Shown one piece after another: positions 1 through 64,000 of a DNA stretch of 64,000 nucleotides. The position numbers were made by a program, and so were the translations under genes. This DNA is from Lachnospiraceae bacterium (GTDB lineage Bacteria > Bacillota > Clostridia > Lachnospirales > Lachnospiraceae): assembly GCA_017617545.1 (NCBI GenBank), contig JAFZVZ010000044.1:1-64000 (forward strand), read 5' to 3'. Within the stretch, counting starts at the first letter, position 1. The number at the start of each line of letters is the position of its first letter. Under the pieces are notes generated by a model. The model was not told the DNA's origin, searched no databases, and saw only the letters and a list, made by a program, of their open reading frames with translations.

Positions 1-102
1 GACCTGATTCTTCGTTTCTCCGATGGCGTCGTGCTGACCGTGTACCCGGAATATACCGGCGACGGAGAGTATTGGGAAATCTTTCCGGTACCGGACAGGT
101 GA
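1..102 (+). CDS. C-terminal end of a CDS cut by the window edge, unknown function
   Basis: Frame 1 is open from the first base to a TGA at 100-102 and encodes 33 residues ending in FPVPDR. The fragment has no recognisable motif. It may be the tail of a real gene starting left of the window or another remnant, since the next 200 bases hold a broken acetyltransferase. No function can be assigned. Confidence 0.4.
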   Translation, partial: DLILRFSDGVVLTVYPEYTGDGEYWEIFPVPDR

Positions 103-191
103 TTCGTTTCATGCTTAAAGACCTTCGGCAGAAGGGTTTTGCAAGAGCAGTTCTCGGAGTGGAACCCGCTGAGGTCCTCATGTGCAATTAA
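99..191 (+). pseudogene. GNAT acetyltransferase remnant
   Basis: The frame from 99 to the TAA at 189-191 reads VIRFMLKDLRQKGFARAVLG followed by VEP. This matches the core of GNAT N-acetyltransferases around the acetyl-CoA binding helix (typically MLxxLKxKGFKRAxLGVEP). Only about 30 residues remain, with no start codon, no upstream half and an abrupt end, so it is read as a decayed fragment. The match is by recognition of the family pattern, not by alignment. Confidence 0.5.
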
Positions 192-253
192 AGTTTTTGG
201 ATTAGGCGATGACCTAAGCAGGAGTTTAGGAGTGGCAAATGGTTAATGTTAAA

Positions 254-281
254 TTGAGTACAGCAAGGTCTTTGTTATACT
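254..281 (+). promoter_or_regulatory. Putative sigma-A promoter for the Imm42-like gene
   Basis: TTGAGT (254-259), a 16-base spacer and TATACT (276-281) lie 24 bases before the start codon of the gene at 305. An AGGGGAG ribosome site follows at about 291-297. The region is visibly AT-rich compared with most of the window. Confidence 0.5.
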
Positions 282-304
282 ATAAATTTTAAGGGGAGAA
301 AACG

Positions 305-841
305 ATGATTATTGGCAATCCGTTTATGTTTGCGATTCTGGTAGAACGAGTTGCAGAGTGGAATGACCGGGAAGCAGACGATAACGGTCATTTTGCTTTT
401 TGTATTAAAGGGGAAGTTTTTCCCAAAGGTATTATTAACACTCCCTATATCATTGCTTTGAAGAATGCATTGAAAGCCTTGAAAAATGAGCCAAGGTGGG
501 AAGTCCTTATGAACGAATGGATAAGGGAGGCGTATGAGACGGTATACCATCGTGTATTTCCAAACGAGGAGATAAGCAAGGATTGGAATTCGTTGTACTC
601 TTTGTATGATGAACTGTCGGACGATCTGGCAGGTGAGTGTTTTTATATTTTTACTGTGAAGCGAGGTAACAAAACCGTCTTTATGGCAGTAGAGTATACG
701 GTGAATATTGAAACACAATGTGATATTCTGGATGACATAGTGATAACTGCGGAACTTGATGAGGATGAGATTAATTTGATTGTACGTGAAATGGAAAAAT
801 TAATTTGTGCAGAAGAGCTCCGATTCCACGGAAAAGAATAA
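305..841 (+). CDS. Imm42-like immunity protein
   Basis: The 178-residue protein starts MIIGNPFMFAI, continues VAEWN and then NGHFAFCIKGEVFPKGI. This resembles the Imm42 family of polymorphic-toxin immunity proteins (IxGxPxxFAI...EWN...G.F.f.i.G...P). Immunity proteins of this kind neutralise a cognate toxin domain in the producer or a neighbour. AGGGGAG precedes the start at good spacing, and a promoter lies just upstream. No toxin gene is next to it. Directly after its stop comes the tail of a broken kinase gene, which suggests the cassette arrived by recombination. Codon use is more AT-rich than in the rest of the window. The family assignment is from memory and should be confirmed by a profile search. 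Confidence 0.55.
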   Translation: MIIGNPFMFAILVERVAEWNDREADDNGHFAFCIKGEVFPKGIINTPYIIALKNALKALKNEPRWEVLMNEWIREAYETVYHRVFPNEEISKDWNSLYSLYDELSDDLAGECFYIFTVKRGNKTVFMAVEYTVNIETQCDILDDIVITAELDEDEINLIVREMEKLICAEELRFHGKE

Positions 842-858
842 TCGTTTTTCTTTTAGCT

Positions 859-1014
859 ACGACGTGTCCCTGGCGCACGGAGGAGTGGCTTCGGATCAGC
901 GTGAAGTCGCTGCAGCATTTTTCGAGCCTTGACAACTGCCTTGACACGACCGGGTTGTCGGCTGAGGCTGTAGCAGACAGGATCATCGAAGAAGTCACTT
1001 CAAAGCAAAACTGA
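859..1014 (+). pseudogene. 3' remnant of a P-loop kinase paralogous to the gene at 3842-5260
   Basis: The frame ending in TGA at 1012-1014 reads CPWRTEEWLRISVKSLQHFS, then SLDNCLDT and LSAEAVADRIIEEV. This lines up with CEWRTEEWLQISLDSLEYFS, SLEDALVT and MSVEKIAEAIMSR in the kinase domain encoded at 3842-5260. Even the DNA agrees closely around TGGCGCACGGAGGAGTGGCT. The upstream kinase half, including the Walker A motif, is missing. The homology begins about 18 bases after the stop of the Imm42-like gene. The remnant ends in a stop at the point where the kinase domain ends in the fusion protein, so its parent was probably a stand-alone kinase. Confidence 0.75.
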
Positions 1015-1056
1015 GAATTTTAAGTGTAACTGTAATCAAAACTTAGCACTGCTGTC

Positions 1057-1085
1057 TTTTCATTTTACGGAAAATGCCCTATAGT
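1057..1085 (+). promoter_or_regulatory. Putative promoter of the XRE regulator gene
   Basis: TTTTCA (1057-1062), a 17-base spacer and TATAGT (1080-1085) sit about 40 bases before the start at 1127. The spacer carries the interrupted palindrome CATTTT-ACGG-AAAATG (1061-1076), which contains a copy of the window's over-represented word CGGAAAATG (1068-1076). Confidence 0.55.
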
Positions 1086-1126
1086 AAGGTCAAGGCGCCG
1101 GACTATAGAAAATGGAGGACAGAAGA

Positions 1127-2266
1127 ATGGAAGCATTACAGAATCTCGGAAAGAAAATAACACAATTCAGAAAGAAAGCGGGAATCACGCAGGAACAACT
1201 GGCGGAACAGCTCAATGTCTCGGTTTCCGCCGTATCGCAGTGGGAGACGGGGAAGACATTTCCCGATATATCGGCCATCCCGATCTTGTGCCGGGTACTG
1301 GACGTCACCTCCGATGAGCTTTTGGACATCAATCGCGAGAAAGATGAGGCGGAGATCAGGCGCATCAAAGAGGAGGCTGAGGGAGCCTCATCGCGCGGGC
1401 ATCTGGTGAAGGCGGAGAAAATCCTTTCGGATGCGCTGAAACAGTTTCCGAACAATTATGACCTGATGGTATCGCTGTTGAATGTTGAATACGCAATGGC
1501 GATGAACCTCAACGCGGAAGATGAGTCGAAATCCCGACAGGTGCTTCAGAAATGCGTATCTACGGCGCAGAAGATCCTGGAGGGATGTAAGGACGCCGAA
1601 AGCCTTTCGTGCGCGAGACAGATCCTGTGTTATTCTTATGACTGCCTCGGCGAGGACGAGAAGGCAGCGGCAATCGCCAACGAGATGCCGTCCCTGCCGG
1701 TGTGCCGGGAGAGCCTTCTGGCTATGATCGGCAGGGGGCAGAAACAGCTGGAAAACAAGCGCACAGAAGTGAATATGCTTCTGACTTGGCTCTGCATGCG
1801 GCTCAATTTCTTCAATGTGGAAAATGAGGATGGGAGCCGGGAATACACCGCATCCGAGGAGGCCGCAATAGTAGAAAAAGTCATCGACCTGTTGGGGATA
1901 ATTTTCGAGAATGGGGATTACGGCTTCTTCCACGACCGGCTGATGTGTGCCCACCTTCAGATCGCAAGGCTGGCAGCCCGAGGCGAGCAGGATAAGGAGA
2001 AAACCCTTCGGCATCTGAGCGAAGCTGTGGCGCATGCCGAGGCATTCATGCAGAACTGCGGTGAGGAAGGTGCAGAGAAGCATGTTCACACATCCCTGAT
2101 CCTGCGGGGAACGGAGTTCGGAGATTTCGAAGCATACACCGACCAAAACAACACCACCGAGGTGCTTGAGGAAATGCAGAACGATTATTACGACTTCGTA
2201 AGGAACAATTCTGAATTTCAGGCACTTTCGGAACGACTGAAGAAGACCGCCGGAAAATGGAGCTGA
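1127..2266 (+). CDS. XRE-family transcriptional regulator with helical C-terminal domain
   Basis: The 379-residue protein has a Cro/C1-type helix-turn-helix at about residues 6-62 (LGKKITQFRKKAGITQEQLA, SVSAVSQWETGKTFPDI). It should bind operator DNA as a dimer. The remaining ~300 residues are predicted largely helical and resemble the TPR-like sensor regions of XRE regulators, but no specific ligand domain is recognised. I chose ATG 1127 over the in-frame ATG at 1112 because GGAGGA (1114-1119) is ideally spaced for 1127 and would overlap the earlier start. The gene is monocistronic-looking: its own promoter lies upstream and a 13-bp perfect hairpin overlaps its stop codon. Confidence 0.85.
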   Translation: MEALQNLGKKITQFRKKAGITQEQLAEQLNVSVSAVSQWETGKTFPDISAIPILCRVLDVTSDELLDINREKDEAEIRRIKEEAEGASSRGHLVKAEKILSDALKQFPNNYDLMVSLLNVEYAMAMNLNAEDESKSRQVLQKCVSTAQKILEGCKDAESLSCARQILCYSYDCLGEDEKAAAIANEMPSLPVCRESLLAMIGRGQKQLENKRTEVNMLLTWLCMRLNFFNVENEDGSREYTASEEAAIVEKVIDLLGIIFENGDYGFFHDRLMCAHLQIARLAARGEQDKEKTLRHLSEAVAHAEAFMQNCGEEGAEKHVHTSLILRGTEFGDFEAYTDQNNTTEVLEEMQNDYYDFVRNNSEFQALSERLKKTAGKWS

Positions 2267-2281
2267 CTGCTCCATTTTCCG
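2251..2281 (+). repeat. Perfect 13-bp hairpin made of two inverted CGGAAAATG words
   Basis: CGGAAAATGGAGC (2251-2263) and GCTCCATTTTCCG (2269-2281) form a perfect stem around the 5-base loop TGACT. The loop contains the TGA stop codon of the XRE regulator. No T-tract follows, so intrinsic termination is uncertain. The outer 9 bases of each arm are the over-represented word of this window. Confidence 0.8.
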
Positions 2282-2620
2282 ACACTAACCTGTGAAGGAG
2301 ACCAGCTATGAAAAGTCAAGAATAAATTCCTAAGATTTTTATTCTGGCTGTATGTCGAAAAAAGGCTCAACTTTAATAAGACCTCGGGCAGAGGCCTTCA
2401 AAAACAGTTGTGATTGGCCTCCTGCTTATTCCAGGTTAAATGTAACGTTATCCGTGAGCAGGATGAGCGATGACGTAAGTCGATGGCCTTTCAAAACATT
2501 GATGGTATGGCAAGGTGAGGAAAGACGAGTTTTCCTCGGAACTAATCCCGACGATGCGCAGCATCGACTAATGACCGGACAGTTCAATAGCAACTTAATC
2601 GCATGTTGTGATTTTCAGAG
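2282..2620. other. Intergenic stretch with no convincing gene
   Basis: This AT-richer stretch contains a well-spaced AGGAG before ATG 2308, but that frame stops after five codons. The neighbouring frame reads VKNKFLRFLFWLYVEKRLNF and then stops, so it could be a frameshifted remnant of a small membrane protein. A 108-codon open frame at 2352-2678 lacks a ribosome site and runs through the terminator. I see no reliable gene, RNA or mobile element here. Confidence 0.5.
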
Positions 2621-2660
2621 AAACCGATTTGTTTCATTGATAGAAACAAGTCGGTTTTTT
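2621..2660 (+). terminator. Intrinsic terminator
   Basis: AAACCGATTTGTTTC (2621-2635) pairs with GAAACAAGTCGGTTT (2643-2657) through 15 positions, one of them G-U, with a 7-base loop. A run of T follows at 2655-2660. It isolates the upstream region from the genes starting at 2771. Confidence 0.85.
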
Positions 2661-2770
2661 CTATTGCGGAATTGTTGAGGGAATGAGGATAATGTGATAC
2701 GATAAAGGGGATGTAAATCGACGTGCCGCATATGCAGGAAGAGTAAGAAGACAGGAGCGTACGCATATAC

Positions 2771-3292
2771 ATGGGCAGGGTAACTTTTGAAGAAGAGCAA
2801 CTTGTTATGGAAACCGCTATGGATACAGTGAAGATTGAGAAGTTTATCGACAGGCAGAAGGTAAGCTTTATCTGCTCGGTGGACGGCGAAGGCTTCCCGA
2901 ATGCGAAGGCAATGCTCAAGCCGAGGAAGAGGGTCGGGCTTAAGGAGTTTTATTTTTCGACAAATACGTCGTCCATGCGTGTCAAGCAGTACCTGGACAA
3001 CCCGAATGCCTGCATTTACTTTTATCACAAGGGACTGATCAAGTATGTCGGCGTGATGCTGACCGGCACGATGGAGGTGCTGACGGATCAGGAGACGAAG
3101 AACATGATCTGGCGGGCCGGCGACAAGATCTTTTACAAGCAGGGCGTGACGGATCCGGACTACTGTGTGCTGAAGTTCACGGCGACGAAGGGAAGATACT
3201 ATTGCGACCTGAAGACGGAAAGTTTCACGGTCTGCCCGGAGGAGCTGACGCACGGAAGAGCAATCCGTACCGGAGGATACTATGGACAATAA
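2771..3292 (+). CDS. Pyridoxamine 5'-phosphate oxidase-like flavoprotein
   Basis: The 173-residue protein has the split-barrel pattern of the PNPOx-like FMN-binding family: VSFICSVDGEGFPNAKAM, then FYFSTNTSSMRVKQYLDNPN, ACIYFY and VGVMLTGTMEVL. Small stand-alone members reduce or bind flavin cofactors or F420 and are often called general-stress proteins; the substrate cannot be read from sequence. It lies first in a tight cluster and overlaps the next gene by 11 bases. The start is uncertain: ATG 2771 has AGGAG rather far upstream (about 13 bases), and ATG 2807 or 2819 would remove only non-conserved residues. Confidence 0.75.
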   Translation: MGRVTFEEEQLVMETAMDTVKIEKFIDRQKVSFICSVDGEGFPNAKAMLKPRKRVGLKEFYFSTNTSSMRVKQYLDNPNACIYFYHKGLIKYVGVMLTGTMEVLTDQETKNMIWRAGDKIFYKQGVTDPDYCVLKFTATKGRYYCDLKTESFTVCPEELTHGRAIRTGGYYGQ

Positions 3293-3845
3293 AGAGAAGA
3301 AGGACAATCCGTTTTTTATTGCGCTCATATGCGTATTGCTGCTCGGACCGATCATCGCGGGAACGATCCTGTTGTCCACAGATCATTTGCTCGCGGGATT
3401 GCTTGTGTTTGTCATCCCGTATTCATGCCTTGTGCTCTGGGGGTTCCTGCGAAAGTATAAGCTGAAACGAGACTTTTACAAGATTAAGGACGCGGGTGCC
3501 CGGTTCGATATTGTTCCCATCGACGATGAAGAGACCCTGAAGGCGCTGTGCGAGGGGTCCGCGATCACATTTTTCGGAGAACCGTCGAAACAGGGGCTGG
3601 ACATGCTGTACAACTGGCTGAACAATGAAGGCGTTTTGAAAACCGAGCGTCTGAACCTGTATACATTCAGCGGGAAGGATCTGAAAAACGCGTTCGGGAA
3701 GCGGAAGAAATTTGACGAGGAGAACAAGTTTATGAGCATCTCCCTGAAGGATCTCGATCTGACTGATGCGAACACGCGTCAGTTTTCGCTGGACCGCGTG
3801 AGTATCGGCGGGAGATGGCTGGATGATATCGTTTCGAACGGATGA
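3282..3845 (+). CDS. Membrane protein of unknown function
   Basis: The 187-residue protein has two probable N-terminal membrane helices (about residues 10-30 and 37-56). A cytoplasmic part of ~130 residues follows, containing IDDEETLKALCEGSAITFF and a charged C-terminus. No known domain was recognised. It overlaps the PNPOx-like gene upstream by 11 bases. Its stop overlaps the ATG at 3842 of the next gene (ATGA), so the three are likely co-transcribed and translationally coupled. Confidence 0.65.
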   Translation: MDNKEKKDNPFFIALICVLLLGPIIAGTILLSTDHLLAGLLVFVIPYSCLVLWGFLRKYKLKRDFYKIKDAGARFDIVPIDDEETLKALCEGSAITFFGEPSKQGLDMLYNWLNNEGVLKTERLNLYTFSGKDLKNAFGKRKKFDEENKFMSISLKDLDLTDANTRQFSLDRVSIGGRWLDDIVSNG

Positions 3846-5260
3846 CAGTCCGGCGAACTGCGGAAGAAGTGATCCGTGAACAGGAGGCAGGTGTGAGGGT
3901 TATTGTGATCAACGGACCGATGGGCGTCGGCAAGACCACGGTCGGGAAGTATATCGCGGACGCCATGGAAGGAACGGCGTTTATTGACGGGGATTGGTGT
4001 ATGGATATCCATCCCTTTGTCGGAAACAGTGAGACAAGGGCGATGGCCGTCGACAACATTCTCCACATGATCGATAACTACAGAAAATGTTCGGTCTGCA
4101 GGCAGATCGTTCTGGTGTGGCTGATGGATGACAGGCAGGTCTGTCAAAGGATTAAGGAAGGCATCGCGGAGATGCAGCTGGAGCTGAAAAGCGTCACGCT
4201 TGTATGCGATCGGGAGCATCTGATCGATCGTTGGAAGAACGATGACCGATGCGAGTGGAGAACGGAGGAGTGGCTTCAGATCAGCCTGGATTCGCTTGAG
4301 TATTTTTCGTCGCTGGAGGATGCTCTTGTGACGGATGATATGAGTGTTGAGAAGATTGCGGAGGCGATCATGAGCAGGACAGGAGTCACGGAGAAAAAGA
4401 TCTTTCCTCCGGGACAACTGGATAACATTGAATTTGTTGTGATATTCGCGAAGTACCGCGAGAAATGGGTGTACTGCCTGCATAAACGAAGACAGAGCTT
4501 TGAGCATCCCGGAGGGCATGTCGAGGCAGGGGAAACAGCGATCCAGGCGGCGAGACGAGAACTTTTCGAGGAATCCGGTATTACGGACTGCGAGATGATC
4601 CCGCTTTGGGATTATGAGCAGCCGTGGGATGACGGGATCCATAAGAACAACGGCCGGGTGTACGGCGCGATCGCGAATTCGCTTGGGGAATTGCCGGAAA
4701 GCGAGATGGAGAAGGTCGAACTGTTCGACATGCTTCCCGACAACTACACTTATGACCGGGAGGAAGCCCTCAGGGACCTTGAACGGGCGCAGGCAATTCT
4801 TGACCTTGTAGCGAAGTGGCAGGCCTTCCCGTACGGATTCCGTTTTACCGACGAGAACTACGCCATGTTCACGCCGGAGGAATTGTCCCGGATGAGTATC
4901 CTCACGGAAGAGGAGGCACGATCCGTCTGGAGAGAACGATGTGACAGTGTAGTGTCGGAATACCCTTCATTTGTCGCGGGGCTTAACCTGCGGAAGTTTC
5001 CGGAACTGATCGGCGATTGCGGTTGGGGCGATGCTGCCGCGGAGGCTGAAGCAAAGATTGCCTGGGAGAAGCTTTGGCAGACCTCGGAGGAAGATTCGAT
5101 CGTGGTCCTGTACGATTGCAACACGGCGCTCCGTGTTGCGAAGGACGTGTTCTGTAACCGATGGTCTGATTTCTGTTATCCGAGCGATATCTTTCTTCTG
5201 GTAAGCGGAGAAATGACCGCTTTGTACTATGAGGATATCGTGTATCGCTACAGTTTGTGA
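3842..5260 (+). CDS. P-loop kinase / Nudix hydrolase / third-domain fusion
   Basis: Residues ~18-185 form a small P-loop nucleotide kinase (AAA_33-like) with Walker A GPMGVGKTT at 25-33. Residues ~200-320 are a Nudix hydrolase with a complete Nudix box (GGHVEAGETAIQAARRELF, EESGI; about 224-247). The last ~145 residues contain EEARSVW and a W/C/Y-rich tail that faintly resembles DUF2947; this is a weak call. The Nudix part would cleave a nucleoside-diphosphate-linked substrate and the kinase would phosphorylate a small molecule; neither substrate is known. The start is ambiguous. ATG 3842 overlaps the previous stop, but GTG 3893 has a better ribosome site (AGGAGG at 3882-3887) and still keeps the Walker motif. 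A decayed kinase-only paralogue lies at 859-1014. Confidence 0.75.
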   Translation: MTVRRTAEEVIREQEAGVRVIVINGPMGVGKTTVGKYIADAMEGTAFIDGDWCMDIHPFVGNSETRAMAVDNILHMIDNYRKCSVCRQIVLVWLMDDRQVCQRIKEGIAEMQLELKSVTLVCDREHLIDRWKNDDRCEWRTEEWLQISLDSLEYFSSLEDALVTDDMSVEKIAEAIMSRTGVTEKKIFPPGQLDNIEFVVIFAKYREKWVYCLHKRRQSFEHPGGHVEAGETAIQAARRELFEESGITDCEMIPLWDYEQPWDDGIHKNNGRVYGAIANSLGELPESEMEKVELFDMLPDNYTYDREEALRDLERAQAILDLVAKWQAFPYGFRFTDENYAMFTPEELSRMSILTEEEARSVWRERCDSVVSEYPSFVAGLNLRKFPELIGDCGWGDAAAEAEAKIAWEKLWQTSEEDSIVVLYDCNTALRVAKDVFCNRWSDFCYPSDIFLLVSGEMTALYYEDIVYRYSL

Positions 5261-5285
5261 TTTGGAAAATGGAGGAGGGAGTAAG

Positions 5286-5900
5286 ATGTTTTGGAACAAA
5301 AAGAAGAACGATGAACCGCAGCAGGATGGTGTCTGGGGACCGCTGCTTGCGAAGTATCCTCCGGCAAAGGAGATGACAAAACCCTCGGAGCACATAATCG
5401 GAGCGTGCAGAAATGCGGGTGTTCCGGAGGAGCTGCTTGCCTTTATGCAGAAGTACGGGTTCGGAAACCTTGGAAACGGGATCCTCAAAACCATTGATCC
5501 CGAGGACTATTTCGACAGTTTGTTCACGTGGTTCGGCGGAGAGGATTACAGCAAGATCCCGTTCATGATGACCGGCTTCGGAGATCTGTTCTATTACCGG
5601 AAACTGGAGGGCGGTGAGTATGACATTTCCCTTTTGGACATCCATTACCGCAGTGTTTCCGTTCCGGCCTGGACGGTCGCGGATTTCGTCAAATTCCTGC
5701 TCGATCCGGAGACGGAGGAGAAGCTTCTGAGAGGGAAGCTCTTTCAGCAGGCGGTTGCGGGCAAGGGAGCCCTGACACCGGATGAGATTTTCTTCTTCGT
5801 TCCGGCGCTTGTTATCGGCGGTGCAGAAGACATTCGCTATGTCGGCAAAGGAAACGCACGAGTTCACCAGCACATATTGTTTCAGATAGGAAATCAGTAA
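5286..5900 (+). CDS. GAD-like / Tdi1-type (DUF1851) immunity protein
   Basis: The 204-residue protein has an N-terminal GAD-like domain (GVPEELLAFMQKYGFGNLGN, then TIDPEDYFDSLFTWFG). Its C-terminal part (LTPDEIFFFVPALVIGGAED ... VHQHILFQI) is like the Tdi1 DNase-immunity family. Such proteins protect against DNase effectors in polymorphic-toxin or type VI settings. Here no effector gene is near, and Firmicutes lack a classical T6SS, so it is probably a scavenged immunity gene. ATG 5286 is chosen because GGAGGAGGGA lies just upstream and the conserved domain begins soon after. With the Imm42-like gene it is the second orphan immunity gene in the window. Confidence 0.7.
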   Translation: MFWNKKKNDEPQQDGVWGPLLAKYPPAKEMTKPSEHIIGACRNAGVPEELLAFMQKYGFGNLGNGILKTIDPEDYFDSLFTWFGGEDYSKIPFMMTGFGDLFYYRKLEGGEYDISLLDIHYRSVSVPAWTVADFVKFLLDPETEEKLLRGKLFQQAVAGKGALTPDEIFFFVPALVIGGAEDIRYVGKGNARVHQHILFQIGNQ

Positions 5901-5965
5901 TAAACGGAGCGTGAAGTATGGGACTCGCGCGTCGACAGCAATGAATCAGGGGGGAAAAACGGACA

Positions 5966-6394
5966 ATGGACGCATACAGGCATGTTGTGGCATGTTATGA
6001 GACGGACAAGATGGGGATCACGCACCATTCCAACTATATCCGCTGGATGGAGGAGGCGCGCGTGGATTTCCTGAGCCGGATCGGCTGGGATTACGCGAGG
6101 CTTGAGCAGGAAGGCATCATCTCGCCGGTCGTGGAGGTGTCGTGCAGGTACAAAAAGAGCACAACATTTTCCGACGAAGTATTCATCACCGTGTCCGTGC
6201 GGGAGTTCCGGGGAGTGAAGCTTGTGCTCGCTTATGACATGAAGGATGCGGAAGGCAGGACGGTTGCCACGGCGGAATCGGAGCACTGTTTTGTGGACAG
6301 GGACGGAAAATTGATCCGGCTCTCAAAGGAGTTCCCCGAGTTCAACAAGGTGCTGGAGGATCTGGCGAACGCGGGCAGCACCGCTTCGGATTGA
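5966..6394 (+). CDS. Acyl-CoA thioesterase, 4HBT hotdog family (YbgC/FadM-like)
   Basis: The 142-residue protein matches the hotdog thioesterase family in length and pattern: ETDKMGITHHSNYIRWMEEA near the N-terminus corresponds to the YbgC active-site segment (D..G..hhsNY...fE.aR). The strands (VVEVSCRYKKSTTFSDEV and following) complete the fold. It would hydrolyse short or medium acyl-CoA thioesters in the cytoplasm. GGGGGG precedes the ATG. It stands alone between the immunity gene and the peptidase, about 60 bases from each. Confidence 0.9.
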   Translation: MDAYRHVVACYETDKMGITHHSNYIRWMEEARVDFLSRIGWDYARLEQEGIISPVVEVSCRYKKSTTFSDEVFITVSVREFRGVKLVLAYDMKDAEGRTVATAESEHCFVDRDGKLIRLSKEFPEFNKVLEDLANAGSTASD

Positions 6395-6456
6395 ACTTAG
6401 GGAGCACGAGGGAGGAAACGAAAACGCGTGAATAGAAATAAGGAGGGGTTGTGATC

Positions 6457-8148
6457 ATGATCCGATTCAGTGAGATACAGTATCAACGCCCGGATGTCGA
6501 GGCGCTCAAGGCGTTGATCAGTGAGGCGACACAAAAGGTAAGAGAGGCCGGGAACCCCGGGGAGATCCGGGACGCTTATTATGCGGTGCAGGAGATGGAA
6601 AACACGGTCGATTCCATGTATACGGTTGCGCACATCCGCAACACGATCAACACGGCCGACGAGTTCTACGACGGGGAGATGAAGTGGCTTCGCGAGGAGC
6701 TTGCGAAGACCATCCCGCAGTACAATGCATGGCAGAAGGCGCTGGCGGAATCCCCGTTCCGGAAGGAGCTGGAGAGCGAGTTCGGTGCACAGTTCTTCCG
6801 CTTGATCGATGCGGAGCTGATGACCGGCGATGAGAGGATCATCGCGGAGACGATCCGCGAGGGAGAGCTGCGCCAGGAGTATCAGAAGACGACCGCGGCC
6901 GCGACGACGGAATTCCGCGGGGAGCAGTGCAATTTCTACGGACTTCTGAAGCATATGCAGAGCCCGGACCGTGAGGAGCGCAAGGAAGCGTTCGAGGCTT
7001 GGGCTGCGCTGTATGAGAAGATCAGCGGTGATCTGGAGGCACAGTACGCCGAGGCTGTGAAGGTGCGCGATACGAAGGCGAAGAAGATGGGATTTGCCTC
7101 GTACACCGAGATGGCGTATATCGCACGCCACCGTTTCGATTACACGCAGGAGGACGCCGCACGGTTCCGTGAGCAGGTGAGGACGATCATCACTCCGGCC
7201 GTGGCGGAGATCCACGAGGCACAGCGGAAACGCCTTGGTATCGACAAACTCCGCTATTACGATGAGGGACTGAAGTTCCCGGACGGTAACGCGCTTCCGA
7301 TCGGTACCGCGGCGGAGCTTGTGGAGAAGGCGCGGCAGATGTACCGCGCGATGAGCCCGGAGACAGGGGAGTTCTTCGATTTCATGCGGGATTACGAGCT
7401 GTACGACCTCGAGACAAAACCCGGAAAGCATATGGGCGGATACATGACACGGATGCCGTTGTATAAGGCGCCGTTCATCTTCAGCAATTTCAACGGCACG
7501 GAGGCGGATGTGGACGTGCTGACACACGAGGCCGGACACGCGTTCCAGGGATACCTGGCCATGCGTTCCATCCCGATCAGCGCCCTCGGCGGATCTACCT
7601 CGGAGATCAATGAGGTGCACTCCATGTCGATGGAGCATTTTGCGTATCCGTGGATGGAGTCATTTTTCGGGGAAAATTCCGAGAAATACATCACGGCCCA
7701 CCTCTTCGGCGCGCTCTGCACGATCCCGTACTTGGTCTGCGTGGACGAGTTCCAGCATGAGGTGTACGCGAAGCCCGATATGACGCCGCAGCAGTGGCGG
7801 GAGGTATGGCACAAGATCGAAAAGAAGTACATGCCGTGGAGGGACTACGACGGCAATGAATTCCTGGAGGGCGGCGGTTTTTGGATGCAGAAGCTGCACA
7901 TTTTCATCTATCCGTTCTACTACATCGAGTACGCGCTCGCCCAGATCTGCGCGTTCCAGTACTACGGCCGGATGAAGGTGGACCGGAAGGCGGCGTGGGA
8001 GGACTATCTCCGGCTGTGCCGCGCCGGCGGAACCAAGGGGTATTTTGAACTTCTGGAGATCGGCAACCTGCTGAATCCGTTTATGGAGGGCACGGTTGAG
8101 AAGAGCACAGCGCATGTGATCGAGGAGATCCGAAAGCGCTACATGTGA
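6457..8148 (+). CDS. M3-family oligoendopeptidase (PepF-like)
   Basis: The 563-residue protein carries the zinc-peptidase motif HEAGH at residues 357-361. The third ligand glutamate lies downstream in TSEINEVHSMSMEHF. This is the layout of M3 oligoendopeptidases, which cut short peptides in the cytoplasm using one zinc ion. The length fits PepF (~560-600). ATG 6457 is preferred over GTG 6451 because AGGAGGGG ends only two bases before the GTG but is well spaced for the ATG. No signal peptide is present. Confidence 0.92.
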   Translation: MIRFSEIQYQRPDVEALKALISEATQKVREAGNPGEIRDAYYAVQEMENTVDSMYTVAHIRNTINTADEFYDGEMKWLREELAKTIPQYNAWQKALAESPFRKELESEFGAQFFRLIDAELMTGDERIIAETIREGELRQEYQKTTAAATTEFRGEQCNFYGLLKHMQSPDREERKEAFEAWAALYEKISGDLEAQYAEAVKVRDTKAKKMGFASYTEMAYIARHRFDYTQEDAARFREQVRTIITPAVAEIHEAQRKRLGIDKLRYYDEGLKFPDGNALPIGTAAELVEKARQMYRAMSPETGEFFDFMRDYELYDLETKPGKHMGGYMTRMPLYKAPFIFSNFNGTEADVDVLTHEAGHAFQGYLAMRSIPISALGGSTSEINEVHSMSMEHFAYPWMESFFGENSEKYITAHLFGALCTIPYLVCVDEFQHEVYAKPDMTPQQWREVWHKIEKKYMPWRDYDGNEFLEGGGFWMQKLHIFIYPFYYIEYALAQICAFQYYGRMKVDRKAAWEDYLRLCRAGGTKGYFELLEIGNLLNPFMEGTVEKSTAHVIEEIRKRYM

Positions 8149-8188
8149 GGGTTGGTACCGGCGTGCGGACGCTTGGAAAGGAGCAGTC

Positions 8189-8236
8189 ATGGACGGTAAC
8201 AACACGGTGATCCTGAATCTGAAGGTGAATGCGTAG
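8189..8236 (+). CDS. Possible 15-codon leader peptide
   Basis: ATG 8189 follows GGAAAGGAG at ideal spacing and reads MDGNNTVILNLKVNA before TAG at 8234-8236. It lies between the peptidase and the flavoprotein gene, 38 bases before the latter's start. It may be a leader peptide, a truncated gene or chance; the sequence is not recognised. Confidence 0.25.
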   Translation: MDGNNTVILNLKVNA

Positions 8237-8274
8237 GATAATGCCCGGTGACGGGAATTCCGGTAAGGGAGGAA

Positions 8275-8838
8275 ATGCGAATCGTGAAAACACTGATCTT
8301 CAACGGATCGCCCAGACCGGCGGGAGATACCGTGAGCCTGATCGGCAGGCTGACGGAGCAACTGAACGGCGAGTACAAGGTGGTCGACGCATACCGGAGC
8401 AACATTTCCGCATGCCTTGACTGCCGCTACTGCTGGAAGAACCCGGGCTGTGCGATACAGGACGAGATGCAGGATGTCTATCGGTACATTGAGGACTGCG
8501 ACAACATCGTGATCGCGTCGCCGATCTATTTTTCAGAGTTGACCGGCAAGATGCTCGATGTCGGGAGCCGGCTGCAGACGTATTTCTGCGGAAAATTTTT
8601 CCGAAAGGAACAGCTGAACATCAAGCCGAAAAAAGGCGCGGTGATCCTCGTCGGCGGCGGAGACGGACGGATCGAGAAGCCGTACGAGACGGCCTGCACA
8701 TTGATGCATCACATGAACTGTTATGACATTTATGAGGTAGTGTGCAGCTTTAACACAAACGTTGTACCGGCGATCGAGGACGAGGCGGCCGTGGAAGGTG
8801 TGAGACGGATCGCGGAGTTCTTGAATGCCGGAAAATGA
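8275..8838 (+). CDS. NAD(P)H-dependent FMN reductase-like flavoprotein
   Basis: The 187-residue protein has a flavodoxin-like fold. The FMN phosphate loop (FNGSPRPAGDTVSL) is near the N-terminus, followed by a cysteine segment (CLDCRYCWKNPGC) and SPIYFSELTGKMLD. The cysteines resemble those of iron-sulfur flavoproteins and related NADPH-dependent reductases of anaerobes. It would use FMN to move electrons; the partner is unknown. The start is uncertain: ATG 8275 follows GGGAGG by only 2-3 bases, and GTG 8284 is spaced better. Confidence 0.8.
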   Translation: MRIVKTLIFNGSPRPAGDTVSLIGRLTEQLNGEYKVVDAYRSNISACLDCRYCWKNPGCAIQDEMQDVYRYIEDCDNIVIASPIYFSELTGKMLDVGSRLQTYFCGKFFRKEQLNIKPKKGAVILVGGGDGRIEKPYETACTLMHHMNCYDIYEVVCSFNTNVVPAIEDEAAVEGVRRIAEFLNAGK

Positions 8839-8890
8839 GGCTTCGGCAGCAACAGTATTGAGGCAAAACGAACGGAGGCGGGAAAGGCAT

Positions 8891-9316
8891 ATGTACGAGA
8901 TCAAGATCGGAGAATCGATCGGAGACATCAGGATCGGAATGAAGCGGGAAGAGGTTCGGGAACTGTTCGATGATCTGGAGGAGTGGAAGGAGACGCCTTA
9001 CGGATATGACCGTGAGGTTGTGTATGACAACAACGATGAGTTCCAGATCAGTTACGATGAGAACGACTGCGTGAACTTCATCCTTTGCACCGCCGAGGAC
9101 AGTATGACGATCGACGGCAAGGTGCTGAATGAGGACCTGTTCTATGAGGATGTTCTGGAGATCGCCCGCGCGGCGGCATCGGACATTGAGGAGGACGAGG
9201 TCGGTTTTACAAGCAACCAGCTGGGCTTCGGCGCCTGTGCCTACTATGACGACGATGACGAGGAAGAAGTGGCGAGAGTCGAGAGCGTGCAGGTCGCGGT
9301 AAAGAACTTCTGGTAG
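8891..9316 (+). CDS. Small acidic protein of unknown function
   Basis: The 141-residue protein begins MYEIKIGESIGDIRIGMKRE, a pattern (IGxIrxGMxxxEV) seen in several small Firmicutes proteins of unknown role. It ends with an acidic stretch (YYDDDDEEEVARVE). No signal peptide or membrane segment is visible. ATG 8891 is chosen because GGAGGCGGGAAAGG precedes it; an upstream in-frame ATG at 8825 overlaps the flavoprotein gene and encodes a low-complexity extension. No function is assigned. Confidence 0.6.
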   Translation: MYEIKIGESIGDIRIGMKREEVRELFDDLEEWKETPYGYDREVVYDNNDEFQISYDENDCVNFILCTAEDSMTIDGKVLNEDLFYEDVLEIARAAASDIEEDEVGFTSNQLGFGACAYYDDDDEEEVARVESVQVAVKNFW

Positions 9317-9352
9317 GATGTGTTGGGGCAGTTCGGGAGAGAGGGAAGCAGT

Positions 9353-9712
9353 ATGAGTACAAGGGCGTTGGTCATCATCGGCGCTGTTGTCGCGGCGGCG
9401 ATCATCTATTTCAGACCGTACGCAAGAATGTGGCTCGTCAGAAGGAAGTGTACGGCGAGCGTGGGCGGTCACTATGTCTATACCGAGTGGTTTTATCAGG
9501 CGCAGGGCATCGGCGGCGGGCATTCGACGGCGTTGCCCGCCTATGAGTACACGGTGGACGGAAAGCTCTATCTCACGCTGGTTGAGGGAATGGAGCAGTC
9601 ATACAACGTGTTTCCGCTTGACGTTGAGGTGAAGTACAATCCGGCGAACCCGGAAGTGTGCTTCATTGAAGGCAAGCGAGGTACGGCCATCAAGGGCAAA
9701 AATCGTGATTGA
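9353..9712 (+). CDS. DUF3592-like single-span membrane protein
   Basis: The 119-residue protein has one N-terminal membrane helix (about residues 5-20). An extracytoplasmic or cytoplasmic beta-rich domain follows with PAYEYTVDGKLY and DVEVKYNPANPEVCFI. This is the pattern of DUF3592 proteins, whose role is unknown. ATG 9353 follows GAGAGAGGGAAG. The stop lies 17 bases before the start of the Nudix gene, suggesting one operon. Confidence 0.6.
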   Translation: MSTRALVIIGAVVAAAIIYFRPYARMWLVRRKCTASVGGHYVYTEWFYQAQGIGGGHSTALPAYEYTVDGKLYLTLVEGMEQSYNVFPLDVEVKYNPANPEVCFIEGKRGTAIKGKNRD

Positions 9713-9729
9713 GACTTGGGGACAAAGCG

Positions 9730-10176
9730 ATGATCAATTATACATGGCATAAGGGCGTGATGCCGGATGCTCTGACGGTCCGGCAGGTGTACGGGATTGC
9801 CTTCGCGGAGGACGGCAGGATTTTCCTTAGGATCGACGGCGGACGATACAAGCTGACCGGCGGCAGACCGGAGGGCGCGGAGACGTTTGAGGAGACGCTG
9901 CGGCGGGAGTACCTGGAGGAGGCCAACATCGAGTTGGAGGACATTCGCTATCTCGGATATCTGGAGGTCGAGGACGGAACTGAAACGTACGCGCAGGTCC
10001 GCATGATCGCGCGGATCAAAAAGATCCATGAGAACCATATCGACCCGGACACGGGGCGGATGTACGGCAGAGTGCTGGTGGATGCGGATGATGTGAAAGA
10101 GTATTTGGACTATCCGGACGAGGCGGGCAATCAGATGATGGACGACGCCGTTCGGATGGCGAAGGAGCAGGAGTGA
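9730..10176 (+). CDS. Nudix hydrolase
   Basis: The 148-residue protein contains the Nudix box GGRPEGAETFEETLRREYLE followed by EANI, matching G-x5-E-x7-REUxEExGU except for alanine in place of the final glycine. It would hydrolyse a nucleoside-diphosphate derivative with Mg2+. The length is typical of single-domain Nudix enzymes. The stop overlaps the GTG start of the xylanase (GTGA), so the two are translationally coupled, though a functional link is not obvious. Confidence 0.88.
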   Translation: MINYTWHKGVMPDALTVRQVYGIAFAEDGRIFLRIDGGRYKLTGGRPEGAETFEETLRREYLEEANIELEDIRYLGYLEVEDGTETYAQVRMIARIKKIHENHIDPDTGRMYGRVLVDADDVKEYLDYPDEAGNQMMDDAVRMAKEQE

Positions 10177-11306
10177 AAAAGTTCGGAAGCTGTATCAATT
10201 ATCAGATCGTTGATCTGATCAGAATATGGAAAACGTGCGACGATGCCCGGTTTGAGGAGGAGCGGGACCGGTATCTGGCGGCGGAGAATCCGCCGGATGC
10301 GGACTGTTACCGCAGACTGGACTACGGTCGGATGCGGAAAATGGTCCGCTTCCTGGAGCAGTACGTTGACAGCATCACCTGCGAGAACGAGATGAAGATG
10401 GAGATCTTCTTCCGCGCGGATCAGCCGGCGTTCATCGACGACAAGGTCAATGCGGGGCTGTTTGATTTTTCGTACGCCGACAAGATATACGCGTTTGCGC
10501 AGGAAAACAAACTGAGCGTCAGGATCCACACGATCGTGTGGTACCGCCATGTGCCCGTGCAGCTTACGGAGTATCTGGCAGGGCGGAGCACGGAGGAGCG
10601 GAGAAGCCTGACGCTTGCGTTTATCAGGGCGTATATGCAATGCCTGAAGGAGCGGTATCCGGACGCGTACTGCGTGGATGTGCTCAACGAGATCGCGGCC
10701 GATCCGGATGAGCTTGACGGCTTTCGGGAAGAGGGACTGCCCGTGTACGAGTATGATGACGAGGGAGTTCGCATCGACGACTGGTACCGGCTGCTGGGCC
10801 GGCACTATTACATTGATGTGTTCCGGCTGGCGCGTGAGGTCTTCGGGGATCGGATCAAGCTGTATTACAACGACAACAACGAGGGAAACCGCGAGAAGCA
10901 GGTCACGTACAGGACGATGATCGGGAATCTCAAGGAGTATGAGCGGGAGCACGGGATCCGGCTGATCGACGGCTTCGGGATGCAGTGCCATCTTTGGGGC
11001 GCCGTGGATGAGACCGCGGAGTTCATGGAGGACATGTTTCGGTTTTACACAAGCCTCGGAGTGGAATTGCAGGTCACGGAATTTGACGTGAGCAACCACA
11101 GCACGAAGGAGACGCAGGAAGCCATTTTTCGCAATTTTGCGGAGGTCGCACGCAGGTACGATATCGAGGCATTCACGGTCTGGGGTCTGAACGATACGGT
11201 CTCCTGGTTGCAGGGGGAGAATGCGTCACTGGTGGACGATGACGGCGAGCTGAAGCCGTTTGCCATGAAGTACATCGAGGCATTTTCCGAAAAATACGAC
11301 CGATAA
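10173..11306 (+). CDS. Intracellular GH10 endo-1,4-beta-xylanase
   Basis: The 377-residue protein is a complete single-domain GH10 glycoside hydrolase. The general acid/base lies in VDVLNEI (E173) and the nucleophile in LQVTEFDVS (E303). Conserved IHTIVWYRHVP and FTVWGLNDTVSW (the C-terminal Trp) segments are also present. GH10 enzymes cut beta-1,4-xylan or xylo-oligosaccharides with retention. There is no signal peptide, so it probably acts on imported oligosaccharides in the cytoplasm. The GTG start overlaps the preceding stop. A GH120 beta-xylosidase-like gene elsewhere in the window (47663-49681) fits the same pathway. Confidence 0.93.
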   Translation: MKKFGSCINYQIVDLIRIWKTCDDARFEEERDRYLAAENPPDADCYRRLDYGRMRKMVRFLEQYVDSITCENEMKMEIFFRADQPAFIDDKVNAGLFDFSYADKIYAFAQENKLSVRIHTIVWYRHVPVQLTEYLAGRSTEERRSLTLAFIRAYMQCLKERYPDAYCVDVLNEIAADPDELDGFREEGLPVYEYDDEGVRIDDWYRLLGRHYYIDVFRLAREVFGDRIKLYYNDNNEGNREKQVTYRTMIGNLKEYEREHGIRLIDGFGMQCHLWGAVDETAEFMEDMFRFYTSLGVELQVTEFDVSNHSTKETQEAIFRNFAEVARRYDIEAFTVWGLNDTVSWLQGENASLVDDDGELKPFAMKYIEAFSEKYDR

Positions 11307-11319
11307 ACAGGGGGATGGA

Positions 11320-12228
11320 TTGTTGGAAAATACGTTGGACAAGTGCAGGGTCCCGGATGTTCTGACGCGATGGGAGCTGGGGGATCCGTGCGTGGAAGCC
11401 TGCCTTAAGGAGAGTGAGGAGAGGCCGGTCTACCGGATCAAGGCAGACGCCGGATGCTATGTTCTGAAAGGGTATTCGTGCGATATGCCGGAGGAGACGA
11501 TCCGCAGCAACGTACAGGCGCATCTCTTTTTGGGCAATGAAAAGGGCCTTGCGCCGGCGATCTGCCGGACGAAGGCAGGGGAAGACTACATCAGCGAACA
11601 GGGATATTGGTTTTACCTGATGGAGTACGTCGAAGGGCGCCAGATGGAGGAGACGCCTGAGGATGAATTCCGGCTCGGACAGGCGGCGAGGGAGTTGCAT
11701 GCGCTGCAGGGGTATGGGAACAGGGCCCCGTTTACGCAGAGCAAGCAGCGCTATTACGAGTGGTTCCGAGACCGTGATTTTGCGAAGGAATTCGATGCGA
11801 TCCTCGACGCGATCCCCGATTTTGAGAAGCTTGATCAGTGCTTCGTTCACACGGACCTGGGGCCGCACAACGCGATGATCCGAAACGACGAAAAGGTGAT
11901 CTTCATCGATCTGGACGATTCCGGCATCGGCAGCCGGTTCCTGGATCTCGGCTGGCCGTTTATTATGCAGTACGTGGATTTCAACCACGACACCGAGGAG
12001 ATGAACTATCGCTTCGACCTTGCCGAGAGCTTTCTGCGAGGATACTATGGGGACGAGGGCGTCTCCCGCGGAGAGTTCGACCTCATATTTTACGGTGCAG
12101 AGCAGATGCATATCTCGTACATGCAGACGTACGGTCCGTACGCCGTGGATTCCCTCTGGAAGATATTGAATTTCGGAATCGCGCAGAATGAAGAGCTTTG
12201 GAACAGACTGCAAAACCGTTCGAAGTGA
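11320..12228 (+). CDS. Aminoglycoside phosphotransferase-family kinase
   Basis: The ~302-residue protein has the eukaryotic-kinase-like APH fold signatures: catalytic loop VHTDLGPHNAMI (HxDxxxxN) and the metal-binding FIDLDDSGIG. An N-lobe lysine lies in YVLKGY and a hinge in WFYLMEYVEG. Such enzymes phosphorylate small hydroxyl or amino compounds with ATP; the substrate may be choline-like, a sugar or an antibiotic, and sequence does not decide. The start is TTG 11320 or TTG 11323 after AGGGGGA; there is no nearby ATG. It follows the xylanase by 13 bases. Confidence 0.85.
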   Translation: MLENTLDKCRVPDVLTRWELGDPCVEACLKESEERPVYRIKADAGCYVLKGYSCDMPEETIRSNVQAHLFLGNEKGLAPAICRTKAGEDYISEQGYWFYLMEYVEGRQMEETPEDEFRLGQAARELHALQGYGNRAPFTQSKQRYYEWFRDRDFAKEFDAILDAIPDFEKLDQCFVHTDLGPHNAMIRNDEKVIFIDLDDSGIGSRFLDLGWPFIMQYVDFNHDTEEMNYRFDLAESFLRGYYGDEGVSRGEFDLIFYGAEQMHISYMQTYGPYAVDSLWKILNFGIAQNEELWNRLQNRSK

Positions 12229-12247
12229 AAGCAGAAGGAGAGAGCAA

Positions 12248-12799
12248 ATGATACTGTACATCAATGCCTGTGTCAGGGATGGTTCGAGAACGCGGGTGCT
12301 TGCGGAACGGTTGCTGGCGAAGTTGGATGAGCCGGTGACGGAGGTGAGGCTTTCGGACATTTCGTTCGTGCCGACCGACGAGGAATATCTGACCCGCCGT
12401 GACGGGTTGCTCGCCGGCGGGCATTACGAGGACCCGATGTTTGATCTTGCGCGGCAGTTTGCCGCCGCCGACCGGATCGTGATCGCGGCGCCGTACTGGG
12501 ATCTTTCGTTCCCGGCGGTGCTGAAGCAGTACCTGGAGAAGATCAACGTTCCCGGGATCACATTTTACTACACGCAGGACGGGGTACCGAGAGGGCTCTG
12601 CCGCGCGAAGGAGCTCTGTTACGTGATGACCGCGGGTGGGACATACGTGCCGCAGGAGTTTGGCTTCGGGTACGTGGAGACGCTTGCGAAAAACTTCTAC
12701 GGGATCGGCGAGGTACGCCTCGTTCAGGCCGTCGGTCTCGATATCGACGGGGCTGACCCGGAACAGATTCTGGCTGAGGTTGAAAGGAGAATACAGTGA
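12248..12799 (+). CDS. Flavodoxin-fold NAD(P)H oxidoreductase (AzoR-like)
   Basis: The 183-residue protein reads MILYINACVRDGSRTRVLAE at the FMN-phosphate loop, then DRIVIAAPYWDLSFPAVLKQ YLEKINVPG and YVMTAGGTY. This is the layout of AzoR/YwrO-type FMN-dependent NADH reductases. It would reduce quinones or azo compounds as a homodimer. AAGGAG precedes the ATG. The stop overlaps the GTG start of the next gene (GTGA). Confidence 0.88.
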   Translation: MILYINACVRDGSRTRVLAERLLAKLDEPVTEVRLSDISFVPTDEEYLTRRDGLLAGGHYEDPMFDLARQFAAADRIVIAAPYWDLSFPAVLKQYLEKINVPGITFYYTQDGVPRGLCRAKELCYVMTAGGTYVPQEFGFGYVETLAKNFYGIGEVRLVQAVGLDIDGADPEQILAEVERRIQ

Positions 12800-13326
12800 T
12801 TTTCGGTTTGTTTGGCAGGAAACAGCACGGTAAGGAGACGCTTGTGAACCCGCAGTACCGGATATACGCGAAGGCGGACAACGGGTTTACTCTGGCGTAT
12901 CAGGCTCATTTTGCGCTGGACGGGGAGACGATCGAGTTCCAGCGCGGAAAGACGCATACGACGGATATCTACATCGAGCAGAAGTATGAGCATTTCTTTC
13001 CGGAGAGCTATTATTTTGATGTGAAAGCCGAAGGGGAGGATCCGGCGGCATGGGAATACCGGCAGCGCAACAGTGAAAACCCGTATGACAGGGCGAAGCT
13101 GATCGAACTCATGGGAAAACTGGACTTCGAGTCCAAGGGGCATGTCAACCTTACGATCACGGAGTTCGACGGGTATCAGATCACGGAGTTGAAGAAACTG
13201 GAGCAGGAGACGCACGGGACGTTGCTGTGGCAGAATTTTGCGCTTTTTAAGGACGGAAAGCGCCTGACGATCCCGGGCAACCTGAACCTCGGATGCCTGC
13301 ACGATTTTTATAGGCGGAAAGATTGA
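12796..13326 (+). CDS. Protein of unknown function
   Basis: The 176-residue soluble protein starts at GTG 12796, which overlaps the preceding stop. Its N-terminus MIFGLFGRKQHG is short, hydrophobic and basic, and the rest looks beta-rich (YRIYAKADNGFTLAYQAHFA and following). No family was recognised. Coupling to the oxidoreductase gene suggests co-expression only. Confidence 0.55.
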   Translation: MIFGLFGRKQHGKETLVNPQYRIYAKADNGFTLAYQAHFALDGETIEFQRGKTHTTDIYIEQKYEHFFPESYYFDVKAEGEDPAAWEYRQRNSENPYDRAKLIELMGKLDFESKGHVNLTITEFDGYQITELKKLEQETHGTLLWQNFALFKDGKRLTIPGNLNLGCLHDFYRRKD

Positions 13327-13354
13327 GCATCTTTGATCGTGGGAGAGAAGAAAC

Positions 13355-14296
13355 ATGGATCGATCGAACTGGAACCGGCGCAAAATGGCGCAGGACGGAT
13401 TTGGAAAGGCGCAGTACCACCTTCCCGGTTTGTTTGAATTTTACGAACTGTACAAGCGATTCCTGCCGCTCTTTCGGGAGCATCGGGAGTACTTCTTCGA
13501 ATGGTGCGAGATCGGCTCAATCTACGGCGCGCCGCAGGATTGCCTGTGGGGCGGCGGGCGAGTGGGCTTCGGCGACGCGGATCCGGAGGATGTGGCCGCT
13601 CTCATGCGGGAATTCGGCGTTTCCGCACGGCTTACGTTCAGCAATTCGCTGCTTTTGGAGGAGCATCTTACTGACAGGCGCAGCAACGCGCTGTGTGAGC
13701 TGTTCGAGAGAAACGGTTCCGCAGAAAATGGCGTGATCATCACTTCCGGCCTGCTGCTTGAGTACATACGGGACAGATACCCGGGCTTTTATTTCGTCTC
13801 CTCGACGACGAAGGTGCTGACGGAGTTCGCGCAGCTTACGGAGGAACTGAACCGGGAGGAATACCGCTATGTCGTGCCGGATTTCCGGCTGAACAAGGAG
13901 TTTCAGAAGCTGAACGCGCTGACCGATGTGCAGAAGAGAAAGGTCGAGTTTCTGTGCAACGAGTGCTGCCGGTTTGACTGCTATGACAGGAAAAACTGCT
14001 ACGAGAACGTCAGCCGGAAGAGCCTCGGGGAGGACTGTGAGGACCACGTGTGTGTCTCGCCGACGGCGGAGCGGGGGTACCGGCTGTCCGACGCGATGAA
14101 GAACCCCGGTTACATCGGCCCGAGTGAGGTGCTGAACACATATATGCCGATGGGCTTTGAGCAGTTCAAGATCGAGGGACGCAGCCTCGGAAGCGCGGTA
14201 GTGTTCGAGATGCTGTTACAATACATGGTCCGGCCGGAGCACCGGCTGAAGGTCCGTGAGGAGATCTATCTGGACAGCATGCTGGATCTGTTTTGA
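13355..14296 (+). CDS. U32-peptidase/UbiV-like protein with a cysteine cluster
   Basis: The 313-residue protein has a TIM-barrel-like order ending in GFEQFKIEGRSLGS, the signature region of U32 peptidases and the UbiU/UbiV proteins. In the middle lies a cysteine-rich segment (FLCNECCRFDCYDRKNCY, then C..HVC). In UbiU/V-like proteins four such cysteines hold a 4Fe-4S cluster. I infer an iron-sulfur protein, possibly in an O2-independent modification reaction, rather than a protease. The usual two-gene U32 partner is absent. GAGAGAAGAAAC precedes the ATG. The assignment rests on pattern recognition only. Confidence 0.55.
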   Translation: MDRSNWNRRKMAQDGFGKAQYHLPGLFEFYELYKRFLPLFREHREYFFEWCEIGSIYGAPQDCLWGGGRVGFGDADPEDVAALMREFGVSARLTFSNSLLLEEHLTDRRSNALCELFERNGSAENGVIITSGLLLEYIRDRYPGFYFVSSTTKVLTEFAQLTEELNREEYRYVVPDFRLNKEFQKLNALTDVQKRKVEFLCNECCRFDCYDRKNCYENVSRKSLGEDCEDHVCVSPTAERGYRLSDAMKNPGYIGPSEVLNTYMPMGFEQFKIEGRSLGSAVVFEMLLQYMVRPEHRLKVREEIYLDSMLDLF

Positions 14297-14348
14297 TCAA
14301 GGATGCGGCACAGTCACACCGGCAGGTGCGGAAGGAAGGAGGCAGTCG

Positions 14349-14873
14349 ATGTCATTTGTCATCATGAACAACGGGATCCTGTATCACGCCGGGGAGCCGA
14401 TGGGAAAGCACGCGATCATCTCTAAGGACAAATTGTTCCCGGACGCGAAGCCGCGCTTCAACTCAGGGTATATGCGGGAGATCGATCCGACTGACGGATC
14501 GGTTCTGGAGTATTTTGATATTGACTATTTTGTCGAATATGACAACGGAATTGAGGGAGCGCCGACGGAATGGCAGTTCAACGGGACGAAGGAATCCGAT
14601 ATCTTCAATGATATCGTGTGGATCCACGGCGACAATTATCCGGGTTGGGAGGTGATCGACCGGGCTTGGAGCCGTAAGAAGATCACGTTCCACGAATGTA
14701 CCGGCCAGTTCCTTAAGAAGACGGTATATTATCGGGGCGGAAAGAAACTTGCCAGGCCGCAGGTGAAGCGGGTGGACCTTTCCAAAGATGAGTTCAAGCG
14801 GGCTTTTCGGTTCTATGAGGACGAGGATTTCCGTGTGCTTTCAGAGTATGAGGGAGAGCCGTTTTTGTCTTGA
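14349..14873 (+). CDS. Protein of unknown function
   Basis: The 174-residue soluble protein (MSFVIMNNGILYHAGEPMGK) is rich in aromatic and acidic residues and has no recognised domain. GGAAGGAGG precedes the ATG at 14349; the frame is open further upstream to 14256 but only overlaps the previous gene. It belongs to the run of small unknown genes between 12796 and 16708. Confidence 0.5.
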   Translation: MSFVIMNNGILYHAGEPMGKHAIISKDKLFPDAKPRFNSGYMREIDPTDGSVLEYFDIDYFVEYDNGIEGAPTEWQFNGTKESDIFNDIVWIHGDNYPGWEVIDRAWSRKKITFHECTGQFLKKTVYYRGGKKLARPQVKRVDLSKDEFKRAFRFYEDEDFRVLSEYEGEPFLS

Positions 14874-14949
14874 TCGTCTGCTTGAGATCCGGGAGCAGTA
14901 GGAAACGATCAGGGGATTACATACGATTGCAGAAAAAGGAGGTAACGCC

Positions 14950-15603
14950 ATGGACAATGGGAACAACGGAAACGAGTTACAGGGACAGCAGATCACGAAG
15001 AACATCCGGCTATACCCGGACGGGGTGTACCGCTGGCATTATGCGTTTGATATGCGGCGCAATCCGACCATCCTGTTTACGGTTTGGAGGGTGCTCGGAT
15101 TCTCGTTCGGCGCGGTCTATCTTTTTTCCATTATCCTCAGGATAATCGATGGTGGCATCACAGGAGCGAAACTGTGGTCGGAAACGAAGCCTTTTTTGAT
15201 CCTGGCGGTGGTTTTTCTCGTCATCAGCATCATTGCTTACTGTATCGTGGCAGGCAACTACGGATGGAAATATCAGGTTCTGTTCGAGATGACCGAGGAT
15301 AAGGTGACGCATATGCAAATGCCGAAGCAGTTTGAGGAAGCCGAGGCAATCGGCTGGCTGACGGCACTTGCAGGAGCTGCAACAGGAAACCTTTCCATGA
15401 TGGGACAGGGCATTGATACCGCGGCCAGAAACATTTCCGTCTCCGAATTCAAGTCGGTGACGAGTGTGAAAGTACGGCGCAGGAGACACACCATTTTTGT
15501 GAACGAGACGTTTGATAAGAATCAGGTTTACGCCGAGGATGAGGACTTCGAGTTTGTGCTGCGGTTTATTCTCGACCGGTGCACAAAAGCTAAGGTCAAA
15601 TGA
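14950..15603 (+). CDS. Two-span membrane protein of unknown function
   Basis: The 217-residue protein has two strong membrane helices (about residues 42-64 and 79-101). A C-terminal soluble part follows with SVSEFKSVTSVKVRRRRHTI, which looks like a PH-like beta-sandwich, but this is not certain. AAAAAGGAGG precedes the ATG. The next gene, 58 bases downstream, is also a membrane protein, and the two may be co-expressed. Confidence 0.6.
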   Translation: MDNGNNGNELQGQQITKNIRLYPDGVYRWHYAFDMRRNPTILFTVWRVLGFSFGAVYLFSIILRIIDGGITGAKLWSETKPFLILAVVFLVISIIAYCIVAGNYGWKYQVLFEMTEDKVTHMQMPKQFEEAEAIGWLTALAGAATGNLSMMGQGIDTAARNISVSEFKSVTSVKVRRRRHTIFVNETFDKNQVYAEDEDFEFVLRFILDRCTKAKVK

Positions 15604-15661
15604 AGAGGAAGCAAAGAAAAAGAGCCGTTGTAGGTACGGAGCATTTGAGAGGGGTGACGGG

Positions 15662-16708
15662 ATGTACACGCAACTGGATGAAAACGAGATCGTTATACTG
15701 AGAATCGTGCGCTGGCTGTTCATACGACTGCCGCTGTTGTTCCTGCTGGTCAACGGGATCAATTACGTGAACACCGGAAAGACCACGAGAGGTGTTGTTG
15801 AACTGGTGATCTCTGCGGTACTCATCGCTGTCGATCTCTTCGTGATCGGGCGGAAGATCCGCAGGACGAAGAGGCAGCTGAAGGATCCGGAGTATCTTGA
15901 GAAACTAAGGAATATGTCGCCGGAGGAAGAGGCGAAGCGTGAAGGGTTACTTTCCCTCAAATGCTGCATCGGATGTGTGATCGTCTGCGTCGGCCTGTTC
16001 ATCATCATGCCGATCGCCGTTCAAGTTAAGGATCTCGCCGTTTGTCTTGCCGGCGGAGCCTTCCTTGTATTGCTCAGTGTGGTCGGCCTGATCTGGGCGA
16101 TTGATGCGTACCGACATCCGGAAAATCTGGTACGGCGCCGCAACAGTAACAAGCCGGTTACCGAACGCCGCGCAGCGCTGTACAAAGATTACGAGCTGGG
16201 ATACGAGCCCGCGATGGAGCAGTATTGTAAGCAGACCGGCAAGTCCGAGGCGGAGCTGACAGACGAAGATGAAGCGATCATCTGGGAGTACTCATACGCG
16301 CAGATCGCTTTTCTGCTCGCTTGGATCGCGGAGCATGATTTCTATAAGCCCGAAGGCGGCGACGATCCGTATCTGGAGGAGCTGATCGGAAAGATCAAAG
16401 CGCGGGAGATCCTGCCGACGTCTTATATCTCGGAAAATGACGGAACGCTCTTCGAGGGTAACATAAAGGACGAGGCGATCGGCTTCGTCCGGGAGTACTT
16501 GAACAACTCCGATTACATTAACGGACACGAGGTCGCGAAGCCCGGGGATATCATTGGGGCATACTACCCGGAGTTGGAGGCATTTGCCGCGGAACATCTG
16601 AAGGCCGAAATGTTAGGCTTCCCGTTCCGCTGGGAAGATTATGATATCTTCAGGACGAAGATCGACAGGGCGTACACGAGGTACATGAAGAAGTGCGGCA
16701 GGCAGTGA
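15662..16708 (+). CDS. Membrane protein with C-terminal soluble domain, unknown function
   Basis: The 348-residue protein has about four membrane helices in residues 15-160, with a charged cytoplasmic loop between the pairs. A ~180-residue soluble tail follows. The tail contains EYSYAQIAFLLAWIAEHDFY, reminiscent of DUF7832-type domains; this is a weak call. GAGGGGTGACGGG precedes the ATG at 15662. It ends 56 bases before the ABC transporter ATPase, with which it may share a transcript. Confidence 0.55.
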   Translation: MYTQLDENEIVILRIVRWLFIRLPLLFLLVNGINYVNTGKTTRGVVELVISAVLIAVDLFVIGRKIRRTKRQLKDPEYLEKLRNMSPEEEAKREGLLSLKCCIGCVIVCVGLFIIMPIAVQVKDLAVCLAGGAFLVLLSVVGLIWAIDAYRHPENLVRRRNSNKPVTERRAALYKDYELGYEPAMEQYCKQTGKSEAELTDEDEAIIWEYSYAQIAFLLAWIAEHDFYKPEGGDDPYLEELIGKIKAREILPTSYISENDGTLFEGNIKDEAIGFVREYLNNSDYINGHEVAKPGDIIGAYYPELEAFAAEHLKAEMLGFPFRWEDYDIFRTKIDRAYTRYMKKCGRQ

Positions 16709-16764
16709 TCACGGAAACGACAGTTTCGTTGGTGTGGCAGCTGTCGCATAAAGGAAGGCAACAG

Positions 16765-17679
16765 ATGAGCGAAACGATTTTGGAGATCAAAAATCTCACC
16801 AAATATTACGGCAAGGTGAAGGGCGTGGAGAACCTGTCGCTCACCCTGAACAAGGGGGAGATATTCGGTTTCATCGGCCCGAACGGCGCCGGCAAATCCA
16901 CGACGATCCGTTCGATCATGAATCTGATCAACAAGGATTCCGGTTCGGTTATGTTCCGCGGGAAGGAGCTGGTGAGAGACGATACGGAGGCGAAGAGCCG
17001 CATCGGATATCTGCCGAGCGAGGTTTTCCTCTACGATGACCTCACGGTGAAGGGCATCTTCGATCACCACGAGAGCTTCTATCGGCAGTATGAGTGCTCA
17101 GCCGGGATCCACGCGAAACGGCAGGAGCTTGTCTCGCGGCTGAAACTCGATGAAACACGGAAAATAGAGGACCTCTCTTTGGGCAACCTGAAGAAGGTCG
17201 GCATCGTTCTGGCGCTGATGCATGAGCCGGAGCTGATCATCATGGATGAGCCTACGAGCGGCCTGGATCCGATCATGCAGAATGTATTTTACGAGCTTTT
17301 GAAGGAGGAGCGGGAGAAGGGCAACACTGTCTTTTACTCCACGCATATTCTGAGCGAGGTGTCGAAGATCTGCGACCGTGTCGGTATCATCCGAAGCGGC
17401 GAGTTGATCCGCGCCGGTCAGGTCGATGAGATCAGCGACAAGCAGCTGACGTTTGTGACGGTTACCGCTGATGACGTCGACGCGCTGGCGGCTGAGCTCG
17501 GTGTGAAGGTGCTCTCGAAGGAGGGTGATACCGTGCGTTTCGCCAACACGGTTTCGGATGACGAGCTGATCAAAAAACTGGCGAACTTTCGGATCCGCAA
17601 GATCCTCATTGAGGAGGCTACGCTCGAGGAAATGTTCATGCATTACTACGAGGAGGTGACGCCGGATGATAAGACGTGA
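16765..17679 (+). CDS. ABC transporter ATP-binding protein (ABC-2 exporter)
   Basis: The 304-residue protein has Walker A GPNGAGKS, signature LSLGNLKKVGI, Walker B LIIMDEPTSGLD and a switch His in YSTHILSE. A C-terminal regulatory extension typical of ABC-2 type exporters is present. It pairs with the permease gene, which starts 14 bases before its stop. The exported substrate is unknown; such pairs often export peptides, lipids or drugs. ATG 16765 follows AAGGAAGG. Confidence 0.93.
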   Translation: MSETILEIKNLTKYYGKVKGVENLSLTLNKGEIFGFIGPNGAGKSTTIRSIMNLINKDSGSVMFRGKELVRDDTEAKSRIGYLPSEVFLYDDLTVKGIFDHHESFYRQYECSAGIHAKRQELVSRLKLDETRKIEDLSLGNLKKVGIVLALMHEPELIIMDEPTSGLDPIMQNVFYELLKEEREKGNTVFYSTHILSEVSKICDRVGIIRSGELIRAGQVDEISDKQLTFVTVTADDVDALAAELGVKVLSKEGDTVRFANTVSDDELIKKLANFRIRKILIEEATLEEMFMHYYEEVTPDDKT

Positions 17680-18457
17680 GTTAAAAGTCAATCTGCGGGG
17701 ATTTGTCATCTGGACAGGAACCATGCTGGTGCTCCTCCTGCTGATCTATCTGGTCTATCCGTCGATCGTCAGCGACGGCAAGGGCAACAAGGTGAATGAG
17801 ATGCTTGAGGCTTTTCCGCCCGAGCTTTTGAAGGCGTTCAACATGGACATTGCAGGATTGGACACCGCCTTCGGATGGCTGAAGTCGGAGGGATTTGTGT
17901 TCCTGTACCTGATCATCGGCATATACAGCTGCCTTCTCGGCTCGAACATCCTTCTGAAGGAGGAGAGCGAGAAAACGATTGAATACCTGGCTGCGCTCCC
18001 GATCACAAGACGCAGGGTTCTGCTTGATAAAACCGTCGTTTCCATGATCTACATCCTCTCGATGATCGTGATCCTCGGCGCATTCAACATGCTTGCGCTG
18101 AACATTTCGGAGACGCCGGACAACCGGCAGCTGCTTCTGTTGAGCATCACCCCGGTATTTCCGGCGATCGTGCTTTTCGCGTTCGGACTGTTCATCTCCA
18201 CATTTTCCCATAAGACGAAGAAAATGCTCGGAATCAGCATAGGCATGGTCTTCGCCGCGTACATCCTGAGTGTGATCTCGGAGATGGGAGAGAAGGTGGA
18301 GGGCTTCAAATATCTGTCCGTATTCACACTTGCGGACTCGCGAAGGGTGATCACGAAAGCCGAGCTGAATCCAATCTGTGCGGTGATCAGCCTGGTCCTT
18401 TTTGTCGTTTTTATCGTCCTTGCCCTGGTGCGGTACCAGAGGAAGGAACTGGTGTAA
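17666..18457 (+). CDS. ABC-2 family transporter permease
   Basis: The 263-residue protein has six probable membrane helices in the ABC-2 arrangement, with ESEKTIEYLAALPITRRRVL between helices 2 and 3 as the coupling region. It overlaps the ATPase gene by 14 bases, so translation is coupled. Dimers of this permease with the ATPase would form the exporter. No terminator is evident before the promoter at 18475. Confidence 0.88.
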   Translation: MIRRELKVNLRGFVIWTGTMLVLLLLIYLVYPSIVSDGKGNKVNEMLEAFPPELLKAFNMDIAGLDTAFGWLKSEGFVFLYLIIGIYSCLLGSNILLKEESEKTIEYLAALPITRRRVLLDKTVVSMIYILSMIVILGAFNMLALNISETPDNRQLLLLSITPVFPAIVLFAFGLFISTFSHKTKKMLGISIGMVFAAYILSVISEMGEKVEGFKYLSVFTLADSRRVITKAELNPICAVISLVLFVVFIVLALVRYQRKELV

Positions 18458-18474
18458 CCGGAGCAACAAAAAAC

Positions 18475-18503
18475 TTGTTTTTGGGCCCCGAAAAAAGTAT
18501 AAT
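18475..18503 (+). promoter_or_regulatory. Sigma-A promoter for the methyltransferase gene
   Basis: TTGTTT (18475-18480), a 17-base spacer and a perfect TATAAT (18498-18503) lie 90 bases before the start codon at 18593. Confidence 0.7.
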
Positions 18504-18592
18504 AACTGATTGGAGAGTCCGGTGTTGAAACCGGCTTGAACGAATACTTATCTGTCTCCTGGAGATGGGTTAACGGAAGTGAGATTATTTCA

Positions 18593-19693
18593 ATGGCGTA
18601 CCGCATTATAAACGGCAACTCAATTGAAGAGATGAACAATCTGCCAGCGAATTCTGTCGATTTGGTCTTCGCCGATCCGCCGTACTGGATGAGGACGGAA
18701 GGTGTGCTGGAACGAGTCGAGGGTACGGAGTTTGATGGGTGCGACGACGAGTGGGATCAGTTTGAAACGCTCGAGGACTACGAGATATTTACTCGAAACT
18801 GGTTGACGGCATGTTATCGCGTTTTGAAGCCGAACGGGTCCATCTGGGTCATCGGCGGGATGCAGTGTATCTACACCATCGGTGAGATCATGCAGGAGAT
18901 CGGATACTGGTTCATCAATGATGTCGTCTGGTTCAAGAAGAACCCGACGCCGAATTTCAAGGGAACCCGGTTAAACAACAGCCATGAAACGTTGATCTGG
19001 GCATGCAAACGAAAGAATGCAAGGTTCACGTTCAATTACAAGACTGCCAAAGAACTGAATACAGATACAGTTGCGGATGATGAATATGCCCATGGGATCA
19101 GAAAGCAATTGGGGTCAATCTGGAGAATTCCGGTTTGTGCGGGCAACGAGCGGCTGAGGGACGATCAGGGAAATAAGCTGCACAACACGCAGAAGCCGGA
19201 GGAACTGCTGTACCGGGTCATAGCGATATCCTCGAAGATCGGGGACACCGTGCTGGATCCGTTCGGAGGAACCATGACCACCGGAGCCGTAGCGGAGAGA
19301 CTCGGCAGAAACTCCATAATGATCGAGCGGGATGCGAGATATTGCGAGTACGGAGAGCGAAGACTGGCGGCAGTGACCTTCGAGGACAGCAACATCGCAA
19401 GGGCTACATACGATGTAAAGCCGGTCAGAGTGACGGTTCCCGAGATGATCGAGCATGGATTCTTCACTGTCGGCGAGAGCTTCTGCTTCAGGGACGGGAT
19501 TGAAGTTGCTACGCTTCAGGCAGACGGAAAACTCCTCTGGAACGGTCAGGCGATCGATATGCATTCGTGTGCGGCGAAGGCAAGAGGCGCACAAGCGAAA
19601 CGGCTGAATGGCTTCGACTACTGGTACGTGATCCGTGACGGCAATCCGAAGTCAATCAATGAAATCAGAGAGGAATACAGAGCTCAAATTTAA
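18593..19693 (+). CDS. Orphan beta-class DNA methyltransferase (CcrM/HinfI-like) with RAMA domain
   Basis: The 366-residue protein has catalytic motif IV DPPYW (28-32) before the AdoMet-binding motif DPFGGTMTTG (222-231), the order of beta-class N6-adenine/N4-cytosine methyltransferases. The last ~90 residues (ADGKLLWNGQAIDMHSCAAK, GFDYWYV) match the RAMA domain found at the C-terminus of CcrM. CcrM and HinfI methylate adenine in GANTC; I infer a similar target, not proven. No restriction enzyme gene is adjacent, and its own promoter and terminator make it a solitary unit. ATG 18593 is chosen because the conserved region starts there; TTG 18536 would add 19 non-conserved residues. Confidence 0.85.
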   Translation: MAYRIINGNSIEEMNNLPANSVDLVFADPPYWMRTEGVLERVEGTEFDGCDDEWDQFETLEDYEIFTRNWLTACYRVLKPNGSIWVIGGMQCIYTIGEIMQEIGYWFINDVVWFKKNPTPNFKGTRLNNSHETLIWACKRKNARFTFNYKTAKELNTDTVADDEYAHGIRKQLGSIWRIPVCAGNERLRDDQGNKLHNTQKPEELLYRVIAISSKIGDTVLDPFGGTMTTGAVAERLGRNSIMIERDARYCEYGERRLAAVTFEDSNIARATYDVKPVRVTVPEMIEHGFFTVGESFCFRDGIEVATLQADGKLLWNGQAIDMHSCAAKARGAQAKRLNGFDYWYVIRDGNPKSINEIREEYRAQI

Positions 19694-19695
19694 CG

Positions 19696-19721
19696 AAAAA
19701 GGACCGGCCCGGTCCTTTTTT
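19696..19721 (+). terminator. Intrinsic terminator after the methyltransferase
   Basis: AAAAAGGACCGG is followed directly by CCCGGTCCTTTTTT, a GC-rich hairpin with flanking A and T runs immediately after the stop codon. The A run makes it usable from either strand. Confidence 0.9.
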
Positions 19722-19775
19722 GCCTATTCGGTAAATGCAACAAAGCGGAGAGGGATTTGCTTGGGAGGTGAGAGA

Positions 19776-20198
19776 GTGAAACTGAAGGTTGAGCTGAAAC
19801 AGCTCGGTGCGCGTGGGAAGAAGGTCGCGCCCGTGCCGTTTGAGATTGAGGGGGTTCCCTCGACTGTGGGGGAACTGATCGCGTCGACAGCGACAAAGTG
19901 CGCCGAGGAGTACAATGAGCGTGTCCGGAGAGGGGAGACGGTCCAGTCGCCTCTGTCGGAGCGCCAGATCGACGATATGGCGGGGATCGGGCGGATCACG
20001 TTCGGAATCTGCAACGGCAATAAGGAGCAGGATATCGGAAAAGCTGTCGACAACGCTCTGCAGTCCTTCCGTGACGGGCTGTTCTGCCTGTTCATCAACG
20101 GGACACAGGTGACTGAGGAAGGCAGCGCGATCGAGCTTGCGGAGGACGATGTACTTACGTTCATCAGGTTGACAATGTTATCGGGGAGGATGTGGTAA
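19776..20198 (+). CDS. Small beta-grasp (MoaD/ThiS/ubiquitin-like) protein candidate
   Basis: The 140-residue protein starts at GTG 19776 after GGGAGGTG. Its N-terminus alternates like two beta strands and a helix (KLKVELKQLG, then PVPFEIEGVPSTVGELIAST). Its C-terminus reads LFINGTQV, then IELAEDDVLTFIRLTMLSG, close to the ...NG..V....L.dgD.v.fi.p..GG ending of MoaD/ThiS/TGS folds. A C-terminal Gly-Gly is absent (LSGRMW). The fold is inferred from pattern, not alignment. It lies 2 bases before the giant gene, so it is probably the first gene of the operon running to 28523. Confidence 0.55.
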   Translation: MKLKVELKQLGARGKKVAPVPFEIEGVPSTVGELIASTATKCAEEYNERVRRGETVQSPLSERQIDDMAGIGRITFGICNGNKEQDIGKAVDNALQSFRDGLFCLFINGTQVTEEGSAIELAEDDVLTFIRLTMLSGRMW

Positions 20199-20200
20199 AA

Positions 20201-23200
20201 ATGGATAAGCTTACGAATGCACAGAGAGAAGAAAGACGGGAATCGGCCAAGGCGTATGTGAACGCTGCGGATAAGAGAAAGAAGGAGCTGGGGATCCCGA
20301 AGGATCTGAGCGATTTTGCGCGTACCTACAGCGGAGAGGGCGGCGATCTCGGAAAGCGCATGCGAGAGGAGCTCGCGTCCGGCCGCTGCAAGAAGCCGTC
20401 GGATTTTGCGAAGACGGAGCTTACGGGCCTGTTCGGAACACTCATTCCGGAGGCGCTTGTTCCGTCGTATCTGTATGAGATCGACAACGTGCGCGAGTAC
20501 CCCTTTACCGACGGGTGGTATCGCCGCACCTTCCGTTCGGACCGGTATGATATCTATGTGGACAAGATCTTAGCGATCACGAGGTCGTATGTTAGATCGG
20601 AGTTTGATGCGCCGTATCCCGCGTATCTCACGGGAAAGGTCAGTCAGGCGCAGATGGACTGCTTCTACGTGTATGACAAGCTGCATAACGAGTTCGATAT
20701 CGCGTATAACATCGACATGGGCGATGCTGCAACGCTCCAATATATCACCGATGTTATAAGCGGCGGAATGCCTGACGAGATCACCTACTCGATGCTCCAT
20801 GCGGTGTTCATGTCGAACAATCATGAACTCCACGAACTTGCGGGCAAACTGCTCCTTGCGGCTAAACTGCAGGAGGGTCTGCGCCAGGCGATCTGTGAGA
20901 CGTGCGACATGGGCTGCTATGAGGCGTTCCGATATATCCTCGGCATCATCGCGGACAATGATCTGATCCGGTTCTCATCCGTGAAGCGTGCCGTCGGGAC
21001 GTGGACGGGCCTGATCGCGGAGGGAAGCAAGGACCTTGACCGTATCTCAGGCAAGACGCTCGCGCTGATCACGGAGAACCTTGATGATGACAATGCCCGC
21101 CGTGAAAATCTGGCGACGGACGATGTGATGAAGGTCTACCTTGCGCTCTGGGCGGAGGCCGTGCGCAACACCTCTTCCGCGATCGACGTCATGAAGAAGC
21201 TCGCGGCGGAAGGAACGCATCCGCAGGTGATGGCAGCGGCGTATTTTACGTGCGAACTGTTCTCGAGAGAATACAAGTCGAGAGTTGCGAAGGCACTCGT
21301 GATCGCGCATCCGGGCGAGCTTGATGTGCTTGCGCTTTCCCTGCGCAATCTGTTTGAGCTGCGCCCGATTCGGAAAATTATCGAGGATCACGGAGCGGAG
21401 ACGATCCTTCGTAAGAATTTTGCCGACCGGGACGAGGCGGAGAAGCTGTACGCCGATCTTCAGGAAACGCTTGCGCAGATGCCGAAGAAGGCGGTCGAAT
21501 TCAATCCGTGCGTATTCCCGTGGTGCTCAGAGAAGATTACGCGCGGCGATGTGATCCGCGCGATGGTTGCCATCGCCGCCTTGCTGGATGACAACGACAA
21601 GAAGGACGAGCTTTGCCCGCTCCTTGCGGACATCGACACCACGTCCAATACCAAGAGAGGCGAGATGGAGCTTCTGGTCGGCAATCCGAAGACCGAGATC
21701 CAGAGGGACACTGCCGTACTCGAGATCGGGGACAAGGAAACCTACACGCGCGCGGCGGCGTTCCGAATCGTCAGTGAGATGGAGCTGAACGATAAGCAGT
21801 ATCTCATGCTGGAGGACATGCTGCGCTTCAAGGCGTCCGACATCCGCGAGCACGTGATCGGCCTTCTGATGAAGATGGACGACGAACGGCTGTATCAGTG
21901 CGCGGAACGGCTTATCTCGGACAAGAAGGAGGAGAAGCGCGCCGCGGGCCTCGATATCCTTATGCAGATCGGCAAGGATGAGAACCGCAAAGACCTGTTC
22001 GAGCGCAGTTTGTCGCTCGCGTCGCTGATCGCGGCGCCGACCACCAAGGAGCAGATCCTCATCGACCAGCTTCGCGCCGACAACAGTGCTTCTGAGGAGG
22101 AAACGGCGGAAGGACGCGGCCTCTACACGTCCGATGACTGCTACAAGCCCGAGATAGACAAGGAATATCTTGCGAAGTGCATCGACATATTCAAGAAGTA
22201 TTTTCCGTCGTCGGAGATTCTCGGCGATGGAAAGGCCAAATGCGATGACAGTTATTGCAAGGTGCTGAAGGCGCTCGACGATCTGATCGAGGAACACCGC
22301 AACGACGAGTTCACGGCCTGGAACGGCGACATCAAACTGCTCGGCTCAACCGGCGCCAACATCAATCTCGGCTTCAACGAGGAGAGAAAGATAGCATTCC
22401 CTGAGTTGTGGGAGGCATTTTACGAGAAATATTTCGCGAAGGATCACGTCCTTCTGTTCCGGACGCATTACGCGATGGTCGGCTGGAAAATGGAGCCTGC
22501 GGAGAGGGAACGTTTCGGCGAAACCGTATACAAGACATTCGGACGCGAGTTCGCGACGCTTCCCACGATCGCTCACAAGCTTCAGGTCTCGGAAGTATTG
22601 ACGTACCTGCTGATGACACGGTTTGACCAGACGGAGTATCACAGGATCGCGTTTGCCGCGATGTACGGCATCCTGGGACTTACGGAGAACACGAAGTTTT
22701 TTATCCCCGTACCTGCGGAAACCCGCTATAAAACAACGCGGTACTATGTCGACAACGGTGAGATCTGCTCCGTGGAGGGGTCGGTGCACAGCCTGCTGTC
22801 CGATCCGCGCCTAAGCCTCGTGAAGAGCTGGTCCCAGCGGTTCGGGAAGGAGGAGTTCCCGAGCGTCTTCGCGCTTTCGCACATGTTCTGCGAACGGCTT
22901 GGAACGTTTGCGTTCGGCGGGAAGGGCGCACAGTACGGTTCGTACTATACCGTGCGCTATGAGGACCTTTCCGAGGCCTACTATATCCGTGCGGCGTATG
23001 AGGGGATCATCACGGAAGGGTATCTGTACCGCCACTTCTTCGAGGAGTGCGAAACCCTGAACGGCGCCGTAGAGACACTGTGCGGGATCGTCCGCCGGTA
23101 CCACGAAAGCGAGGATGGTCGGAAACACTATTACTGGGGCAGGGAGTCCGGTGCACTCTCGAGACTTCTGGGACAGAACAAACCGGAGATCACGGACGAA

Positions 23201-25324
23201 AACCGTCCGCTTGTCGAGTTTGCCGCCGGAATCTACGAGAAGCTGATCGGGCTCGTCCTTGACAGCGAGCTCCGCCGCGGCGATTCCCCGGCTGAGTTTA
23301 CGCAGCAGATTAAGAGCATCAGCCGTATCTTCGGCGTGGACCGCTTCGTTCAGATCCTGTCTGCGCTCGGACGCGATACGCTGGAGCGCGCGAGTTGGTA
23401 CGGCAACGATATGCCCAAGCGCAGAAGCCTGTCGCATCTTCTGTCGGTGTGCGTCCCGCGGGCGGAGGACACAGCGGAGATGCTTCGCGCGAAGCTCAAG
23501 GGCACCGATATCACGGACAAGCGCCTCGTGGAGGCTGCCCTGTACTCCGAGGGCTGGATTCCCGTAGTGGGAGAGTACCTCGGCTGGGAAGGCTTTGAGT
23601 CCGCGTGCTACTATTTCATTTCGCATATGAATGAGAGATTTTCCGAACGACAGAAAGCTCTCTTCGCAAAATATACCCCGATCACGACGGATGAGCTCAA
23701 CGACGGCGCGTTCGACATCGACTGGTTCCGCGAGACGTTCGATACGATCGGCGAGAAGCGCTTTGACATGATCTACGACGCGGCAAAGTACATTACCGAC
23801 GGCGCCAAGCATACGCGTGCCCGCAAGTATGCCGACGCGGTGCGCGGCAAGCTGTCGCTCGCCGACGCGGAGAAGCAGATCCACGAGAAGCGCAACAAGG
23901 ACACGCTGATGGCCTCAGCGCTGATCCCTCTTGCGGGAGACGCGGACGTGCTGCACCGTTACAAGCTGTACATGCAGTTCCGCAAGGAGAGTGCCAAGTT
24001 CGGACAGCAGCGCAAGGCGAGCGAGAGCACGGCAGTGGATATGGCTCTGCGTAACCTCGCGGAGAACTCCGGCTTTACGGATGTGACCCGCCTTACCATG
24101 CGCATGGAGACGATCATGTTCGACGACATCCGTCATCTGACCGAGCCACAGGCACTCGATGACATCACCCTGCGCCTCGTGATCGACGAGCAGGGCAAGT
24201 GCGAGACAGAGTGCACCAAGGGCGGCAAGGAACTCAAGTCCATACCGGCCAAGTACAAGAAGGACGAGCTTGTTCTCACGCTCGCGGAGACGAAGAAGAC
24301 GCTGACCGAGCAGCACCGCCGCACGCGGCTGATGTTCGAGCAGGCGATGGAGGATATGATCGAATTCACGGCAGGGGAGCTCGACGCGCTGACGTCCAAC
24401 CCCGTCGTGGCGCCGATCGTGAAGGGGCTGGTCTACACGGACGGAAAGGGCTCCGGTATGCTCGAGGGACTGACGCTCGTCGCGGTGAACGGCGAGATCC
24501 GCAAACTGGCAGCCGACACGCCGCTTCGCGTCGCGCATCCGTACGATCTGTACGCAGAGGGAAGCTGGCGCGACTGGCAGAAGCTTCTCTTTGACCGAAA
24601 GCTTGTTCAGCCGTATCGCCAGGTGTTCCGCGAGCTCTACGTGAAGACGGAGGATGAGATCGGTACGATGACGTCGCTTCGCTACGCGGGCAATCAGATC
24701 CAGCCGCAGAAGACGGTGGGCTGCCTGAAGTCGCGCCGCTGGGTTGCGGACGTTGAGGACGGTCTGCAGAAGGTGTATTACAAGCACGACGTGATCGCAC
24801 GCATCTACGCGCTTGCCGACTGGTTCTCACCGGCGGACATCGAAGCGCCGACGCTTGAATGGGTAGATTTCTTCGAGCGCAAGACCGGGAAGCAGATGAA
24901 GATCGACGATGTCCCGGACATCATCTTCTCGGAGGTCATGCGTGATGTCGACCTGGCCGTCAGTGTTGCGCACGCGGGCGGTGTCGATCCGGAGGCGAGC
25001 CATTCCACGGTGGAACTGCGCCGCGCGGTATGCGAGTTCACGCTGCCGTTGTTCGGTCTTACGAACGTCACGTTCGAGAAGAACCATGCCCTTGTCACGG
25101 GCGAGCTGGCGGATTACAGCATCCATCTCGGCAGCGGCGTGGTGCATATTCAGGGCGGTCCCATGATCAACATTCTTCCGGTTCATTCGCAGCACAGAGG
25201 CAGGCTGTTCCTGCCGTTCGTGGACGATGATCCGAAGACCGCGCAGATCATCAGCGAGATCCTTCTGTTCGCGGAGGACAAGAAGATCGCGGATCCGTTC
25301 ATTCTTCAGCAGATCCGGCGGTAA
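20201..25324 (+). CDS. Giant DUF5724/DUF4132-like protein
   Basis: The 1707-residue protein is mostly helical, with HEAT/ARM-like stretches through about residue 650 (for example KLAAEGTHPQVMAAAYFTCE). The C-terminal ~250 residues match the DUF4132 (MolR-type) pattern: RVAHPYDLYAEGSWRDWQ KLLFDRKLVQPYRQVFRELY and later DIEAPTLEWVDFFE. The upstream part fits DUF5724. The function is unknown. DUF4132 is known from WGR-DUF4132 proteins such as MolR; no WGR domain is seen here. It has no membrane segment or signal peptide. ATG 20201 is preferred over GTG 20192 because GGGGAGGA ends just before the GTG. The two MutS-like genes follow at 41 bases. Confidence 0.75.
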   Translation: MDKLTNAQREERRESAKAYVNAADKRKKELGIPKDLSDFARTYSGEGGDLGKRMREELASGRCKKPSDFAKTELTGLFGTLIPEALVPSYLYEIDNVREYPFTDGWYRRTFRSDRYDIYVDKILAITRSYVRSEFDAPYPAYLTGKVSQAQMDCFYVYDKLHNEFDIAYNIDMGDAATLQYITDVISGGMPDEITYSMLHAVFMSNNHELHELAGKLLLAAKLQEGLRQAICETCDMGCYEAFRYILGIIADNDLIRFSSVKRAVGTWTGLIAEGSKDLDRISGKTLALITENLDDDNARRENLATDDVMKVYLALWAEAVRNTSSAIDVMKKLAAEGTHPQVMAAAYFTCELFSREYKSRVAKALVIAHPGELDVLALSLRNLFELRPIRKIIEDHGAETILRKNFADRDEAEKLYADLQETLAQMPKKAVEFNPCVFPWCSEKITRGDVIRAMVAIAALLDDNDKKDELCPLLADIDTTSNTKRGEMELLVGNPKTEIQRDTAVLEIGDKETYTRAAAFRIVSEMELNDKQYLMLEDMLRFKASDIREHVIGLLMKMDDERLYQCAERLISDKKEEKRAAGLDILMQIGKDENRKDLFERSLSLASLIAAPTTKEQILIDQLRADNSASEEETAEGRGLYTSDDCYKPEIDKEYLAKCIDIFKKYFPSSEILGDGKAKCDDSYCKVLKALDDLIEEHRNDEFTAWNGDIKLLGSTGANINLGFNEERKIAFPELWEAFYEKYFAKDHVLLFRTHYAMVGWKMEPAERERFGETVYKTFGREFATLPTIAHKLQVSEVLTYLLMTRFDQTEYHRIAFAAMYGILGLTENTKFFIPVPAETRYKTTRYYVDNGEICSVEGSVHSLLSDPRLSLVKSWSQRFGKEEFPSVFALSHMFCERLGTFAFGGKGAQYGSYYTVRYEDLSEAYYIRAAYEGIITEGYLYRHFFEECETLNGAVETLCGIVRRYHESEDGRKHYYWGRESGALSRLLGQNKPEITDENRPLVEFAAGIYEKLIGLVLDSELRRGDSPAEFTQQIKSISRIFGVDRFVQILSALGRDTLERASWYGNDMPKRRSLSHLLSVCVPRAEDTAEMLRAKLKGTDITDKRLVEAALYSEGWIPVVGEYLGWEGFESACYYFISHMNERFSERQKALFAKYTPITTDELNDGAFDIDWFRETFDTIGEKRFDMIYDAAKYITDGAKHTRARKYADAVRGKLSLADAEKQIHEKRNKDTLMASALIPLAGDADVLHRYKLYMQFRKESAKFGQQRKASESTAVDMALRNLAENSGFTDVTRLTMRMETIMFDDIRHLTEPQALDDITLRLVIDEQGKCETECTKGGKELKSIPAKYKKDELVLTLAETKKTLTEQHRRTRLMFEQAMEDMIEFTAGELDALTSNPVVAPIVKGLVYTDGKGSGMLEGLTLVAVNGEIRKLAADTPLRVAHPYDLYAEGSWRDWQKLLFDRKLVQPYRQVFRELYVKTEDEIGTMTSLRYAGNQIQPQKTVGCLKSRRWVADVEDGLQKVYYKHDVIARIYALADWFSPADIEAPTLEWVDFFERKTGKQMKIDDVPDIIFSEVMRDVDLAVSVAHAGGVDPEASHSTVELRRAVCEFTLPLFGLTNVTFEKNHALVTGELADYSIHLGSGVVHIQGGPMINILPVHSQHRGRLFLPFVDDDPKTAQIISEILLFAEDKKIADPFILQQIRR

Positions 25325-25365
25325 CCCGGTGAAGCGAATAAATTATTACATTTTCGGAGGCAGCA

Positions 25366-26907
25366 ATGGGTGAGGTGAAAGCCGCTGCGTACGGGGATTT
25401 CAGCATCCTCGATCTGCATGCGGACATGGAGGATTACGATTCCGGGGAGGCGGAGGTGTTCTATCAGGACCTGAACCTTCTTCAGATCATTGACCGCGTG
25501 TCCGTAAAATGGGGAAAATCCGTCAAAAAATACTTCATGCATCTGCCCAAGACAGCGGAGGAGGTTGCGTATCGCCGCTCGGTGTACGGGGATGTCAAAA
25601 AGGATACCGTGTACACAGCCCTCACGGCATTTACCGGAAAGATCGCCGAGGTTGAGAAGCTTCGCGAGGAGATGCATAAGGCATACGGAGAGATGCAGAA
25701 GGCGGTCTGGTGGATCCGCGAAGCCGAGGTGTATTTCAGCGCTTATAAGGAGCTTGCGGGTGAGCTGGAGAAGGCTGACCTTGAGTCGTCGCTGTCGGAG
25801 TTTCTCGGGATCGTGCGGAACATCCTGAACAGTGAAACGTACCGGACCATGCTCGAGGAGACACAGGGTATCCTTGCGGAGATACGGAAGCTCAGGTTCA
25901 CCGTAACGTACGACAAGGACAGGATGAGTGTCGCCCTCAAGGAGACGGAAGACGGGGAAACCTACGGGGCCCGTCTGAACATAGAGGAGAGCAGCGATGA
26001 CGCGCAGTTCACCAACCCGTTCGTTGCGGGTTCCGCGATCACGGAGTTGGAAAATGCGTGCATCGAGGTTCTGCGGAAGAAAAAGCCGGCATTTTTCCGA
26101 AAGCTTAACGAGCTGTCACAGCAGCTGACGCAGCGCGCGGAGCAGTATGATGTGCCGGTGTTTACCAGGTTCGAGCAGGAGATCCGGTTTTATCTCTCTT
26201 TCTGCTCCCTGCAGCGGGAGATGGAGCAGGCAGGGTTCGTCTTCGCCGAGCCGACGATTCGCAGAAGCGGACGCATGGAGGCCGAGGGATTGTACGACCT
26301 CGCGCTGGCGCTCACATCGATCGGACGTGGCGGAAAGGTCGTGGCGAACGACTTTTATCTCGACCCGGCGGAGCAGTTCTTCGTTCTCACAGGCCCGAAC
26401 CAGGGCGGAAAGACGACATTTGCCAGAAGTCTCGGGCAGCTTGTATTTTTCGCAAAACTGGGACTGGATGTTCCGGCCAAGTCAGCGACGGTACTATTCT
26501 TCCCGCGCATATTGACGCACTTTTCGGTGGAGGAGAGCGTGGAGACCGGGCGCGGCAAGCTGATGGACGAGCTTGTGCGGCTCGCGCCGATGATGGAGAG
26601 CACCGGAGGGAGCAGCTTCGTCGTGATCAACGAGCTCTTCACAACGGCTGCGAGTTACGACGCGGTGATCATGGGAAAGCGTGTCCTGGATCATTTTATC
26701 GAGCTCGGGCACAAGGGAATTTACGTCACGCACCTGAAGGAGCTTGCCGATGCCTGCGAGGGCGTGGTGAGCCTCAGGGCAATGCTGGATGATCGCGGGA
26801 TCCAGACGTTTGAGATCCGCAGAGGGCAGTCGGACGATACCGCGTGCGCGGAGAACCAGGTCAAAAAATACCGCCTGACTTACGAGCAGCTGAAGGAGCG
26901 TTTATGA
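25366..26907 (+). CDS. MutS-family ATPase, first of an adjacent pair
   Basis: The 513-residue protein has a C-terminal MutS domain V with Walker A GPNQGGKTT (343-351) and a Walker B-like VVINELFTTA. A switch His lies in GIYVTHLKEL. The N-terminal half is helical like the MutS lever/clamp regions; the mismatch-reading domain I is missing, so it is not a classical MutS. In Walker B the usual Asp before the catalytic Glu is Asn. It would be a dimeric ATPase clamp, possibly a heterodimer with the product of the next gene, whose ATG overlaps its stop. CGGAGG precedes the ATG. Confidence 0.85.
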   Translation: MGEVKAAAYGDFSILDLHADMEDYDSGEAEVFYQDLNLLQIIDRVSVKWGKSVKKYFMHLPKTAEEVAYRRSVYGDVKKDTVYTALTAFTGKIAEVEKLREEMHKAYGEMQKAVWWIREAEVYFSAYKELAGELEKADLESSLSEFLGIVRNILNSETYRTMLEETQGILAEIRKLRFTVTYDKDRMSVALKETEDGETYGARLNIEESSDDAQFTNPFVAGSAITELENACIEVLRKKKPAFFRKLNELSQQLTQRAEQYDVPVFTRFEQEIRFYLSFCSLQREMEQAGFVFAEPTIRRSGRMEAEGLYDLALALTSIGRGGKVVANDFYLDPAEQFFVLTGPNQGGKTTFARSLGQLVFFAKLGLDVPAKSATVLFFPRILTHFSVEESVETGRGKLMDELVRLAPMMESTGGSSFVVINELFTTAASYDAVIMGKRVLDHFIELGHKGIYVTHLKELADACEGVVSLRAMLDDRGIQTFEIRRGQSDDTACAENQVKKYRLTYEQLKERL

Positions 26908-28523
26908 AGGTTTGTCTGTTGTACGAGAACCGGGAATGGGTGAAGGGGGAGACCTATTACGACTCCGCGAGCATCGTTCAGGATCTCGGACTGAATACAA
27001 TGTTTGCCGTTGCCTCGCAGGAGATCACGTACGAGAACGGCGCCGTGAAGCAGGTGGAGAAACCGGACCAGTTCCTTGCGGAGACGATGCGGAGCGTCAT
27101 GATGGTCCCGCTCACGACGGAGGAGGAGATCCGGTATCGGCAGGAGAGCGTGGAGGACGGCCTGCAGCACGAGGAGATGACGCGAGAGCTCTACCGGATC
27201 AGCAGCGACGTGGTCCTCAGGTGGAATGATCTTGGCAGGGGATACCGTGAGAAAATGAAGCTCGGCAGCCCCATCATGCGCCTGACGGCCGATATCCGGG
27301 TGCTTCATATGTTCTGCGAGGCGCTGACGGAGATCCGCTCTCTGCTTCGGAAGGAGGAGTTTATCTCCAGAGGCTTCAAGGCGTTACGCGAGGAGCTTGA
27401 CGTGGCATTTTCCGAAGAACGGGAGGCCTCGGTTCGGAAAATCCTCGACGACATTTCGTTCTACGTCCACGGGCTTGAACACAAGGAGGACGAGAACCAT
27501 GATACGGTGGTGAAGCCGCGGATCGTGTTTGAGTGCGGGCTGGAGGACGGCCTGAAATTCAGTTCCATGAAGCTTTTAGACATCTCGTCGCAAAATGTGA
27601 GGTTCTTCCGCAGAGGAAGCACGAGGGACAAGCTTCAGAAGTTCCTCAACGGACGGATACCGGATTCATTTTCCGTGACGGAGGATGAGCGGATCCTGGA
27701 GCAGACGCATCAGCTCGAGTTCGAGTCGGTCAGCTACGTGATGCGGCTGACGAAGAATTTTACGAGGGAGTTCCAGACATTTTTCGACCAGCTGCGGTTA
27801 CAGTCGGCGTTCTGCCTCGCGGCGGTACAGCTGCGGCATCAGTTAAACCGCCTCGGAATGACCTGGTGCTACCCTCAGGTGTGCGACCGAAGGGACCTGG
27901 AGTTTGAGGAACTCCGCGAGTTCATTATGGGACTGCAGCAGCGCGTGAACGTGATCGGTAACACGTGCTCGCTTTTGCAGAAGGACCTGTTGATCGTGAC
28001 CGGAGCCAACCAGGGCGGAAAATCCACCTTCCTTCGGAGCATCGGGATCGCCCAGGTGATGATGCAGAGCGGTCTGCCGGTTGTGGCGAAATCGTACCGG
28101 AGCGGGATCTTTCCGCGTATCTTTGTGCATTTTACGCGCCGCGAGGACAGCGAGATGAACAGCGGACGTCTCGACGAGGAGCTTAGGCGTATGAACGGCA
28201 TCATCGAGCAGATCGGGGACGGGTCACTGATCCTCTTAAACGAGTCGTTCGCGACAACGACGGAGAAGGAAGGCTCGGTCATCGCGTACGACATCACGAA
28301 GGCGCTCAAGGAGGCGGGCGTGCGGATCCTCACGGTCACGCATCTTCTTTCATTCGCGAGGCGCGTCCACGAGGAGACAGCGGGACACCCGGAGGCGGGC
28401 GTCGAGTTCCTGTCGGCGGAGAGAAAACCGGACGGAACCCGCACCTACCATATGATCTACGGGCAGCCGGAGCTCACGAGCTTCGGACTGGACCTTTACG
28501 ATTCGATCGTCGGCGGGTATTGA
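26904..28523 (+). CDS. MutS-family ATPase, second of an adjacent pair
   Basis: The 539-residue protein has Walker A GANQGGKST (367-375), a Walker B-like LILLNESFATT and a switch His in TVTHLLSFA. Like its neighbour it lacks MutS domain I and has Asn in place of the Walker B Asp. The two proteins share domain order but differ in sequence, as expected for an old duplication that now forms a heterodimer. ATG 26904 overlaps the previous TGA (ATGA). It is the last gene of the operon; a hairpin with a T run follows at 28557. Confidence 0.87.
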   Translation: MKVCLLYENREWVKGETYYDSASIVQDLGLNTMFAVASQEITYENGAVKQVEKPDQFLAETMRSVMMVPLTTEEEIRYRQESVEDGLQHEEMTRELYRISSDVVLRWNDLGRGYREKMKLGSPIMRLTADIRVLHMFCEALTEIRSLLRKEEFISRGFKALREELDVAFSEEREASVRKILDDISFYVHGLEHKEDENHDTVVKPRIVFECGLEDGLKFSSMKLLDISSQNVRFFRRGSTRDKLQKFLNGRIPDSFSVTEDERILEQTHQLEFESVSYVMRLTKNFTREFQTFFDQLRLQSAFCLAAVQLRHQLNRLGMTWCYPQVCDRRDLEFEELREFIMGLQQRVNVIGNTCSLLQKDLLIVTGANQGGKSTFLRSIGIAQVMMQSGLPVVAKSYRSGIFPRIFVHFTRREDSEMNSGRLDEELRRMNGIIEQIGDGSLILLNESFATTTEKEGSVIAYDITKALKEAGVRILTVTHLLSFARRVHEETAGHPEAGVEFLSAERKPDGTRTYHMIYGQPELTSFGLDLYDSIVGGY

Positions 28524-28556
28524 GGGGACGACCGCCGGGGCAACGGAAAGGGTTGA

Positions 28557-28581
28557 CCGTCAGTGTGACGGACGGCTTTTT
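28557..28581 (+). terminator. Probable terminator of the DUF5724/MutS operon
   Basis: CCGTC (28557-28561) and GACGG (28567-28571) form a short stem with loop AGTGT, followed four bases later by TTTTT. The stem is short but lies 34 bases after the stop and directly before a new promoter. Confidence 0.5.
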
Positions 28582-28582
28582 C

Positions 28583-28611
28583 TTGTGTTTTTGGGGGGCA
28601 TATCGTATAAT
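28583..28611 (+). promoter_or_regulatory. Promoter of the SPFH/Y-x-G-P/radical SAM cluster
   Basis: TTGTGT (28583-28588), a 17-base spacer and a perfect TATAAT (28606-28611) lie 88 bases before the first gene of the cluster at 28699. No other strong promoter is seen before 32738, so the four genes may share this one. Confidence 0.7.
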
Positions 28612-28698
28612 CGAAGCGTATGGGCGTTCTTCGAAACATTTTTGAATTTTCGAATAATAAAGCGCAATAATACGATTGGATTTGGGAGGAAAAAAGAA

Positions 28699-29661
28699 AT
28701 GAACATTCAGGCATTATTCGGGCATCCGTTCACGGCGGAGTTTCACGGAAACGCGATCTACATGGACACGGAGTACGACATGCTGAACCTCACCTTTGCG
28801 GGGACCACGGAGGTTTCTGCCAAAGACCGTGCGGGAGACCAGCGGTCCATCGAATACGTCAACGCGATCGTGAGCATGGAGATCAGCAAGGCGCTCACTG
28901 AGCTTGCGAATAAAAAGGTTCCGTTCAAGACGCTTCAACAGCACATGAACGAGCTGAACGAAGCAGGCGCGGCTGCATTGCGCGCACAGGGCTTTACCGT
29001 GACGCAGTTCGCAGTCCGTTCCGTGGAGCCTACGGAGAGCTGCCGTAAGATCATGGCCCTGAAGGATCAGCAGAAGACGCTGGCCGCTATGTCACCGGAA
29101 CAGCTGCAGAAGCGGGTGGAGGAGGCGCAGAGACAGGCACAGGAAGCCATAGCCAAGCTTTCCCCGGAGGAGCAGCAGAAGATTAACAATGAAGCTTTGG
29201 CACAGATTGAGGCGATGAAGCGCGCGGCGGGGCCGAACGGAGCGAACGCGGCGATCGCAGGTCAGGCCCCGCTGACTGCAGGCAATATGAGAGCAGACGC
29301 AAGCGCGCCGATCCGTCCGAATCATCCAACCATTCCGTCGGGCACTCAGGAGGCAAGCGCGCCGATCCGCCCGAACCATCCGGTAATTCCGTCGGGTATC
29401 GCTTCGGAGGCGAAGGCGCTGATCCGTCCGAACCATCCGACCATCCCGTCGGGTAACGCATCGGTGGGGAATGCACCGGCATCGAATCTTTCGGCGGGCA
29501 ACGGACAGGACATGTCGAATCATATGAAGCCGGCAGGCGGGTCAACGCTTACGCCGAATCACACGGATACGGCAGCCACGGCGCCGAAGTTCTGTCCGAA
29601 CTGCGGCACGGCGACGGACGGAAGCCGCTTCTGCGGCGCATGCGGCACACGCCTCATCTGA
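28699..29661 (+). CDS. SPFH-like protein with Pro-rich repeats and a zinc ribbon
   Basis: Residues ~1-150 resemble the second half of short YdjI-like SPFH proteins (ISKALTELANKKVPFKTLQQ, GFTVTQFAVRSVEP). Residues ~150-180 are a coiled-coil-like helix. Residues ~200-256 hold three copies of an 18-19-residue repeat around IRPNHPTIPSG. The C-terminus is a zinc ribbon (CPNCGTATDGSRFCGACG). The role is unknown; SPFH proteins assemble into scaffolds and the ribbon may bind partners. The next gene also ends in a zinc ribbon of the same type, a link between the two. GGGAGGAAAAAAG precedes the ATG. Confidence 0.7.
   Translation: MNIQALFGHPFTAEFHGNAIYMDTEYDMLNLTFAGTTEVSAKDRAGDQRSIEYVNAIVSMEISKALTELANKKVPFKTLQQHMNELNEAGAAALRAQGFTVTQFAVRSVEPTESCRKIMALKDQQKTLAAMSPEQLQKRVEEAQRQAQEAIAKLSPEEQQKINNEALAQIEAMKRAAGPNGANAAIAGQAPLTAGNMRADASAPIRPNHPTIPSGTQEASAPIRPNHPVIPSGIASEAKALIRPNHPTIPSGNASVGNAPASNLSAGNGQDMSNHMKPAGGSTLTPNHTDTAATAPKFCPNCGTATDGSRFCGACGTRLI
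29299..29466 (+). repeat. Three in-frame repeats encoding IRPNHPxIPSG
   Basis: Three tandem units of 54-57 bases encode ASAPIRPNHPTIPSG, ASAPIRPNHPVIPSG and AKALIRPNHPTIPSG with 3-4-residue linkers. The DNA of the units is similar but not identical, so the repeat is maintained at protein level. Confidence 0.85.
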
Positions 29662-29721
29662 CCCGATTAAAGACGGTAAAGCGTAACGATTGTTGTGAGG
29701 AGAAAGGAGAACGGGAGAACA

Positions 29722-30723
29722 ATGAAGAATTTTTTTAAGAAACTGTTTGGCAAGAAATATCCGGATAGAGCCAACGGACCTTCGACGAGACACGGAAGAG
29801 TGTACGCGGGCCCCGGGTTCTTTAGAAACCGCGCGGAGGGAGTGTATGCCGGACCGCGGATGCGCGACGATGAGTCGATGCTCTGCGTCTACGCCGGACC
29901 GCCGGAAGACCTGGATCCGGAAGTTGAGGACGTCGTCCTCGAGGAAGTTTACAACGGCCCCGGAATGATGGACGAGATCGGATGGGGCGGGGAGCCGGAT
30001 CCCATCGAGGAGCCCGACGCTGAGCCCGATGTCGAACCGGTTTCGGAACCTGACGCAGAGCCCGAAACGGAGCCTGTCGCGGAGCCGGACAGTACATCTT
30101 CGGAAAATGAAGCAGAGAAACCGGCAGAGGATGCTGCGCAGGCAACAAAGCAGGTGCCTGAGGATGATCCGTTGGCACCGGAGTTTATCGAGGATGACCC
30201 TGCCGCGCCGGAATTGATCGACGAGGACGCATCCGGGGAGGAGTCTGCGGAGGAACCCGATGCGGAAGAGCCCACGTATGATAACGAGAGATACGACGAG
30301 GATGATTTCCGGGATATGTCGGCCCCCAATCCGTTTGAGTCTTTGATGGTAGCTGCATATGCAGGGCCGCCGGTGCAGAACGTTCCCATCGGATTAGTGT
30401 ATGCGGGGCCGAACAATATGCCGAATCCTGCGATGCAGCCCAACCCCAATTTGCTGATGACAATGATGGCGTACTTCGGACCGGGTGGTCCGAACGGTCC
30501 GGCTGGAATGCCCGGCATGATGATGCAGCAGCCTGCACAGCCGGTGGATCCTTCGGTGGATCTGGTTCGTCAGGAACACAAATTCTGCCCGAACTGCGGC
30601 GCAGTTGTTCCTCCGACACAGAAATTTTGCAACGAGTGCGGAACGAATCTGTCGAACGAACCGATCCAGAAGGGGATCGCGGTTGACGCAGGGGAGGAGA
30701 CGCCTTCCGATACGGAGGAGTGA
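29722..30723 (+). CDS. Acidic protein with seven Y-x-G-P motifs and a zinc ribbon; candidate radical SAM substrate
   Basis: The 333-residue protein starts with a basic amphipathic MKNFFKKLFGKK. It then has four motifs, VYAGP (27-31), VYAGP (41-45), VYAGP (56-60) and VYNGP (76-80), an acidic Glu-Pro-Asp-rich region (91-205), and three more, AYAGP (212-216), VYAGP (226-230) and AYFGP (250-254). It ends with a zinc ribbon (C289, C292, C303, C306). The spacing of the motifs is irregular, so they look like conserved sites rather than a structural repeat. The radical SAM/SPASM gene starts 9 bases after its stop. I infer it is the enzyme's substrate or partner. No known family was recognised. Confidence 0.7.
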   Translation: MKNFFKKLFGKKYPDRANGPSTRHGRVYAGPGFFRNRAEGVYAGPRMRDDESMLCVYAGPPEDLDPEVEDVVLEEVYNGPGMMDEIGWGGEPDPIEEPDAEPDVEPVSEPDAEPETEPVAEPDSTSSENEAEKPAEDAAQATKQVPEDDPLAPEFIEDDPAAPELIDEDASGEESAEEPDAEEPTYDNERYDEDDFRDMSAPNPFESLMVAAYAGPPVQNVPIGLVYAGPNNMPNPAMQPNPNLLMTMMAYFGPGGPNGPAGMPGMMMQQPAQPVDPSVDLVRQEHKFCPNCGAVVPPTQKFCNECGTNLSNEPIQKGIAVDAGEETPSDTEE

Positions 30724-30732
30724 TCACGACAT

Positions 30733-31752
30733 ATGTATAATCTGAGAATGTGCGTGTGGGAGATCACGCTTGCGTGTTGTTTCTCCTGCAAATACTGCGG
30801 TTCCGCGGGCGGCAAAGCGCGCGAGAACGAGCTCACGACCGAGGAGTGTCTTTCGGTCGCGGATCAGCTCGCCGAGCTCGGTTGTCAGCGTGTGTCCATG
30901 ATCGGCGGTGAGGTGTTCATGCGCCGTGACTGGAAGGACATCGTGAAGCGACTGACCGATCAGGGCGTGCGGGTCAACATCATTACGAACGGGTTCATTT
31001 TCCGAGAGAGTCTGATCGAGGATCTCAAGGAAGTGAATATCGAATCCATCTCGGTTTCGCTGGACGGGCCGAAGGAGGTTCACGACAAATACCGCCAGGA
31101 GGGCAGCTACGACCGTGCGATCCGCGCAATCGAGGAGCTGTTGTCCGCGGGGATTCCCGTGTCGGTCATCAGCACGCTGAACAGTGAAAACGCGAAACTG
31201 CTCGGCGAATTATATAAGATCTTGCGCAAATACAGCCTCTACGCATGGCAGCTGCAGGCATGCTCGCCGATGGGCAACGCGGCCAACAACGGCATCGCGT
31301 TTCAGTTCGACATGCAGGAGGTCATCGATTTCGTCGTCGCCAACATGTACAAGGCGCCGTTTGCCATGGGTGTTGCGGACAACATCGGGTATTTTACGGA
31401 GGCCGAGGGTTCGATCCGCGGCAACCTGAGCGGCAAGGCATTTTTCAAAGGCTGCTCGGCGGGCATCTCGGCGATCGGCATCGACAGTGTCGGCAATGTG
31501 CGCGGCTGCGAGTCGATGTACGACGAACGCTTCAACGAGGGCAACCTTCGCAATGAGTCCCTGCGGTCGATCTGGGAGGATCCCGACCGCTTCGCATATA
31601 ACCGCAAGTTCCGCAAGGAGCTTCTCACCGGAAAATGCGCCGAGTGCGAGCTCGGCGAGTACTGCGCGGGCGGATGCCGATCCTACAATTACTTTGTGCA
31701 CGGCAAGCTGTACGAGTCGCCGTTCTGCGCGGGTGGTGCGAAGAGGGGCTGA
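30733..31752 (+). CDS. Radical SAM/SPASM maturase-like enzyme
   Basis: The 339-residue protein binds a radical 4Fe-4S cluster through C15-x3-C19-x2-C22 and has the usual GGE motif (MIGGEVF) and SLDGP. The C-terminus is a complete SPASM domain: C241...G254-x4-C259, then C302-x2-C305-x5-C311-x3-C315 and C332, enough for two auxiliary clusters. SPASM enzymes commonly modify peptides or proteins (sactipeptide, PQQ and mycofactocin maturases). The total length is short and there is no separate peptide-recognition (RRE) domain visible. It starts 9 bases after the Y-x-G-P protein gene, with GGAGGAG at the end of that gene as ribosome site, so the two are tightly coupled. Confidence 0.93.
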   Translation: MYNLRMCVWEITLACCFSCKYCGSAGGKARENELTTEECLSVADQLAELGCQRVSMIGGEVFMRRDWKDIVKRLTDQGVRVNIITNGFIFRESLIEDLKEVNIESISVSLDGPKEVHDKYRQEGSYDRAIRAIEELLSAGIPVSVISTLNSENAKLLGELYKILRKYSLYAWQLQACSPMGNAANNGIAFQFDMQEVIDFVVANMYKAPFAMGVADNIGYFTEAEGSIRGNLSGKAFFKGCSAGISAIGIDSVGNVRGCESMYDERFNEGNLRNESLRSIWEDPDRFAYNRKFRKELLTGKCAECELGEYCAGGCRSYNYFVHGKLYESPFCAGGAKRG

Positions 31753-31754
31753 AC

Positions 31755-31782
31755 AATACGGCGAATGCAATACGGCGAATGC
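31755..31782 (+). repeat. Perfect 14-bp direct repeat
   Basis: AATACGGCGAATGC occurs twice head to tail just after the radical SAM stop codon. It may be a replication-slippage product; no function is evident. Confidence 0.8.
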
Positions 31783-31846
31783 TGCCTGACAGAGTTGTCT
31801 GTCGATCGGCGCTTCTCCGATCATTACATGAAGAGAGGATATAAAG

Positions 31847-32719
31847 ATGACACCGGAACAAAAACAAAAGTTCAAAAAGATGTTGCTGTTAGGGTTCGGA
31901 GCGACGCTGCTGATCACAGGAATCTGTATTCTGTTCATGGCGAAGGATTCGCTCAGGGATCTGTTCACGGAGATGAAGAAACCGTATGATGCGCTCTCGG
32001 TAGATATGGATGAACTGAAGCCGGGCGACCATGTCACGGTGGATGTAGTGCTCTGCGGTGACTATGTCCTGAAGAGGACGGAAAGCCTCGGGAAGGGGAA
32101 TACGGTTTCCTATTCCTCCGAACGCAGGTATTATCCTGCGATCGTGCTTGGGGAGAAGGACGGTCATTATATCGTCGACCATATGATCCTGGTCAGCACG
32201 GACGGCAAGGTCAAGAACATGAACAAGGCTGTGGAGGCGTTTGAGTCGTGGTGGAACGGTGAGACGGATGAGATGCCGACCAAGGTTGTGTACTCCGTGG
32301 ACGGCCGCGTAGCGAAGCTGAAGGATGATGAGCTGAAACTGCTCAAGAAGTATTTCGGGGATGACGATTACAGTGATTACACCGTGCCGTACGTTGTGAA
32401 GCCTCTCTGGGATGAGTGGGGCGGAAAGCGCGGCAGCGGCCTTTCAATGGTGATCACCTGCCTGGTCGTTTCAGCGCTCGGCGCGTTTATGCTGTTCCGT
32501 GGATTACGTGTCGGCAAGAAGAAGGCGAAAGCCGCGGCGCCGGCAACTCAGGCACCGGTTGCGCAGACGCCGGTGTACCAGAATCCGCCGTATCAGGCAC
32601 AGGCACCGGCTGTGGATCAGAATCCGCCGTATCAGGCACAGGCACCGGCTGTGGATCAGGATCCGCCGTATCAGGGGCAGACACAGAACAATGACCAGAA
32701 CCCTCCGTATCAGGGGTGA
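31847..32719 (+). CDS. Two-span membrane protein with NPPYQ tail repeats
   Basis: The 290-residue protein has membrane helices at about residues 11-31 and 200-218. Between them lies a ~165-residue, probably extracytoplasmic domain that carries HVTVDVVLCGDYVLKR and is otherwise unrecognised. After the second helix and a basic stretch (GKKKAKAAA), a Pro/Gln/Ala-rich tail contains four PPYQ motifs, two inside perfect 13-residue repeats. Regularly spaced Tyr motifs in a cytoplasmic tail, next to a radical SAM gene, make it a second possible substrate; this is speculative. AGAGAGGATATAAAG precedes the ATG. It is probably the last gene of the cluster. Confidence 0.65.
   Translation: MTPEQKQKFKKMLLLGFGATLLITGICILFMAKDSLRDLFTEMKKPYDALSVDMDELKPGDHVTVDVVLCGDYVLKRTESLGKGNTVSYSSERRYYPAIVLGEKDGHYIVDHMILVSTDGKVKNMNKAVEAFESWWNGETDEMPTKVVYSVDGRVAKLKDDELKLLKKYFGDDDYSDYTVPYVVKPLWDEWGGKRGSGLSMVITCLVVSALGAFMLFRGLRVGKKKAKAAAPATQAPVAQTPVYQNPPYQAQAPAVDQNPPYQAQAPAVDQDPPYQGQTQNNDQNPPYQG
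32581..32676 (+). repeat. 39-bp tandem repeat encoding PPYQAQAPAVDQN units
   Basis: Two perfect head-to-tail 39-bp copies (32581-32619 and 32620-32658) are followed by a partial third. Perfect identity at DNA level points to recent slippage or recombination. Confidence 0.9.
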
Positions 32720-32737
32720 GTTGCACTGTCGCAGAAC

Positions 32738-32766
32738 TTGACAAGTACCATTGATTTGACTATAGT
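32738..32766 (+). promoter_or_regulatory. Consensus promoter of the zinc-uptake gene group
   Basis: A perfect TTGACA (32738-32743), a 17-base spacer and TATAGT (32761-32766) lie 65 bases before the start of the small CxxC protein gene. I looked for a classical Zur palindrome near it and did not find a clear one. Confidence 0.8.
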
Positions 32767-32830
32767 ATGTAATCGTTGGGAAATCGCGGAAAAGCGGTTG
32801 CCCGATTAATTCCGGGAAAGGAGACAGACG

Positions 32831-33154
32831 ATGAAGACTTCGAAGACCGAACGGATCATTCGACGTGTCGCGGGCCTGCTGGCGGTAGTCATGCTGGCTG
32901 TTGTTCTGTTCTCCTCCTTCTATATTGCCGAGGAGTCCGGCCACCGTTGCACCGCCCATTGCGAGAGCGAGGAGTGCCCGGTTTGTGAGACGCTTCGCCT
33001 GTGCAAGGCCGCGCTTCATCAGATCGGTCTCGGGGTTGTCCTTCTTGTTTCCATGGTCATCCCGACGATTCTGAGCACTGTGACGAAGAGCCTTCGCGTT
33101 TACACGCTGACACCGGCGTCGTTAGTGTCCCGGAAGGTACGATTGAACGATTGA
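32831..33154 (+). CDS. Small membrane protein with Cys motifs, linked to zinc uptake
   Basis: The 107-residue protein has an N-terminal signal/membrane helix (about residues 13-31). A short outside loop, HRCTAHCESEECPVC, is rich in His and Cys, and a second helix follows at about 64-84. Small proteins of this form sit beside zinc or cobalt uptake genes in other Firmicutes; I infer metal binding at the cell surface. AAAGGAGACAG precedes the ATG. The next gene is znuA, with its own promoter between. Confidence 0.6.
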   Translation: MKTSKTERIIRRVAGLLAVVMLAVVLFSSFYIAEESGHRCTAHCESEECPVCETLRLCKAALHQIGLGVVLLVSMVIPTILSTVTKSLRVYTLTPASLVSRKVRLND

Positions 33155-33293
33155 ACAGACCATTATGGCAGGAACATGCCGTCCCGCCATCGGTATACTA
33201 TGCCCTCGTGTAACCCCGCCGGAAGCGGTGTTGCGCGTTGTGCGCATGCATTGCCGTTGACGGAGCGTATTCCTATGCGATAACGGTCTGTTT

Positions 33294-33322
33294 TTGTCAT
33301 TTTCCGACAAATCAGTTATAAA
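33294..33322 (+). promoter_or_regulatory. Promoter of znuA with the CATTTTCCG word in its spacer
   Basis: TTGTCA (33294-33299), a 17-base spacer and TATAAA (33317-33322) lie 28 bases before the znuA start. CATTTTCCG (33298-33306) overlaps the end of the -35 box, the same arrangement as at 56920 and 36048. Confidence 0.65.
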
Positions 33323-33349
33323 ACATCGATAATACGGAGGTTTGTTTCA

Positions 33350-34324
33350 ATGAAACGAAAGATTCTTATACTGGCCGTCGCCGTACTGGCGCTCGGCTGT
33401 CTTACCGCGTGCGCCGGCAACAATGCCGACAACGGAAAAATAAAAATTGTAACCACGATTTTCCCCGAGTATGACTGGGTGATGAACATTCTCGGAGAGA
33501 ACCCGGGCGGTGCGGAAGTCACGATGCTTTTGGACAGCGGCGTGGACCTTCACAGCTTCCAGCCCACGGCGGAGGACATTCTCAAGATCGCATCCTGCGA
33601 TATGTTCATCTACGTCGGCGGCGAGTCCGACGCGTGGGTGGAGGACGCGCTTCGCAACGCTCAGAACAAGAACCGCGTCGTCATCAATCTCCTTGAGGTG
33701 CTCGGAGACAAGGTGAAGGAAGAGGAACTTGTCGAGGGCATGCAGGGTGAGGAAGAGGAAGACGAAGACGAGGGGGAAGAGGAGCCTGAGTACGATGAGC
33801 ATGTATGGCTTTCCCTGAAAAATGCCGATATCCTCACAAGCGCGATCGCCGAGAAACTCGCGCAGATCGATCCGGACAACAAGGGTGTGTACGCCAGTAA
33901 TCTTTTCCAGTACAAGACAAAACTGAAGAGTCTCGACGAAGCATACCAGTCGGTCGTCAACCAGGCGTCCGTGAAGACGCTTCTGTTCGGTGACCGCTTC
34001 CCGTTCCGCTATCTTGTGGACGATTACAATCTTACCTACTATGCGGCGTTCGTGGGCTGCTCGGCGGAGACCGAGGCAAGCTTCGAGACGATCGCGTTCC
34101 TCTCGAAGAAGGTGGATGAGTGCTCGCTTCACGCGGTGATGACCATCGAGGGAACGAACCATCGCATCGCGGAGACGATCGTGCAGAATACCGCGACGAA
34201 GGATCAGAAGGTCCTGTCGCTTGATTCAATGCAGTCCGTCACGGCGACGGATGTCAAGAACGGGGTGACCTACCTCGGCATCATGGAGAAAAACCTTGAT
34301 GTCCTGAAGGAAGCGCTGAAGTAA
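33350..34324 (+). CDS. znuA: ZnuA-like metal-binding lipoprotein of an ABC importer
   Basis: The 324-residue protein has a lipoprotein signal with lipobox LTAC (C21) and the cluster A-I pattern of Zn/Mn-binding proteins: IVTTIFPEYDWVMNI, DSGVDLHSFQPTAEDI, then DEHVWLSLKNADIL. The ligand histidines lie in LHSFQ and EHVW. An acidic loop (EEEEDEDEGEEEPEYDE) replaces the His-rich loop usual in ZnuA and may capture metal. Zinc is the likely ligand, though manganese is possible. The gene precedes a ZnuB-like permease, but no ATPase gene is present between or after them. Confidence 0.88.
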   Translation: MKRKILILAVAVLALGCLTACAGNNADNGKIKIVTTIFPEYDWVMNILGENPGGAEVTMLLDSGVDLHSFQPTAEDILKIASCDMFIYVGGESDAWVEDALRNAQNKNRVVINLLEVLGDKVKEEELVEGMQGEEEEDEDEGEEEPEYDEHVWLSLKNADILTSAIAEKLAQIDPDNKGVYASNLFQYKTKLKSLDEAYQSVVNQASVKTLLFGDRFPFRYLVDDYNLTYYAAFVGCSAETEASFETIAFLSKKVDECSLHAVMTIEGTNHRIAETIVQNTATKDQKVLSLDSMQSVTATDVKNGVTYLGIMEKNLDVLKEALK

Positions 34325-34388
34325 GAGCAGGGCGGAAGAGACACTCCGGCCAAAGTTGTTTCATTCTACGAAAAGGGGTAACGATGGT

Positions 34389-35228
34389 ATGCTGGCAAAA
34401 CTGGGCATGTATCTGCAGTACGAGTTCGTGCAAAATGCGGTCATTGTCTGTGTGCTGGTCGCTCTTTGCTCATCGCTTCTCGGCGTGACGCTTGTGTTGA
34501 AGAGATTTTCCTTCATCGGGGACGGCCTGTCCCACGTCGCGTTCGGCGCGATGGCGATCGCTGCGATCGCCAATCTGTCCAATGACATGCTCCTGGTTTT
34601 GCCGATCACCATCTTTGCCGCCGTTGTGTTGTTGAGCTCGGGACAGAGAGCGAAGGTGAAGGGCGACGCCGCCATTGCGGTGATCTCGGTCACGGCGCTG
34701 GCGTTCGGCTACCTGTTCATGAACGTATTTTCCTCGTCCTCCAACCTGTCGGGCGACGTGTGCACGACGCTGTTCGGTTCCACATCCATCCTCACGCTCA
34801 ACCCGAATGAGGTTCAGCTGTGCATCGCGCTTGCGATTGTCGTGGTGATGGTGTTCATCGTGCTGTACAACCGGATCTTCGCGGTGACATTTGACGAGAC
34901 ATTCGCGAAGGCGACCGGCACCAACACGGGTGCGCACAACCTTCTGATCGCGGTCATCATCGCCGTCATCATCGTGCTTGCGATGAAGCTTGTCGGCTCG
35001 CTTTTGATCACGGCGCTCGTCATCTTCCCGGCACTGTCGTCGATGCGGCTGTGCAAGAGCTTTAAGTCGGTGACGATCGTCGCCGCGGTACTGTCCGTGA
35101 TCGGAGCGTCCGTCGGACTGTTCGCGTCCATCCTGTTCGGAACGCCGGTCGGATCGACGATCGTAGCCGCGGATTTTGTGATATTTTTCGTATGCAGTGT
35201 GCTCGGGCGGGTGCTCGGGTGGGCGTGA
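34389..35228 (+). CDS. znuB: ZnuB-like metal ABC transporter permease
   Basis: The 279-residue protein has eight or so membrane helices and the family signature SSLLGVTLVLKRFSFIGDGL SHVAFG. Later segments MKLVGSLLITALVIFPALSS also match ABC-3 permeases. It would form the membrane channel for zinc delivered by the lipoprotein encoded upstream. The ATP-binding partner (ZnuC) is not encoded here and must come from elsewhere. ATG 34389 follows AGGGGTAACG. Confidence 0.9.
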   Translation: MLAKLGMYLQYEFVQNAVIVCVLVALCSSLLGVTLVLKRFSFIGDGLSHVAFGAMAIAAIANLSNDMLLVLPITIFAAVVLLSSGQRAKVKGDAAIAVISVTALAFGYLFMNVFSSSSNLSGDVCTTLFGSTSILTLNPNEVQLCIALAIVVVMVFIVLYNRIFAVTFDETFAKATGTNTGAHNLLIAVIIAVIIVLAMKLVGSLLITALVIFPALSSMRLCKSFKSVTIVAAVLSVIGASVGLFASILFGTPVGSTIVAADFVIFFVCSVLGRVLGWA

Positions 35229-35273
35229 TCGCGAAGGCGCGTGAACGCGGAAGAGTAGTAAAGGAGATATCGT

Positions 35274-35855
35274 ATGATCATTCGTAAAATAACGGCAATC
35301 ATTCTTGTGGTCGCAATGTTCCTTATGACGGGCTGCGGCGCCGGAAACAACAGCAGCAACCGCCAGGGCGGTTCGAGCGGCGTCAACGATGTGCTTGAGC
35401 AGGGCAAGAAGCAGGAGGACGACAAGAACAACGGCGTGACCGATACGCCCACGCCCACTGTTCCGGTTGACGATCCGAACCCTACGGAGGGACCGGTCAA
35501 TCCCGGCGACGGCACGATCGATGTTGACCTGACGACCATGTCCTCCACGATGATCTACGCGGAGGTCTACAACATGCTCACGAAGCCGGAGGAGTACATC
35601 GGCAAGAAGATCAAGATCAACGGTGCGTTTGCCGTGGCTCACGACGAGACAACGGGCAACTATTACTATCTCTGCGTGATCAAGGATGCAACCGCGTGCT
35701 GCGCGCAGGGCATGGAATTCCTGCCGCTCGGAACGTTCGGCTACCCGGATAACTGCCCGGAGATCGGCACGGAGATCACGGTTGTGGGTACATTTTCCAC
35801 TTACATGGAAGGAACGACCATGTACTGCACGCTCAAGGAAGCGACCATGTCGTAA
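35274..35855 (+). CDS. Lipoprotein with an OB-like domain, zinc-uptake associated
   Basis: The 193-residue protein has lipobox MTGC (C21), a Thr-Pro-rich linker (TPTPTVPVDDPNPTEGPV) and a C-terminal domain with YIGKKIKINGAFAV and ATACCAQGMEFL. That ending resembles the C-terminal part of YcgQ/DUF1980 proteins, which sit beside zinc transport genes. I infer a surface metal chaperone or sensor. AAAGGAGATATC precedes the ATG, 45 bases after znuB. Confidence 0.65.
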   Translation: MIIRKITAIILVVAMFLMTGCGAGNNSSNRQGGSSGVNDVLEQGKKQEDDKNNGVTDTPTPTVPVDDPNPTEGPVNPGDGTIDVDLTTMSSTMIYAEVYNMLTKPEEYIGKKIKINGAFAVAHDETTGNYYYLCVIKDATACCAQGMEFLPLGTFGYPDNCPEIGTEITVVGTFSTYMEGTTMYCTLKEATMS

Positions 35856-35948
35856 CTGCGATACGCAGCAGATGAAGGACGACCGAACGCGGAACGGCAG
35901 TGTGCCAGTGACGGATCGGCGACTTGACAGCGAAAGAGTTATACAGGG

Positions 35949-35976
35949 CTTCGGCAGAGATGCCGGGGTCCTTTTT
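35949..35976 (+). terminator. Probable terminator of the zinc-uptake group
   Basis: CTTCGGCA (35949-35956) pairs with TGCCGGGG (35961-35968) including two G-U pairs, around the loop GAGA. TTTTT follows at 35972-35976. Confidence 0.6.
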
Positions 35977-36047
35977 GTTTGACTGCGATGCGAATAGTTA
36001 AAAGCTTCAACTGCGAATATGACGGAAAATGCGTCGTATTTGCAGTT

Positions 36048-36076
36048 TTAACATTTTCCGAGATTTGACCTATGAA
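36048..36076 (+). promoter_or_regulatory. Possible promoter of the large lipoprotein gene
   Basis: TTAACA (36048-36053), 17 bases and TATGAA (36071-36076) form a weak promoter. CATTTTCCG (36052-36060) overlaps the -35 box, and an inverted copy CGGAAAATG lies at 36023-36031. A second -10 candidate, TATTAT (36094-36099), has only TATGAA 17 bases upstream. Confidence 0.4.
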
Positions 36077-36143
36077 TTGCGACGTGGATACGGTATTATG
36101 GAATCATGAAATGCGGTGTATGCCGCGGGAGAGGAGGAAAAAT

Positions 36144-38210
36144 ATGAAGCATATAAGGTTACGGAAACTCTTAGCGCTTCTGCTGGTATGCATGCTCGCG
36201 ACAACGATGCTCGCGGGTTGCGGCGACGATGACGATGACGATGATGACGACCGCAGATCATCGCAGAGCGACAATAAGAAAAACGAGAGTAAAGGCAACA
36301 GCACCATCTCGGAGCCCACAGGGAAACTTGATGACGGCGATCCCGACGACGCGGCTCTTAGGAGCGGTGATTACCTGTACAAGGCGATCGACGATGCCGG
36401 CCTGAACGGGATCGCGTCGCAGATGCCTACAGCGGTGACCGTGGTTATCCGCAACGAAACGGGAAGCAATGTCTACATGACGATGGACGACAGCGCGATC
36501 CGGAAATTCGTGCAGGCGTTCACGGAGGTGAAGGTCGGCACATACGCCGGCGATACGAAGGAAAAAGACTTTAATTCCATCACCTTCCGGTGGAAGGACG
36601 GGACCGAGACGGCGCTCAACTTCTACGGAACAAAGCTTGCGTACAAGGCGAAAGGAGCGACACAGGTGTACGAACTGGAGGGCGGTCCGCAGCTGTGGAC
36701 AGCGGCGATGAACCTGAATTCCGGCGGCGGAGATCAGGGCGACGAGTTTGAGGAGGTTGTCTGCAAGGAGCAGAAGTTCAAAACCAAGGCGACGGACGGA
36801 TATCCGGTCGCGTTCGAGGAGGGCAGCGGCCTGTATATCGGAACAAGCCCGGATTACTCGGCAAGCTCGATCCCTTACGTGCTGATCAACCGCTGGGGCG
36901 TCATGGATGTCTCGGTGAAGGATTACCTGTCGAAGGTGGCGACGCCGGCGTTCCGCAGTGACTATGGTGACAATCTTCTGAAGGTCGGTGACCTTGACGA
37001 TTACAACGTCGAACTGGCCGACGGAAGCAGAAAGCCGATGTACGGCATGTCGTTCTTCTACGAGGCCTACGGCAACAAGCTGTGGATGTACCGGATGGTT
37101 GGTGAGTGGAACGGGGAGATCGTGACATTTACCGCAAAATACATCGACGGCGAGGAGTGGTCGCAGGACAAGGCCATGGAGGCCCTCGAGATTGCGATCA
37201 TCTACTTTGAGCTGACGGACGATAAGAACCAGACATCGAAGGTGACGCCTACCCCGAGCGGCGGCAAGGGCAATCCGTGGAACAGCAAGGACGATTCCGA
37301 CATCCGCATCGTGGAGAGCGAAGCGTCGAAGATCAAGTACACGAAGTATGACAACGGACTGTTCTCCGCGGACGTGCCGAAGGGCTGGACGGTCGACGTG
37401 CACGAGATGGCGGATTACATCCACTACACCTTCCAGATCTACGATCCGAACAATCCCGACGTGAGAGTCTTCTTCAATATGAAGACGGAAGGCTACTGGG
37501 CTTCTGCGGAGGACAAGAACTTCTTCACCAGCTATTATCCGACCTCGGAGCTGGCGGCGTCGCCGGTGGTCAACCCGCATACGACGGAAGCATTTTACGG
37601 AGTGTTCTACGATTTCATGCAGGACACGAGCCTGTTCAAATTCCGCAGGCTCAGCAATGTGACGAAGGTTGAGAGTCTCGGAACGGATGTCCTCGGCGGA
37701 GAGATCATCCACGCGACCGGGACTAACACCTCCGGCGGAAAGGTCGAGGGCGTGTTCTCCATCACCCTGATGCCGGTATCGCTGTACTACGTGACCGCGA
37801 TGTACGCGTACAACGCGTATACGCTGACGGCGCCGGAGGGCGAGCTGAGCACGTGGATGCCGGTGCTGGAGCACATTTTCGGTTCCATCGAGTTCAGCAA
37901 GGAGTACCAGAGACAACTCAGCAGTGAGTTGACGACAATCTCGCAGGCACAGCTGGAGATCGGAAAGATCTGCTCGCAGACGACCGACATTGTGATCAGC
38001 GGCTGGGAGTCGAGACAGGCAACGTACGACAGGATCTCGCAGAAGCAGAGCGACGCGACACTCGGGTACGAGCGTGTCTATGACACCGAGAAGGGCGAGA
38101 TCTACCGTGCGCCGCTTGATTTCTTCGACAACTACAGCGGTGACCGCTACAAGGCGGTGACGGACGATCAGTACCTGCTGCCGATCGACGGCTACCTGGA
38201 ATGGAAGTAA
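36144..38210 (+). CDS. Large lipoprotein of unknown function
   Basis: The 688-residue protein has a lipoprotein signal with lipobox LAGC (C26). A run of Asp residues follows the cysteine and a charged linker comes next. Three regions follow: ~80-210 (TEVKVGTYAGDTKEKDFNSI), ~215-365, and ~400-610 (YDNGLFSADVPKGWTVDVHE), the last resembling the PsbP-like fold of surface lipoproteins. The role is unknown. GAGGAGGAAAAA precedes the ATG at 36144. It stands alone between a terminator and the hairpin at 38342. Confidence 0.7.
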   Translation: MKHIRLRKLLALLLVCMLATTMLAGCGDDDDDDDDDRRSSQSDNKKNESKGNSTISEPTGKLDDGDPDDAALRSGDYLYKAIDDAGLNGIASQMPTAVTVVIRNETGSNVYMTMDDSAIRKFVQAFTEVKVGTYAGDTKEKDFNSITFRWKDGTETALNFYGTKLAYKAKGATQVYELEGGPQLWTAAMNLNSGGGDQGDEFEEVVCKEQKFKTKATDGYPVAFEEGSGLYIGTSPDYSASSIPYVLINRWGVMDVSVKDYLSKVATPAFRSDYGDNLLKVGDLDDYNVELADGSRKPMYGMSFFYEAYGNKLWMYRMVGEWNGEIVTFTAKYIDGEEWSQDKAMEALEIAIIYFELTDDKNQTSKVTPTPSGGKGNPWNSKDDSDIRIVESEASKIKYTKYDNGLFSADVPKGWTVDVHEMADYIHYTFQIYDPNNPDVRVFFNMKTEGYWASAEDKNFFTSYYPTSELAASPVVNPHTTEAFYGVFYDFMQDTSLFKFRRLSNVTKVESLGTDVLGGEIIHATGTNTSGGKVEGVFSITLMPVSLYYVTAMYAYNAYTLTAPEGELSTWMPVLEHIFGSIEFSKEYQRQLSSELTTISQAQLEIGKICSQTTDIVISGWESRQATYDRISQKQSDATLGYERVYDTEKGEIYRAPLDFFDNYSGDRYKAVTDDQYLLPIDGYLEWK

Positions 38211-38284
38211 TCCCCTGCGCAATATTCGGGAATTTTGATAAAGAGGAAATGATCCACGGGTGAGCGAACGCCCGAGGCTGATTG

Positions 38285-38307
38285 ACGCCGGATGAGCGAG
38301 CCGGCGT
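38285..38307 (+). repeat. GC-rich hairpin, possibly dispersed
   Basis: ACGCCGG (38285-38291) pairs with CCGGCGT (38301-38307). The flanks (TTGAC before, TTCGGAA after) and the word GGATGAG resemble the stretch at about 44717-44785, so this may be a degenerate dispersed element. Confidence 0.35.
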
Positions 38308-38341
38308 GTTCGGAACACAACAACCGGAGTGTCCGAGAAGA

Positions 38342-38390
38342 GATACCCCGTGATACCTGTTGACAAATGCGGTATTACGGGGTATCGTTT
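38342..38390 (+). terminator. 16-bp hairpin with an embedded promoter
   Basis: GATACCCCGTGATACC (38342-38357) pairs with GGTATTACGGGGTATC (38371-38386), one G-U pair, and is followed by GTTTTG. The loop and right arm also hold TTGACA (38360-38365), 17 bases and TATCGT (38383-38388), which would serve mnmA. It can be read as a terminator for the lipoprotein gene, a promoter, or both. Confidence 0.6.
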
Positions 38391-38485
38391 TGTGCAGGCC
38401 GTGTGCAGCGGTCAATGAGGAAGAGACGGGCGCATGAAGCTGCGTCTACGGAAAATGCCCGCCTATGGCGGGGAAAGGAGTGCGT

Positions 38486-39556
38486 ATGGCCGGAGTGATC
38501 GTGGGAATGTCAGGCGGCGTGGACAGTGCTGTGGCTGCGTATCTCCTGAAACAGCAGGGACACAATGTCATCGGCGTGATGCTTCGCTCGTGGGTCGCGG
38601 AGGACGGCACGGAGAGCCGGTGCTGTGAGATCGACGATGCGCAGAAGATCGCGTGGAAGATCGGGATCCCGTTCCATGTGTACAACTGCCTTTCGGAGTT
38701 CCGCGAGGCTGTGACGAGACCGTTCGTGCGGGATTACATCTGCGGCCTTACGCCGAACCCGTGCATCGAGTGCAACCGCTACGTAAAATGGGAGAAGCTT
38801 CTCTACGTGGCGCAGGTGATGCAGGCGGACTATGTGGCGACGGGTCACTACGCGTCGGTCATTAAGCTTCCGAACGGGCGCTACACGGTGAAGAGAGCGG
38901 AGCACACGGAGAAGGATCAGGCGTACATGCTCTACAAGCTGACGCAGGAGCAGCTGAGCCGGACGCTGACGCCGCTCGGCGGCTACACGAAGGATGAGGT
39001 GCGGCGGATCGCCGCGGAGGCGGGAATTCCCGTCGCGGACAAGCCGGATTCGCAGGAAATCTGTTTTGTGCCGGACGGAGATTACGCGGCGTACGTTGAG
39101 GCCAACGCCGAGACGGAGATCCCCGGCGAAGGAAAATTCGTGGATGAGGAGGGACGCATCCTCGGCACTCACAGGGGGATCATCCACTATACGGTCGGAC
39201 AGCGCAAGGGTCTGGGCATTGCGCTCGGACACCCCGCATACATTCAGAAGATCAACGCGGACACGAACGAGATCACCGTGACGGAGGAAGCATCCCTGTA
39301 CACGACGGAGATCACGTGCCGCGATGTCAATTATCAGAGTTTTGAGGAGCCGCAGCCCGGTACCGTGTACCGCGGCATGGCGAAGATCCGGTATCACCAC
39401 GAGGGGCAGACGGCGGATATCTGTGTGACCGAGCCCGGTAAGGTAAGGATCACATTTGACGAACCCGTGCGCGCGGCAGCGCCGGGACAGTCTGCGGTGT
39501 GGTACGACGAGAACGGATGCGTGATCGGCGGCGGCATCATCGAGCCGGAGAAGTGA
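38486..39556 (+). CDS. mnmA: tRNA-specific 2-thiouridylase MnmA
   Basis: The 356-residue protein has the P-loop SGGVDSAVAAYLL for ATP. The first catalytic cysteine lies in TPNPCIECNRYVKW and the second in DSQEICFVPDGDY. The length is normal for MnmA. It thiolates U34 of tRNAs for Glu, Gln and Lys, activating the base with ATP and taking sulfur from a persulfide relay. No iscS/nifS gene is next to it. GGAAAGGAG precedes the ATG at 38486. It follows the hairpin-promoter at 38342 and ends before a long hairpin at 39625. Confidence 0.97.
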   Translation: MAGVIVGMSGGVDSAVAAYLLKQQGHNVIGVMLRSWVAEDGTESRCCEIDDAQKIAWKIGIPFHVYNCLSEFREAVTRPFVRDYICGLTPNPCIECNRYVKWEKLLYVAQVMQADYVATGHYASVIKLPNGRYTVKRAEHTEKDQAYMLYKLTQEQLSRTLTPLGGYTKDEVRRIAAEAGIPVADKPDSQEICFVPDGDYAAYVEANAETEIPGEGKFVDEEGRILGTHRGIIHYTVGQRKGLGIALGHPAYIQKINADTNEITVTEEASLYTTEITCRDVNYQSFEEPQPGTVYRGMAKIRYHHEGQTADICVTEPGKVRITFDEPVRAAAPGQSAVWYDENGCVIGGGIIEPEK

Positions 39557-39622
39557 CCGCAAGTGGTTTCCGATCCGCAAAAAAATCGAATTAGACAACG
39601 GGCAGTATGCCCTGTGATGAAA

Positions 39623-39676
39623 CGGAAAATGCGCCTTCGGCGGAGTTGAACGGACTCCTTGCCGGGGCGCATTTTC
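39623..39676 (+). terminator. Long hairpin after mnmA without a T-tract
   Basis: GAAAATGCGCC (39625-39635) pairs with GGCGCATTTTC (39666-39676), and an inner stem GGAGT/ACTCC closes the loop. The left arm contains the word CGGAAAATG (39623-39631). No T run follows, so it may stabilise the transcript end or mark a word-pair hairpin. Confidence 0.6.
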
Positions 39677-39852
39677 GAGGATATGATTATGTTGGTTGAA
39701 CAGGGGGGTCATCCCCTTGCAAGGTCATGATAGCAGAATGGGAGTACCGTTTATTACCCTTGGGATAAGATTTTTCGGCTTTTTTGATCTTTTTACGGAC
39801 TTTTTGCAGCTTTTTTGAGTATACCGGATGAACAAAAGAATATAAAAGACGG

Positions 39853-39890
39853 GAAAACGGGGCATATCCTTGCGAATATGCCCCGTTTTC
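39853..39890. terminator. Bidirectional terminator between convergent genes
   Basis: GAAAACGGGGCATAT (39853-39867) and ATATGCCCCGTTTTC (39876-39890) form a perfect 15-bp stem with an 8-base loop. A and T runs at its base allow termination of both mnmA-side and degV-side transcripts. The stretch 39677-39852 before it is AT-rich and holds nothing else recognised. Confidence 0.9.
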
Positions 39891-39936
39891 CTGTTGAGGA
39901 ATATGAAGAAAATGTTGTAATTGGCTGTTTCAACGC

Positions 39937-40947
39937 TTACGCGTGTGTGTTGCTTCCCTTCGGAACCGGAGCGATGCGTCCATCACCGCAGAGCGCTTCA
40001 AGCTGTGCGGATACCATCTGGGTTGCGCGGGAGAGTAATCCTTCTCCGCCGAGCTCGCGGTCCTTTCCAAGGAAGAACAGTGCGATGGTATCGGGTCCGA
40101 CATGGCTGCCGGTGCAGAAATCGTAAGTCGTGTTGATAAATCCGCGAACGTGAACCTTCTTGGTGATCTCGTTCATAATGTATACCGACTCTTCATACGC
40201 GTCCGCGTGCGCAATTCCGAGGATCTGTCCCTCAGGATCGACGATGTTGTCACAGACGAGAGAGATGAGAGTGTTGAGCGCCGCCTTGCGACCGTGGCAT
40301 TTCTTGAACTGAACGATATAGCCGTCGCGATTGCCGCGGAGTATAGGCTTGATGCTCAGCAGGTTGCCGATAAGTGCTTTGGAGCCGGTAAGGCGGCCTG
40401 TCTTGGCGAGATAGCGGAGATCACCGACGGTAAATACACCGTTGATCTGCGGAACCATCGCTTCGATCAGGGGAACGACCTCATCAATATTCATGCCCTT
40501 CGCGCGGAACTCACTTGCGTAGATGGCAAGGATACCGGTGGCGAGAGAAGCATTCTTCGTATCGATCAGACGAACACAGGGATGAACCTCCGCATCGTCA
40601 TTCTCTTCGTTAATCATATTCGCGGCGAGCCGGGCTGCGTTAAATGTCCCGCTGATGCCGCTTGAGATGGTGAGGCAGAGCACGTCATCGCCGTTCTCCA
40701 TCAGGGAACGGAAACACTCTTCGAACTCACCGCAACCGATCAATCCGGTCTGTACTGTCATTCCGGCCCGGATCGCGTCATAATATTCCTTGCCTTTGGC
40801 ACGCTCCTCCTCGATGGAGAGCTCAGGGTCGAAACATACGAGAGGTCTGCCGTTCGCGATATTGACGAAGGAGAGTACCTTGATGTCGTAATGCCTGACC
40901 AGTTCGGCGGGGATATTGGCGCCGGAATCCACAACGATCTGAAACAT
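39937..40947 (-). CDS. DegV-family fatty-acid-binding protein
   Basis: The 336-residue protein begins MFQIVVDSGANIPAELVRHY, the N-terminal DegV signature. It continues through SSGISGTFNAARLAA, the segment that holds the fatty acid carboxylate, and ends with RIAPVPKG. Some DegV/FakB proteins present fatty acids to the kinase FakA; no fakA gene is near. At 336 residues it is longer than the usual ~280. GGAGG lies before the start on the minus strand, with a promoter at 40992-41020. Confidence 0.9.
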   Translation of the reverse strand: MFQIVVDSGANIPAELVRHYDIKVLSFVNIANGRPLVCFDPELSIEEERAKGKEYYDAIRAGMTVQTGLIGCGEFEECFRSLMENGDDVLCLTISSGISGTFNAARLAANMINEENDDAEVHPCVRLIDTKNASLATGILAIYASEFRAKGMNIDEVVPLIEAMVPQINGVFTVGDLRYLAKTGRLTGSKALIGNLLSIKPILRGNRDGYIVQFKKCHGRKAALNTLISLVCDNIVDPEGQILGIAHADAYEESVYIMNEITKKVHVRGFINTTYDFCTGSHVGPDTIALFFLGKDRELGGEGLLSRATQMVSAQLEALCGDGRIAPVPKGSNTHA

Positions 40948-40991
40948 AAAAAACCTCCGATTGCTGCGGTGCGGCTTTTAAATCAATGCTA

Positions 40992-41020
40992 ATATACCGC
41001 ACTACAAATAAGAAAGCAAG
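40992..41020 (-). promoter_or_regulatory. Promoter of the DegV gene
   Basis: Read on the minus strand, TTGCTT (41020-41015), a 17-base spacer and TATATT (40997-40992) lie 45 bases upstream of the DegV start. Confidence 0.6.
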
Positions 41021-41089
41021 GGAATTCACAAAAATAACGAAAAATTGAGAGTAAAGAATACGTTATTCCATGCTTTACATCAACATTGT

Positions 41090-41110
41090 ACATAGTTTTT
41101 AAAACTATGT
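41090..41110. promoter_or_regulatory. Perfect 21-bp palindrome in the degV-mscS divergent region
   Basis: ACATAGTTTT and AAAACTATGT flank a single central T. It lies in a 357-base AT-rich divergent intergenic region, 70 bases upstream of the degV -35 box and 130 bases upstream of the mscS promoter. It could bind a dimeric regulator; the owner is unknown. Confidence 0.45.
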
Positions 41111-41240
41111 CAAGAGTTAATTGAATTTATTTACGCGGTTAATGTTCTCCACATAACTTTTCAGCGCGGGAAAAATTCTGCCGATTTGCCGCATTATTTT
41201 GCATTGTCTGACAATAAAGCGGAAAATTGACCTCCCGCCA

Positions 41241-41269
41241 TTGAAACCGCAGATACTATCGTCTATACT
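41241..41269 (+). promoter_or_regulatory. Promoter of the MscS-family gene
   Basis: TTGAAA (41241-41246), a 17-base spacer and TATACT (41264-41269) lie 35 bases before the start codon at 41305; CGGGAGG is the ribosome site. Confidence 0.75.
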
Positions 41270-41304
41270 GAAACCATGAAAATACTTCATCGGGAGGTAG
41301 AATC

Positions 41305-42210
41305 ATGAAAATGAAAAAATCCGTTTTGATACGTCTGATCGTGTGTGTTGTCCTGCTTTTTGCGGTGCTGGGGATCGGAACCGCAACCGACGGATTCGGC
41401 TTTTCCAGCCTCGGAGACGCGCTGGGAAACGTCGGGTGGAACAAGGTGCTGAAGCTTTTTGTCATGGTACTCGGAGTGCTTGCGTTCACATCGCTCCTTG
41501 AGTTCGTGCTCGGTCTGTTCCAGCCGGAAAATCATCGGGCAAGGTCGATCCTCTCGATATTTTCCAGCTTGATCAAGTACGTGGCGGCCATCGTGATCCT
41601 CTGCTGGGGTCTGAAGATCCTCGGCGTGAATGTCTCGACGATCGTGGCGAGCGTCGGAATTCTGGCATTGATCGTCGGCTTCAGCGCGGAGAGTTTGATC
41701 GCGGACGTTGTGACCGGCACGTTCATGCTGTTTGAAAACCAGTACAATGTCGGCGACATCGTGGAGGTCGGCGGCTTCCGCGGCACGGTCACGAGCATCG
41801 GGATCCGTACCACGTGCATCACGGATATGGGCGGCAATGTCAAGATCGTCAACAACTCGGCGATGCAGAATATTCTGAACCGTTCCGACATGCCTTCCCG
41901 AAGCGTGAGCGATATCGCGGTTCCGTACGGGACCGATCTGGAGAAGCTCGAGGCAGGCATCCCCAAGCTGATGGAGGAGATCCTCGCTGCGCATCCCGAC
42001 GTGATGAAGGAAGCGCCGAAGTATCTCGGCGTGCAGGAACTGGCGGACAGTTCGGTCATTTTACGCTTTGTCGTCAACGTGGAAGAGAAAGATATCTACT
42101 CAGGCGCCCGCCTGCTGAACCACGATCTGTTGCTCGGGTTCCGCAAGCTCGGCGTGGAATGCCCGTTCCCGCAGGTGGATGTGCATTTCGACAAGGAACA
42201 GGGAGTATGA
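41305..42210 (+). CDS. MscS-family mechanosensitive channel
   Basis: The 301-residue protein has three membrane helices (about 6-26, 45-70 and 88-115). The pore helix and beta-domain signature then follow: VGFSAESLIADVVTGTFMLF and YNVGDIVEVGGFRGTVTSIG. It forms a heptameric channel that opens under membrane tension to release solutes on osmotic downshock. The length matches small MscS. It is followed at 72 bases by an unrelated membrane-anchored protein. Confidence 0.93.
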   Translation: MKMKKSVLIRLIVCVVLLFAVLGIGTATDGFGFSSLGDALGNVGWNKVLKLFVMVLGVLAFTSLLEFVLGLFQPENHRARSILSIFSSLIKYVAAIVILCWGLKILGVNVSTIVASVGILALIVGFSAESLIADVVTGTFMLFENQYNVGDIVEVGGFRGTVTSIGIRTTCITDMGGNVKIVNNSAMQNILNRSDMPSRSVSDIAVPYGTDLEKLEAGIPKLMEEILAAHPDVMKEAPKYLGVQELADSSVILRFVVNVEEKDIYSGARLLNHDLLLGFRKLGVECPFPQVDVHFDKEQGV

Positions 42211-42281
42211 CTTCCGGAAAGCATCTTTGTTACGGTTGAACGTATCATGGATTAGGATGTTTTCGGAGGAGGTTGCGCAGT

Positions 42282-43916
42282 ATGAGAACAGATTTCGTGC
42301 CGGATGAGTTCGGAAAGCCGGCAGAAGAATTTCAAATACCACGTGAAATAGCGTTCCCCGCTCCGGAGTGCCCCGCGATGACACCGGAGACGGCTGCCGC
42401 GCCGCCGGAATTCAACACCGGCGTACAGCGGCTCAGGACGCGCACGGGCAATACGCCGCGCATCGGCAGACATGAGTCTGCGGAGGAGGCGAGGCTCGAG
42501 GCGGAGGCCGTCGCGACCGCGGAGGCGAGAAGAGCGCGCAATCATCGCAGACAGCTGATCAAGACGATCATGGCGCCGGTTGCGGCGACTGTGGCTGTGG
42601 TTGCAATCATGTTCGCGTCGTTCGGGTTCGATCCGCTGAAACTGGATGTACTGAACGATCGGGCAGGAGCCGTCGGGTATTCCAACGCGGGAGATCCCGG
42701 CGACACACCGGACATCGTCGCGACGCCGACCCCGAAGGGCGGCGAGACAACACCGACGTTGCCGACCGCAACACCGGCCGGAGGACCGACACCGTCCCCG
42801 ACGCCGAAACTCCTGTACGGGGCAGAGGGCAATACCTTTGCCAGTCCGGTCACGTGGACGATGATCCATGCGGAAGCGCCGAACGGAACCGTTTTCGATT
42901 CGTCGCTGACGGACGGCGATCCGATGAGTGAGGTCACGGAGTGGCTTGCTACGTGGAACGGCAGCCTCGATACGTCGAGCCGGACAGTCGACAGGGTCTT
43001 CCTGGGATATCTGCTGGATGATAATGCCATTCCGGTCGGAGACCTCGATGATCCTGCCAGCCTGTATGTTCCGGGCGGCGGGTTGTACGCCGTATACCGC
43101 GAGGATGTCTATTACAAGGCCGTGGCGGGAAGCGCGACACCGGCTGACACGCCGACGCCGACACCCACAACCGCCGTTGTCGATGTTGATTTTCCGACGC
43201 TTCCCAATCAGGATCCGGACTTCAGCGGAACGAGCACGTTCGGAAACAGCGAGGTGTTCATATCGGCGCTGCTTCCCGGAGAAAGCACGGACAGGTATCT
43301 GATCTCCGGTGATGACTGGGTTGACGGTATCAATGAAAGTTCGGAAATCCCGGGTATTTCTTACGACACGAGAACCAATACGCTGACGCTTGAGAACTGT
43401 ACGTTGTCACGGCTGGTGACCAACGTGATGGGCAACGGGTTCAAGATCAAACTGGTTGGCGACAACCACATCGGCACGTTGCTTGTCTGGGGCTTCTACT
43501 ACGGCGGCAGTCTCACGCTGACCGGAGACGGAACGCTGACGATCAATGAAGACCGCACGAACAACATCGGGTTGCTACTGAATGCGGAGCTGAGTGACAC
43601 CGCGCTGATGATCGAGCGAGGGATCGACGTGAATGTCTACGGCACCGATGCCGCGATCATTATTGGCCGGACTACGCTGGAACAATCCGTCTACTATCAC
43701 AGCGGCACGGTTCTGAGCGGAGGGGAGTTTGTCAACGGTGCTTTCCTTACGCACGATCATCTCGTTCGGGACGAGGACGGCAACTATGTCGGCTGGATCC
43801 AGGGAACGATCGATGAGCTGAGAGCGACGACCGGCGAGACAAGCTACGACTCGCTCGCGGTGGACGAGGACGGCAATATGGCGACGGAGCTGCATTTTAC
43901 GGATCCGGACCGGTAA
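42282..43916 (+). CDS. Membrane-anchored protein with a beta-helix-like domain
   Basis: The 544-residue protein has ~85 charged N-terminal residues inside the cell and one membrane helix at about 90-115. A long Thr-Pro-rich linker (TPTPKGGETTPTLPTATPAG and more) reaches outside. The C-terminal ~200 residues (ISYDTRTNTLTLENCTLSRL, then GSLTLTGDGTLTINE) resemble the carbohydrate-binding, right-handed beta-helix-like domains of Clostridia surface proteins. A role in wall or glycan binding is likely but unproven. ATG 42282 is used because GGAGGAGG lies nine bases before. Confidence 0.65.
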   Translation: MRTDFVPDEFGKPAEEFQIPREIAFPAPECPAMTPETAAAPPEFNTGVQRLRTRTGNTPRIGRHESAEEARLEAEAVATAEARRARNHRRQLIKTIMAPVAATVAVVAIMFASFGFDPLKLDVLNDRAGAVGYSNAGDPGDTPDIVATPTPKGGETTPTLPTATPAGGPTPSPTPKLLYGAEGNTFASPVTWTMIHAEAPNGTVFDSSLTDGDPMSEVTEWLATWNGSLDTSSRTVDRVFLGYLLDDNAIPVGDLDDPASLYVPGGGLYAVYREDVYYKAVAGSATPADTPTPTPTTAVVDVDFPTLPNQDPDFSGTSTFGNSEVFISALLPGESTDRYLISGDDWVDGINESSEIPGISYDTRTNTLTLENCTLSRLVTNVMGNGFKIKLVGDNHIGTLLVWGFYYGGSLTLTGDGTLTINEDRTNNIGLLLNAELSDTALMIERGIDVNVYGTDAAIIIGRTTLEQSVYYHSGTVLSGGEFVNGAFLTHDHLVRDEDGNYVGWIQGTIDELRATTGETSYDSLAVDEDGNMATELHFTDPDR

Positions 43917-43932
43917 CCATGGTGATATGGCA

Positions 43933-43961
43933 TTGCAAACAAACGGAAAATGTGGTACACT
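43933..43961 (+). promoter_or_regulatory. Promoter located upstream of a terminator
   Basis: TTGCAA (43933-43938), a 17-base spacer containing CGGAAAATG, and TACACT (43956-43961) form a good promoter. Transcription would start near 43968 and meet the hairpin at 43982 after about 15 bases, giving either a ~45-base RNA or an attenuated leader for the gene at 44041. Confidence 0.55.
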
Positions 43962-43981
43962 AACCGTAATGCGGTGAGAAG

Positions 43982-44012
43982 CGGGACAGGAGCTCATCCT
44001 GTCCCGTTTTTT
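43982..44012 (+). terminator. Intrinsic terminator or attenuator
   Basis: CGGGACAGGA (43982-43991) and TCCTGTCCCG (43997-44006) form a perfect 10-bp stem with a 5-base loop and T6 tail. It ends transcripts of the gene at 42282 and also blocks the promoter at 43933. Confidence 0.9.
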
Positions 44013-44040
44013 GCTTTCGTGATCAAGGAGGAAGTGTTTT

Positions 44041-44706
44041 ATGAGTTACCTGAGAGAGCATTGGACAGGGATGATGATGCTGTTCATTGCGGCGGTCGTT
44101 CTGGCGTTTACGTTCCAGTTCCGCCAGTGCCGGATTGAGAGAGACGGCGAGTCGGCGAGCCCCGGCTGGTACCGGATCGTCCAGTACGGCGGCATGGTTG
44201 CAACGGTCGTGCTTTTGTTTGCCAACTTCAGCACTCTGGTCGGTTATCTTTCCAATTTTCTGAAGCTGACGGGTGACGCCGTTGCCGGGACCATTGCCTA
44301 TGCGATCGTGATCGCGGTGGCGTTCATGTACGCGGCCAAACTCGGCGCGTATCTGGCATCGCTCGGGCAGCGCACCGAGGTGGACAAGAAGTTTGATGCG
44401 GATCAGGTTGTGCAGTATCTGCTCAAGGATGCTGATGCAGGCGCGAAGGAAATCCTGATCTTCCGCGATCGTCTCGAGGGCAGACGAAGCTATACGTTTG
44501 ATGTGGACGGATATAACCATGCGGCATTTTCCGAATACGGATGCAAGGAGCTTGCAGGCTACATCATGCGCCACACCGAGACGAAATATACGAAGACGGT
44601 TTGCCATGGACTTGCCGGCCCGAGCGGCCCGCATATCAACAGCAACTCGGCGGGTGAGGGCGCGCAGTACAAGTTCTCGCATGTAATGCTGAAAAAAGTG
44701 GATTGA
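44041..44706 (+). CDS. Three-span membrane protein of unknown function
   Basis: The 221-residue protein has three membrane helices (about 10-28, 46-68 and 80-102). A ~110-residue soluble tail follows, carrying GCKELAGYIMRHTETKYTKT. No family was recognised. AAGGAGGAAG precedes the ATG. Its expression depends on how the promoter/terminator pair just upstream behaves. Confidence 0.6.
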   Translation: MSYLREHWTGMMMLFIAAVVLAFTFQFRQCRIERDGESASPGWYRIVQYGGMVATVVLLFANFSTLVGYLSNFLKLTGDAVAGTIAYAIVIAVAFMYAAKLGAYLASLGQRTEVDKKFDADQVVQYLLKDADAGAKEILIFRDRLEGRRSYTFDVDGYNHAAFSEYGCKELAGYIMRHTETKYTKTVCHGLAGPSGPHINSNSAGEGAQYKFSHVMLKKVD

Positions 44707-44820
44707 CGAAACGGTATTCGCCGGCGCATCGCTTGAATGACAGGCGGATGAGCCGGCGATGTTGCATTTCGGAATGCGGTGTGGGGAACCGGATTTTAGA
44801 TGTAAGGGGGAGTTGAATCT

Positions 44821-46227
44821 GTGAGCAGAAAGACAGCAAAGATATTGGGCGGCATTTTCCTTTTGATCGCGGTGACGGCACTGATCGTGCTTCTTGTGAC
44901 GCTGCTTCACAAGGATTCGCAGGAGACGTCGAAAGATACGCCGACGAAGGCTCCGACGCCGTCGATCTCGGTTCCGGAGGGAAGCGTGCTTGTATGGCGC
45001 CTGGCGGAAGAAACATCCGAGTCAAACTCGGGAGAACGGTATGTTTCGAGCCGGTACGAGTACGATGAGCGAGGCTTGTGCATTTCATCGAAAGAATATT
45101 ACGATGACAACGAACCGAAGACGGAATGTGAATTTTCCTACGATGAGGATACGAAGTGTACGACGGTGACTGTACTGGAACACAAAACTGTCAGCATGGG
45201 TGCGCTGAGCGCGATGGATTCGACGGACAATAAGTCCGTCTATGTGCTGAACCCGGAAGGAGTTAAACTGAGCGAGGAACGGTACGACTTCATAGACGGC
45301 GCTTACGAGCTGCGCTACAAGTATGAATATGAGTACAATTCCGAGGGCGCTGTGATTCGCAGAACGGGATACGGACTCATGGATGAAGGAGTTTTTTACA
45401 TGACGGGCGAGCAGACCTATGACTGGCTCGGCAATATCCTGGTAGATTATGATGCGGGGAACAGCGCGTATTCGTGGCACAAGTCGACGTACGTCAGGGA
45501 TAACTACGGGCATATTATTGAGGAATTACATGAATATGCGCCGGGAGGCGACAGTGATCCGAGCGATTACGGAACGTCCGAACTGGACAGTCAGGGAAGA
45601 GTTGTCATGCGGACGGAACCGGCACATTTCGCGGAAGAGCCGAAACTGAATTACTGGAAATATGAGTATCAGTACTTTGACGACGGCGGCTGGAGGGACA
45701 TCTCGTATGATCTGTATGGAGAGATCAGCGAGATTACGGAGTACGATGTCTACGGAAATAAGACCAAAGAGGAAAGCTATTTTAACGGCAAGCTTACCCG
45801 TGGCAAGACGTGGGAGTACGAACCCCGCAGGGGAGGTTACATGTTGAAGTACTCCGGATACGGGGATACGAAAAACGAAGAGTTCAGTTACCGCTATGAG
45901 TACGACGATGCCGGCAACAGGATCCGCATTGAGGCTCTGCTGGATGGTGAATGGCAAACGATAGCCCGTGAAGAGTATAATGATGCCGGGCAGATCGTAC
46001 GGATAGAAAGGAATTTGTATACGTGCGAGTTTCTCTTTGATGAAAACGGGAATTATAAGGAGCGTATTTATACAGCTCTTTCCGAGGGAAGAAAGAGTAT
46101 AGATTCCTACACATACGTGCCGATCGTGATCACCGAGGAGGAGTTGCGTCTGGCGGAGGAGTATTGTCAGCCGGCCGTGTGGACAGTTCCGGGTAGTTTG
46201 TGGCCGGACAATATAACGTTTTACTGA
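44821..46227 (+). CDS. Membrane-anchored YD-repeat-like protein, first of a tandem pair
   Basis: The 468-residue protein has one N-terminal membrane helix (about 7-28) and a Thr-Pro linker. A beta-rich part follows with recurring Y-E-Y-D/N-x-x-G units (YEYDERGLC, YEYNSEGAV, YEYDDAGNR), like the YD/RHS repeats of surface shells. There is no RHS core or toxin domain. It probably lies outside the membrane. GTG 44821 is the start (AAGGGGGAG upstream). The next gene is a paralogue sharing the PEGSVLVW segment after the linker. Confidence 0.6.
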   Translation: MSRKTAKILGGIFLLIAVTALIVLLVTLLHKDSQETSKDTPTKAPTPSISVPEGSVLVWRLAEETSESNSGERYVSSRYEYDERGLCISSKEYYDDNEPKTECEFSYDEDTKCTTVTVLEHKTVSMGALSAMDSTDNKSVYVLNPEGVKLSEERYDFIDGAYELRYKYEYEYNSEGAVIRRTGYGLMDEGVFYMTGEQTYDWLGNILVDYDAGNSAYSWHKSTYVRDNYGHIIEELHEYAPGGDSDPSDYGTSELDSQGRVVMRTEPAHFAEEPKLNYWKYEYQYFDDGGWRDISYDLYGEISEITEYDVYGNKTKEESYFNGKLTRGKTWEYEPRRGGYMLKYSGYGDTKNEEFSYRYEYDDAGNRIRIEALLDGEWQTIAREEYNDAGQIVRIERNLYTCEFLFDENGNYKERIYTALSEGRKSIDSYTYVPIVITEEELRLAEEYCQPAVWTVPGSLWPDNITFY

Positions 46228-46237
46228 TGGGGGATGT

Positions 46238-47557
46238 ATGGATCGGAAGAAGATAACATGGATCGTTATGGGACTGATCGTTGTTGCGATCGCGTCAGCA
46301 GCGGTGCTCATCATCACGGTTTTTCACGGGAAGGACGGCGATACCGGGCAGAAACCCACGCCGACGATCCCCGTGGATGTCCCTGAGGGAAGTGTGCTTG
46401 TGTGGCTGCGGAGCGAGGAGTATTTTACGATCAATGACGAGAAGAAACGGATGGCGGAGAAGTATGAGTACGACGAATATGGGCGCTGCGTGAAACTGGA
46501 GCGGTATGACGATGAGGAAGAACCTCGTAAAATGACCGCGTACACAAAATATCAGTATGATGAAACGAACCATCATACGACGGAAATTGAGATCCGTGAT
46601 GTGGAAGAGTCGCATCCGGACAAGTATGTCACGGTGTATGATCAGACGGGTGCCAAAATCGGGTGGATCGTGTGGTCGTATCAGGGTGAGTACGATGATT
46701 ATGTCAAGACGACAGAGGACATCTGGGAACCGAATGCGTTCGGGGAGAAGGTCTATGCAGCGTCAATCAAGTATTATCCCAGCGGAAGCATCAGCACCAT
46801 CAACTGGAGTTACTATGACGAGGAAACCCGGACGGAGTACTGGAGAGGATGCTCGTTTGATCCTAAGGAGGAGCGCCAGGACAAGGAAGACTGGAGGAGT
46901 ATCGTTGAGAACATCAAGCCCGATGAGCTGAGGAAGACGGTGACAGAGTATGACACGCAGGGAAGAGTGATCGCGGAGTATGCTGTGAAACAGAACGAGG
47001 GCGAACCCGAGGAGCGTACTATCCTGAGGGAGGTGACGTATGCTCCCGACGGGACAAGAACGGAGACTTCGTATGGCAGTTACGGAAAAACCGTCACGGT
47101 GGGAGACGATAAGATGCTCAAAAAGACGTTTTACGATTCCGACGGCAAGATCGACAGAGAGACGGAATCCGTGTACGAGAAACTTCCTTCGGGTGGATGG
47201 AAGGAGACGATGGAGAGCTTCGACGGTGAAGGAAACCTTATGGGGCGTTACACGGATGAGTACAACAGCAGCGATCAACTTGTTCTGAGAACGGCTCTGG
47301 TCGACGGAGAGGATACTGTGATTTCACGGGTTGTGTACGATGAACAGGGACACAAGATCCTCTGGGAGCGTCCGTACCAGATCGCGAAGTACGAGTACGA
47401 TGAATACGGCAATTACGTAAGGATGATCTTTGATCTCGAGGATGCGGCGTTTCCAATCCATCAGGTCCAGGAGTTTGTGATGAGCCCCGTTGTGATCGAG
47501 CGGGAGAAAGCGGAGTACGGAAAGGAATTCTATTGCCCGGTGGATTTTGAACCGTGA
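46238..47557 (+). CDS. Membrane-anchored YD-repeat-like protein, second of a tandem pair
   Basis: The 439-residue protein has the same build as its neighbour: membrane helix (about 6-29), Thr-Pro linker, then VPEGSVLVW and repeated Y-E-Y-D units (KYEYDEYGRC, KYEYDEYGNY). It begins 10 bases after the first gene's stop, so the two are co-transcribed. The pair arose by duplication and has diverged strongly in the middle. The function is unknown. Confidence 0.6.
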   Translation: MDRKKITWIVMGLIVVAIASAAVLIITVFHGKDGDTGQKPTPTIPVDVPEGSVLVWLRSEEYFTINDEKKRMAEKYEYDEYGRCVKLERYDDEEEPRKMTAYTKYQYDETNHHTTEIEIRDVEESHPDKYVTVYDQTGAKIGWIVWSYQGEYDDYVKTTEDIWEPNAFGEKVYAASIKYYPSGSISTINWSYYDEETRTEYWRGCSFDPKEERQDKEDWRSIVENIKPDELRKTVTEYDTQGRVIAEYAVKQNEGEPEERTILREVTYAPDGTRTETSYGSYGKTVTVGDDKMLKKTFYDSDGKIDRETESVYEKLPSGGWKETMESFDGEGNLMGRYTDEYNSSDQLVLRTALVDGEDTVISRVVYDEQGHKILWERPYQIAKYEYDEYGNYVRMIFDLEDAAFPIHQVQEFVMSPVVIEREKAEYGKEFYCPVDFEP

Positions 47558-47606
47558 TCCGGACACAGCGAATGCAGATCAGTACAATAAAACATGAAAT
47601 ACGCAA

Positions 47607-47640
47607 AAGCGCCCCGGCAGCGAACGCTGTCAGGGCGCTT
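47607..47640. terminator. Bidirectional terminator between convergent genes
   Basis: AAGCGCCCCGGCAGC (47607-47621) pairs with GCTGTCAGGGCGCTT (47626-47640) with one mismatch and a 4-base loop. It is flanked by AAAA and TTTT and lies between the YD-like gene and the minus-strand GH120 gene. Confidence 0.85.
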
Positions 47641-47662
47641 GTTTTGGTTACGGTATCGTTGC

Positions 47663-49681
47663 TCAGTCGATATCCTTCGGCATCCGGATGAATGCCTCGC
47701 CGGCCGCGAACGGTCCCGGAAGAGCGGACACGCCGCGGTGTGCGCCGAAGAAGTCGGTGTCGAAGGTGATCGCGGTTCCGTCGGGATCCTCGAAACGCTG
47801 CTCGGGCTCAAACGCGCAGCCTAAGGTGTCACTGTCCACGATCGCGTCGCGGAACTCACCAAGGATTTCGTAGACGTTCGTCTCAAGCATGTACTCGCCG
47901 TCCTTCTCGGTGAGGCGGACGTACGGCGCCTTGCCTGCCGCGTCATCCGTGAAGAAGTCCGTCTCGTGCTCCCAGGCCTTCGCGCCGCCGAAGTAGGCGT
48001 TGCCGCGGCTCCACACGGGCAGGTGCGCAAAATGATACTGCGCCATCTTGCCCATATTCGCAGGCTGGTCAAGCTCGAACCAGTTGATCCACTCGTCGTA
48101 TGTCGGGTAGCCGTTGAAGATCGCGGTTCCCACGGTCGTGTTGTCGCCGCGCTCGTATCCCAGCTTTACCTTCGTGTCATCGTCATCCGCGTGGTACATC
48201 TGCAGGAAAATGTTGTTGTAGAAGCGGTTGTCGCCGTGCAGGATGCTCATGAAGCCAGCGACCTCGGTGCGGTGGCGGATGTGGTACGGCGTGTAGCGCG
48301 GCTGGTTCTTGCCGTTTACGATGTTGTCCGTGCCGCCGCCGACGGAAGTGAACGAGCCGGCGATGAGGTTGTGCACACAGGCGATGCCCTCGGTCGCGAT
48401 GCGGATGCCCGCGCGGGAGAGCATGATGTTGTTATCGATGAGCGTCGGGCCGTGGCCGACCTCGACGAAGATATCCTGTGCCATCATCGAGCCTGCGGCG
48501 CGCGGCGTACCCTCGGGCGCGTGGTTGTCATGCAGGAAGTTCTGCGTGATGCGCGTACCCTGTGCCTGCCAGTCGCACCAGATGCCCATCGTCGAGTGAT
48601 GGATGTGGTTGCGGCGGAAGACGACGTCGATCGCAGCGTGGAACTTGATGCAGGAGATCTCGGCGCCGCCGAGCTCCTGCATGTTGTTGATATTGTGGAT
48701 GTGGTTGTCCTCGATCAGACTGAACACGCAGCCCATGCGGCCGACGATGCCGGCCTGCTCGCAGTGGTGGATGTGGCAGCGGCGCACGATGTGGCTGCCG
48801 ACCTTCTCCTTGAGCCAGCCGTGGTACTGACCGCGGCACACGGCGTCGCGCTCCATCTGCGTGGGGCTCTTGACACGCTTGTACGTGAAATAGTGATCAT
48901 TTTCCTCATCATAATACTTGCCGAGGGAGATACCGCAGCACTTGCTGTTGTACACCTCGCAGTCCTCGATGATCCAGCCCTTCGACCAGTGCGGACCGAT
49001 CATGCCGTCCTGGAACGCGGCGGGCGGAGCCCACGTCGTCGCGGCCTTGGATACTTTGAAGCCGGAAAATGTGATGTAGCCGATGCCGGTCTCGGAAGGG
49101 AAGAAGCAGTTGCGGCGGACGTTGATCTCGACGGTCTCCTTGTTGGGGTTGAGCTCCCGGAAATTCGCGTAGATCACGGTCTCGTCGCCGTCCTGCTCAG
49201 CGTACCACTGGTACACCGACTCCTCGGGCTTCCAGGAGGGCTTGTACACCTCGGCCTTAATGCAGTCTTCAAGCGACTCAGCCTCGTAGAGAGCGCGGTC
49301 GTTCACGTACACGCAGCCGGTGTGGCGGATCGCGGAACCGAAGTACCAGTCACCGTACACGCGAGTCGTGTAGGGGTTGTAGCTTCCGAAGACACCGTTG
49401 TTCACACGGGTAACCCAGACCGTGCCCTGATACGGCTTCCAGCCGGTCAGAACCTCGGCGCCGGTGATGTGCGCGCCCAGGGGCGTCTCGCTCCGGTAGA
49501 CGATGCGGGCGTCCTCGGTTCCGGCGTATCTCGGATTGACATATTCGCGGTAAATGCCGGGCGCGACGATGACCTCGTCACCCGGACGGGCGACCTTCGC
49601 CGCCTCGTTGATCCTCGTAAAAGGCATCTGACGGCTGCCGTTACCTTCTCTGCCGGCTGCCGCATCAACATAATAAATCAT
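47663..49681 (-). CDS. GH120-type beta-xylosidase
   Basis: The 672-residue protein is a right-handed beta-helix enzyme whose sequence follows the GH120 xylosidase XylC of Thermoanaerobacterium: VYGDWYFGSA, ATTWAPPAAFQDGMIGPHWS KGWIIED, then IWCDWQAQGTR and DIFVEVGHGP. The two catalytic carboxylates of the family map to D370 and E407. Between them is an insertion of roughly 14 residues (HAPEGTPRAAGSMMA region) compared with my recollection of XylC. It would release xylose from xylo-oligosaccharides. It has no signal peptide, so it is intracellular and fits with the GH10 xylanase at 10173. Confidence 0.85.
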   Translation of the reverse strand: MIYYVDAAAGREGNGSRQMPFTRINEAAKVARPGDEVIVAPGIYREYVNPRYAGTEDARIVYRSETPLGAHITGAEVLTGWKPYQGTVWVTRVNNGVFGSYNPYTTRVYGDWYFGSAIRHTGCVYVNDRALYEAESLEDCIKAEVYKPSWKPEESVYQWYAEQDGDETVIYANFRELNPNKETVEINVRRNCFFPSETGIGYITFSGFKVSKAATTWAPPAAFQDGMIGPHWSKGWIIEDCEVYNSKCCGISLGKYYDEENDHYFTYKRVKSPTQMERDAVCRGQYHGWLKEKVGSHIVRRCHIHHCEQAGIVGRMGCVFSLIEDNHIHNINNMQELGGAEISCIKFHAAIDVVFRRNHIHHSTMGIWCDWQAQGTRITQNFLHDNHAPEGTPRAAGSMMAQDIFVEVGHGPTLIDNNIMLSRAGIRIATEGIACVHNLIAGSFTSVGGGTDNIVNGKNQPRYTPYHIRHRTEVAGFMSILHGDNRFYNNIFLQMYHADDDDTKVKLGYERGDNTTVGTAIFNGYPTYDEWINWFELDQPANMGKMAQYHFAHLPVWSRGNAYFGGAKAWEHETDFFTDDAAGKAPYVRLTEKDGEYMLETNVYEILGEFRDAIVDSDTLGCAFEPEQRFEDPDGTAITFDTDFFGAHRGVSALPGPFAAGEAFIRMPKDID

Positions 49682-49714
49682 GGTAAACCTCCGTAATCGT
49701 TGGATTTATCCGAC

Positions 49715-49742
49715 ATTTTATCATGTCGCATCATGTTTTGAA
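49715..49742 (-). promoter_or_regulatory. Promoter of the GH120 gene
   Basis: On the minus strand TTCAAA (49742-49737), a 16-base spacer and TAAAAT (49720-49715) lie 34 bases before the start; GGAGG is the ribosome site. The stretch 49743-49857 beyond it is AT-rich and shows nothing else recognised. Confidence 0.5.
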
Positions 49743-49857
49743 ATGGCTTTTGTCAGCATTTAAATGGTGATTCGGCGGTTTGAGGGAGAGGGCAATCTAA
49801 CTCGTCAATTTTTCGTAAAAATGCACAAAAAGACATTGTATAACGGCAAATAAAATG

Positions 49858-49886
49858 TTTACTTTCACGCTTCAGCATGGTATTAT
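49858..49886 (+). promoter_or_regulatory. trxA: Promoter of the thioredoxin gene
   Basis: TTTACT (49858-49863), a 17-base spacer and TATTAT (49881-49886) lie 130 bases before the ATG at 50017. The leader between is GC-rich and can fold (GGCGGCG near 49930 with CGCCGC near 49984), but no riboswitch class was recognised. Confidence 0.65.
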
Positions 49887-50016
49887 CAAGATAGGCGTTC
49901 TGTACGCTCCGAAACCTCTTCGGAAGCGGCGGCGCAGAGCGTCGGAGGAAGCCCTCCGGGGCTTGGGAAGTGAGAGGAGAGACGCCGCTTTTACGGCGAA
50001 GGAAGGAGTTTACGAA

Positions 50017-50328
50017 ATGAGTGATCTGAATGTGAGCAGAGCGAAGTTTGAGGAGCTGATCGCGGGCGATCTGCCGGTGCTTGTGGATTTCTGGGCATCG
50101 TGGTGCGGACCGTGCCGGATGATGGCGCCGATCGTTGAGGAGATCGCGAAGGAGCATGCGGAGATCGCGGTCGCCAAGGTCAATGTGGATGATGAGCCCG
50201 AGCTCGCGCAGAAATATAAGGTGATGAATATCCCGACGCTTCTGTTGTTCCGCGGCGGGGACATCATCAAGAGACAGATCGGGGCGGTGAGCAAGAGCCG
50301 TCTTGAGGAGATGTTCAAGGATCTGTAA
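50017..50328 (+). CDS. trxA: Thioredoxin
   Basis: The 103-residue protein has the thioredoxin active site DFWASWCGPCRMMAP, the cis-proline in NIPTLLLFRGG and normal length. It reduces protein disulfides in the cytoplasm using thioredoxin reductase. AAGGAAGGAG precedes the ATG. It lies upstream of the flavodiiron gene and fits a redox and oxygen-defence group. Confidence 0.95.
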   Translation: MSDLNVSRAKFEELIAGDLPVLVDFWASWCGPCRMMAPIVEEIAKEHAEIAVAKVNVDDEPELAQKYKVMNIPTLLLFRGGDIIKRQIGAVSKSRLEEMFKDL

Positions 50329-50415
50329 TGCCGTGTACCTGCGGCTGCCCGTGTTTCGGAGGCAGCGTGCCCCGGGACAGGTAAACTATGGCTATGAAAT
50401 ACGGAGGAGTTTATC

Positions 50416-52212
50416 TTGGCTACCATTACGAAAGACATTATTTATGTAGGTGTGAATGATCATCAGGTCGATCTGTTCGAGGGGCAGTACGACGTGCCGA
50501 ACGGCATGGCGTACAATTCGTACTGCATCATGGACGAGAAGATCGCGATCATGGACACCGTGGACCGGAATTTTACGCATGAGTGGCTGGACAATGTCGC
50601 GAGCGCTCTCGGCGGGAGAAAGCCGGATTATCTTGTTGTGCAGCACATGGAGCCGGACCACTCCGCCAACATCGTGAATTTCATGAAGACCTATCCGGAG
50701 GCGACGATCGTGTCGTCCCAGAAGGCCTTTACGATGATGAAGAATTTCTTCGGCACCGAGTTTGAGGACCGCCGTGTCGTGATCGGCGACGGCGATACAC
50801 TTGCGCTTGGCCGCCACACACTTACCTTTGTCGCCGCGCCGATGGTGCACTGGCCGGAGGTCGTGATGACCTACGACAGCTGTGACAAGGTGTTATTTTC
50901 CGCGGACGGCTTCGGCAAATTCGGAGCGCTTGACGTGGAGGAGGACTGGGCCTGCGAGGCGAGACGGTACTACTTCGGTATCGTCGGCAAATACGGCGTA
51001 CAGGTGCAGAACGTCTTAAAGAAGGCCGCCGGCCTTGACATCGCGATCATCTGCCCGCTGCACGGACCGGTCCTGTCGGAGAACCTCGGGTATTATCTCG
51101 GACTGTACAACACGTGGTCGTCGTACACCGCGGAGACGGACGGCATCGTCGTGTGCTACACCTCCGTCTACGGCAACACGAAGCAGGCAGCTCTGCTTCT
51201 GGCTGACAAGCTGAAGGCGTACGGCGCGCCGAAGGTGGCGGTCAACGATCTCGCCCGCTGCGACATGGCAGAGGCGGTGGAGGACGCATTCCGCTACAGC
51301 AAGCTCGTGCTCGCGACGACAACGTACAACGCGGATATTTTCCCGTTCATGAAGGAGTTTATCAACCACCTCACGGAACGCGGATACCGCAACCGCACGA
51401 TCGGTATCATCGAGAACGGTTCCTGGGCGCCGCAGGCGGCGAAGACGATCCGCTCGATGTTTGAGAACAGCAAGAACATCACCTTCTGCGACACGACCGT
51501 GAAGATCATGTCGGCTCTGAACGACGAGTCAAAGCAGCAGGTGGACGACCTTGCGAAGGAGCTGTGCGCGGAGTACATCGCGATGCAGGGCGACAGCGTG
51601 ACCAAGAACGATTTCTCGGCGCTGTTCCGCATAGGCTACGGTCTCTACGTGGTCACGTCGCACGACGGCGCGAAGGACAACGGCCTGATCGTCAACACGG
51701 TCACGCAGGTGACGAACACGCCGAACCGCGTCGCGGTGTGCATCAACAAGCAGAATTATTCGCATCACATCATCAAGCAGACGGGCATGATGAATGTCAA
51801 CTGCCTCTCGGTGGACGCGCCGTTCTCGGTGTTCGAGGACTTCGGATTCCGGAGCGGACGCACCGTCGACAAGTTTGAAGGCATGGAGACCCTTCGCTCG
51901 GAAAATGGTCTCATCGTCCTTCCACGCTATGTGAACGCGTTCATGTCCCTCAAGGTGGAGCAGTACCTTGACCTCGATACGCACGGCATGTTCATCTGCA
52001 GCGTCACCGAGGCGCGCGTGCTGTCCGACCGCGAGACGATGACGTACACGTATTATCAGAACTATGTGAAGCCGAAGCCGCAGACGGAAGGCAAGAAGGG
52101 CTGGGTCTGCAAGGTGTGCGGATATGTCTACGAGGGCGACGAGCTGCCGGACGACATTGTATGCCCGCTGTGCAAGCACGGAGCGGCGGATTTTGAACCG
52201 ATCGGACAGTGA
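50416..52212 (+). CDS. Four-domain flavodiiron protein (diiron, flavodoxin, flavin reductase-like, rubredoxin)
   Basis: The 598-residue protein joins four domains. A beta-lactamase-like diiron domain (~1-250) has ligands HMEPDH, APMVHWPE, SADG and PLHGP. A flavodoxin domain (~255-400) carries SVYGNTKQAALLL. A flavin-reductase-like domain (~405-540) carries GLIVNTVTQVTNTPNR. A C-terminal rubredoxin (~545-598) carries CKVCGYVYEGDELPDDIVCP LC. Such proteins reduce O2 to water or NO to N2O in anaerobes; the fused modules let electrons flow within one chain. The start is TTG 50416 after CGGAGGAG. The aldo/keto reductase gene follows at 26 bases. Confidence 0.95.
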   Translation: MATITKDIIYVGVNDHQVDLFEGQYDVPNGMAYNSYCIMDEKIAIMDTVDRNFTHEWLDNVASALGGRKPDYLVVQHMEPDHSANIVNFMKTYPEATIVSSQKAFTMMKNFFGTEFEDRRVVIGDGDTLALGRHTLTFVAAPMVHWPEVVMTYDSCDKVLFSADGFGKFGALDVEEDWACEARRYYFGIVGKYGVQVQNVLKKAAGLDIAIICPLHGPVLSENLGYYLGLYNTWSSYTAETDGIVVCYTSVYGNTKQAALLLADKLKAYGAPKVAVNDLARCDMAEAVEDAFRYSKLVLATTTYNADIFPFMKEFINHLTERGYRNRTIGIIENGSWAPQAAKTIRSMFENSKNITFCDTTVKIMSALNDESKQQVDDLAKELCAEYIAMQGDSVTKNDFSALFRIGYGLYVVTSHDGAKDNGLIVNTVTQVTNTPNRVAVCINKQNYSHHIIKQTGMMNVNCLSVDAPFSVFEDFGFRSGRTVDKFEGMETLRSENGLIVLPRYVNAFMSLKVEQYLDLDTHGMFICSVTEARVLSDRETMTYTYYQNYVKPKPQTEGKKGWVCKVCGYVYEGDELPDDIVCPLCKHGAADFEPIGQ

Positions 52213-52238
52213 TCGCAGTGATCGGGAGGTAACAAACG

Positions 52239-53369
52239 ATGATGGAAAAAAGAGTGATGCCGACGACCGGGGCCGAGAACTCATTGCTTGGATTCGGGTG
52301 CATGCGTTTTCCGACGAAGGACGGAAAGATCGACTATGAGCGTTCGGCGAAGATGATCGACATGGCGTACAACGCCGGTGTGACGTACTATGACGTCGCG
52401 TATCCGTACCACGGGGGCGAGGCTGAGCCTGTCCTCGGCAAGATTTTGAAGAAGTATGACAGAAGCACGTTCCATCTGGCAACGAAGCTTCCGTGCTGGG
52501 AGGTGCACAGCCTCGACGACGCGAAGAGACTGTTCGCGTACCAGCTGGAGCGCCTTCAGGTGGACTACGTGGATTACTATCTGTTGCATGCCCTGGACAT
52601 CAACCGTTTCCGCGAGATGGTGTCGTACGGTGTGCCGGAGTATCTGGCGGAGCTGAAGGAGCAGGGCAAGATCCGTAATCTCGGATTTTCCTTCCACGAC
52701 AAGTACGAATCGTTCGTGGAGATCATCAACTACCGCGACTGGGATTTCTGCCAGATCCAGTACAACTACATGGACCGTGAAGACCAGGCCGGTGACAAGG
52801 GTGTTGCGCTCGCGACCGAGAAGGGGATCCCGCTTGTGATCATGGAGCCCATCAAGGGCGGTACGCTGGCGGTTTTGCCGGACGAGGTCATGAAGCCGTT
52901 CCGTGCGATCCGTCCGGATGCTTCCGCGGCTTCCTGGGCGCTTCGGTTTGTGGCAAGCCGTCCGATCATCAAGGTGATCTTAAGCGGAATGTCCGCGGAG
53001 GAGCAGGTGGCGGACAACCTGAATACCTTTACCAATTACGAGCCCATGACGGAGGAGGAGCTGGCGGCGGTCGATGAGGTGACCGCGAGGATCCGTGCTC
53101 GCGTGCGCAACGGCTGCACGGGCTGCCGGTACTGCATGCCGTGCCCGAACGGCGTGGATATCCCGAGAAACTTCTCTGTCTGGAACAAGTTCGGAATGTA
53201 TGCCAACGTCGGCAGCACACGCTGGGACTGGAATCGTATCCCGGACGACGCGAAGGCGAAGAACTGCGTCGAGTGCGGCGCCTGCGAGGCGGCGTGCCCG
53301 CAGCATCTGTCCATCCGTGAGAACCTCGCCGCGCTGCAGGTTGAGCTTGATCAGGCGACGGCGGAGTGA
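52239..53369 (+). CDS. Aldo/keto reductase with a C-terminal 4Fe-4S dicluster domain
   Basis: The 376-residue protein has an N-terminal aldo/keto reductase barrel (~1-270) with the catalytic tetrad in TYYDVAYPYHGG, LATKLP and YYLLHAL. A ferredoxin-like tail with two Cys motifs (CTGCRYCMPCPNG and CVECGACEAACPQ) is present. Members of this family in anaerobes couple NAD(P)H chemistry to ferredoxin-type electron flow; the substrate is unknown. GGGAGG precedes the ATG. It lies directly after the flavodiiron gene. Confidence 0.93.
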   Translation: MMEKRVMPTTGAENSLLGFGCMRFPTKDGKIDYERSAKMIDMAYNAGVTYYDVAYPYHGGEAEPVLGKILKKYDRSTFHLATKLPCWEVHSLDDAKRLFAYQLERLQVDYVDYYLLHALDINRFREMVSYGVPEYLAELKEQGKIRNLGFSFHDKYESFVEIINYRDWDFCQIQYNYMDREDQAGDKGVALATEKGIPLVIMEPIKGGTLAVLPDEVMKPFRAIRPDASAASWALRFVASRPIIKVILSGMSAEEQVADNLNTFTNYEPMTEEELAAVDEVTARIRARVRNGCTGCRYCMPCPNGVDIPRNFSVWNKFGMYANVGSTRWDWNRIPDDAKAKNCVECGACEAACPQHLSIRENLAALQVELDQATAE

Positions 53370-53435
53370 GACCGCGCGACCAAAAGGACGACGGCGGTGA
53401 GAGACCGCAAGAAACAATGATCTGAGGTTTTTTGT

Positions 53436-54086
53436 TTGAATATCAAGGCTGTGATTTTTGATCTGGACGGTACGCTGATCGATACCGAGAGGCTGTACCG
53501 AATGTACTGGCCGAAAGCGCTTGCGCATTTCGGTTATGATCTGTCGGATGAGAGGGCGCTGATGCTGCGTTCTCTCGGACGGCCGTTCGCGCCGGAGCAG
53601 TTTAAGGAGTGGTTCGGTGAGGACTTTGATTATCCGAAGGTGCGCGCGTATCGCAAGGAGCTGATCGAGGCGCACATTGCCGAGCACGGTGTAGACGCGA
53701 AACCGGGTGTCCGGGAACTTACGGACCGGCTTGGTGAAATGGGGATCACGGTGGCCATCGCGACGGCGACCGACCCGGAGAGGACGGAGAGATATCTCGC
53801 GCTGGCGGGGCTTCAGGGCATTTTCCGAACCATCATCAGCGCGACGATGGTGCCGCACGGAAAGCCGGCGCCCGACATATACCTGTATGCCTGCGAGCAG
53901 CTCGGGCTGTCGCCGCAGGAGTGCATCGCGGTTGAGGACGCGCCGAACGGCGTGAGAAGCGCGTATGCGGCGGGATGCCGTGTCGTGATGGTTCCGGACC
54001 AGACGGAGCCTGATGAGGAGTTGCTGCCGATGCTTTACGCAAGAGTGGATTCCCTGGGCGACATTGTGAATCTCGTGAGAGGATAG
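53436..54086 (+). CDS. HAD-family phosphatase (beta-phosphoglucomutase-like subfamily)
   Basis: The 216-residue protein has motif I DLDGTLIDTE, motif II in IATATDPERT, motif III Lys in HGKPAPDIYL and motif IV VEDAPNGVRSAYAAG. The helical cap is of the C1 type. It would dephosphorylate a sugar phosphate or related metabolite. The start is TTG 53436 with a weak TGAGG site. The stop lies 52 bases before the GH5-like gene. Confidence 0.9.
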   Translation: MNIKAVIFDLDGTLIDTERLYRMYWPKALAHFGYDLSDERALMLRSLGRPFAPEQFKEWFGEDFDYPKVRAYRKELIEAHIAEHGVDAKPGVRELTDRLGEMGITVAIATATDPERTERYLALAGLQGIFRTIISATMVPHGKPAPDIYLYACEQLGLSPQECIAVEDAPNGVRSAYAAGCRVVMVPDQTEPDEELLPMLYARVDSLGDIVNLVRG

Positions 54087-54138
54087 GAATACGAAGAGCA
54101 GGACGAAAACAGTATCGCCGGAGGGCGAGAGGTGACCT

Positions 54139-55200
54139 ATGGAGAATCAGGAGAACAGCAGGATCGCGGAGCCTGCGCGTGACGCAGTCGCGAAGATGAA
54201 GCTCGGCTGGAATCTCGGAAATACGTTCGACTGTCACGGAAGCTGGTTTGAACAGATTCGCATGGAGACGGCATGGGGCAATCCCATCACGTCGCGGGAG
54301 CTGATCAAGATGCTGGCGGGCAGCGGTTTCGGCGCGATACGCATTCCCGTGACCTGGTATCCGCATATGGATGAGAGCGGACTGATCGACCCGGACTGGA
54401 TGAAACGCATCCGGCGAGTCGTGAGGATGTCCATAGCGGAGGGCATGTACTGTATCATTGACGTCCATCATGACGCAGGGGACATGCGAAGCTACGGAGG
54501 CGGCTGGATCCGCGCGGAACGCAACAATTACATGGCCAACCGTGACCGCGTGGCCTATATGTGGGAGCAGATCGCAGAGTATTTTGCGGAGGAGTCCGAC
54601 AAGCTGCTCTTTGAGGGCTTCGGGGATATCCTGAACGATGACAGCGAGTGGGACATGCCGTCCGCGGAGGAGATCGAAGTAGTCAACGAGTGGAATCAGC
54701 TGTTTGTGGACACGGTCCGCGCCACCGGCGGAGCCAACGCGACGCGCAACCTGATCGTCAATACCTATGCCGGAGGGTCAGGGGAGTACGTCCTGGAGGG
54801 GTTTGCGATCCCAAAGGATACGGCGGAAGGGCATCTGATCGCGGGGTTCCATTCCTACGCGCCGATCGGATTTACCTCCCGTGCGGCGACCTGGGCGCGG
54901 CAGACGGATGTGTTTGATTTCCTGTGCGAGGAAGAGGTGGAGCGTCAGTTTGAGACCATCGACCGAGCGTTCGCGAACAGAGACATTCCCATTCTGATCG
55001 GTGAGTTCGGAGCAATGGAGCGGGCAAACACGAAGGAACGCGCCAAATACGTTTCCTTCTTCCTGGGACTTGCACGAGCGCGCGGAATTCCGTGCTTTTA
55101 CTGGGATGACGGCAAGAAATACGCGATCATATCCAGGACTGACGCGAAGGCGCTTTACCCGGATATCTTGCAGGCGATGAAGACGGCTGCGGGGGTTTGA
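54139..55200 (+). CDS. GH5-family glycosidase-like protein with altered acid/base site
   Basis: The 353-residue protein follows the GH5 cellulase pattern: KLGWNLGNTFDCHG, FGAIRIPVTWYPHM, CIIDVHHDAGDM, FHSYAP and ILIGEFGAME with the nucleophile E289. The usual acid/base motif (N-E-P after F-E-x-M) is here FEGFGDILND, so the catalytic Glu is replaced by D163 and the preceding Asn by Gly. The protein may be inactive, slow, or use another residue. No signal peptide is present. GGCGAGAGGTG precedes the ATG. It lies between the HAD gene and the acidic repeat protein gene. Confidence 0.85.
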   Translation: MENQENSRIAEPARDAVAKMKLGWNLGNTFDCHGSWFEQIRMETAWGNPITSRELIKMLAGSGFGAIRIPVTWYPHMDESGLIDPDWMKRIRRVVRMSIAEGMYCIIDVHHDAGDMRSYGGGWIRAERNNYMANRDRVAYMWEQIAEYFAEESDKLLFEGFGDILNDDSEWDMPSAEEIEVVNEWNQLFVDTVRATGGANATRNLIVNTYAGGSGEYVLEGFAIPKDTAEGHLIAGFHSYAPIGFTSRAATWARQTDVFDFLCEEEVERQFETIDRAFANRDIPILIGEFGAMERANTKERAKYVSFFLGLARARGIPCFYWDDGKKYAIISRTDAKALYPDILQAMKTAAGV

Positions 55201-55340
55201 CCGCGGAAGGCAACGGCCGTGTCGGGAGCGGAGAGTATTCCGCTGCGACTGTGACGGCTATGGATGAGAACATGAGCGCGGGGGAATTTTCCGAAGGAAC
55301 GCGCATAGGGGTTACATTACAAAACAGGAGGGCTGGTATC

Positions 55341-56843
55341 GTGAACAAACGGGAGTTGTTGAGCAGCATGCGGGATCGGGTTGCCGAGATCCGCGATGGA
55401 ATGAGCAAGGTTGAGGAACATCTCTATGAGATTTCCGACTGCATCGACGCGAAGAAGTTCCTTTCCTCGGAATCGACCGGAAGCGTTATGGAAAACCTTG
55501 ACAAGATTGAGAAAGCGAGCGCGTTCTGCCGGGATCAGTATGAGGAGCTGAGCGGCGATCCGTTCGGCTTTGACAAGTTGGATGATCTGGAGGCGAGCCT
55601 GGATCGCATGGATGTTGTGCTCACCAACAGCGAGGAGGTTGATTCGGCGCTGCGGTTCATGTCGCTTTCCTGCGAGGATGAGACCGCGGTCACGGCCCTC
55701 ACGGAAGCGCAGGAGACACTGAGCGGGATCATCGGGGAATCGGATTCGATGACGCTTGCGAAAAATGATGACACCCTCGCGAGCCTGAAGCCCTATGCTC
55801 TGTTTATGAAGGCGTACGGCGAGAAACGCATGGTGGATGTGCTCGATTACATTCCGAAGCTGAGAGACTGCTTTGCCGACGATCTGGTTGCGGCGCTTTT
55901 AGATAAGCAGATCCGGTGCGCGGAGCCCGAGCGAAGCTTGGACGCGGAAGCGGAGCCGGAGATTGAGATCCCCGTCGGTGACGGCGAGCAGGAGGCGGAA
56001 GCCGTGATCGAGGTTACGGTTGACGCGGAGCCTGAGGAGCCCGAAGCACCCGAAGAGCCGGAAGCACCCGAAGAGCCGGAAGAGCCCGAGGAACCCGAAA
56101 CTCCCGAGGAGCCGGAAGAGCCGGAAGCACCTGAGGAGCCTGAGGAGCCCGAGGAGCCCGCAGAGCCCGAGATCGGGATCACGGTTGAGGATGAGCCCGA
56201 GGATGCCGAGCCTGCCATTGCGATCACCGTAGAGAACGATGAGCCTGAGGATGCGGAGCCCGCCATTGCGATCACCGTGGAAAATGATGAGCCCGAGGAC
56301 GCGGAGCCCGTGATCGAGATGCCTGTTGAGAACGACGAGCCCGAGGATGCGGAGCCCGCGATCGAGGCGCCGGTTGACAGTGACGAGCCTGAGGACGCAG
56401 AGCCCGCGATCGAAGTTCCGGTTGAGAGCGATGAGCCCGAGGATGCGGAGCCTGCGATCGATGTAACGGTTGATGCTGAGGAGCCCGACGAGTCCGAGAT
56501 CAAGATTTCCGTGAGCGTAGAGGAGAGCAACGAACCGGAATTGAGCTTTCTGTTTGACAAGGACAAGGCGGAGGAGGATTCTGATACCCCGGTACCGCCG
56601 GTTGACGACGAGGAAACCGCAGAGCCGGAGATCGAGGTGCCTTCGGATGCGGAGGAGGTCGAGGAGCCGGTCGTCGAGATCCCGGTTGACGGAGATGAGA
56701 TTGTCGAGGCGGTTGCAGAAGATATTGCAGAGGTTGCAGAGGACGTTGCGGAAGCTGCAGCGCCCGTAGAGCCCGAGAAGCCGGCTGAGCCGGAGAAGGC
56801 TCCCGAGAAGAAGGAGGGCGGTTTCTTCAGCCGCTGGTTCTGA
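55341..56843 (+). CDS. Acidic repeat protein with amphipathic C-terminus
   Basis: The 500-residue protein starts at GTG 55341 after AGGAGGG (spacing 8). The frame is open back to 55197, but the upstream part is not protein-like. Residues ~1-190 are helical. Then comes a Glu-Pro-rich block (APEEPEAPEEPEEPEEPETP) and about six 16-residue units of the form DEPEDAEPAIxxxVExx. The end is KKEGGFFSRWF, an amphipathic tail. No signal peptide is visible. The acidic repeats and short amphipathic end recall, in reverse, the Y-x-G-P protein at 29722. The function is unknown. Confidence 0.65.
   Translation: MNKRELLSSMRDRVAEIRDGMSKVEEHLYEISDCIDAKKFLSSESTGSVMENLDKIEKASAFCRDQYEELSGDPFGFDKLDDLEASLDRMDVVLTNSEEVDSALRFMSLSCEDETAVTALTEAQETLSGIIGESDSMTLAKNDDTLASLKPYALFMKAYGEKRMVDVLDYIPKLRDCFADDLVAALLDKQIRCAEPERSLDAEAEPEIEIPVGDGEQEAEAVIEVTVDAEPEEPEAPEEPEAPEEPEEPEEPETPEEPEEPEAPEEPEEPEEPAEPEIGITVEDEPEDAEPAIAITVENDEPEDAEPAIAITVENDEPEDAEPVIEMPVENDEPEDAEPAIEAPVDSDEPEDAEPAIEVPVESDEPEDAEPAIDVTVDAEEPDESEIKISVSVEESNEPELSFLFDKDKAEEDSDTPVPPVDDEETAEPEIEVPSDAEEVEEPVVEIPVDGDEIVEAVAEDIAEVAEDVAEAAAPVEPEKPAEPEKAPEKKEGGFFSRWF
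56036..56480 (+). repeat. Glu-Pro codon repeats and 48-bp units
   Basis: From 56036 the DNA repeats GAGCCCGAG-type codons for Glu-Pro-Glu. From about 56183 it has roughly six imperfect 48-bp units encoding DEPEDAEPAI-type segments. Units differ at several bases, so they are not very recent copies. Confidence 0.85.
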
Positions 56844-56854
56844 TCATGAGTATG

Positions 56855-56886
56855 ACCGGGCCGGTACTTTGCCGGCCCGGTTTTTT
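56855..56886 (+). terminator. Intrinsic terminator
   Basis: ACCGGGCCGG (56855-56864) and CCGGCCCGGT (56872-56881) form a perfect 10-bp stem with a 7-base loop. TTTTTT follows at 56881-56886. Confidence 0.93.
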
Positions 56887-56919
56887 GTGTGTCGGGGCGG
56901 GGGAGAGTGAAGATTAGCC

Positions 56920-56947
56920 TTTACATTTTCCGACGATGTGATACAAT
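56920..56947 (+). promoter_or_regulatory. Promoter of the CaCA exchanger gene
   Basis: TTTACA (56920-56925), a 16-base spacer and TACAAT (56942-56947). CATTTTCCG (56924-56932) overlaps the -35 box, as at the znuA promoter. Transcription from here gives a leader of about 120 bases. Confidence 0.7.
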
Positions 56948-56992
56948 AATCCGAGGAATCGTCGCGTACGGCGGTTCCTTGGATTTTATCCG

Positions 56993-57058
56993 TGTGACCG
57001 GGATTGCACGGAGGCTGTAATGCCGCGGAAACGGCAGGTTCGCCTTTGTAAGGTCACA
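56993..57058 (+). promoter_or_regulatory. Structured 5' leader, possible cis-regulatory RNA
   Basis: TGTGACC (56993-56999) and GGTCACA (57052-57058) form a closing 7-bp helix. Inside are TGCCG/CGGCA (57021-57036) with a 6-base loop and AGG-TTCG-CCT (57036-57046). Another hairpin, GGAATCGTCG to GGCGGTTCC, lies just before it (~56955-56978). The layout resembles a small multi-stem aptamer before an ion-exchanger gene, but I could not match it to a known riboswitch class. The ribosome site GGACGGAGG follows. Confidence 0.45.
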
Positions 57059-57075
57059 TCGGGGACGGAGGAATC

Positions 57076-58194
57076 ATGATTTCAGTATTGTCATTCTGGG
57101 AGAACTATATTACCAATCCGACACTGCTTCGGATTGTGACCAATCCCTATCTTCTTTTTGCCATCGGACTGGTGCTGCTGATCAAGGGCGGTGACTGGTT
57201 CGTCGACGGCGCTTCGGGCATCGCCAAGCGCTACCATGTGCCGGAGCTTCTGATCGGAGCAACGGTTGTTTCCGTAGGCACCACGCTTCCCGAGGTTATG
57301 GTTTCCTCGGGTGCCGCGTTCAAGGGTGTCGGCGATATCGCGTACGGCAACGCTCTCGGTTCGGTTATCTGCAACACGGCGCTGATCGCCGCGATCACGG
57401 TTGCCGTGAAGCCCTCGAAGACGGAGCGCAAGACGCTGATCCTCCCGGTTGTCGCATTTTTCGCGGCGGCTGCCGTATACTGCGTCGCGGCATACGGAAC
57501 CGGCAAATTCTCCAGACCGATCGGTATCGTTCTTCTGTCGATGTTCGTCATCTACATGATCGTCACGATCCGTCAGGCTGTGGTTGAAATGCGCAGCGGA
57601 CGCAAGGACAGCGCGCAGGCGGACAATAAGGCTGCTGACGGCGAAGCCTCCGCGAAGGCAGAGGAAAAGCCGCAGGAGAGCGGAGAGGCAGACAAGGCGG
57701 AGGAGAAGAAGCGTGCGCTTTGGCTTCTGCTGGTGATGATCGTGGCAGGCGCCGCGCTGATCGCTGTCGGAGCGGATCTGCTCGTTGATAACGCGACGAT
57801 CATCGCGAAGAACTTCGGTGTCTCCGATGCCATGATCGCGCTCACCGTGATCGCGCTCGGAACTTCGCTTCCGGAGCTTGTGACGGCAATTACTTCGCTG
57901 ATCAAGGGCCACGGTTCTCTGTCTCTCGGCAACGTGATCGGAGCGAACCTGTTCAACCTTGTTCTCGTGAGCGGTATGGCAGTGACCATATGCCCGTTCG
58001 GACTTCCCGCGGGGAAGACGATCGCCGGCATCAATTCCTCGCTGGTGGTGGATATCCCGGTCATGCTGTTCGTCATGGCGCTTCTCACCATACCCGCGAT
58101 CGTGCGCGAAAAGCTGTCGCGCGTACAGGGTTATCTGCTCCTTGCGACGTACGTGGCATTCACCGCGTTCCAGATCATTTTCTCGCTGCAGTAA
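57076..58194 (+). CDS. CaCA-family sodium/calcium-type cation exchanger
   Basis: The 372-residue protein has about ten membrane helices in two inverted halves. The alpha-repeats VGTTLPEVMVSS and LGTSLPELVTAI carry the conserved acidic residues that bind the cation. A charged cytoplasmic loop (~residues 175-212) joins the halves. It exchanges Ca2+ or a related ion for Na+ or H+ across the membrane, like YrbG. A promoter and a folded leader precede it and a terminator follows, so it is a single-gene unit. Confidence 0.93.
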   Translation: MISVLSFWENYITNPTLLRIVTNPYLLFAIGLVLLIKGGDWFVDGASGIAKRYHVPELLIGATVVSVGTTLPEVMVSSGAAFKGVGDIAYGNALGSVICNTALIAAITVAVKPSKTERKTLILPVVAFFAAAAVYCVAAYGTGKFSRPIGIVLLSMFVIYMIVTIRQAVVEMRSGRKDSAQADNKAADGEASAKAEEKPQESGEADKAEEKKRALWLLLVMIVAGAALIAVGADLLVDNATIIAKNFGVSDAMIALTVIALGTSLPELVTAITSLIKGHGSLSLGNVIGANLFNLVLVSGMAVTICPFGLPAGKTIAGINSSLVVDIPVMLFVMALLTIPAIVREKLSRVQGYLLLATYVAFTAFQIIFSLQ

Positions 58195-58253
58195 GAGGAA
58201 GGTCATTCGTCGGAAAATGAGCGGCGGGAAGCACAGTTGCATAAGTATTTCAG

Positions 58254-58282
58254 GCACGGGTCGGTTTCGGCCCGTGCTTTTT
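58254..58282 (+). terminator. Intrinsic terminator after the exchanger gene
   Basis: GCACGGG (58254-58260) and CCCGTGC (58271-58277) form a stem with a 10-base loop, followed by TTTTT. A copy of CGGAAAATG (58211-58219) lies between the stop codon and this hairpin. Confidence 0.88.
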
Positions 58283-58344
58283 AGTGCGTCTGTCACAAAA
58301 CCAGTAAATTATGCATTATACGACTGCATACCGGGAAATTGTGC

Positions 58345-58373
58345 TTTGCATTTTGCGAGTTTTTTGATATAAT
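58345..58373 (+). promoter_or_regulatory. Promoter of the asp23-nusB-xseAB-ispA-dxs-tlyA operon
   Basis: TTTGCA (58345-58350), a 17-base spacer and a perfect TATAAT (58368-58373). The next six genes overlap or nearly touch. The ~90-base leader can form GCCCTC/GAGGGC (58392-58412) and a second hairpin before the ribosome site CGGAGG. Confidence 0.8.
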
Positions 58374-58467
58374 GCTATCGATTATAACTATGCCCTCAGA
58401 TTACGGGAGGGCGATACCCCGGGGAACCCTTGCGGAATCGGTGTTTCCCTGAGATTCGGAGGTTAAC

Positions 58468-58860
58468 ATGAGCAGCAAAGATACGAGAGAGCCGGTGTAC
58501 GAGGCGGAGATTGAGATCGAGGGCACGGAAGGACAGGCCGTCGTCTCGGATGATGTAATTGCGACTGTGGTCGGACTTGCGGCAGCCGAGGTGGAGGGTG
58601 TGGCACATCTTTCCGGTAATCTGACGAAGGAAGTCATCGGACGCAACGGCATTAAGAATAACAGCAAGGGCGTCAAGATCAGCCTGATCGACGGACGCGT
58701 GGCGACCGAACTCTCGGTTTGCGTACAGTACGGCTACAGCGTACCCCGCGTTGCCAAGAACGTGCAGGAGAAGGTTCGCTCCGCGATCGAGAGCATGCTC
58801 GGTTTCGCGTCGGATCGCGTGACGCTGCATGTGGTGGGCGTTGATCTGGACCGTAAGTAA
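58468..58860 (+). CDS. Asp23/Gls24-family envelope stress protein
   Basis: The 130-residue protein matches the Asp23 domain: VSDDVIATVVGLAAAEVEGV AHLSG, later VCVQYGYSVPRVAKNVQEKV. Asp23 proteins associate with the membrane and help cell-envelope homeostasis. Its place before nusB is typical of Clostridia. CGGAGG precedes the ATG. Confidence 0.93.
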   Translation: MSSKDTREPVYEAEIEIEGTEGQAVVSDDVIATVVGLAAAEVEGVAHLSGNLTKEVIGRNGIKNNSKGVKISLIDGRVATELSVCVQYGYSVPRVAKNVQEKVRSAIESMLGFASDRVTLHVVGVDLDRK

Positions 58861-58878
58861 TCGTGCGGAGGATTTGAG

Positions 58879-59319
58879 ATGCAGGGCGAAAAGAAGCAGG
58901 AACTCCGTGAGTTCCGAAAGCAGGTATTTATCCTGATGTTCCTCACGGGCTTCCATGAGAAGGCCGAGCGCGAGGAAGTGGCTCGGTTGTATCTCGAGGA
59001 TGTCGAGCTTCCGGAGGAGACGCGCGAGAGCATTTTCGCGCGGTACCGTGAGGTGGCGACGACGATCGGAAAGATCGATCCGATGATCTCCAAGGCATCC
59101 CAGGGATGGAACCTTCGCCGTATCGGCAAGACGGAGCTCAACATACTGCGCATCGCGGTATACGAGATGTATTTTGACGAGACGATCCCCGTGAGCGTGG
59201 CCATCAACGAGGCCGTGGAACTGGCGAAGACGTACGGCGGCGATCAGGCCCCCGCGTTTGTCAACGGTATCCTCTCGGCTGTGTTGAAGAACAATCCGGT
59301 TGAAGAGGCAACAGTATGA
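58879..59319 (+). CDS. nusB: Transcription antitermination factor NusB
   Basis: The 146-residue protein has the helical NusB fold with PMISKASQGWNLRRIGKTEL and FVNGILSAV. NusB binds boxA RNA with NusE (S10) and supports antitermination, mainly in rRNA operons. The length is normal. The stop overlaps the ATG of xseA (ATGA). Confidence 0.95.
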   Translation: MQGEKKQELREFRKQVFILMFLTGFHEKAEREEVARLYLEDVELPEETRESIFARYREVATTIGKIDPMISKASQGWNLRRIGKTELNILRIAVYEMYFDETIPVSVAINEAVELAKTYGGDQAPAFVNGILSAVLKNNPVEEATV

Positions 59320-60581
59320 CGTATACAGTCAGTCAGATCACGGCATATCTGAAGAACCTGTTCGAGGGGCAGGCCATTTTGCGCAGCCTCGAGGTTGAGG
59401 GGGAGATTTCGGAATACCGGCGGTCGAGCCAGCTGTATTTTACGATCACGGACGGAAACGCCAAGCTTCCGTGCGTCATGTTTTTGGACAGCGCGCGGAG
59501 AGGACTGTTGTGCAAGCTCGAGATCGGCAAGCGCGTGAAGGTGAGCGGCAGGATCACGGTATACCCGAATGCCGGCCGGTACCAGCTGTACGCGTCCCGC
59601 GTCGAGGAGGTCGGCAGGGGACCGCTGAACGAGCAGTTGCAGCAGCTTGCGAGGGCGCTGAAGGAAGAGGGATTGTTTGACCCGGAGCACAAGAAGCCGT
59701 TGCCTCCGTACCCGAAGAGGGTCGGACTGGTAACCGCGAACAACTCCGCGGTTTTGGAGGATATGCGAAGGGTGTTTCGCGAGAGAAACCCTTACATTCA
59801 ACTCGTGCTTTCTCCCTGCAGAGTGCAGGGAAACGGAGCGGCGAAGGAGATCTGCCGCGCGATCCGCCGAGCGGAGCGGGCCGGCGTCGATGTGATCATC
59901 GTCGGACGCGGCGGCGGAAGCCGGGACGATCTTCTTGAGTTCAGCGATGAACAGCTTGTCCGCACCGTGTACGCGTGCGAGGTGCCGATCGTATCGGCGG
60001 TCGGACACGAGATTGATTACATGCTGATCGACTATGTGGCGGATGTTCAGGTACAGACGCCGACGGCGGCAGCGGAGAGAGTGGCATTTCCCGTCGATGA
60101 TTTTCTGCGTTCGATCGCGGACATGCACTATGCGCTTGTGAAGGGCGTGTGCCGCTCCGTCGACGGAGCGCGGGAGAGAGTTGTGCGTCTGCAGCAGGGG
60201 ATGCGTCACCTAAGCCCGAAGGCGCAGCTGGAGAGACGGAGAGAACTGCTTTCCCTGAGCCGGGAGCGCATGTCGGTCATTGTTTCGGCGGGGATCGCCG
60301 ATGAGAGGCGAGCGGCCATGGACGCGGAGCGAAATCTGCGCCATCGCATGCGGGAGAGCCTCACTTCCTGCAGGAGCAGGCTCGGAATGCTTGAGGCAGG
60401 CCTGACGGCAATGTCGCCGTACCGGCTGTTGGAGCAGGGCTACGCGTTCGTGACGGTGGACGGACGGCCCGTGAAGGGGATCGCGGATCTGCCGGCAGGC
60501 ACGCTCATGAAGGGTTACCTTGCGGACGGTCAGTTCGAGGCACAGGTCGTGTCGTCGCAGGAGAAACCCGGGGATACCTGA
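59316..60581 (+). CDS. xseA: Exodeoxyribonuclease VII large subunit
   Basis: The 421-residue protein has an N-terminal OB fold (VEGEISEYRRSSQLYFTITD) and a catalytic domain with VGLVTANNSAVLEDMRRVF, VGRGGGSRDDLLEFSDEQLV and SAVGHEIDYMLIDYVAD. Together with the XseB subunits it degrades single-stranded DNA from both ends without divalent-metal dependence. The C-terminal helical part ends LLEQGYAFVTVDG. It is translationally coupled to nusB. Confidence 0.97.
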   Translation: MTYTVSQITAYLKNLFEGQAILRSLEVEGEISEYRRSSQLYFTITDGNAKLPCVMFLDSARRGLLCKLEIGKRVKVSGRITVYPNAGRYQLYASRVEEVGRGPLNEQLQQLARALKEEGLFDPEHKKPLPPYPKRVGLVTANNSAVLEDMRRVFRERNPYIQLVLSPCRVQGNGAAKEICRAIRRAERAGVDVIIVGRGGGSRDDLLEFSDEQLVRTVYACEVPIVSAVGHEIDYMLIDYVADVQVQTPTAAAERVAFPVDDFLRSIADMHYALVKGVCRSVDGARERVVRLQQGMRHLSPKAQLERRRELLSLSRERMSVIVSAGIADERRAAMDAERNLRHRMRESLTSCRSRLGMLEAGLTAMSPYRLLEQGYAFVTVDGRPVKGIADLPAGTLMKGYLADGQFEAQVVSSQEKPGDT

Positions 60582-60697
60582 CGGGAAGCGCCGGCGCGCG
60601 GGTTGCGTGGGACGAAGGCAGGATCACGCAGGCTGTAAAGAAGAAAGACAATAACCAAGACAATTACGGATAAGACAGACAACGTTTGGGGAAATAT

Positions 60698-60946
60698 ATG
60701 GCAGATACGAACAAAAAGAAGACCGGGAAGGATGCGGTTCCCGAAAAATCGCTCGAGCAGTCGATGCAGGAGCTTGCCGACATTGTCGCCCGGATGGAGA
60801 AGGGCGGAATGCCGCTGGAGGAGACCTTCGGACTGTACAAGGAGGGCATGGACCTTCTGAAACAGTGCAGAAGCGCGATCGACCGAGTGGAGAAGGAACT
60901 GGAGATCCTGGAGGACAGCGGAGAAGACGATGAAGACGGTGAATGA
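60698..60946 (+). CDS. xseB: Exodeoxyribonuclease VII small subunit
   Basis: The 82-residue protein has the two-helix XseB pattern: SLEQSMQELADIVARMEKGG MPLEETFGLYKEGMDLLKQC. It binds the helical part of XseA. The ATG at 60698 follows GGGG; TTG 60686 would add four residues. The end overlaps ispA by 17 bases. Confidence 0.95.
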   Translation: MADTNKKKTGKDAVPEKSLEQSMQELADIVARMEKGGMPLEETFGLYKEGMDLLKQCRSAIDRVEKELEILEDSGEDDEDGE

Positions 60947-61838
60947 TGAAATGGGACGTATGGCGGAGGAGATCACGGAGAGGATCCGTCGCTTCCTGCC
61001 GTCGCAGAAGGGCTATCAGAAGACCGTAGCTGAGGCAATGACATACAGTGTTTTGAACGGCGGAAAGAGAGTGCGCCCTATTCTTATGCTTCTGACATAC
61101 CGCGCGTTCGGCGGTCCCGCGGCGGAGGAGACGAGCCTGCTGGATCCGTTCCTTGCTGCGATCGAGATGATCCACAGCTACTCGCTCGTCCATGATGATC
61201 TTCCGGCCATGGACAATGACAGGTTCCGCAGAGGAAAGCTGACAACACACGCCAAATACGGCCACGCCATGGGCATTCTTGCCGGCGACGGCCTGTTGAA
61301 CAAGGCATTTGAGACCGCGCTGTGCGCGGAGGAGACCGAGCACACGAGGGGACGCGTGATCCCCGCACTCCGCATTCTGGCGGAGAAGGCAGGTGTGTAC
61401 GGTATGGTCGGCGGCCAGTCCGTCGACGTGGAGAAGACCGGGGAGCCCATGAGCGCGGACGAGCTTGATTTCGTGTACCGCCTGAAGACAGGTGCCCTTC
61501 TGGAGGCGTCGATGCAGGTCGGTGCGGTTCTTGCAGGAGCGGCTCCGGAAGCCGTGAAAGAGATGGGTGAGATTGCCATGCGCGTAGGCTTGGCATTCCA
61601 GATCCAGGACGATATTTTGGACATCGCAGGCACGACCGAATCCCTCGGCAAGTCCGTGGGCAGCGATGAGAAAAACAACAAGACGACCTATGTTACGCTG
61701 TACGGTATGCGCGCGTCGAAGGAAGCGGTGGAGAACCTTTCCGACGAGGCGCTCACCATGCTTGCGAAGTATCCCGGCGGAATGCGGGGCAAGCCGCTCG
61801 CCGAGCTGATCGCGTCTCTGGTCGGACGGACAGTGTAG
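60930..61838 (+). CDS. ispA: Polyprenyl (farnesyl/geranylgeranyl) diphosphate synthase
   Basis: The 302-residue protein has the first Asp-rich motif VHDDLPAMDND and the second QIQDDILDIAG, which bind Mg2+ and the diphosphates. It also has NGGKRVRPILMLL near the N-terminus. It extends DMAPP with IPP to C15 or C20 prenyl chains. Neighbouring dxs makes the precursor for IPP, so the pair supports quinone or wall-lipid synthesis. The start overlaps the end of xseB by 17 bases. Confidence 0.96.
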   Translation: MKTVNDEMGRMAEEITERIRRFLPSQKGYQKTVAEAMTYSVLNGGKRVRPILMLLTYRAFGGPAAEETSLLDPFLAAIEMIHSYSLVHDDLPAMDNDRFRRGKLTTHAKYGHAMGILAGDGLLNKAFETALCAEETEHTRGRVIPALRILAEKAGVYGMVGGQSVDVEKTGEPMSADELDFVYRLKTGALLEASMQVGAVLAGAAPEAVKEMGEIAMRVGLAFQIQDDILDIAGTTESLGKSVGSDEKNNKTTYVTLYGMRASKEAVENLSDEALTMLAKYPGGMRGKPLAELIASLVGRTV

Positions 61839-61854
61839 GAGTGAAGTACGGATT

Positions 61855-63714
61855 ATGACCGAATTGCTTTCATCAATCAAAAAACCGAATGATGTCAAGG
61901 CAATCCCCGAGGACAAGCTGCCGCGGCTGGCAGCGGAGATCCGCAAGGAGATCCTGCTCACCGTAAGCAAAAACGGAGGGCATCTTGCGTCCAATCTCGG
62001 CGCCGTGGAGCTGACGATCGCGCTGCATCGGTTCCTCACATTTCCCGAGGACAAGCTGATCTGGGACGTGGGACACCAGTGCTACACGCATAAGATCCTG
62101 ACGGGTCGGAGGGAAGCATTTTCCACACTCCGGCGCGAAGGCGGGCTAAGCGGTTTCCCGAAGCGGGAGGAGAGTGAGTGCGACGCGTTTGACACGGGGC
62201 ACAGTTCCACCTCGCTCTCGGTGGCAGCCGGCATGGCAATGGCGCGCGACCTGAAGGGCCAGAAGAACCGCGTTGTCGCGGTCATCGGCGACGGATCGCT
62301 CTCGGGCGGCATGGCGTACGAGGCGCTCAACAACATCGGGCGGTTCGGCACGAACGTGATCGTCGTCCTCAACGACAATGAGATGTCGATCTCGAAAAAT
62401 GTGGGAGGCATCGCGAACTATCTCGGCCATCTGCGCATGTCGCAGGGCTACCTGAACCTGAAAAACAGCGTGGAGCGCAAGCTGAACCGCACCAACATCG
62501 GAGGCGCGCTTGCGAAGGGAATAAAGAAGACCAAGGATTCCATCCGGCAGATCGTGATCCCCGGCGATTTCTTCGAGGAGATGGGGCTCACGTATTTCGG
62601 ACCGGTGGACGGACATAATGTTGCGGAGATCACAATGGCGCTGCAGGCGGCTGCCAAGGTGCGCGGCGGTGTGCTGATCCACGTGATCACCAAGAAGGGC
62701 AAGGGCTACTCCTTCGCCGAGGCGGAACCGTGCAGGTTCCACGGGATCGAGCCGTTCCGGCTTGCGACCGGCAAGGTGCGCGAGGTACCGGAGGCGCCGT
62801 CCTACACATCGGTCTTCGGACGCGAGATCTCCCGCCTGGCGATGAAGCGCCCGGATATCGTGTGCATCACGGCTGCGATGGCGAGCGGAACGGGACTGTC
62901 CGAGTTTGCGTCGGATAATCCGGGACGATGCTTCGACGTGGGGATCGCGGAGGAGCACGCGGTGACATTTGCCGCGGGAATGGCCGCGAGCGGGCTAAGG
63001 CCCGTCGTGTGTATCTACTCCACGTTTCTGCAGAGAGCCTATGATCAGATCCTGCACGACGTGTGTCTGCCGAAGCTTCCGGTCATCTTCGCGGTTGACC
63101 GGGCGGGCATCGTGCCGCACGACGGCGAGACGCACCAGGGTTTGTTTGATATCAGTTTTCTCACCTCAATCCCCGGCATGACGGTGCTTGCGCCGTCCAA
63201 CGCGTCGGAGCTTCGGAAAATGCTCTGCTACGCGCTGACGATCGACGGTCCGGTGGCGATCCGGTATCCGAAGGGATCGCAGGACAGTGACCTCGAGCCG
63301 TATGACGAGGCGCCGGAGACCGGACATTGTCATGAGATCGTGCGCGGGAAGGATGTTGCCGTAAGCTTTGTCGGACCGATGCGGTCGACCGTCGACGTGG
63401 CAGCGGAGCTGCTCGCGAAGGATGACATTCACCCGACGATCGCGGACGCGAGATTCGTCGCGCCGTTTGACAAAGAGTGGATACGCGGTCTGGCAGGGAC
63501 GCATAAAGTGCTTGTGACCGTGGAGGAAGGTGTGGCCGCGGGAGGCTACGGAACGGCGGTTGCCGCCTGGGTAGAGGAACAGGGACTTCCTCTCCGGGTT
63601 TCGGTGATCTCGGCGCCGGACGGTTTTCTCGCACACGGCTCCCGCGAGGAATTGATCCGCAGATGCGGACTTGACGCGGAGACGATCGCGGACAGGATAC
63701 GGGGGCTTTTGTGA
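61855..63714 (+). CDS. dxs: 1-deoxy-D-xylulose-5-phosphate synthase
   Basis: The 619-residue protein has the thiamine diphosphate-binding segment GDGSLSGGMAYEALNNIG, catalytic DVGHQCYTHKILTGR, and the transketolase-type FDVGIAEEHAVTFAAGMAAS. It joins pyruvate and glyceraldehyde 3-phosphate to give DXP, the first step of the MEP pathway. The length is normal. A GTGA overlap couples it to tlyA. Confidence 0.97.
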   Translation: MTELLSSIKKPNDVKAIPEDKLPRLAAEIRKEILLTVSKNGGHLASNLGAVELTIALHRFLTFPEDKLIWDVGHQCYTHKILTGRREAFSTLRREGGLSGFPKREESECDAFDTGHSSTSLSVAAGMAMARDLKGQKNRVVAVIGDGSLSGGMAYEALNNIGRFGTNVIVVLNDNEMSISKNVGGIANYLGHLRMSQGYLNLKNSVERKLNRTNIGGALAKGIKKTKDSIRQIVIPGDFFEEMGLTYFGPVDGHNVAEITMALQAAAKVRGGVLIHVITKKGKGYSFAEAEPCRFHGIEPFRLATGKVREVPEAPSYTSVFGREISRLAMKRPDIVCITAAMASGTGLSEFASDNPGRCFDVGIAEEHAVTFAAGMAASGLRPVVCIYSTFLQRAYDQILHDVCLPKLPVIFAVDRAGIVPHDGETHQGLFDISFLTSIPGMTVLAPSNASELRKMLCYALTIDGPVAIRYPKGSQDSDLEPYDEAPETGHCHEIVRGKDVAVSFVGPMRSTVDVAAELLAKDDIHPTIADARFVAPFDKEWIRGLAGTHKVLVTVEEGVAAGGYGTAVAAWVEEQGLPLRVSVISAPDGFLAHGSREELIRRCGLDAETIADRIRGLL

Positions 63715-64000
63715 AGATCAGACTTGACGTTTGTATGTTGAACCGCGGGATGACGGCTTCCCGGGAGAAAGCGCGGGAGAAGATCATCTCCGGCAACGTG
63801 TCGGTGAACGGCGCTGTTGTGACCAAGCCGGGCACGATGATCCCGGAGGACGCGGAGATCGTTCTGACCGGCGACGACGGCGATTTCGTCGGGCGCGGCG
63901 GCAGGAAGCTGGAGAAGCTGCTCGCTCTGTACAAGCCGTCCCTGGACGGGCTGCGCTGCATCGATGTCGGTGCCTCCACCGGAGGATTTACCGAGGCGAT
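63711..64000 (+). CDS. tlyA: TlyA-family rRNA methyltransferase / hemolysin, partial at the window edge
   Basis: The visible 96 residues hold an S4 RNA-binding domain (LDVCMLNRGMTASREKAREK, VSVNGAVVTKPG) and the start of the FtsJ-like methyltransferase domain (CIDVGASTGGFTEA). TlyA 2'-O-methylates rRNA; in many Clostridia it follows dxs. The GTG start overlaps the dxs stop. The rest of the gene lies beyond the window. Confidence 0.93.
   Translation, partial: MKIRLDVCMLNRGMTASREKAREKIISGNVSVNGAVVTKPGTMIPEDAEIVLTGDDGDFVGRGGRKLEKLLALYKPSLDGLRCIDVGASTGGFTEA

Follow-up and report, generated by a model that had tools for sequence, protein, structure and literature searches.

In the 64,000-nt stretch of Lachnospiraceae DNA analysed here (the window), a radical SAM/SPASM enzyme is encoded next to a protein with repeated Tyr-x-Gly-Pro motifs, and comparison across genomes makes it almost certain that the two are paired and that selection acts on the motif as a tag. 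We see about an even chance that the enzyme represents a new splicease-like SPASM subfamily that edits V-Y-A-G-P tags in proteins, the two genes constituting a protein-maturation system.

The gene pair and its recurrence across genomes

The putative substrate, defined by its ORF, its translation and a domain search, is a 333-aa protein encoded on the forward strand at 29722..30723, with relatives at loci L079 and L080. It comprises a basic N-terminus, a YP element, seven Y-x-G-P motifs (four towards the N-terminus and three towards the C-terminus), an acidic linker and a C-terminal zinc ribbon. The ORF translation reproduced exactly the seven motifs that an earlier note on this DNA had placed at residues 27, 41, 56, 76, 212, 226 and 250, all on the forward strand: VYAGP at residues 27-31 (29800..29814), 41-45 (29842..29856) and 56-60 (29887..29901), VYNGP at 76-80 (29947..29961), AYAGP at 212-216 (30355..30369), VYAGP at 226-230 (30397..30411) and AYFGP at 250-254 (30469..30483). 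Seven of the ten tyrosines of the protein lie within these motifs and an eighth in the stretch KKYPDRAN, whose YPDRAN portion (29758..29775, forward strand) is of the YPx[NRS] class, a second conserved element of the substrates and a possible recognition site. In 20,000 shuffles of the protein, Y.GP occurred 0.11 times on average and three times at most, against the seven present. Codons differ between the motif copies, which rules out repeat expansion at the DNA level as the origin of the motifs. The zinc ribbon that had also been ascribed to this protein is real and C-terminal, spanning residues 288-310 (30583..30651, forward strand; PF13240, E = 9.1e-8).

The enzyme gene (30733..31752, forward strand) starts 9 bases past the stop of the motif-protein gene and encodes 339 aa with a radical SAM domain (PF04055, E = 2.2e-27), a SPASM domain (PF13186, E = 2.6e-7) and no extra domain found. 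Domains and cysteines confirmed the earlier reading of a complete seven-Cys SPASM gene: both the CX3CX2C motif (C15, C19 and C22) and the seven SPASM cysteines (C241, C259, C302, C305, C311, C315 and C332) that define membership in the radical SAM/SPASM enzymes are present, and all are invariant in an alignment with 45 relatives, C332 excepted, which is nearly invariant. From the 9-base gap and a GGAGG within the 3′ end of the substrate gene, translation of the pair is probably coupled. The upstream neighbour, at 28699-29661, is an SPFH-like (by eye) zinc-ribbon protein with IRPNHP-x-IPSG repeats. As a second substrate it was set aside, since the repeat was not detected in the forward frames of seven near loci, two of which (L081 and L085) extend less than 2 kb upstream.

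Relatives of the enzyme were collected by scanning 84,980 species genomes with two exact peptide patterns (QACSPMGN and VRGCESMY), a search that misses enzymes with neither pattern and that yielded 205 stretches encoding a relative. We read the best 80 of the 205 (65-96% identity), whose record titles name Lachnospiraceae and other Clostridia from rumen, gut and faeces; many of these loci come from the same genomes as the genus and family samples described below. At each locus we chose, from the forward-strand ORFs that had at least 40 aa and ended near the enzyme start, the one richest in motifs, while control ORFs had at least 70 aa; ORF starts were set at the first ATG, GTG or TTG, hence lengths are upper bounds. 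The strict motif was [VIATLMC]Y-x-[GA]-P, with Pro fixed at +3, +2 limited to G or A and -1 to seven residues. Results showed an ORF with the strict motif directly upstream of the enzyme in 76 of these best 80 loci, with at least two motifs in 68 and a single one in 8. Three of the four misses (L138, L145 and L146) have VYA[PS]P together with a YPxN element, which brings the count to 79/80, and L087, whose enzyme is 83% identical, is the one locus of the 80 where no motif protein was found. Among the other ORFs of the same 80 loci, the strict motif occurred in 8/450 and [VIATLMC]YA[PS]P in 4/450; one of the eight strict-motif controls (L135) is probably a second substrate. Recurrence of the same arrangement in 76 of the best 80 loci rules out an annotation artefact as the source of the pairing.

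Within the genus, 16 of 22 genomes carry the enzyme (16 of all 41 searched), the other copies being 72-96% identical to that of the window, and a Y-x-[GA]-P ORF stood directly upstream in all 16. In a family sample it was found in 14 of 397 genomes (63-100% identity, own genome included), with a clean identity gap to a second group at 36-38%. Eight of these 14 genomes have an upstream ORF with at least two motifs. In four more the upstream ORF has one strict motif, or one beside doubtful ones (TYAGP in L061, LYAAP in L065, VYAAP in L068 and VYAAP in a kinase-FHA protein in L053), and in two the motif protein lies just downstream, with VYAGP on the same strand (L070) or an IYAPP variant on the opposite strand (L069). 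The co-occurrence of Y-x-G-P repeat proteins with this SPASM subfamily, proposed in the earlier note as a check, thus extends to 76-79 of the best 80 of 205 loci and, in the family sample, to every one of the 14 genomes with the enzyme.

The note had also taken homologues lacking a radical SAM neighbour as evidence against the pairing. The exact VYAGP pattern gave 67 coding matches in the 22 genus genomes, of which 45 were at the enzyme locus and 22 elsewhere (hand count), compared with 49 matches for the reversed pattern; VYAGP matches away from the locus, four of them in PAP2 genes, are thus at background. The six enzyme-free genus genomes contain seven matches, none of the five loci checked reads as a multi-motif ORF, and with this exact pattern no multi-motif protein without the enzyme was seen in the genus. 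TAYGCNGSNCC matched the own genome 48 times, five of them at the locus, versus 104 times for the reversed pattern. In viral contigs there were 13 pattern matches, none of which encodes an enzyme relative.

A conserved motif on unrelated proteins

The 76 substrates from the best 80 of 205 loci hold 283 motifs, against 3.8 in shuffles, with a median of 3 and a range of 1 to 9 per substrate. V occupies position -1 in 83% of the motifs, A occupies +1 in 86% and G in 4%, and +2 is G (88%) or A (12%) before the P at +3, percentages to be read with the search pattern in mind, which partly sets -1 and +2 and wholly sets +3. Variants at Y+1 are A, M, G, N, F, Y and S, positions +5 and +6 are often M, F or Y, and a hydrophobic residue stands at -4 in 231 of 284 motifs. 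Since VYACP, VYASP and VYAPP are also found among the substrates, +2 is open to Pro as well as to any small residue.

When the window protein is aligned with its nearest relative (L079), 34 of the 35 motif residues match and their codons carry 21 synonymous changes and a single non-synonymous one, whereas outside the motifs identity falls to 121 of 234 residues (52%). In five other pairs, 33-35 of 35, 20/20 or 15/15 motif residues are identical while identity elsewhere is 45-86%, and the motif codons show 0 to 2 non-synonymous versus 9 to 19 synonymous changes. This pattern indicates that selection keeps the motif, including its tyrosine, while the rest of the protein changes fast. It weighs heavily against the motif protein being an ordinary scaffold whose gene happens to lie in one operon with that of an unrelated SPASM enzyme for making a peptide or cofactor. 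Zinc-ribbon proteins are, in general, widespread, and repeats arise readily in short proteins of low complexity; however, given this strong purifying selection, the adjacency in 76 to 79 of the best 80 of 205 loci despite variable neighbourhoods, and no genus genome seen with a motif protein (exact VYAGP) but without the enzyme, we regard such a coincidence as very improbable.

The motif tyrosine itself is, judging from its conservation, very probably the site of modification. The second element, YPx[NRS], occurs in 60 of the 76 substrates (best 80 of 205 loci) and in 29 of 465 control ORFs, and any YP in 69 of the 76. Its conservation, together with the variable number of motifs, would fit an enzyme that uses the motif as a docking tag and acts on the YPxN tyrosine, on the zinc-ribbon cysteines or on a third protein. 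Nevertheless, it is the repeats that form the constant part of the substrates; any YP is missing from 7 of the 76 and the zinc-ribbon-like Cys pattern, found in 61, from 15, and no third gene is widely conserved among ORFs of at least 70 aa. We therefore consider docking on the motif with chemistry elsewhere unlikely. The absence of the Cys pattern from those 15 substrates also rules out thioether formation on the zinc ribbon.

Returning to the motif as the modified site, its carriers are diverse. The shortest substrate has 52 aa (truncated at a contig end) and the longest 406 aa, the median being 189 (76 substrates, best 80 of 205 loci); a short example is the 79-aa protein of L149, with two motifs. 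The tag sits in the linker or tail of FHA (L147), kinase plus FHA (L053) and WXG100 (L151) proteins. By eye, the L152 and L156 substrates are WXG100-like, and L013/L094 reads as a substrate fused to a KsgA-like protein. In trans, the tag appears twice on each of two PAP2 membrane protein tails (L171/L243 and L179/L240; PF01569 match for the L179 protein) in genomes that both have the enzyme, and there it follows a KYPHG or EYPDT stretch. A PAP2 homologue exists in 15 of 22 genus genomes, and of five tails read the other three lack the tag. Because the motif sits on FHA, kinase-FHA, WXG100 and, in trans, PAP2 proteins, we conclude from its distribution that it is a portable tag and not a RiPP core.

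The surroundings of the pair point the same way. ORFs of at least 70 aa within 4 kb of the enzyme were clustered over the best 80 of 205 loci, which recovered the enzyme in 68 and one substrate cluster in 40 of the 80. No third family of such ORFs came near that spread, although a small RRE could escape this size limit; the next clusters were one of 13 loci, whose longest member reads the enzyme gene in antisense, and two that by eye look ABC-ATPase-like (8 loci) and KsgA-like (6 loci). Neither a conserved peptidase or transporter, the ABC-ATPase-like family in 8/80 notwithstanding, nor a PlpY-like RRE gene was seen among these ORFs. The own genome has one PqqD-family match, 120 kb away, by a model that could miss a truncated RRE. 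Neither a Nif11 nor an NHLP leader was detected in the window protein, in 10 substrates searched against NCBIfam or in 10 against Pfam, and no conserved Cys that could donate a sactipeptide or ranthipeptide thioether lies in or around the motif. The earlier proposal of a RiPP precursor with a core is thus not supported: no conserved peptidase, transporter or RRE was seen among ORFs of at least 70 aa at the loci read, and the motif stands on unrelated proteins. MutS-like, DUF4132 and zinc-uptake genes surround the window pair; they were dismissed as parts of the system, as no such family recurs among the best 80 of 205 loci.

Relatives of the enzyme and the predicted reaction

Among NCBIfam models, the window enzyme scored best with TIGR04103 ('nif11-class peptide radical SAM maturase 3'; 234 bits, below the cut-off of 725), which we take to be equivalent to IPR026482, and second best with TIGR03913 (209.5 bits). 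TIGR04103 also came first for both clade relatives scanned (L048 and L053) and for three of four enzymes of the 36-38% group, TIGR03913 being first in L055. The enzymes beside VYAGP proteins form one clade (clade A), with support of 100/100, in a tree that omitted two own-genome paralogues, and of 99/99 in a second tree; clade A has a long stem. With three other SPASM families as outgroup and a Nostoc 'nif11-class maturase 3' as the annotated member of the PlpX type, MftC and TIGR04053 were parted by a 100/97 branch from clade A, the sister group (36-38% identity), the Nostoc enzyme, two GDL-type maturases and a Tropicibacter enzyme, the order among groups being unsettled; TIGR04133 fell on the clade A side on a very long branch. 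A WQxQ sequence (residues 172-175 of the window enzyme) is present in 27 of 28 members of clade A and the groups named with it and in none of MftC, TIGR04053 and TIGR04133. In 25 of the 28 it is followed by MG[NQ], and the W alone occurs also in two of the three outsiders. Sequence search against solved structures returned 14 sequences, none named splicease, the best being SkfB (6efn, E = 3.6e-27). Taken together, sequence comparison suggests that the window enzyme is kin at group level to the splicease-type (PlpX) and GDL maturases, its Nostoc, GDL and sister-group relatives being themselves at most putative spliceases. This kinship had escaped the earlier note.

The neighbours of the sister-group enzymes carry comparable motifs. 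An XYG protein stands beside the enzyme in 10 of 17 loci, in the form of KYGYP repeats (L022, L055, L056 and L189), KYGVP next to what by eye is a transporter of the C39 type (L059/L073), PYGFP, EYGFP or DYGFP in proteins that by eye resemble dockerin or SLH proteins (L192-L194), or small peptides that have DYG or HYG but no Pro at +3 (L190 and L191); none was found in the other seven (L054, L057, L058 and L195-L198, the last four read for about 1.5 kb per side). The Nostoc Nif11 peptide ends in ...SIALYGLPPELF, with the motif LYGLP, and six GDL-type (DUF1843) peptides hold LYAAG, MYAAS, PYGAG, LYGGA, PYGVA and MYMAT near their starts. We conclude that X-Y-(small)-x, often with Pro at +3, appears common to the substrates of the whole enzyme group; GDL peptides have A or M at Y+1, as do VYAGP and VYMGP. 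Like the window pair, the XYGxP systems of Clostridia in the sister group place a radical SAM/SPASM enzyme beside proteins with repeated Tyr motifs (KYGYPC, PYGFP), and their substrates include both proteins and peptides, but they have Gly at Y+1, their enzymes are mostly of about 480-500 aa and some substrates look exported (SLH-/dockerin-like, by eye). The GDL-motif peptide/DUF1843 maturases (TIGR03913), for which we know of no function, share the second-best model, the side of the tree and peptides with Y followed by A, G or M; they differ in having three short peptides at each of two loci read, a larger enzyme and no Pro at Y+3.

The closest described system is the PlpXY splicease. PlpX is placed in IPR026482 by PMC11002830, and known splicease motifs are given there and in PMC10533398 as X-Y-G. 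PMC10533398 also describes PlpA2-derived splice tags (PIRP[LG]YGLPI), which in FtsZ were modified at some positions and not at others, reports action of PlpXY on tags in whole proteins without a leader, and mentions 939 predicted splicease systems, among which some of the XYGxP systems may perhaps be counted. What the window pair shares with PlpXY is TIGR04103 as best model (234 bits), the side of the 100/97 branch occupied by the annotated Nostoc member (about 33% identical to the window enzyme), WQxQ, and a motif centred on Tyr in which Y+1 is small and, in the PlpA2-derived tags and the Nostoc peptide, Y+3 is Pro. It differs in the motif, X-Y-A-G-P instead of X-Y-G, Gly at Y+1 making up only 4% of 283 motifs, and in having whole proteins with repeated tags, no Nif11/NHLP leader and no RRE gene seen. 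A literature search that reached few subscription papers found, among the papers listed, no description of this system and none of a YAGP, VYGP or YxGP motif. The single VYAGP match among them was a gel-chemistry paper.

Because the X-Y-(small)-x register is common to the splicease/GDL group and A or M stands at Y+1 in GDL peptides, tyramine excision is our first choice for the reaction, by analogy and with slightly less than even confidence. Against it, the Gly that follows Tyr in the motifs of proven spliceases gives way here to other residues, and with the long stem of clade A the chemistry may have changed. That stem leaves room for the enzyme to modify the motif tyrosine otherwise, by cross-linking the Tyr ring or beta-carbon to a residue close by (Val at -1 or Ala at +1, or else Met or an aromatic at +5/+6), by desaturation or by epimerisation, producing small rigid loops in a disordered protein. 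The Val found at -1 in 83% of motifs and the Met, Phe and Tyr common at +5/+6 would offer partners, but a fixed one is hard to name, as Y+1 varies and Y+2 is mostly Gly, which has no beta carbon; a thioether variant faces a motif with no conserved Cys, and the WQxQ-sharing relatives go with X-Y-small motifs. Mycofactocin MftC, which works on the C-terminal Val-Tyr of a short dedicated precursor, offers another precedent of a SPASM enzyme acting on Val-Tyr, and differs from the window enzyme by that precursor, by about 30% identity (123 bits) and by lacking WQxQ. According to PMC8326336, mycofactocin maturation joins decarboxylated Tyr to the adjacent Val, another tyrosine change made by a SPASM enzyme. 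TvgB, a SPASM enzyme likened here by its description in PMC9062424, makes poly-cyclopropylglycine on a repeated short motif (TVGG) which has no tyrosine. On balance, we judge a tyrosine modification other than excision less likely than not.

In our favoured reading, the SPASM enzyme would recognise, within disordered stretches of the adjacent gene's product, a tag of approximately hydrophobic-x-x-[VLA]-Y-[A/small]-[G/A/S/C/P]-P, and the same enzyme would probably also act on a few tagged proteins encoded elsewhere. It may dock on the YPxN element and then visit each tag, where the 5′-deoxyadenosyl radical would abstract a hydrogen and the tyrosine would then be modified. If the enzyme is a splicease, each Val-Tyr-Ala would be converted to Val(keto-beta)-Ala and become lighter by about 135.07 Da (the calculated mass of C8H9NO), which in the window protein could happen as many as seven times. 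The modified protein would stay intracellular as a scaffold, not cut into a peptide, and its ketoamides could, speculatively, bind amines or thiols of partners.

Possible implications for protein modification in gut and rumen Clostridia

The known roles of SPASM enzymes lie mainly with peptides and cofactors. The subfamily described here extends to 205 stretches in a species-level collection and, in the best 80 of the 205 that were read, is paired with whole proteins bearing up to nine tags. Tentatively, and with more doubt than confidence, we propose that V-Y-A-G-P is a portable tag for SPASM backbone editing of intracellular proteins in gut and rumen Clostridia (zinc-ribbon scaffolds, proteins of the FHA, kinase-FHA and WXG100 kinds and a membrane PAP2 phosphatase tagged in trans), which would install reactive ketoamides as a regulatory or assembly modification and would not be a natural-product pathway. 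If true, this would provide a new genetically encoded tag that is short, leader-free, internal and repeatable, and the two-gene unit would make the question of what protein spliceases are for testable. Radical-based editing would then be a general protein modification, giving bacteria a novel means of altering their ordinary proteins.

Neighbourhood of the enzyme and its motif proteins

Upstream of the pair formed by the Y-x-G-P motif protein and the SPASM enzyme, window 28699-29661 encodes a Zn-ribbon protein, SPFH-like by eye, that carries three copies of an IRPNHP-x-IPSG repeat. This repeat is similar to the PIRP stretch in the PlpA2-derived splice tag PIRP[LG]YGLPI but has no tyrosine, and a search of the + frames of seven near-relative loci did not find it. 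Further upstream, two MutS domain V proteins of 513 and 559 aa lie side by side (window 25366-28523), preceded by a 1710-aa DUF5724/DUF4132/DUF7737 protein.

In other genomes, the number and position of motif proteins vary. At locus L008 (= L080), one enzyme is preceded by two tandem VYAGP proteins with five and eight motifs. The motif protein lies downstream, not upstream, of the enzyme at L069 (4617-5018, minus strand; convergent, IYAPP) and L070 (1058-1483, minus strand; same strand as the enzyme, CVYAGP).

The tag on other protein families

At L151, L152 and L156, a related enzyme is directly preceded by a WXG100-family protein (by eye for L152 and L156) with an LYGAP/LYAAP tail, an arrangement that may connect the system with type VII secretion. 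At L094 and L013, a methyltransferase that is KsgA-like by eye (395 aa) appears to share one reading frame with the tag protein, and the two are separate neighbours at the related loci L012 and L017-L020. PAP2 membrane phosphatase homologues in L171 (L243) and L179 (L240), encoded on a different contig from the enzyme's, bear two VYAGP tags per C-terminal tail, together with a KYP/EYP stretch.

Tyrosine motifs in compared systems

DUF1843 peptides of GDL systems (L258, L259) carry X-Y-[AGM]-x near their starts, which suggests that this tyrosine is where GDL maturases (TIGR03913) act. Sister-group SPASM enzymes (L055, L056, L189, L192, L193, L194) adjoin proteins in which KYGYPC recurs or PYGFP is terminal, some of them containing SLH- or dockerin-like parts by eye. 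These enzymes are candidates for XYG protein splicing of exported proteins.
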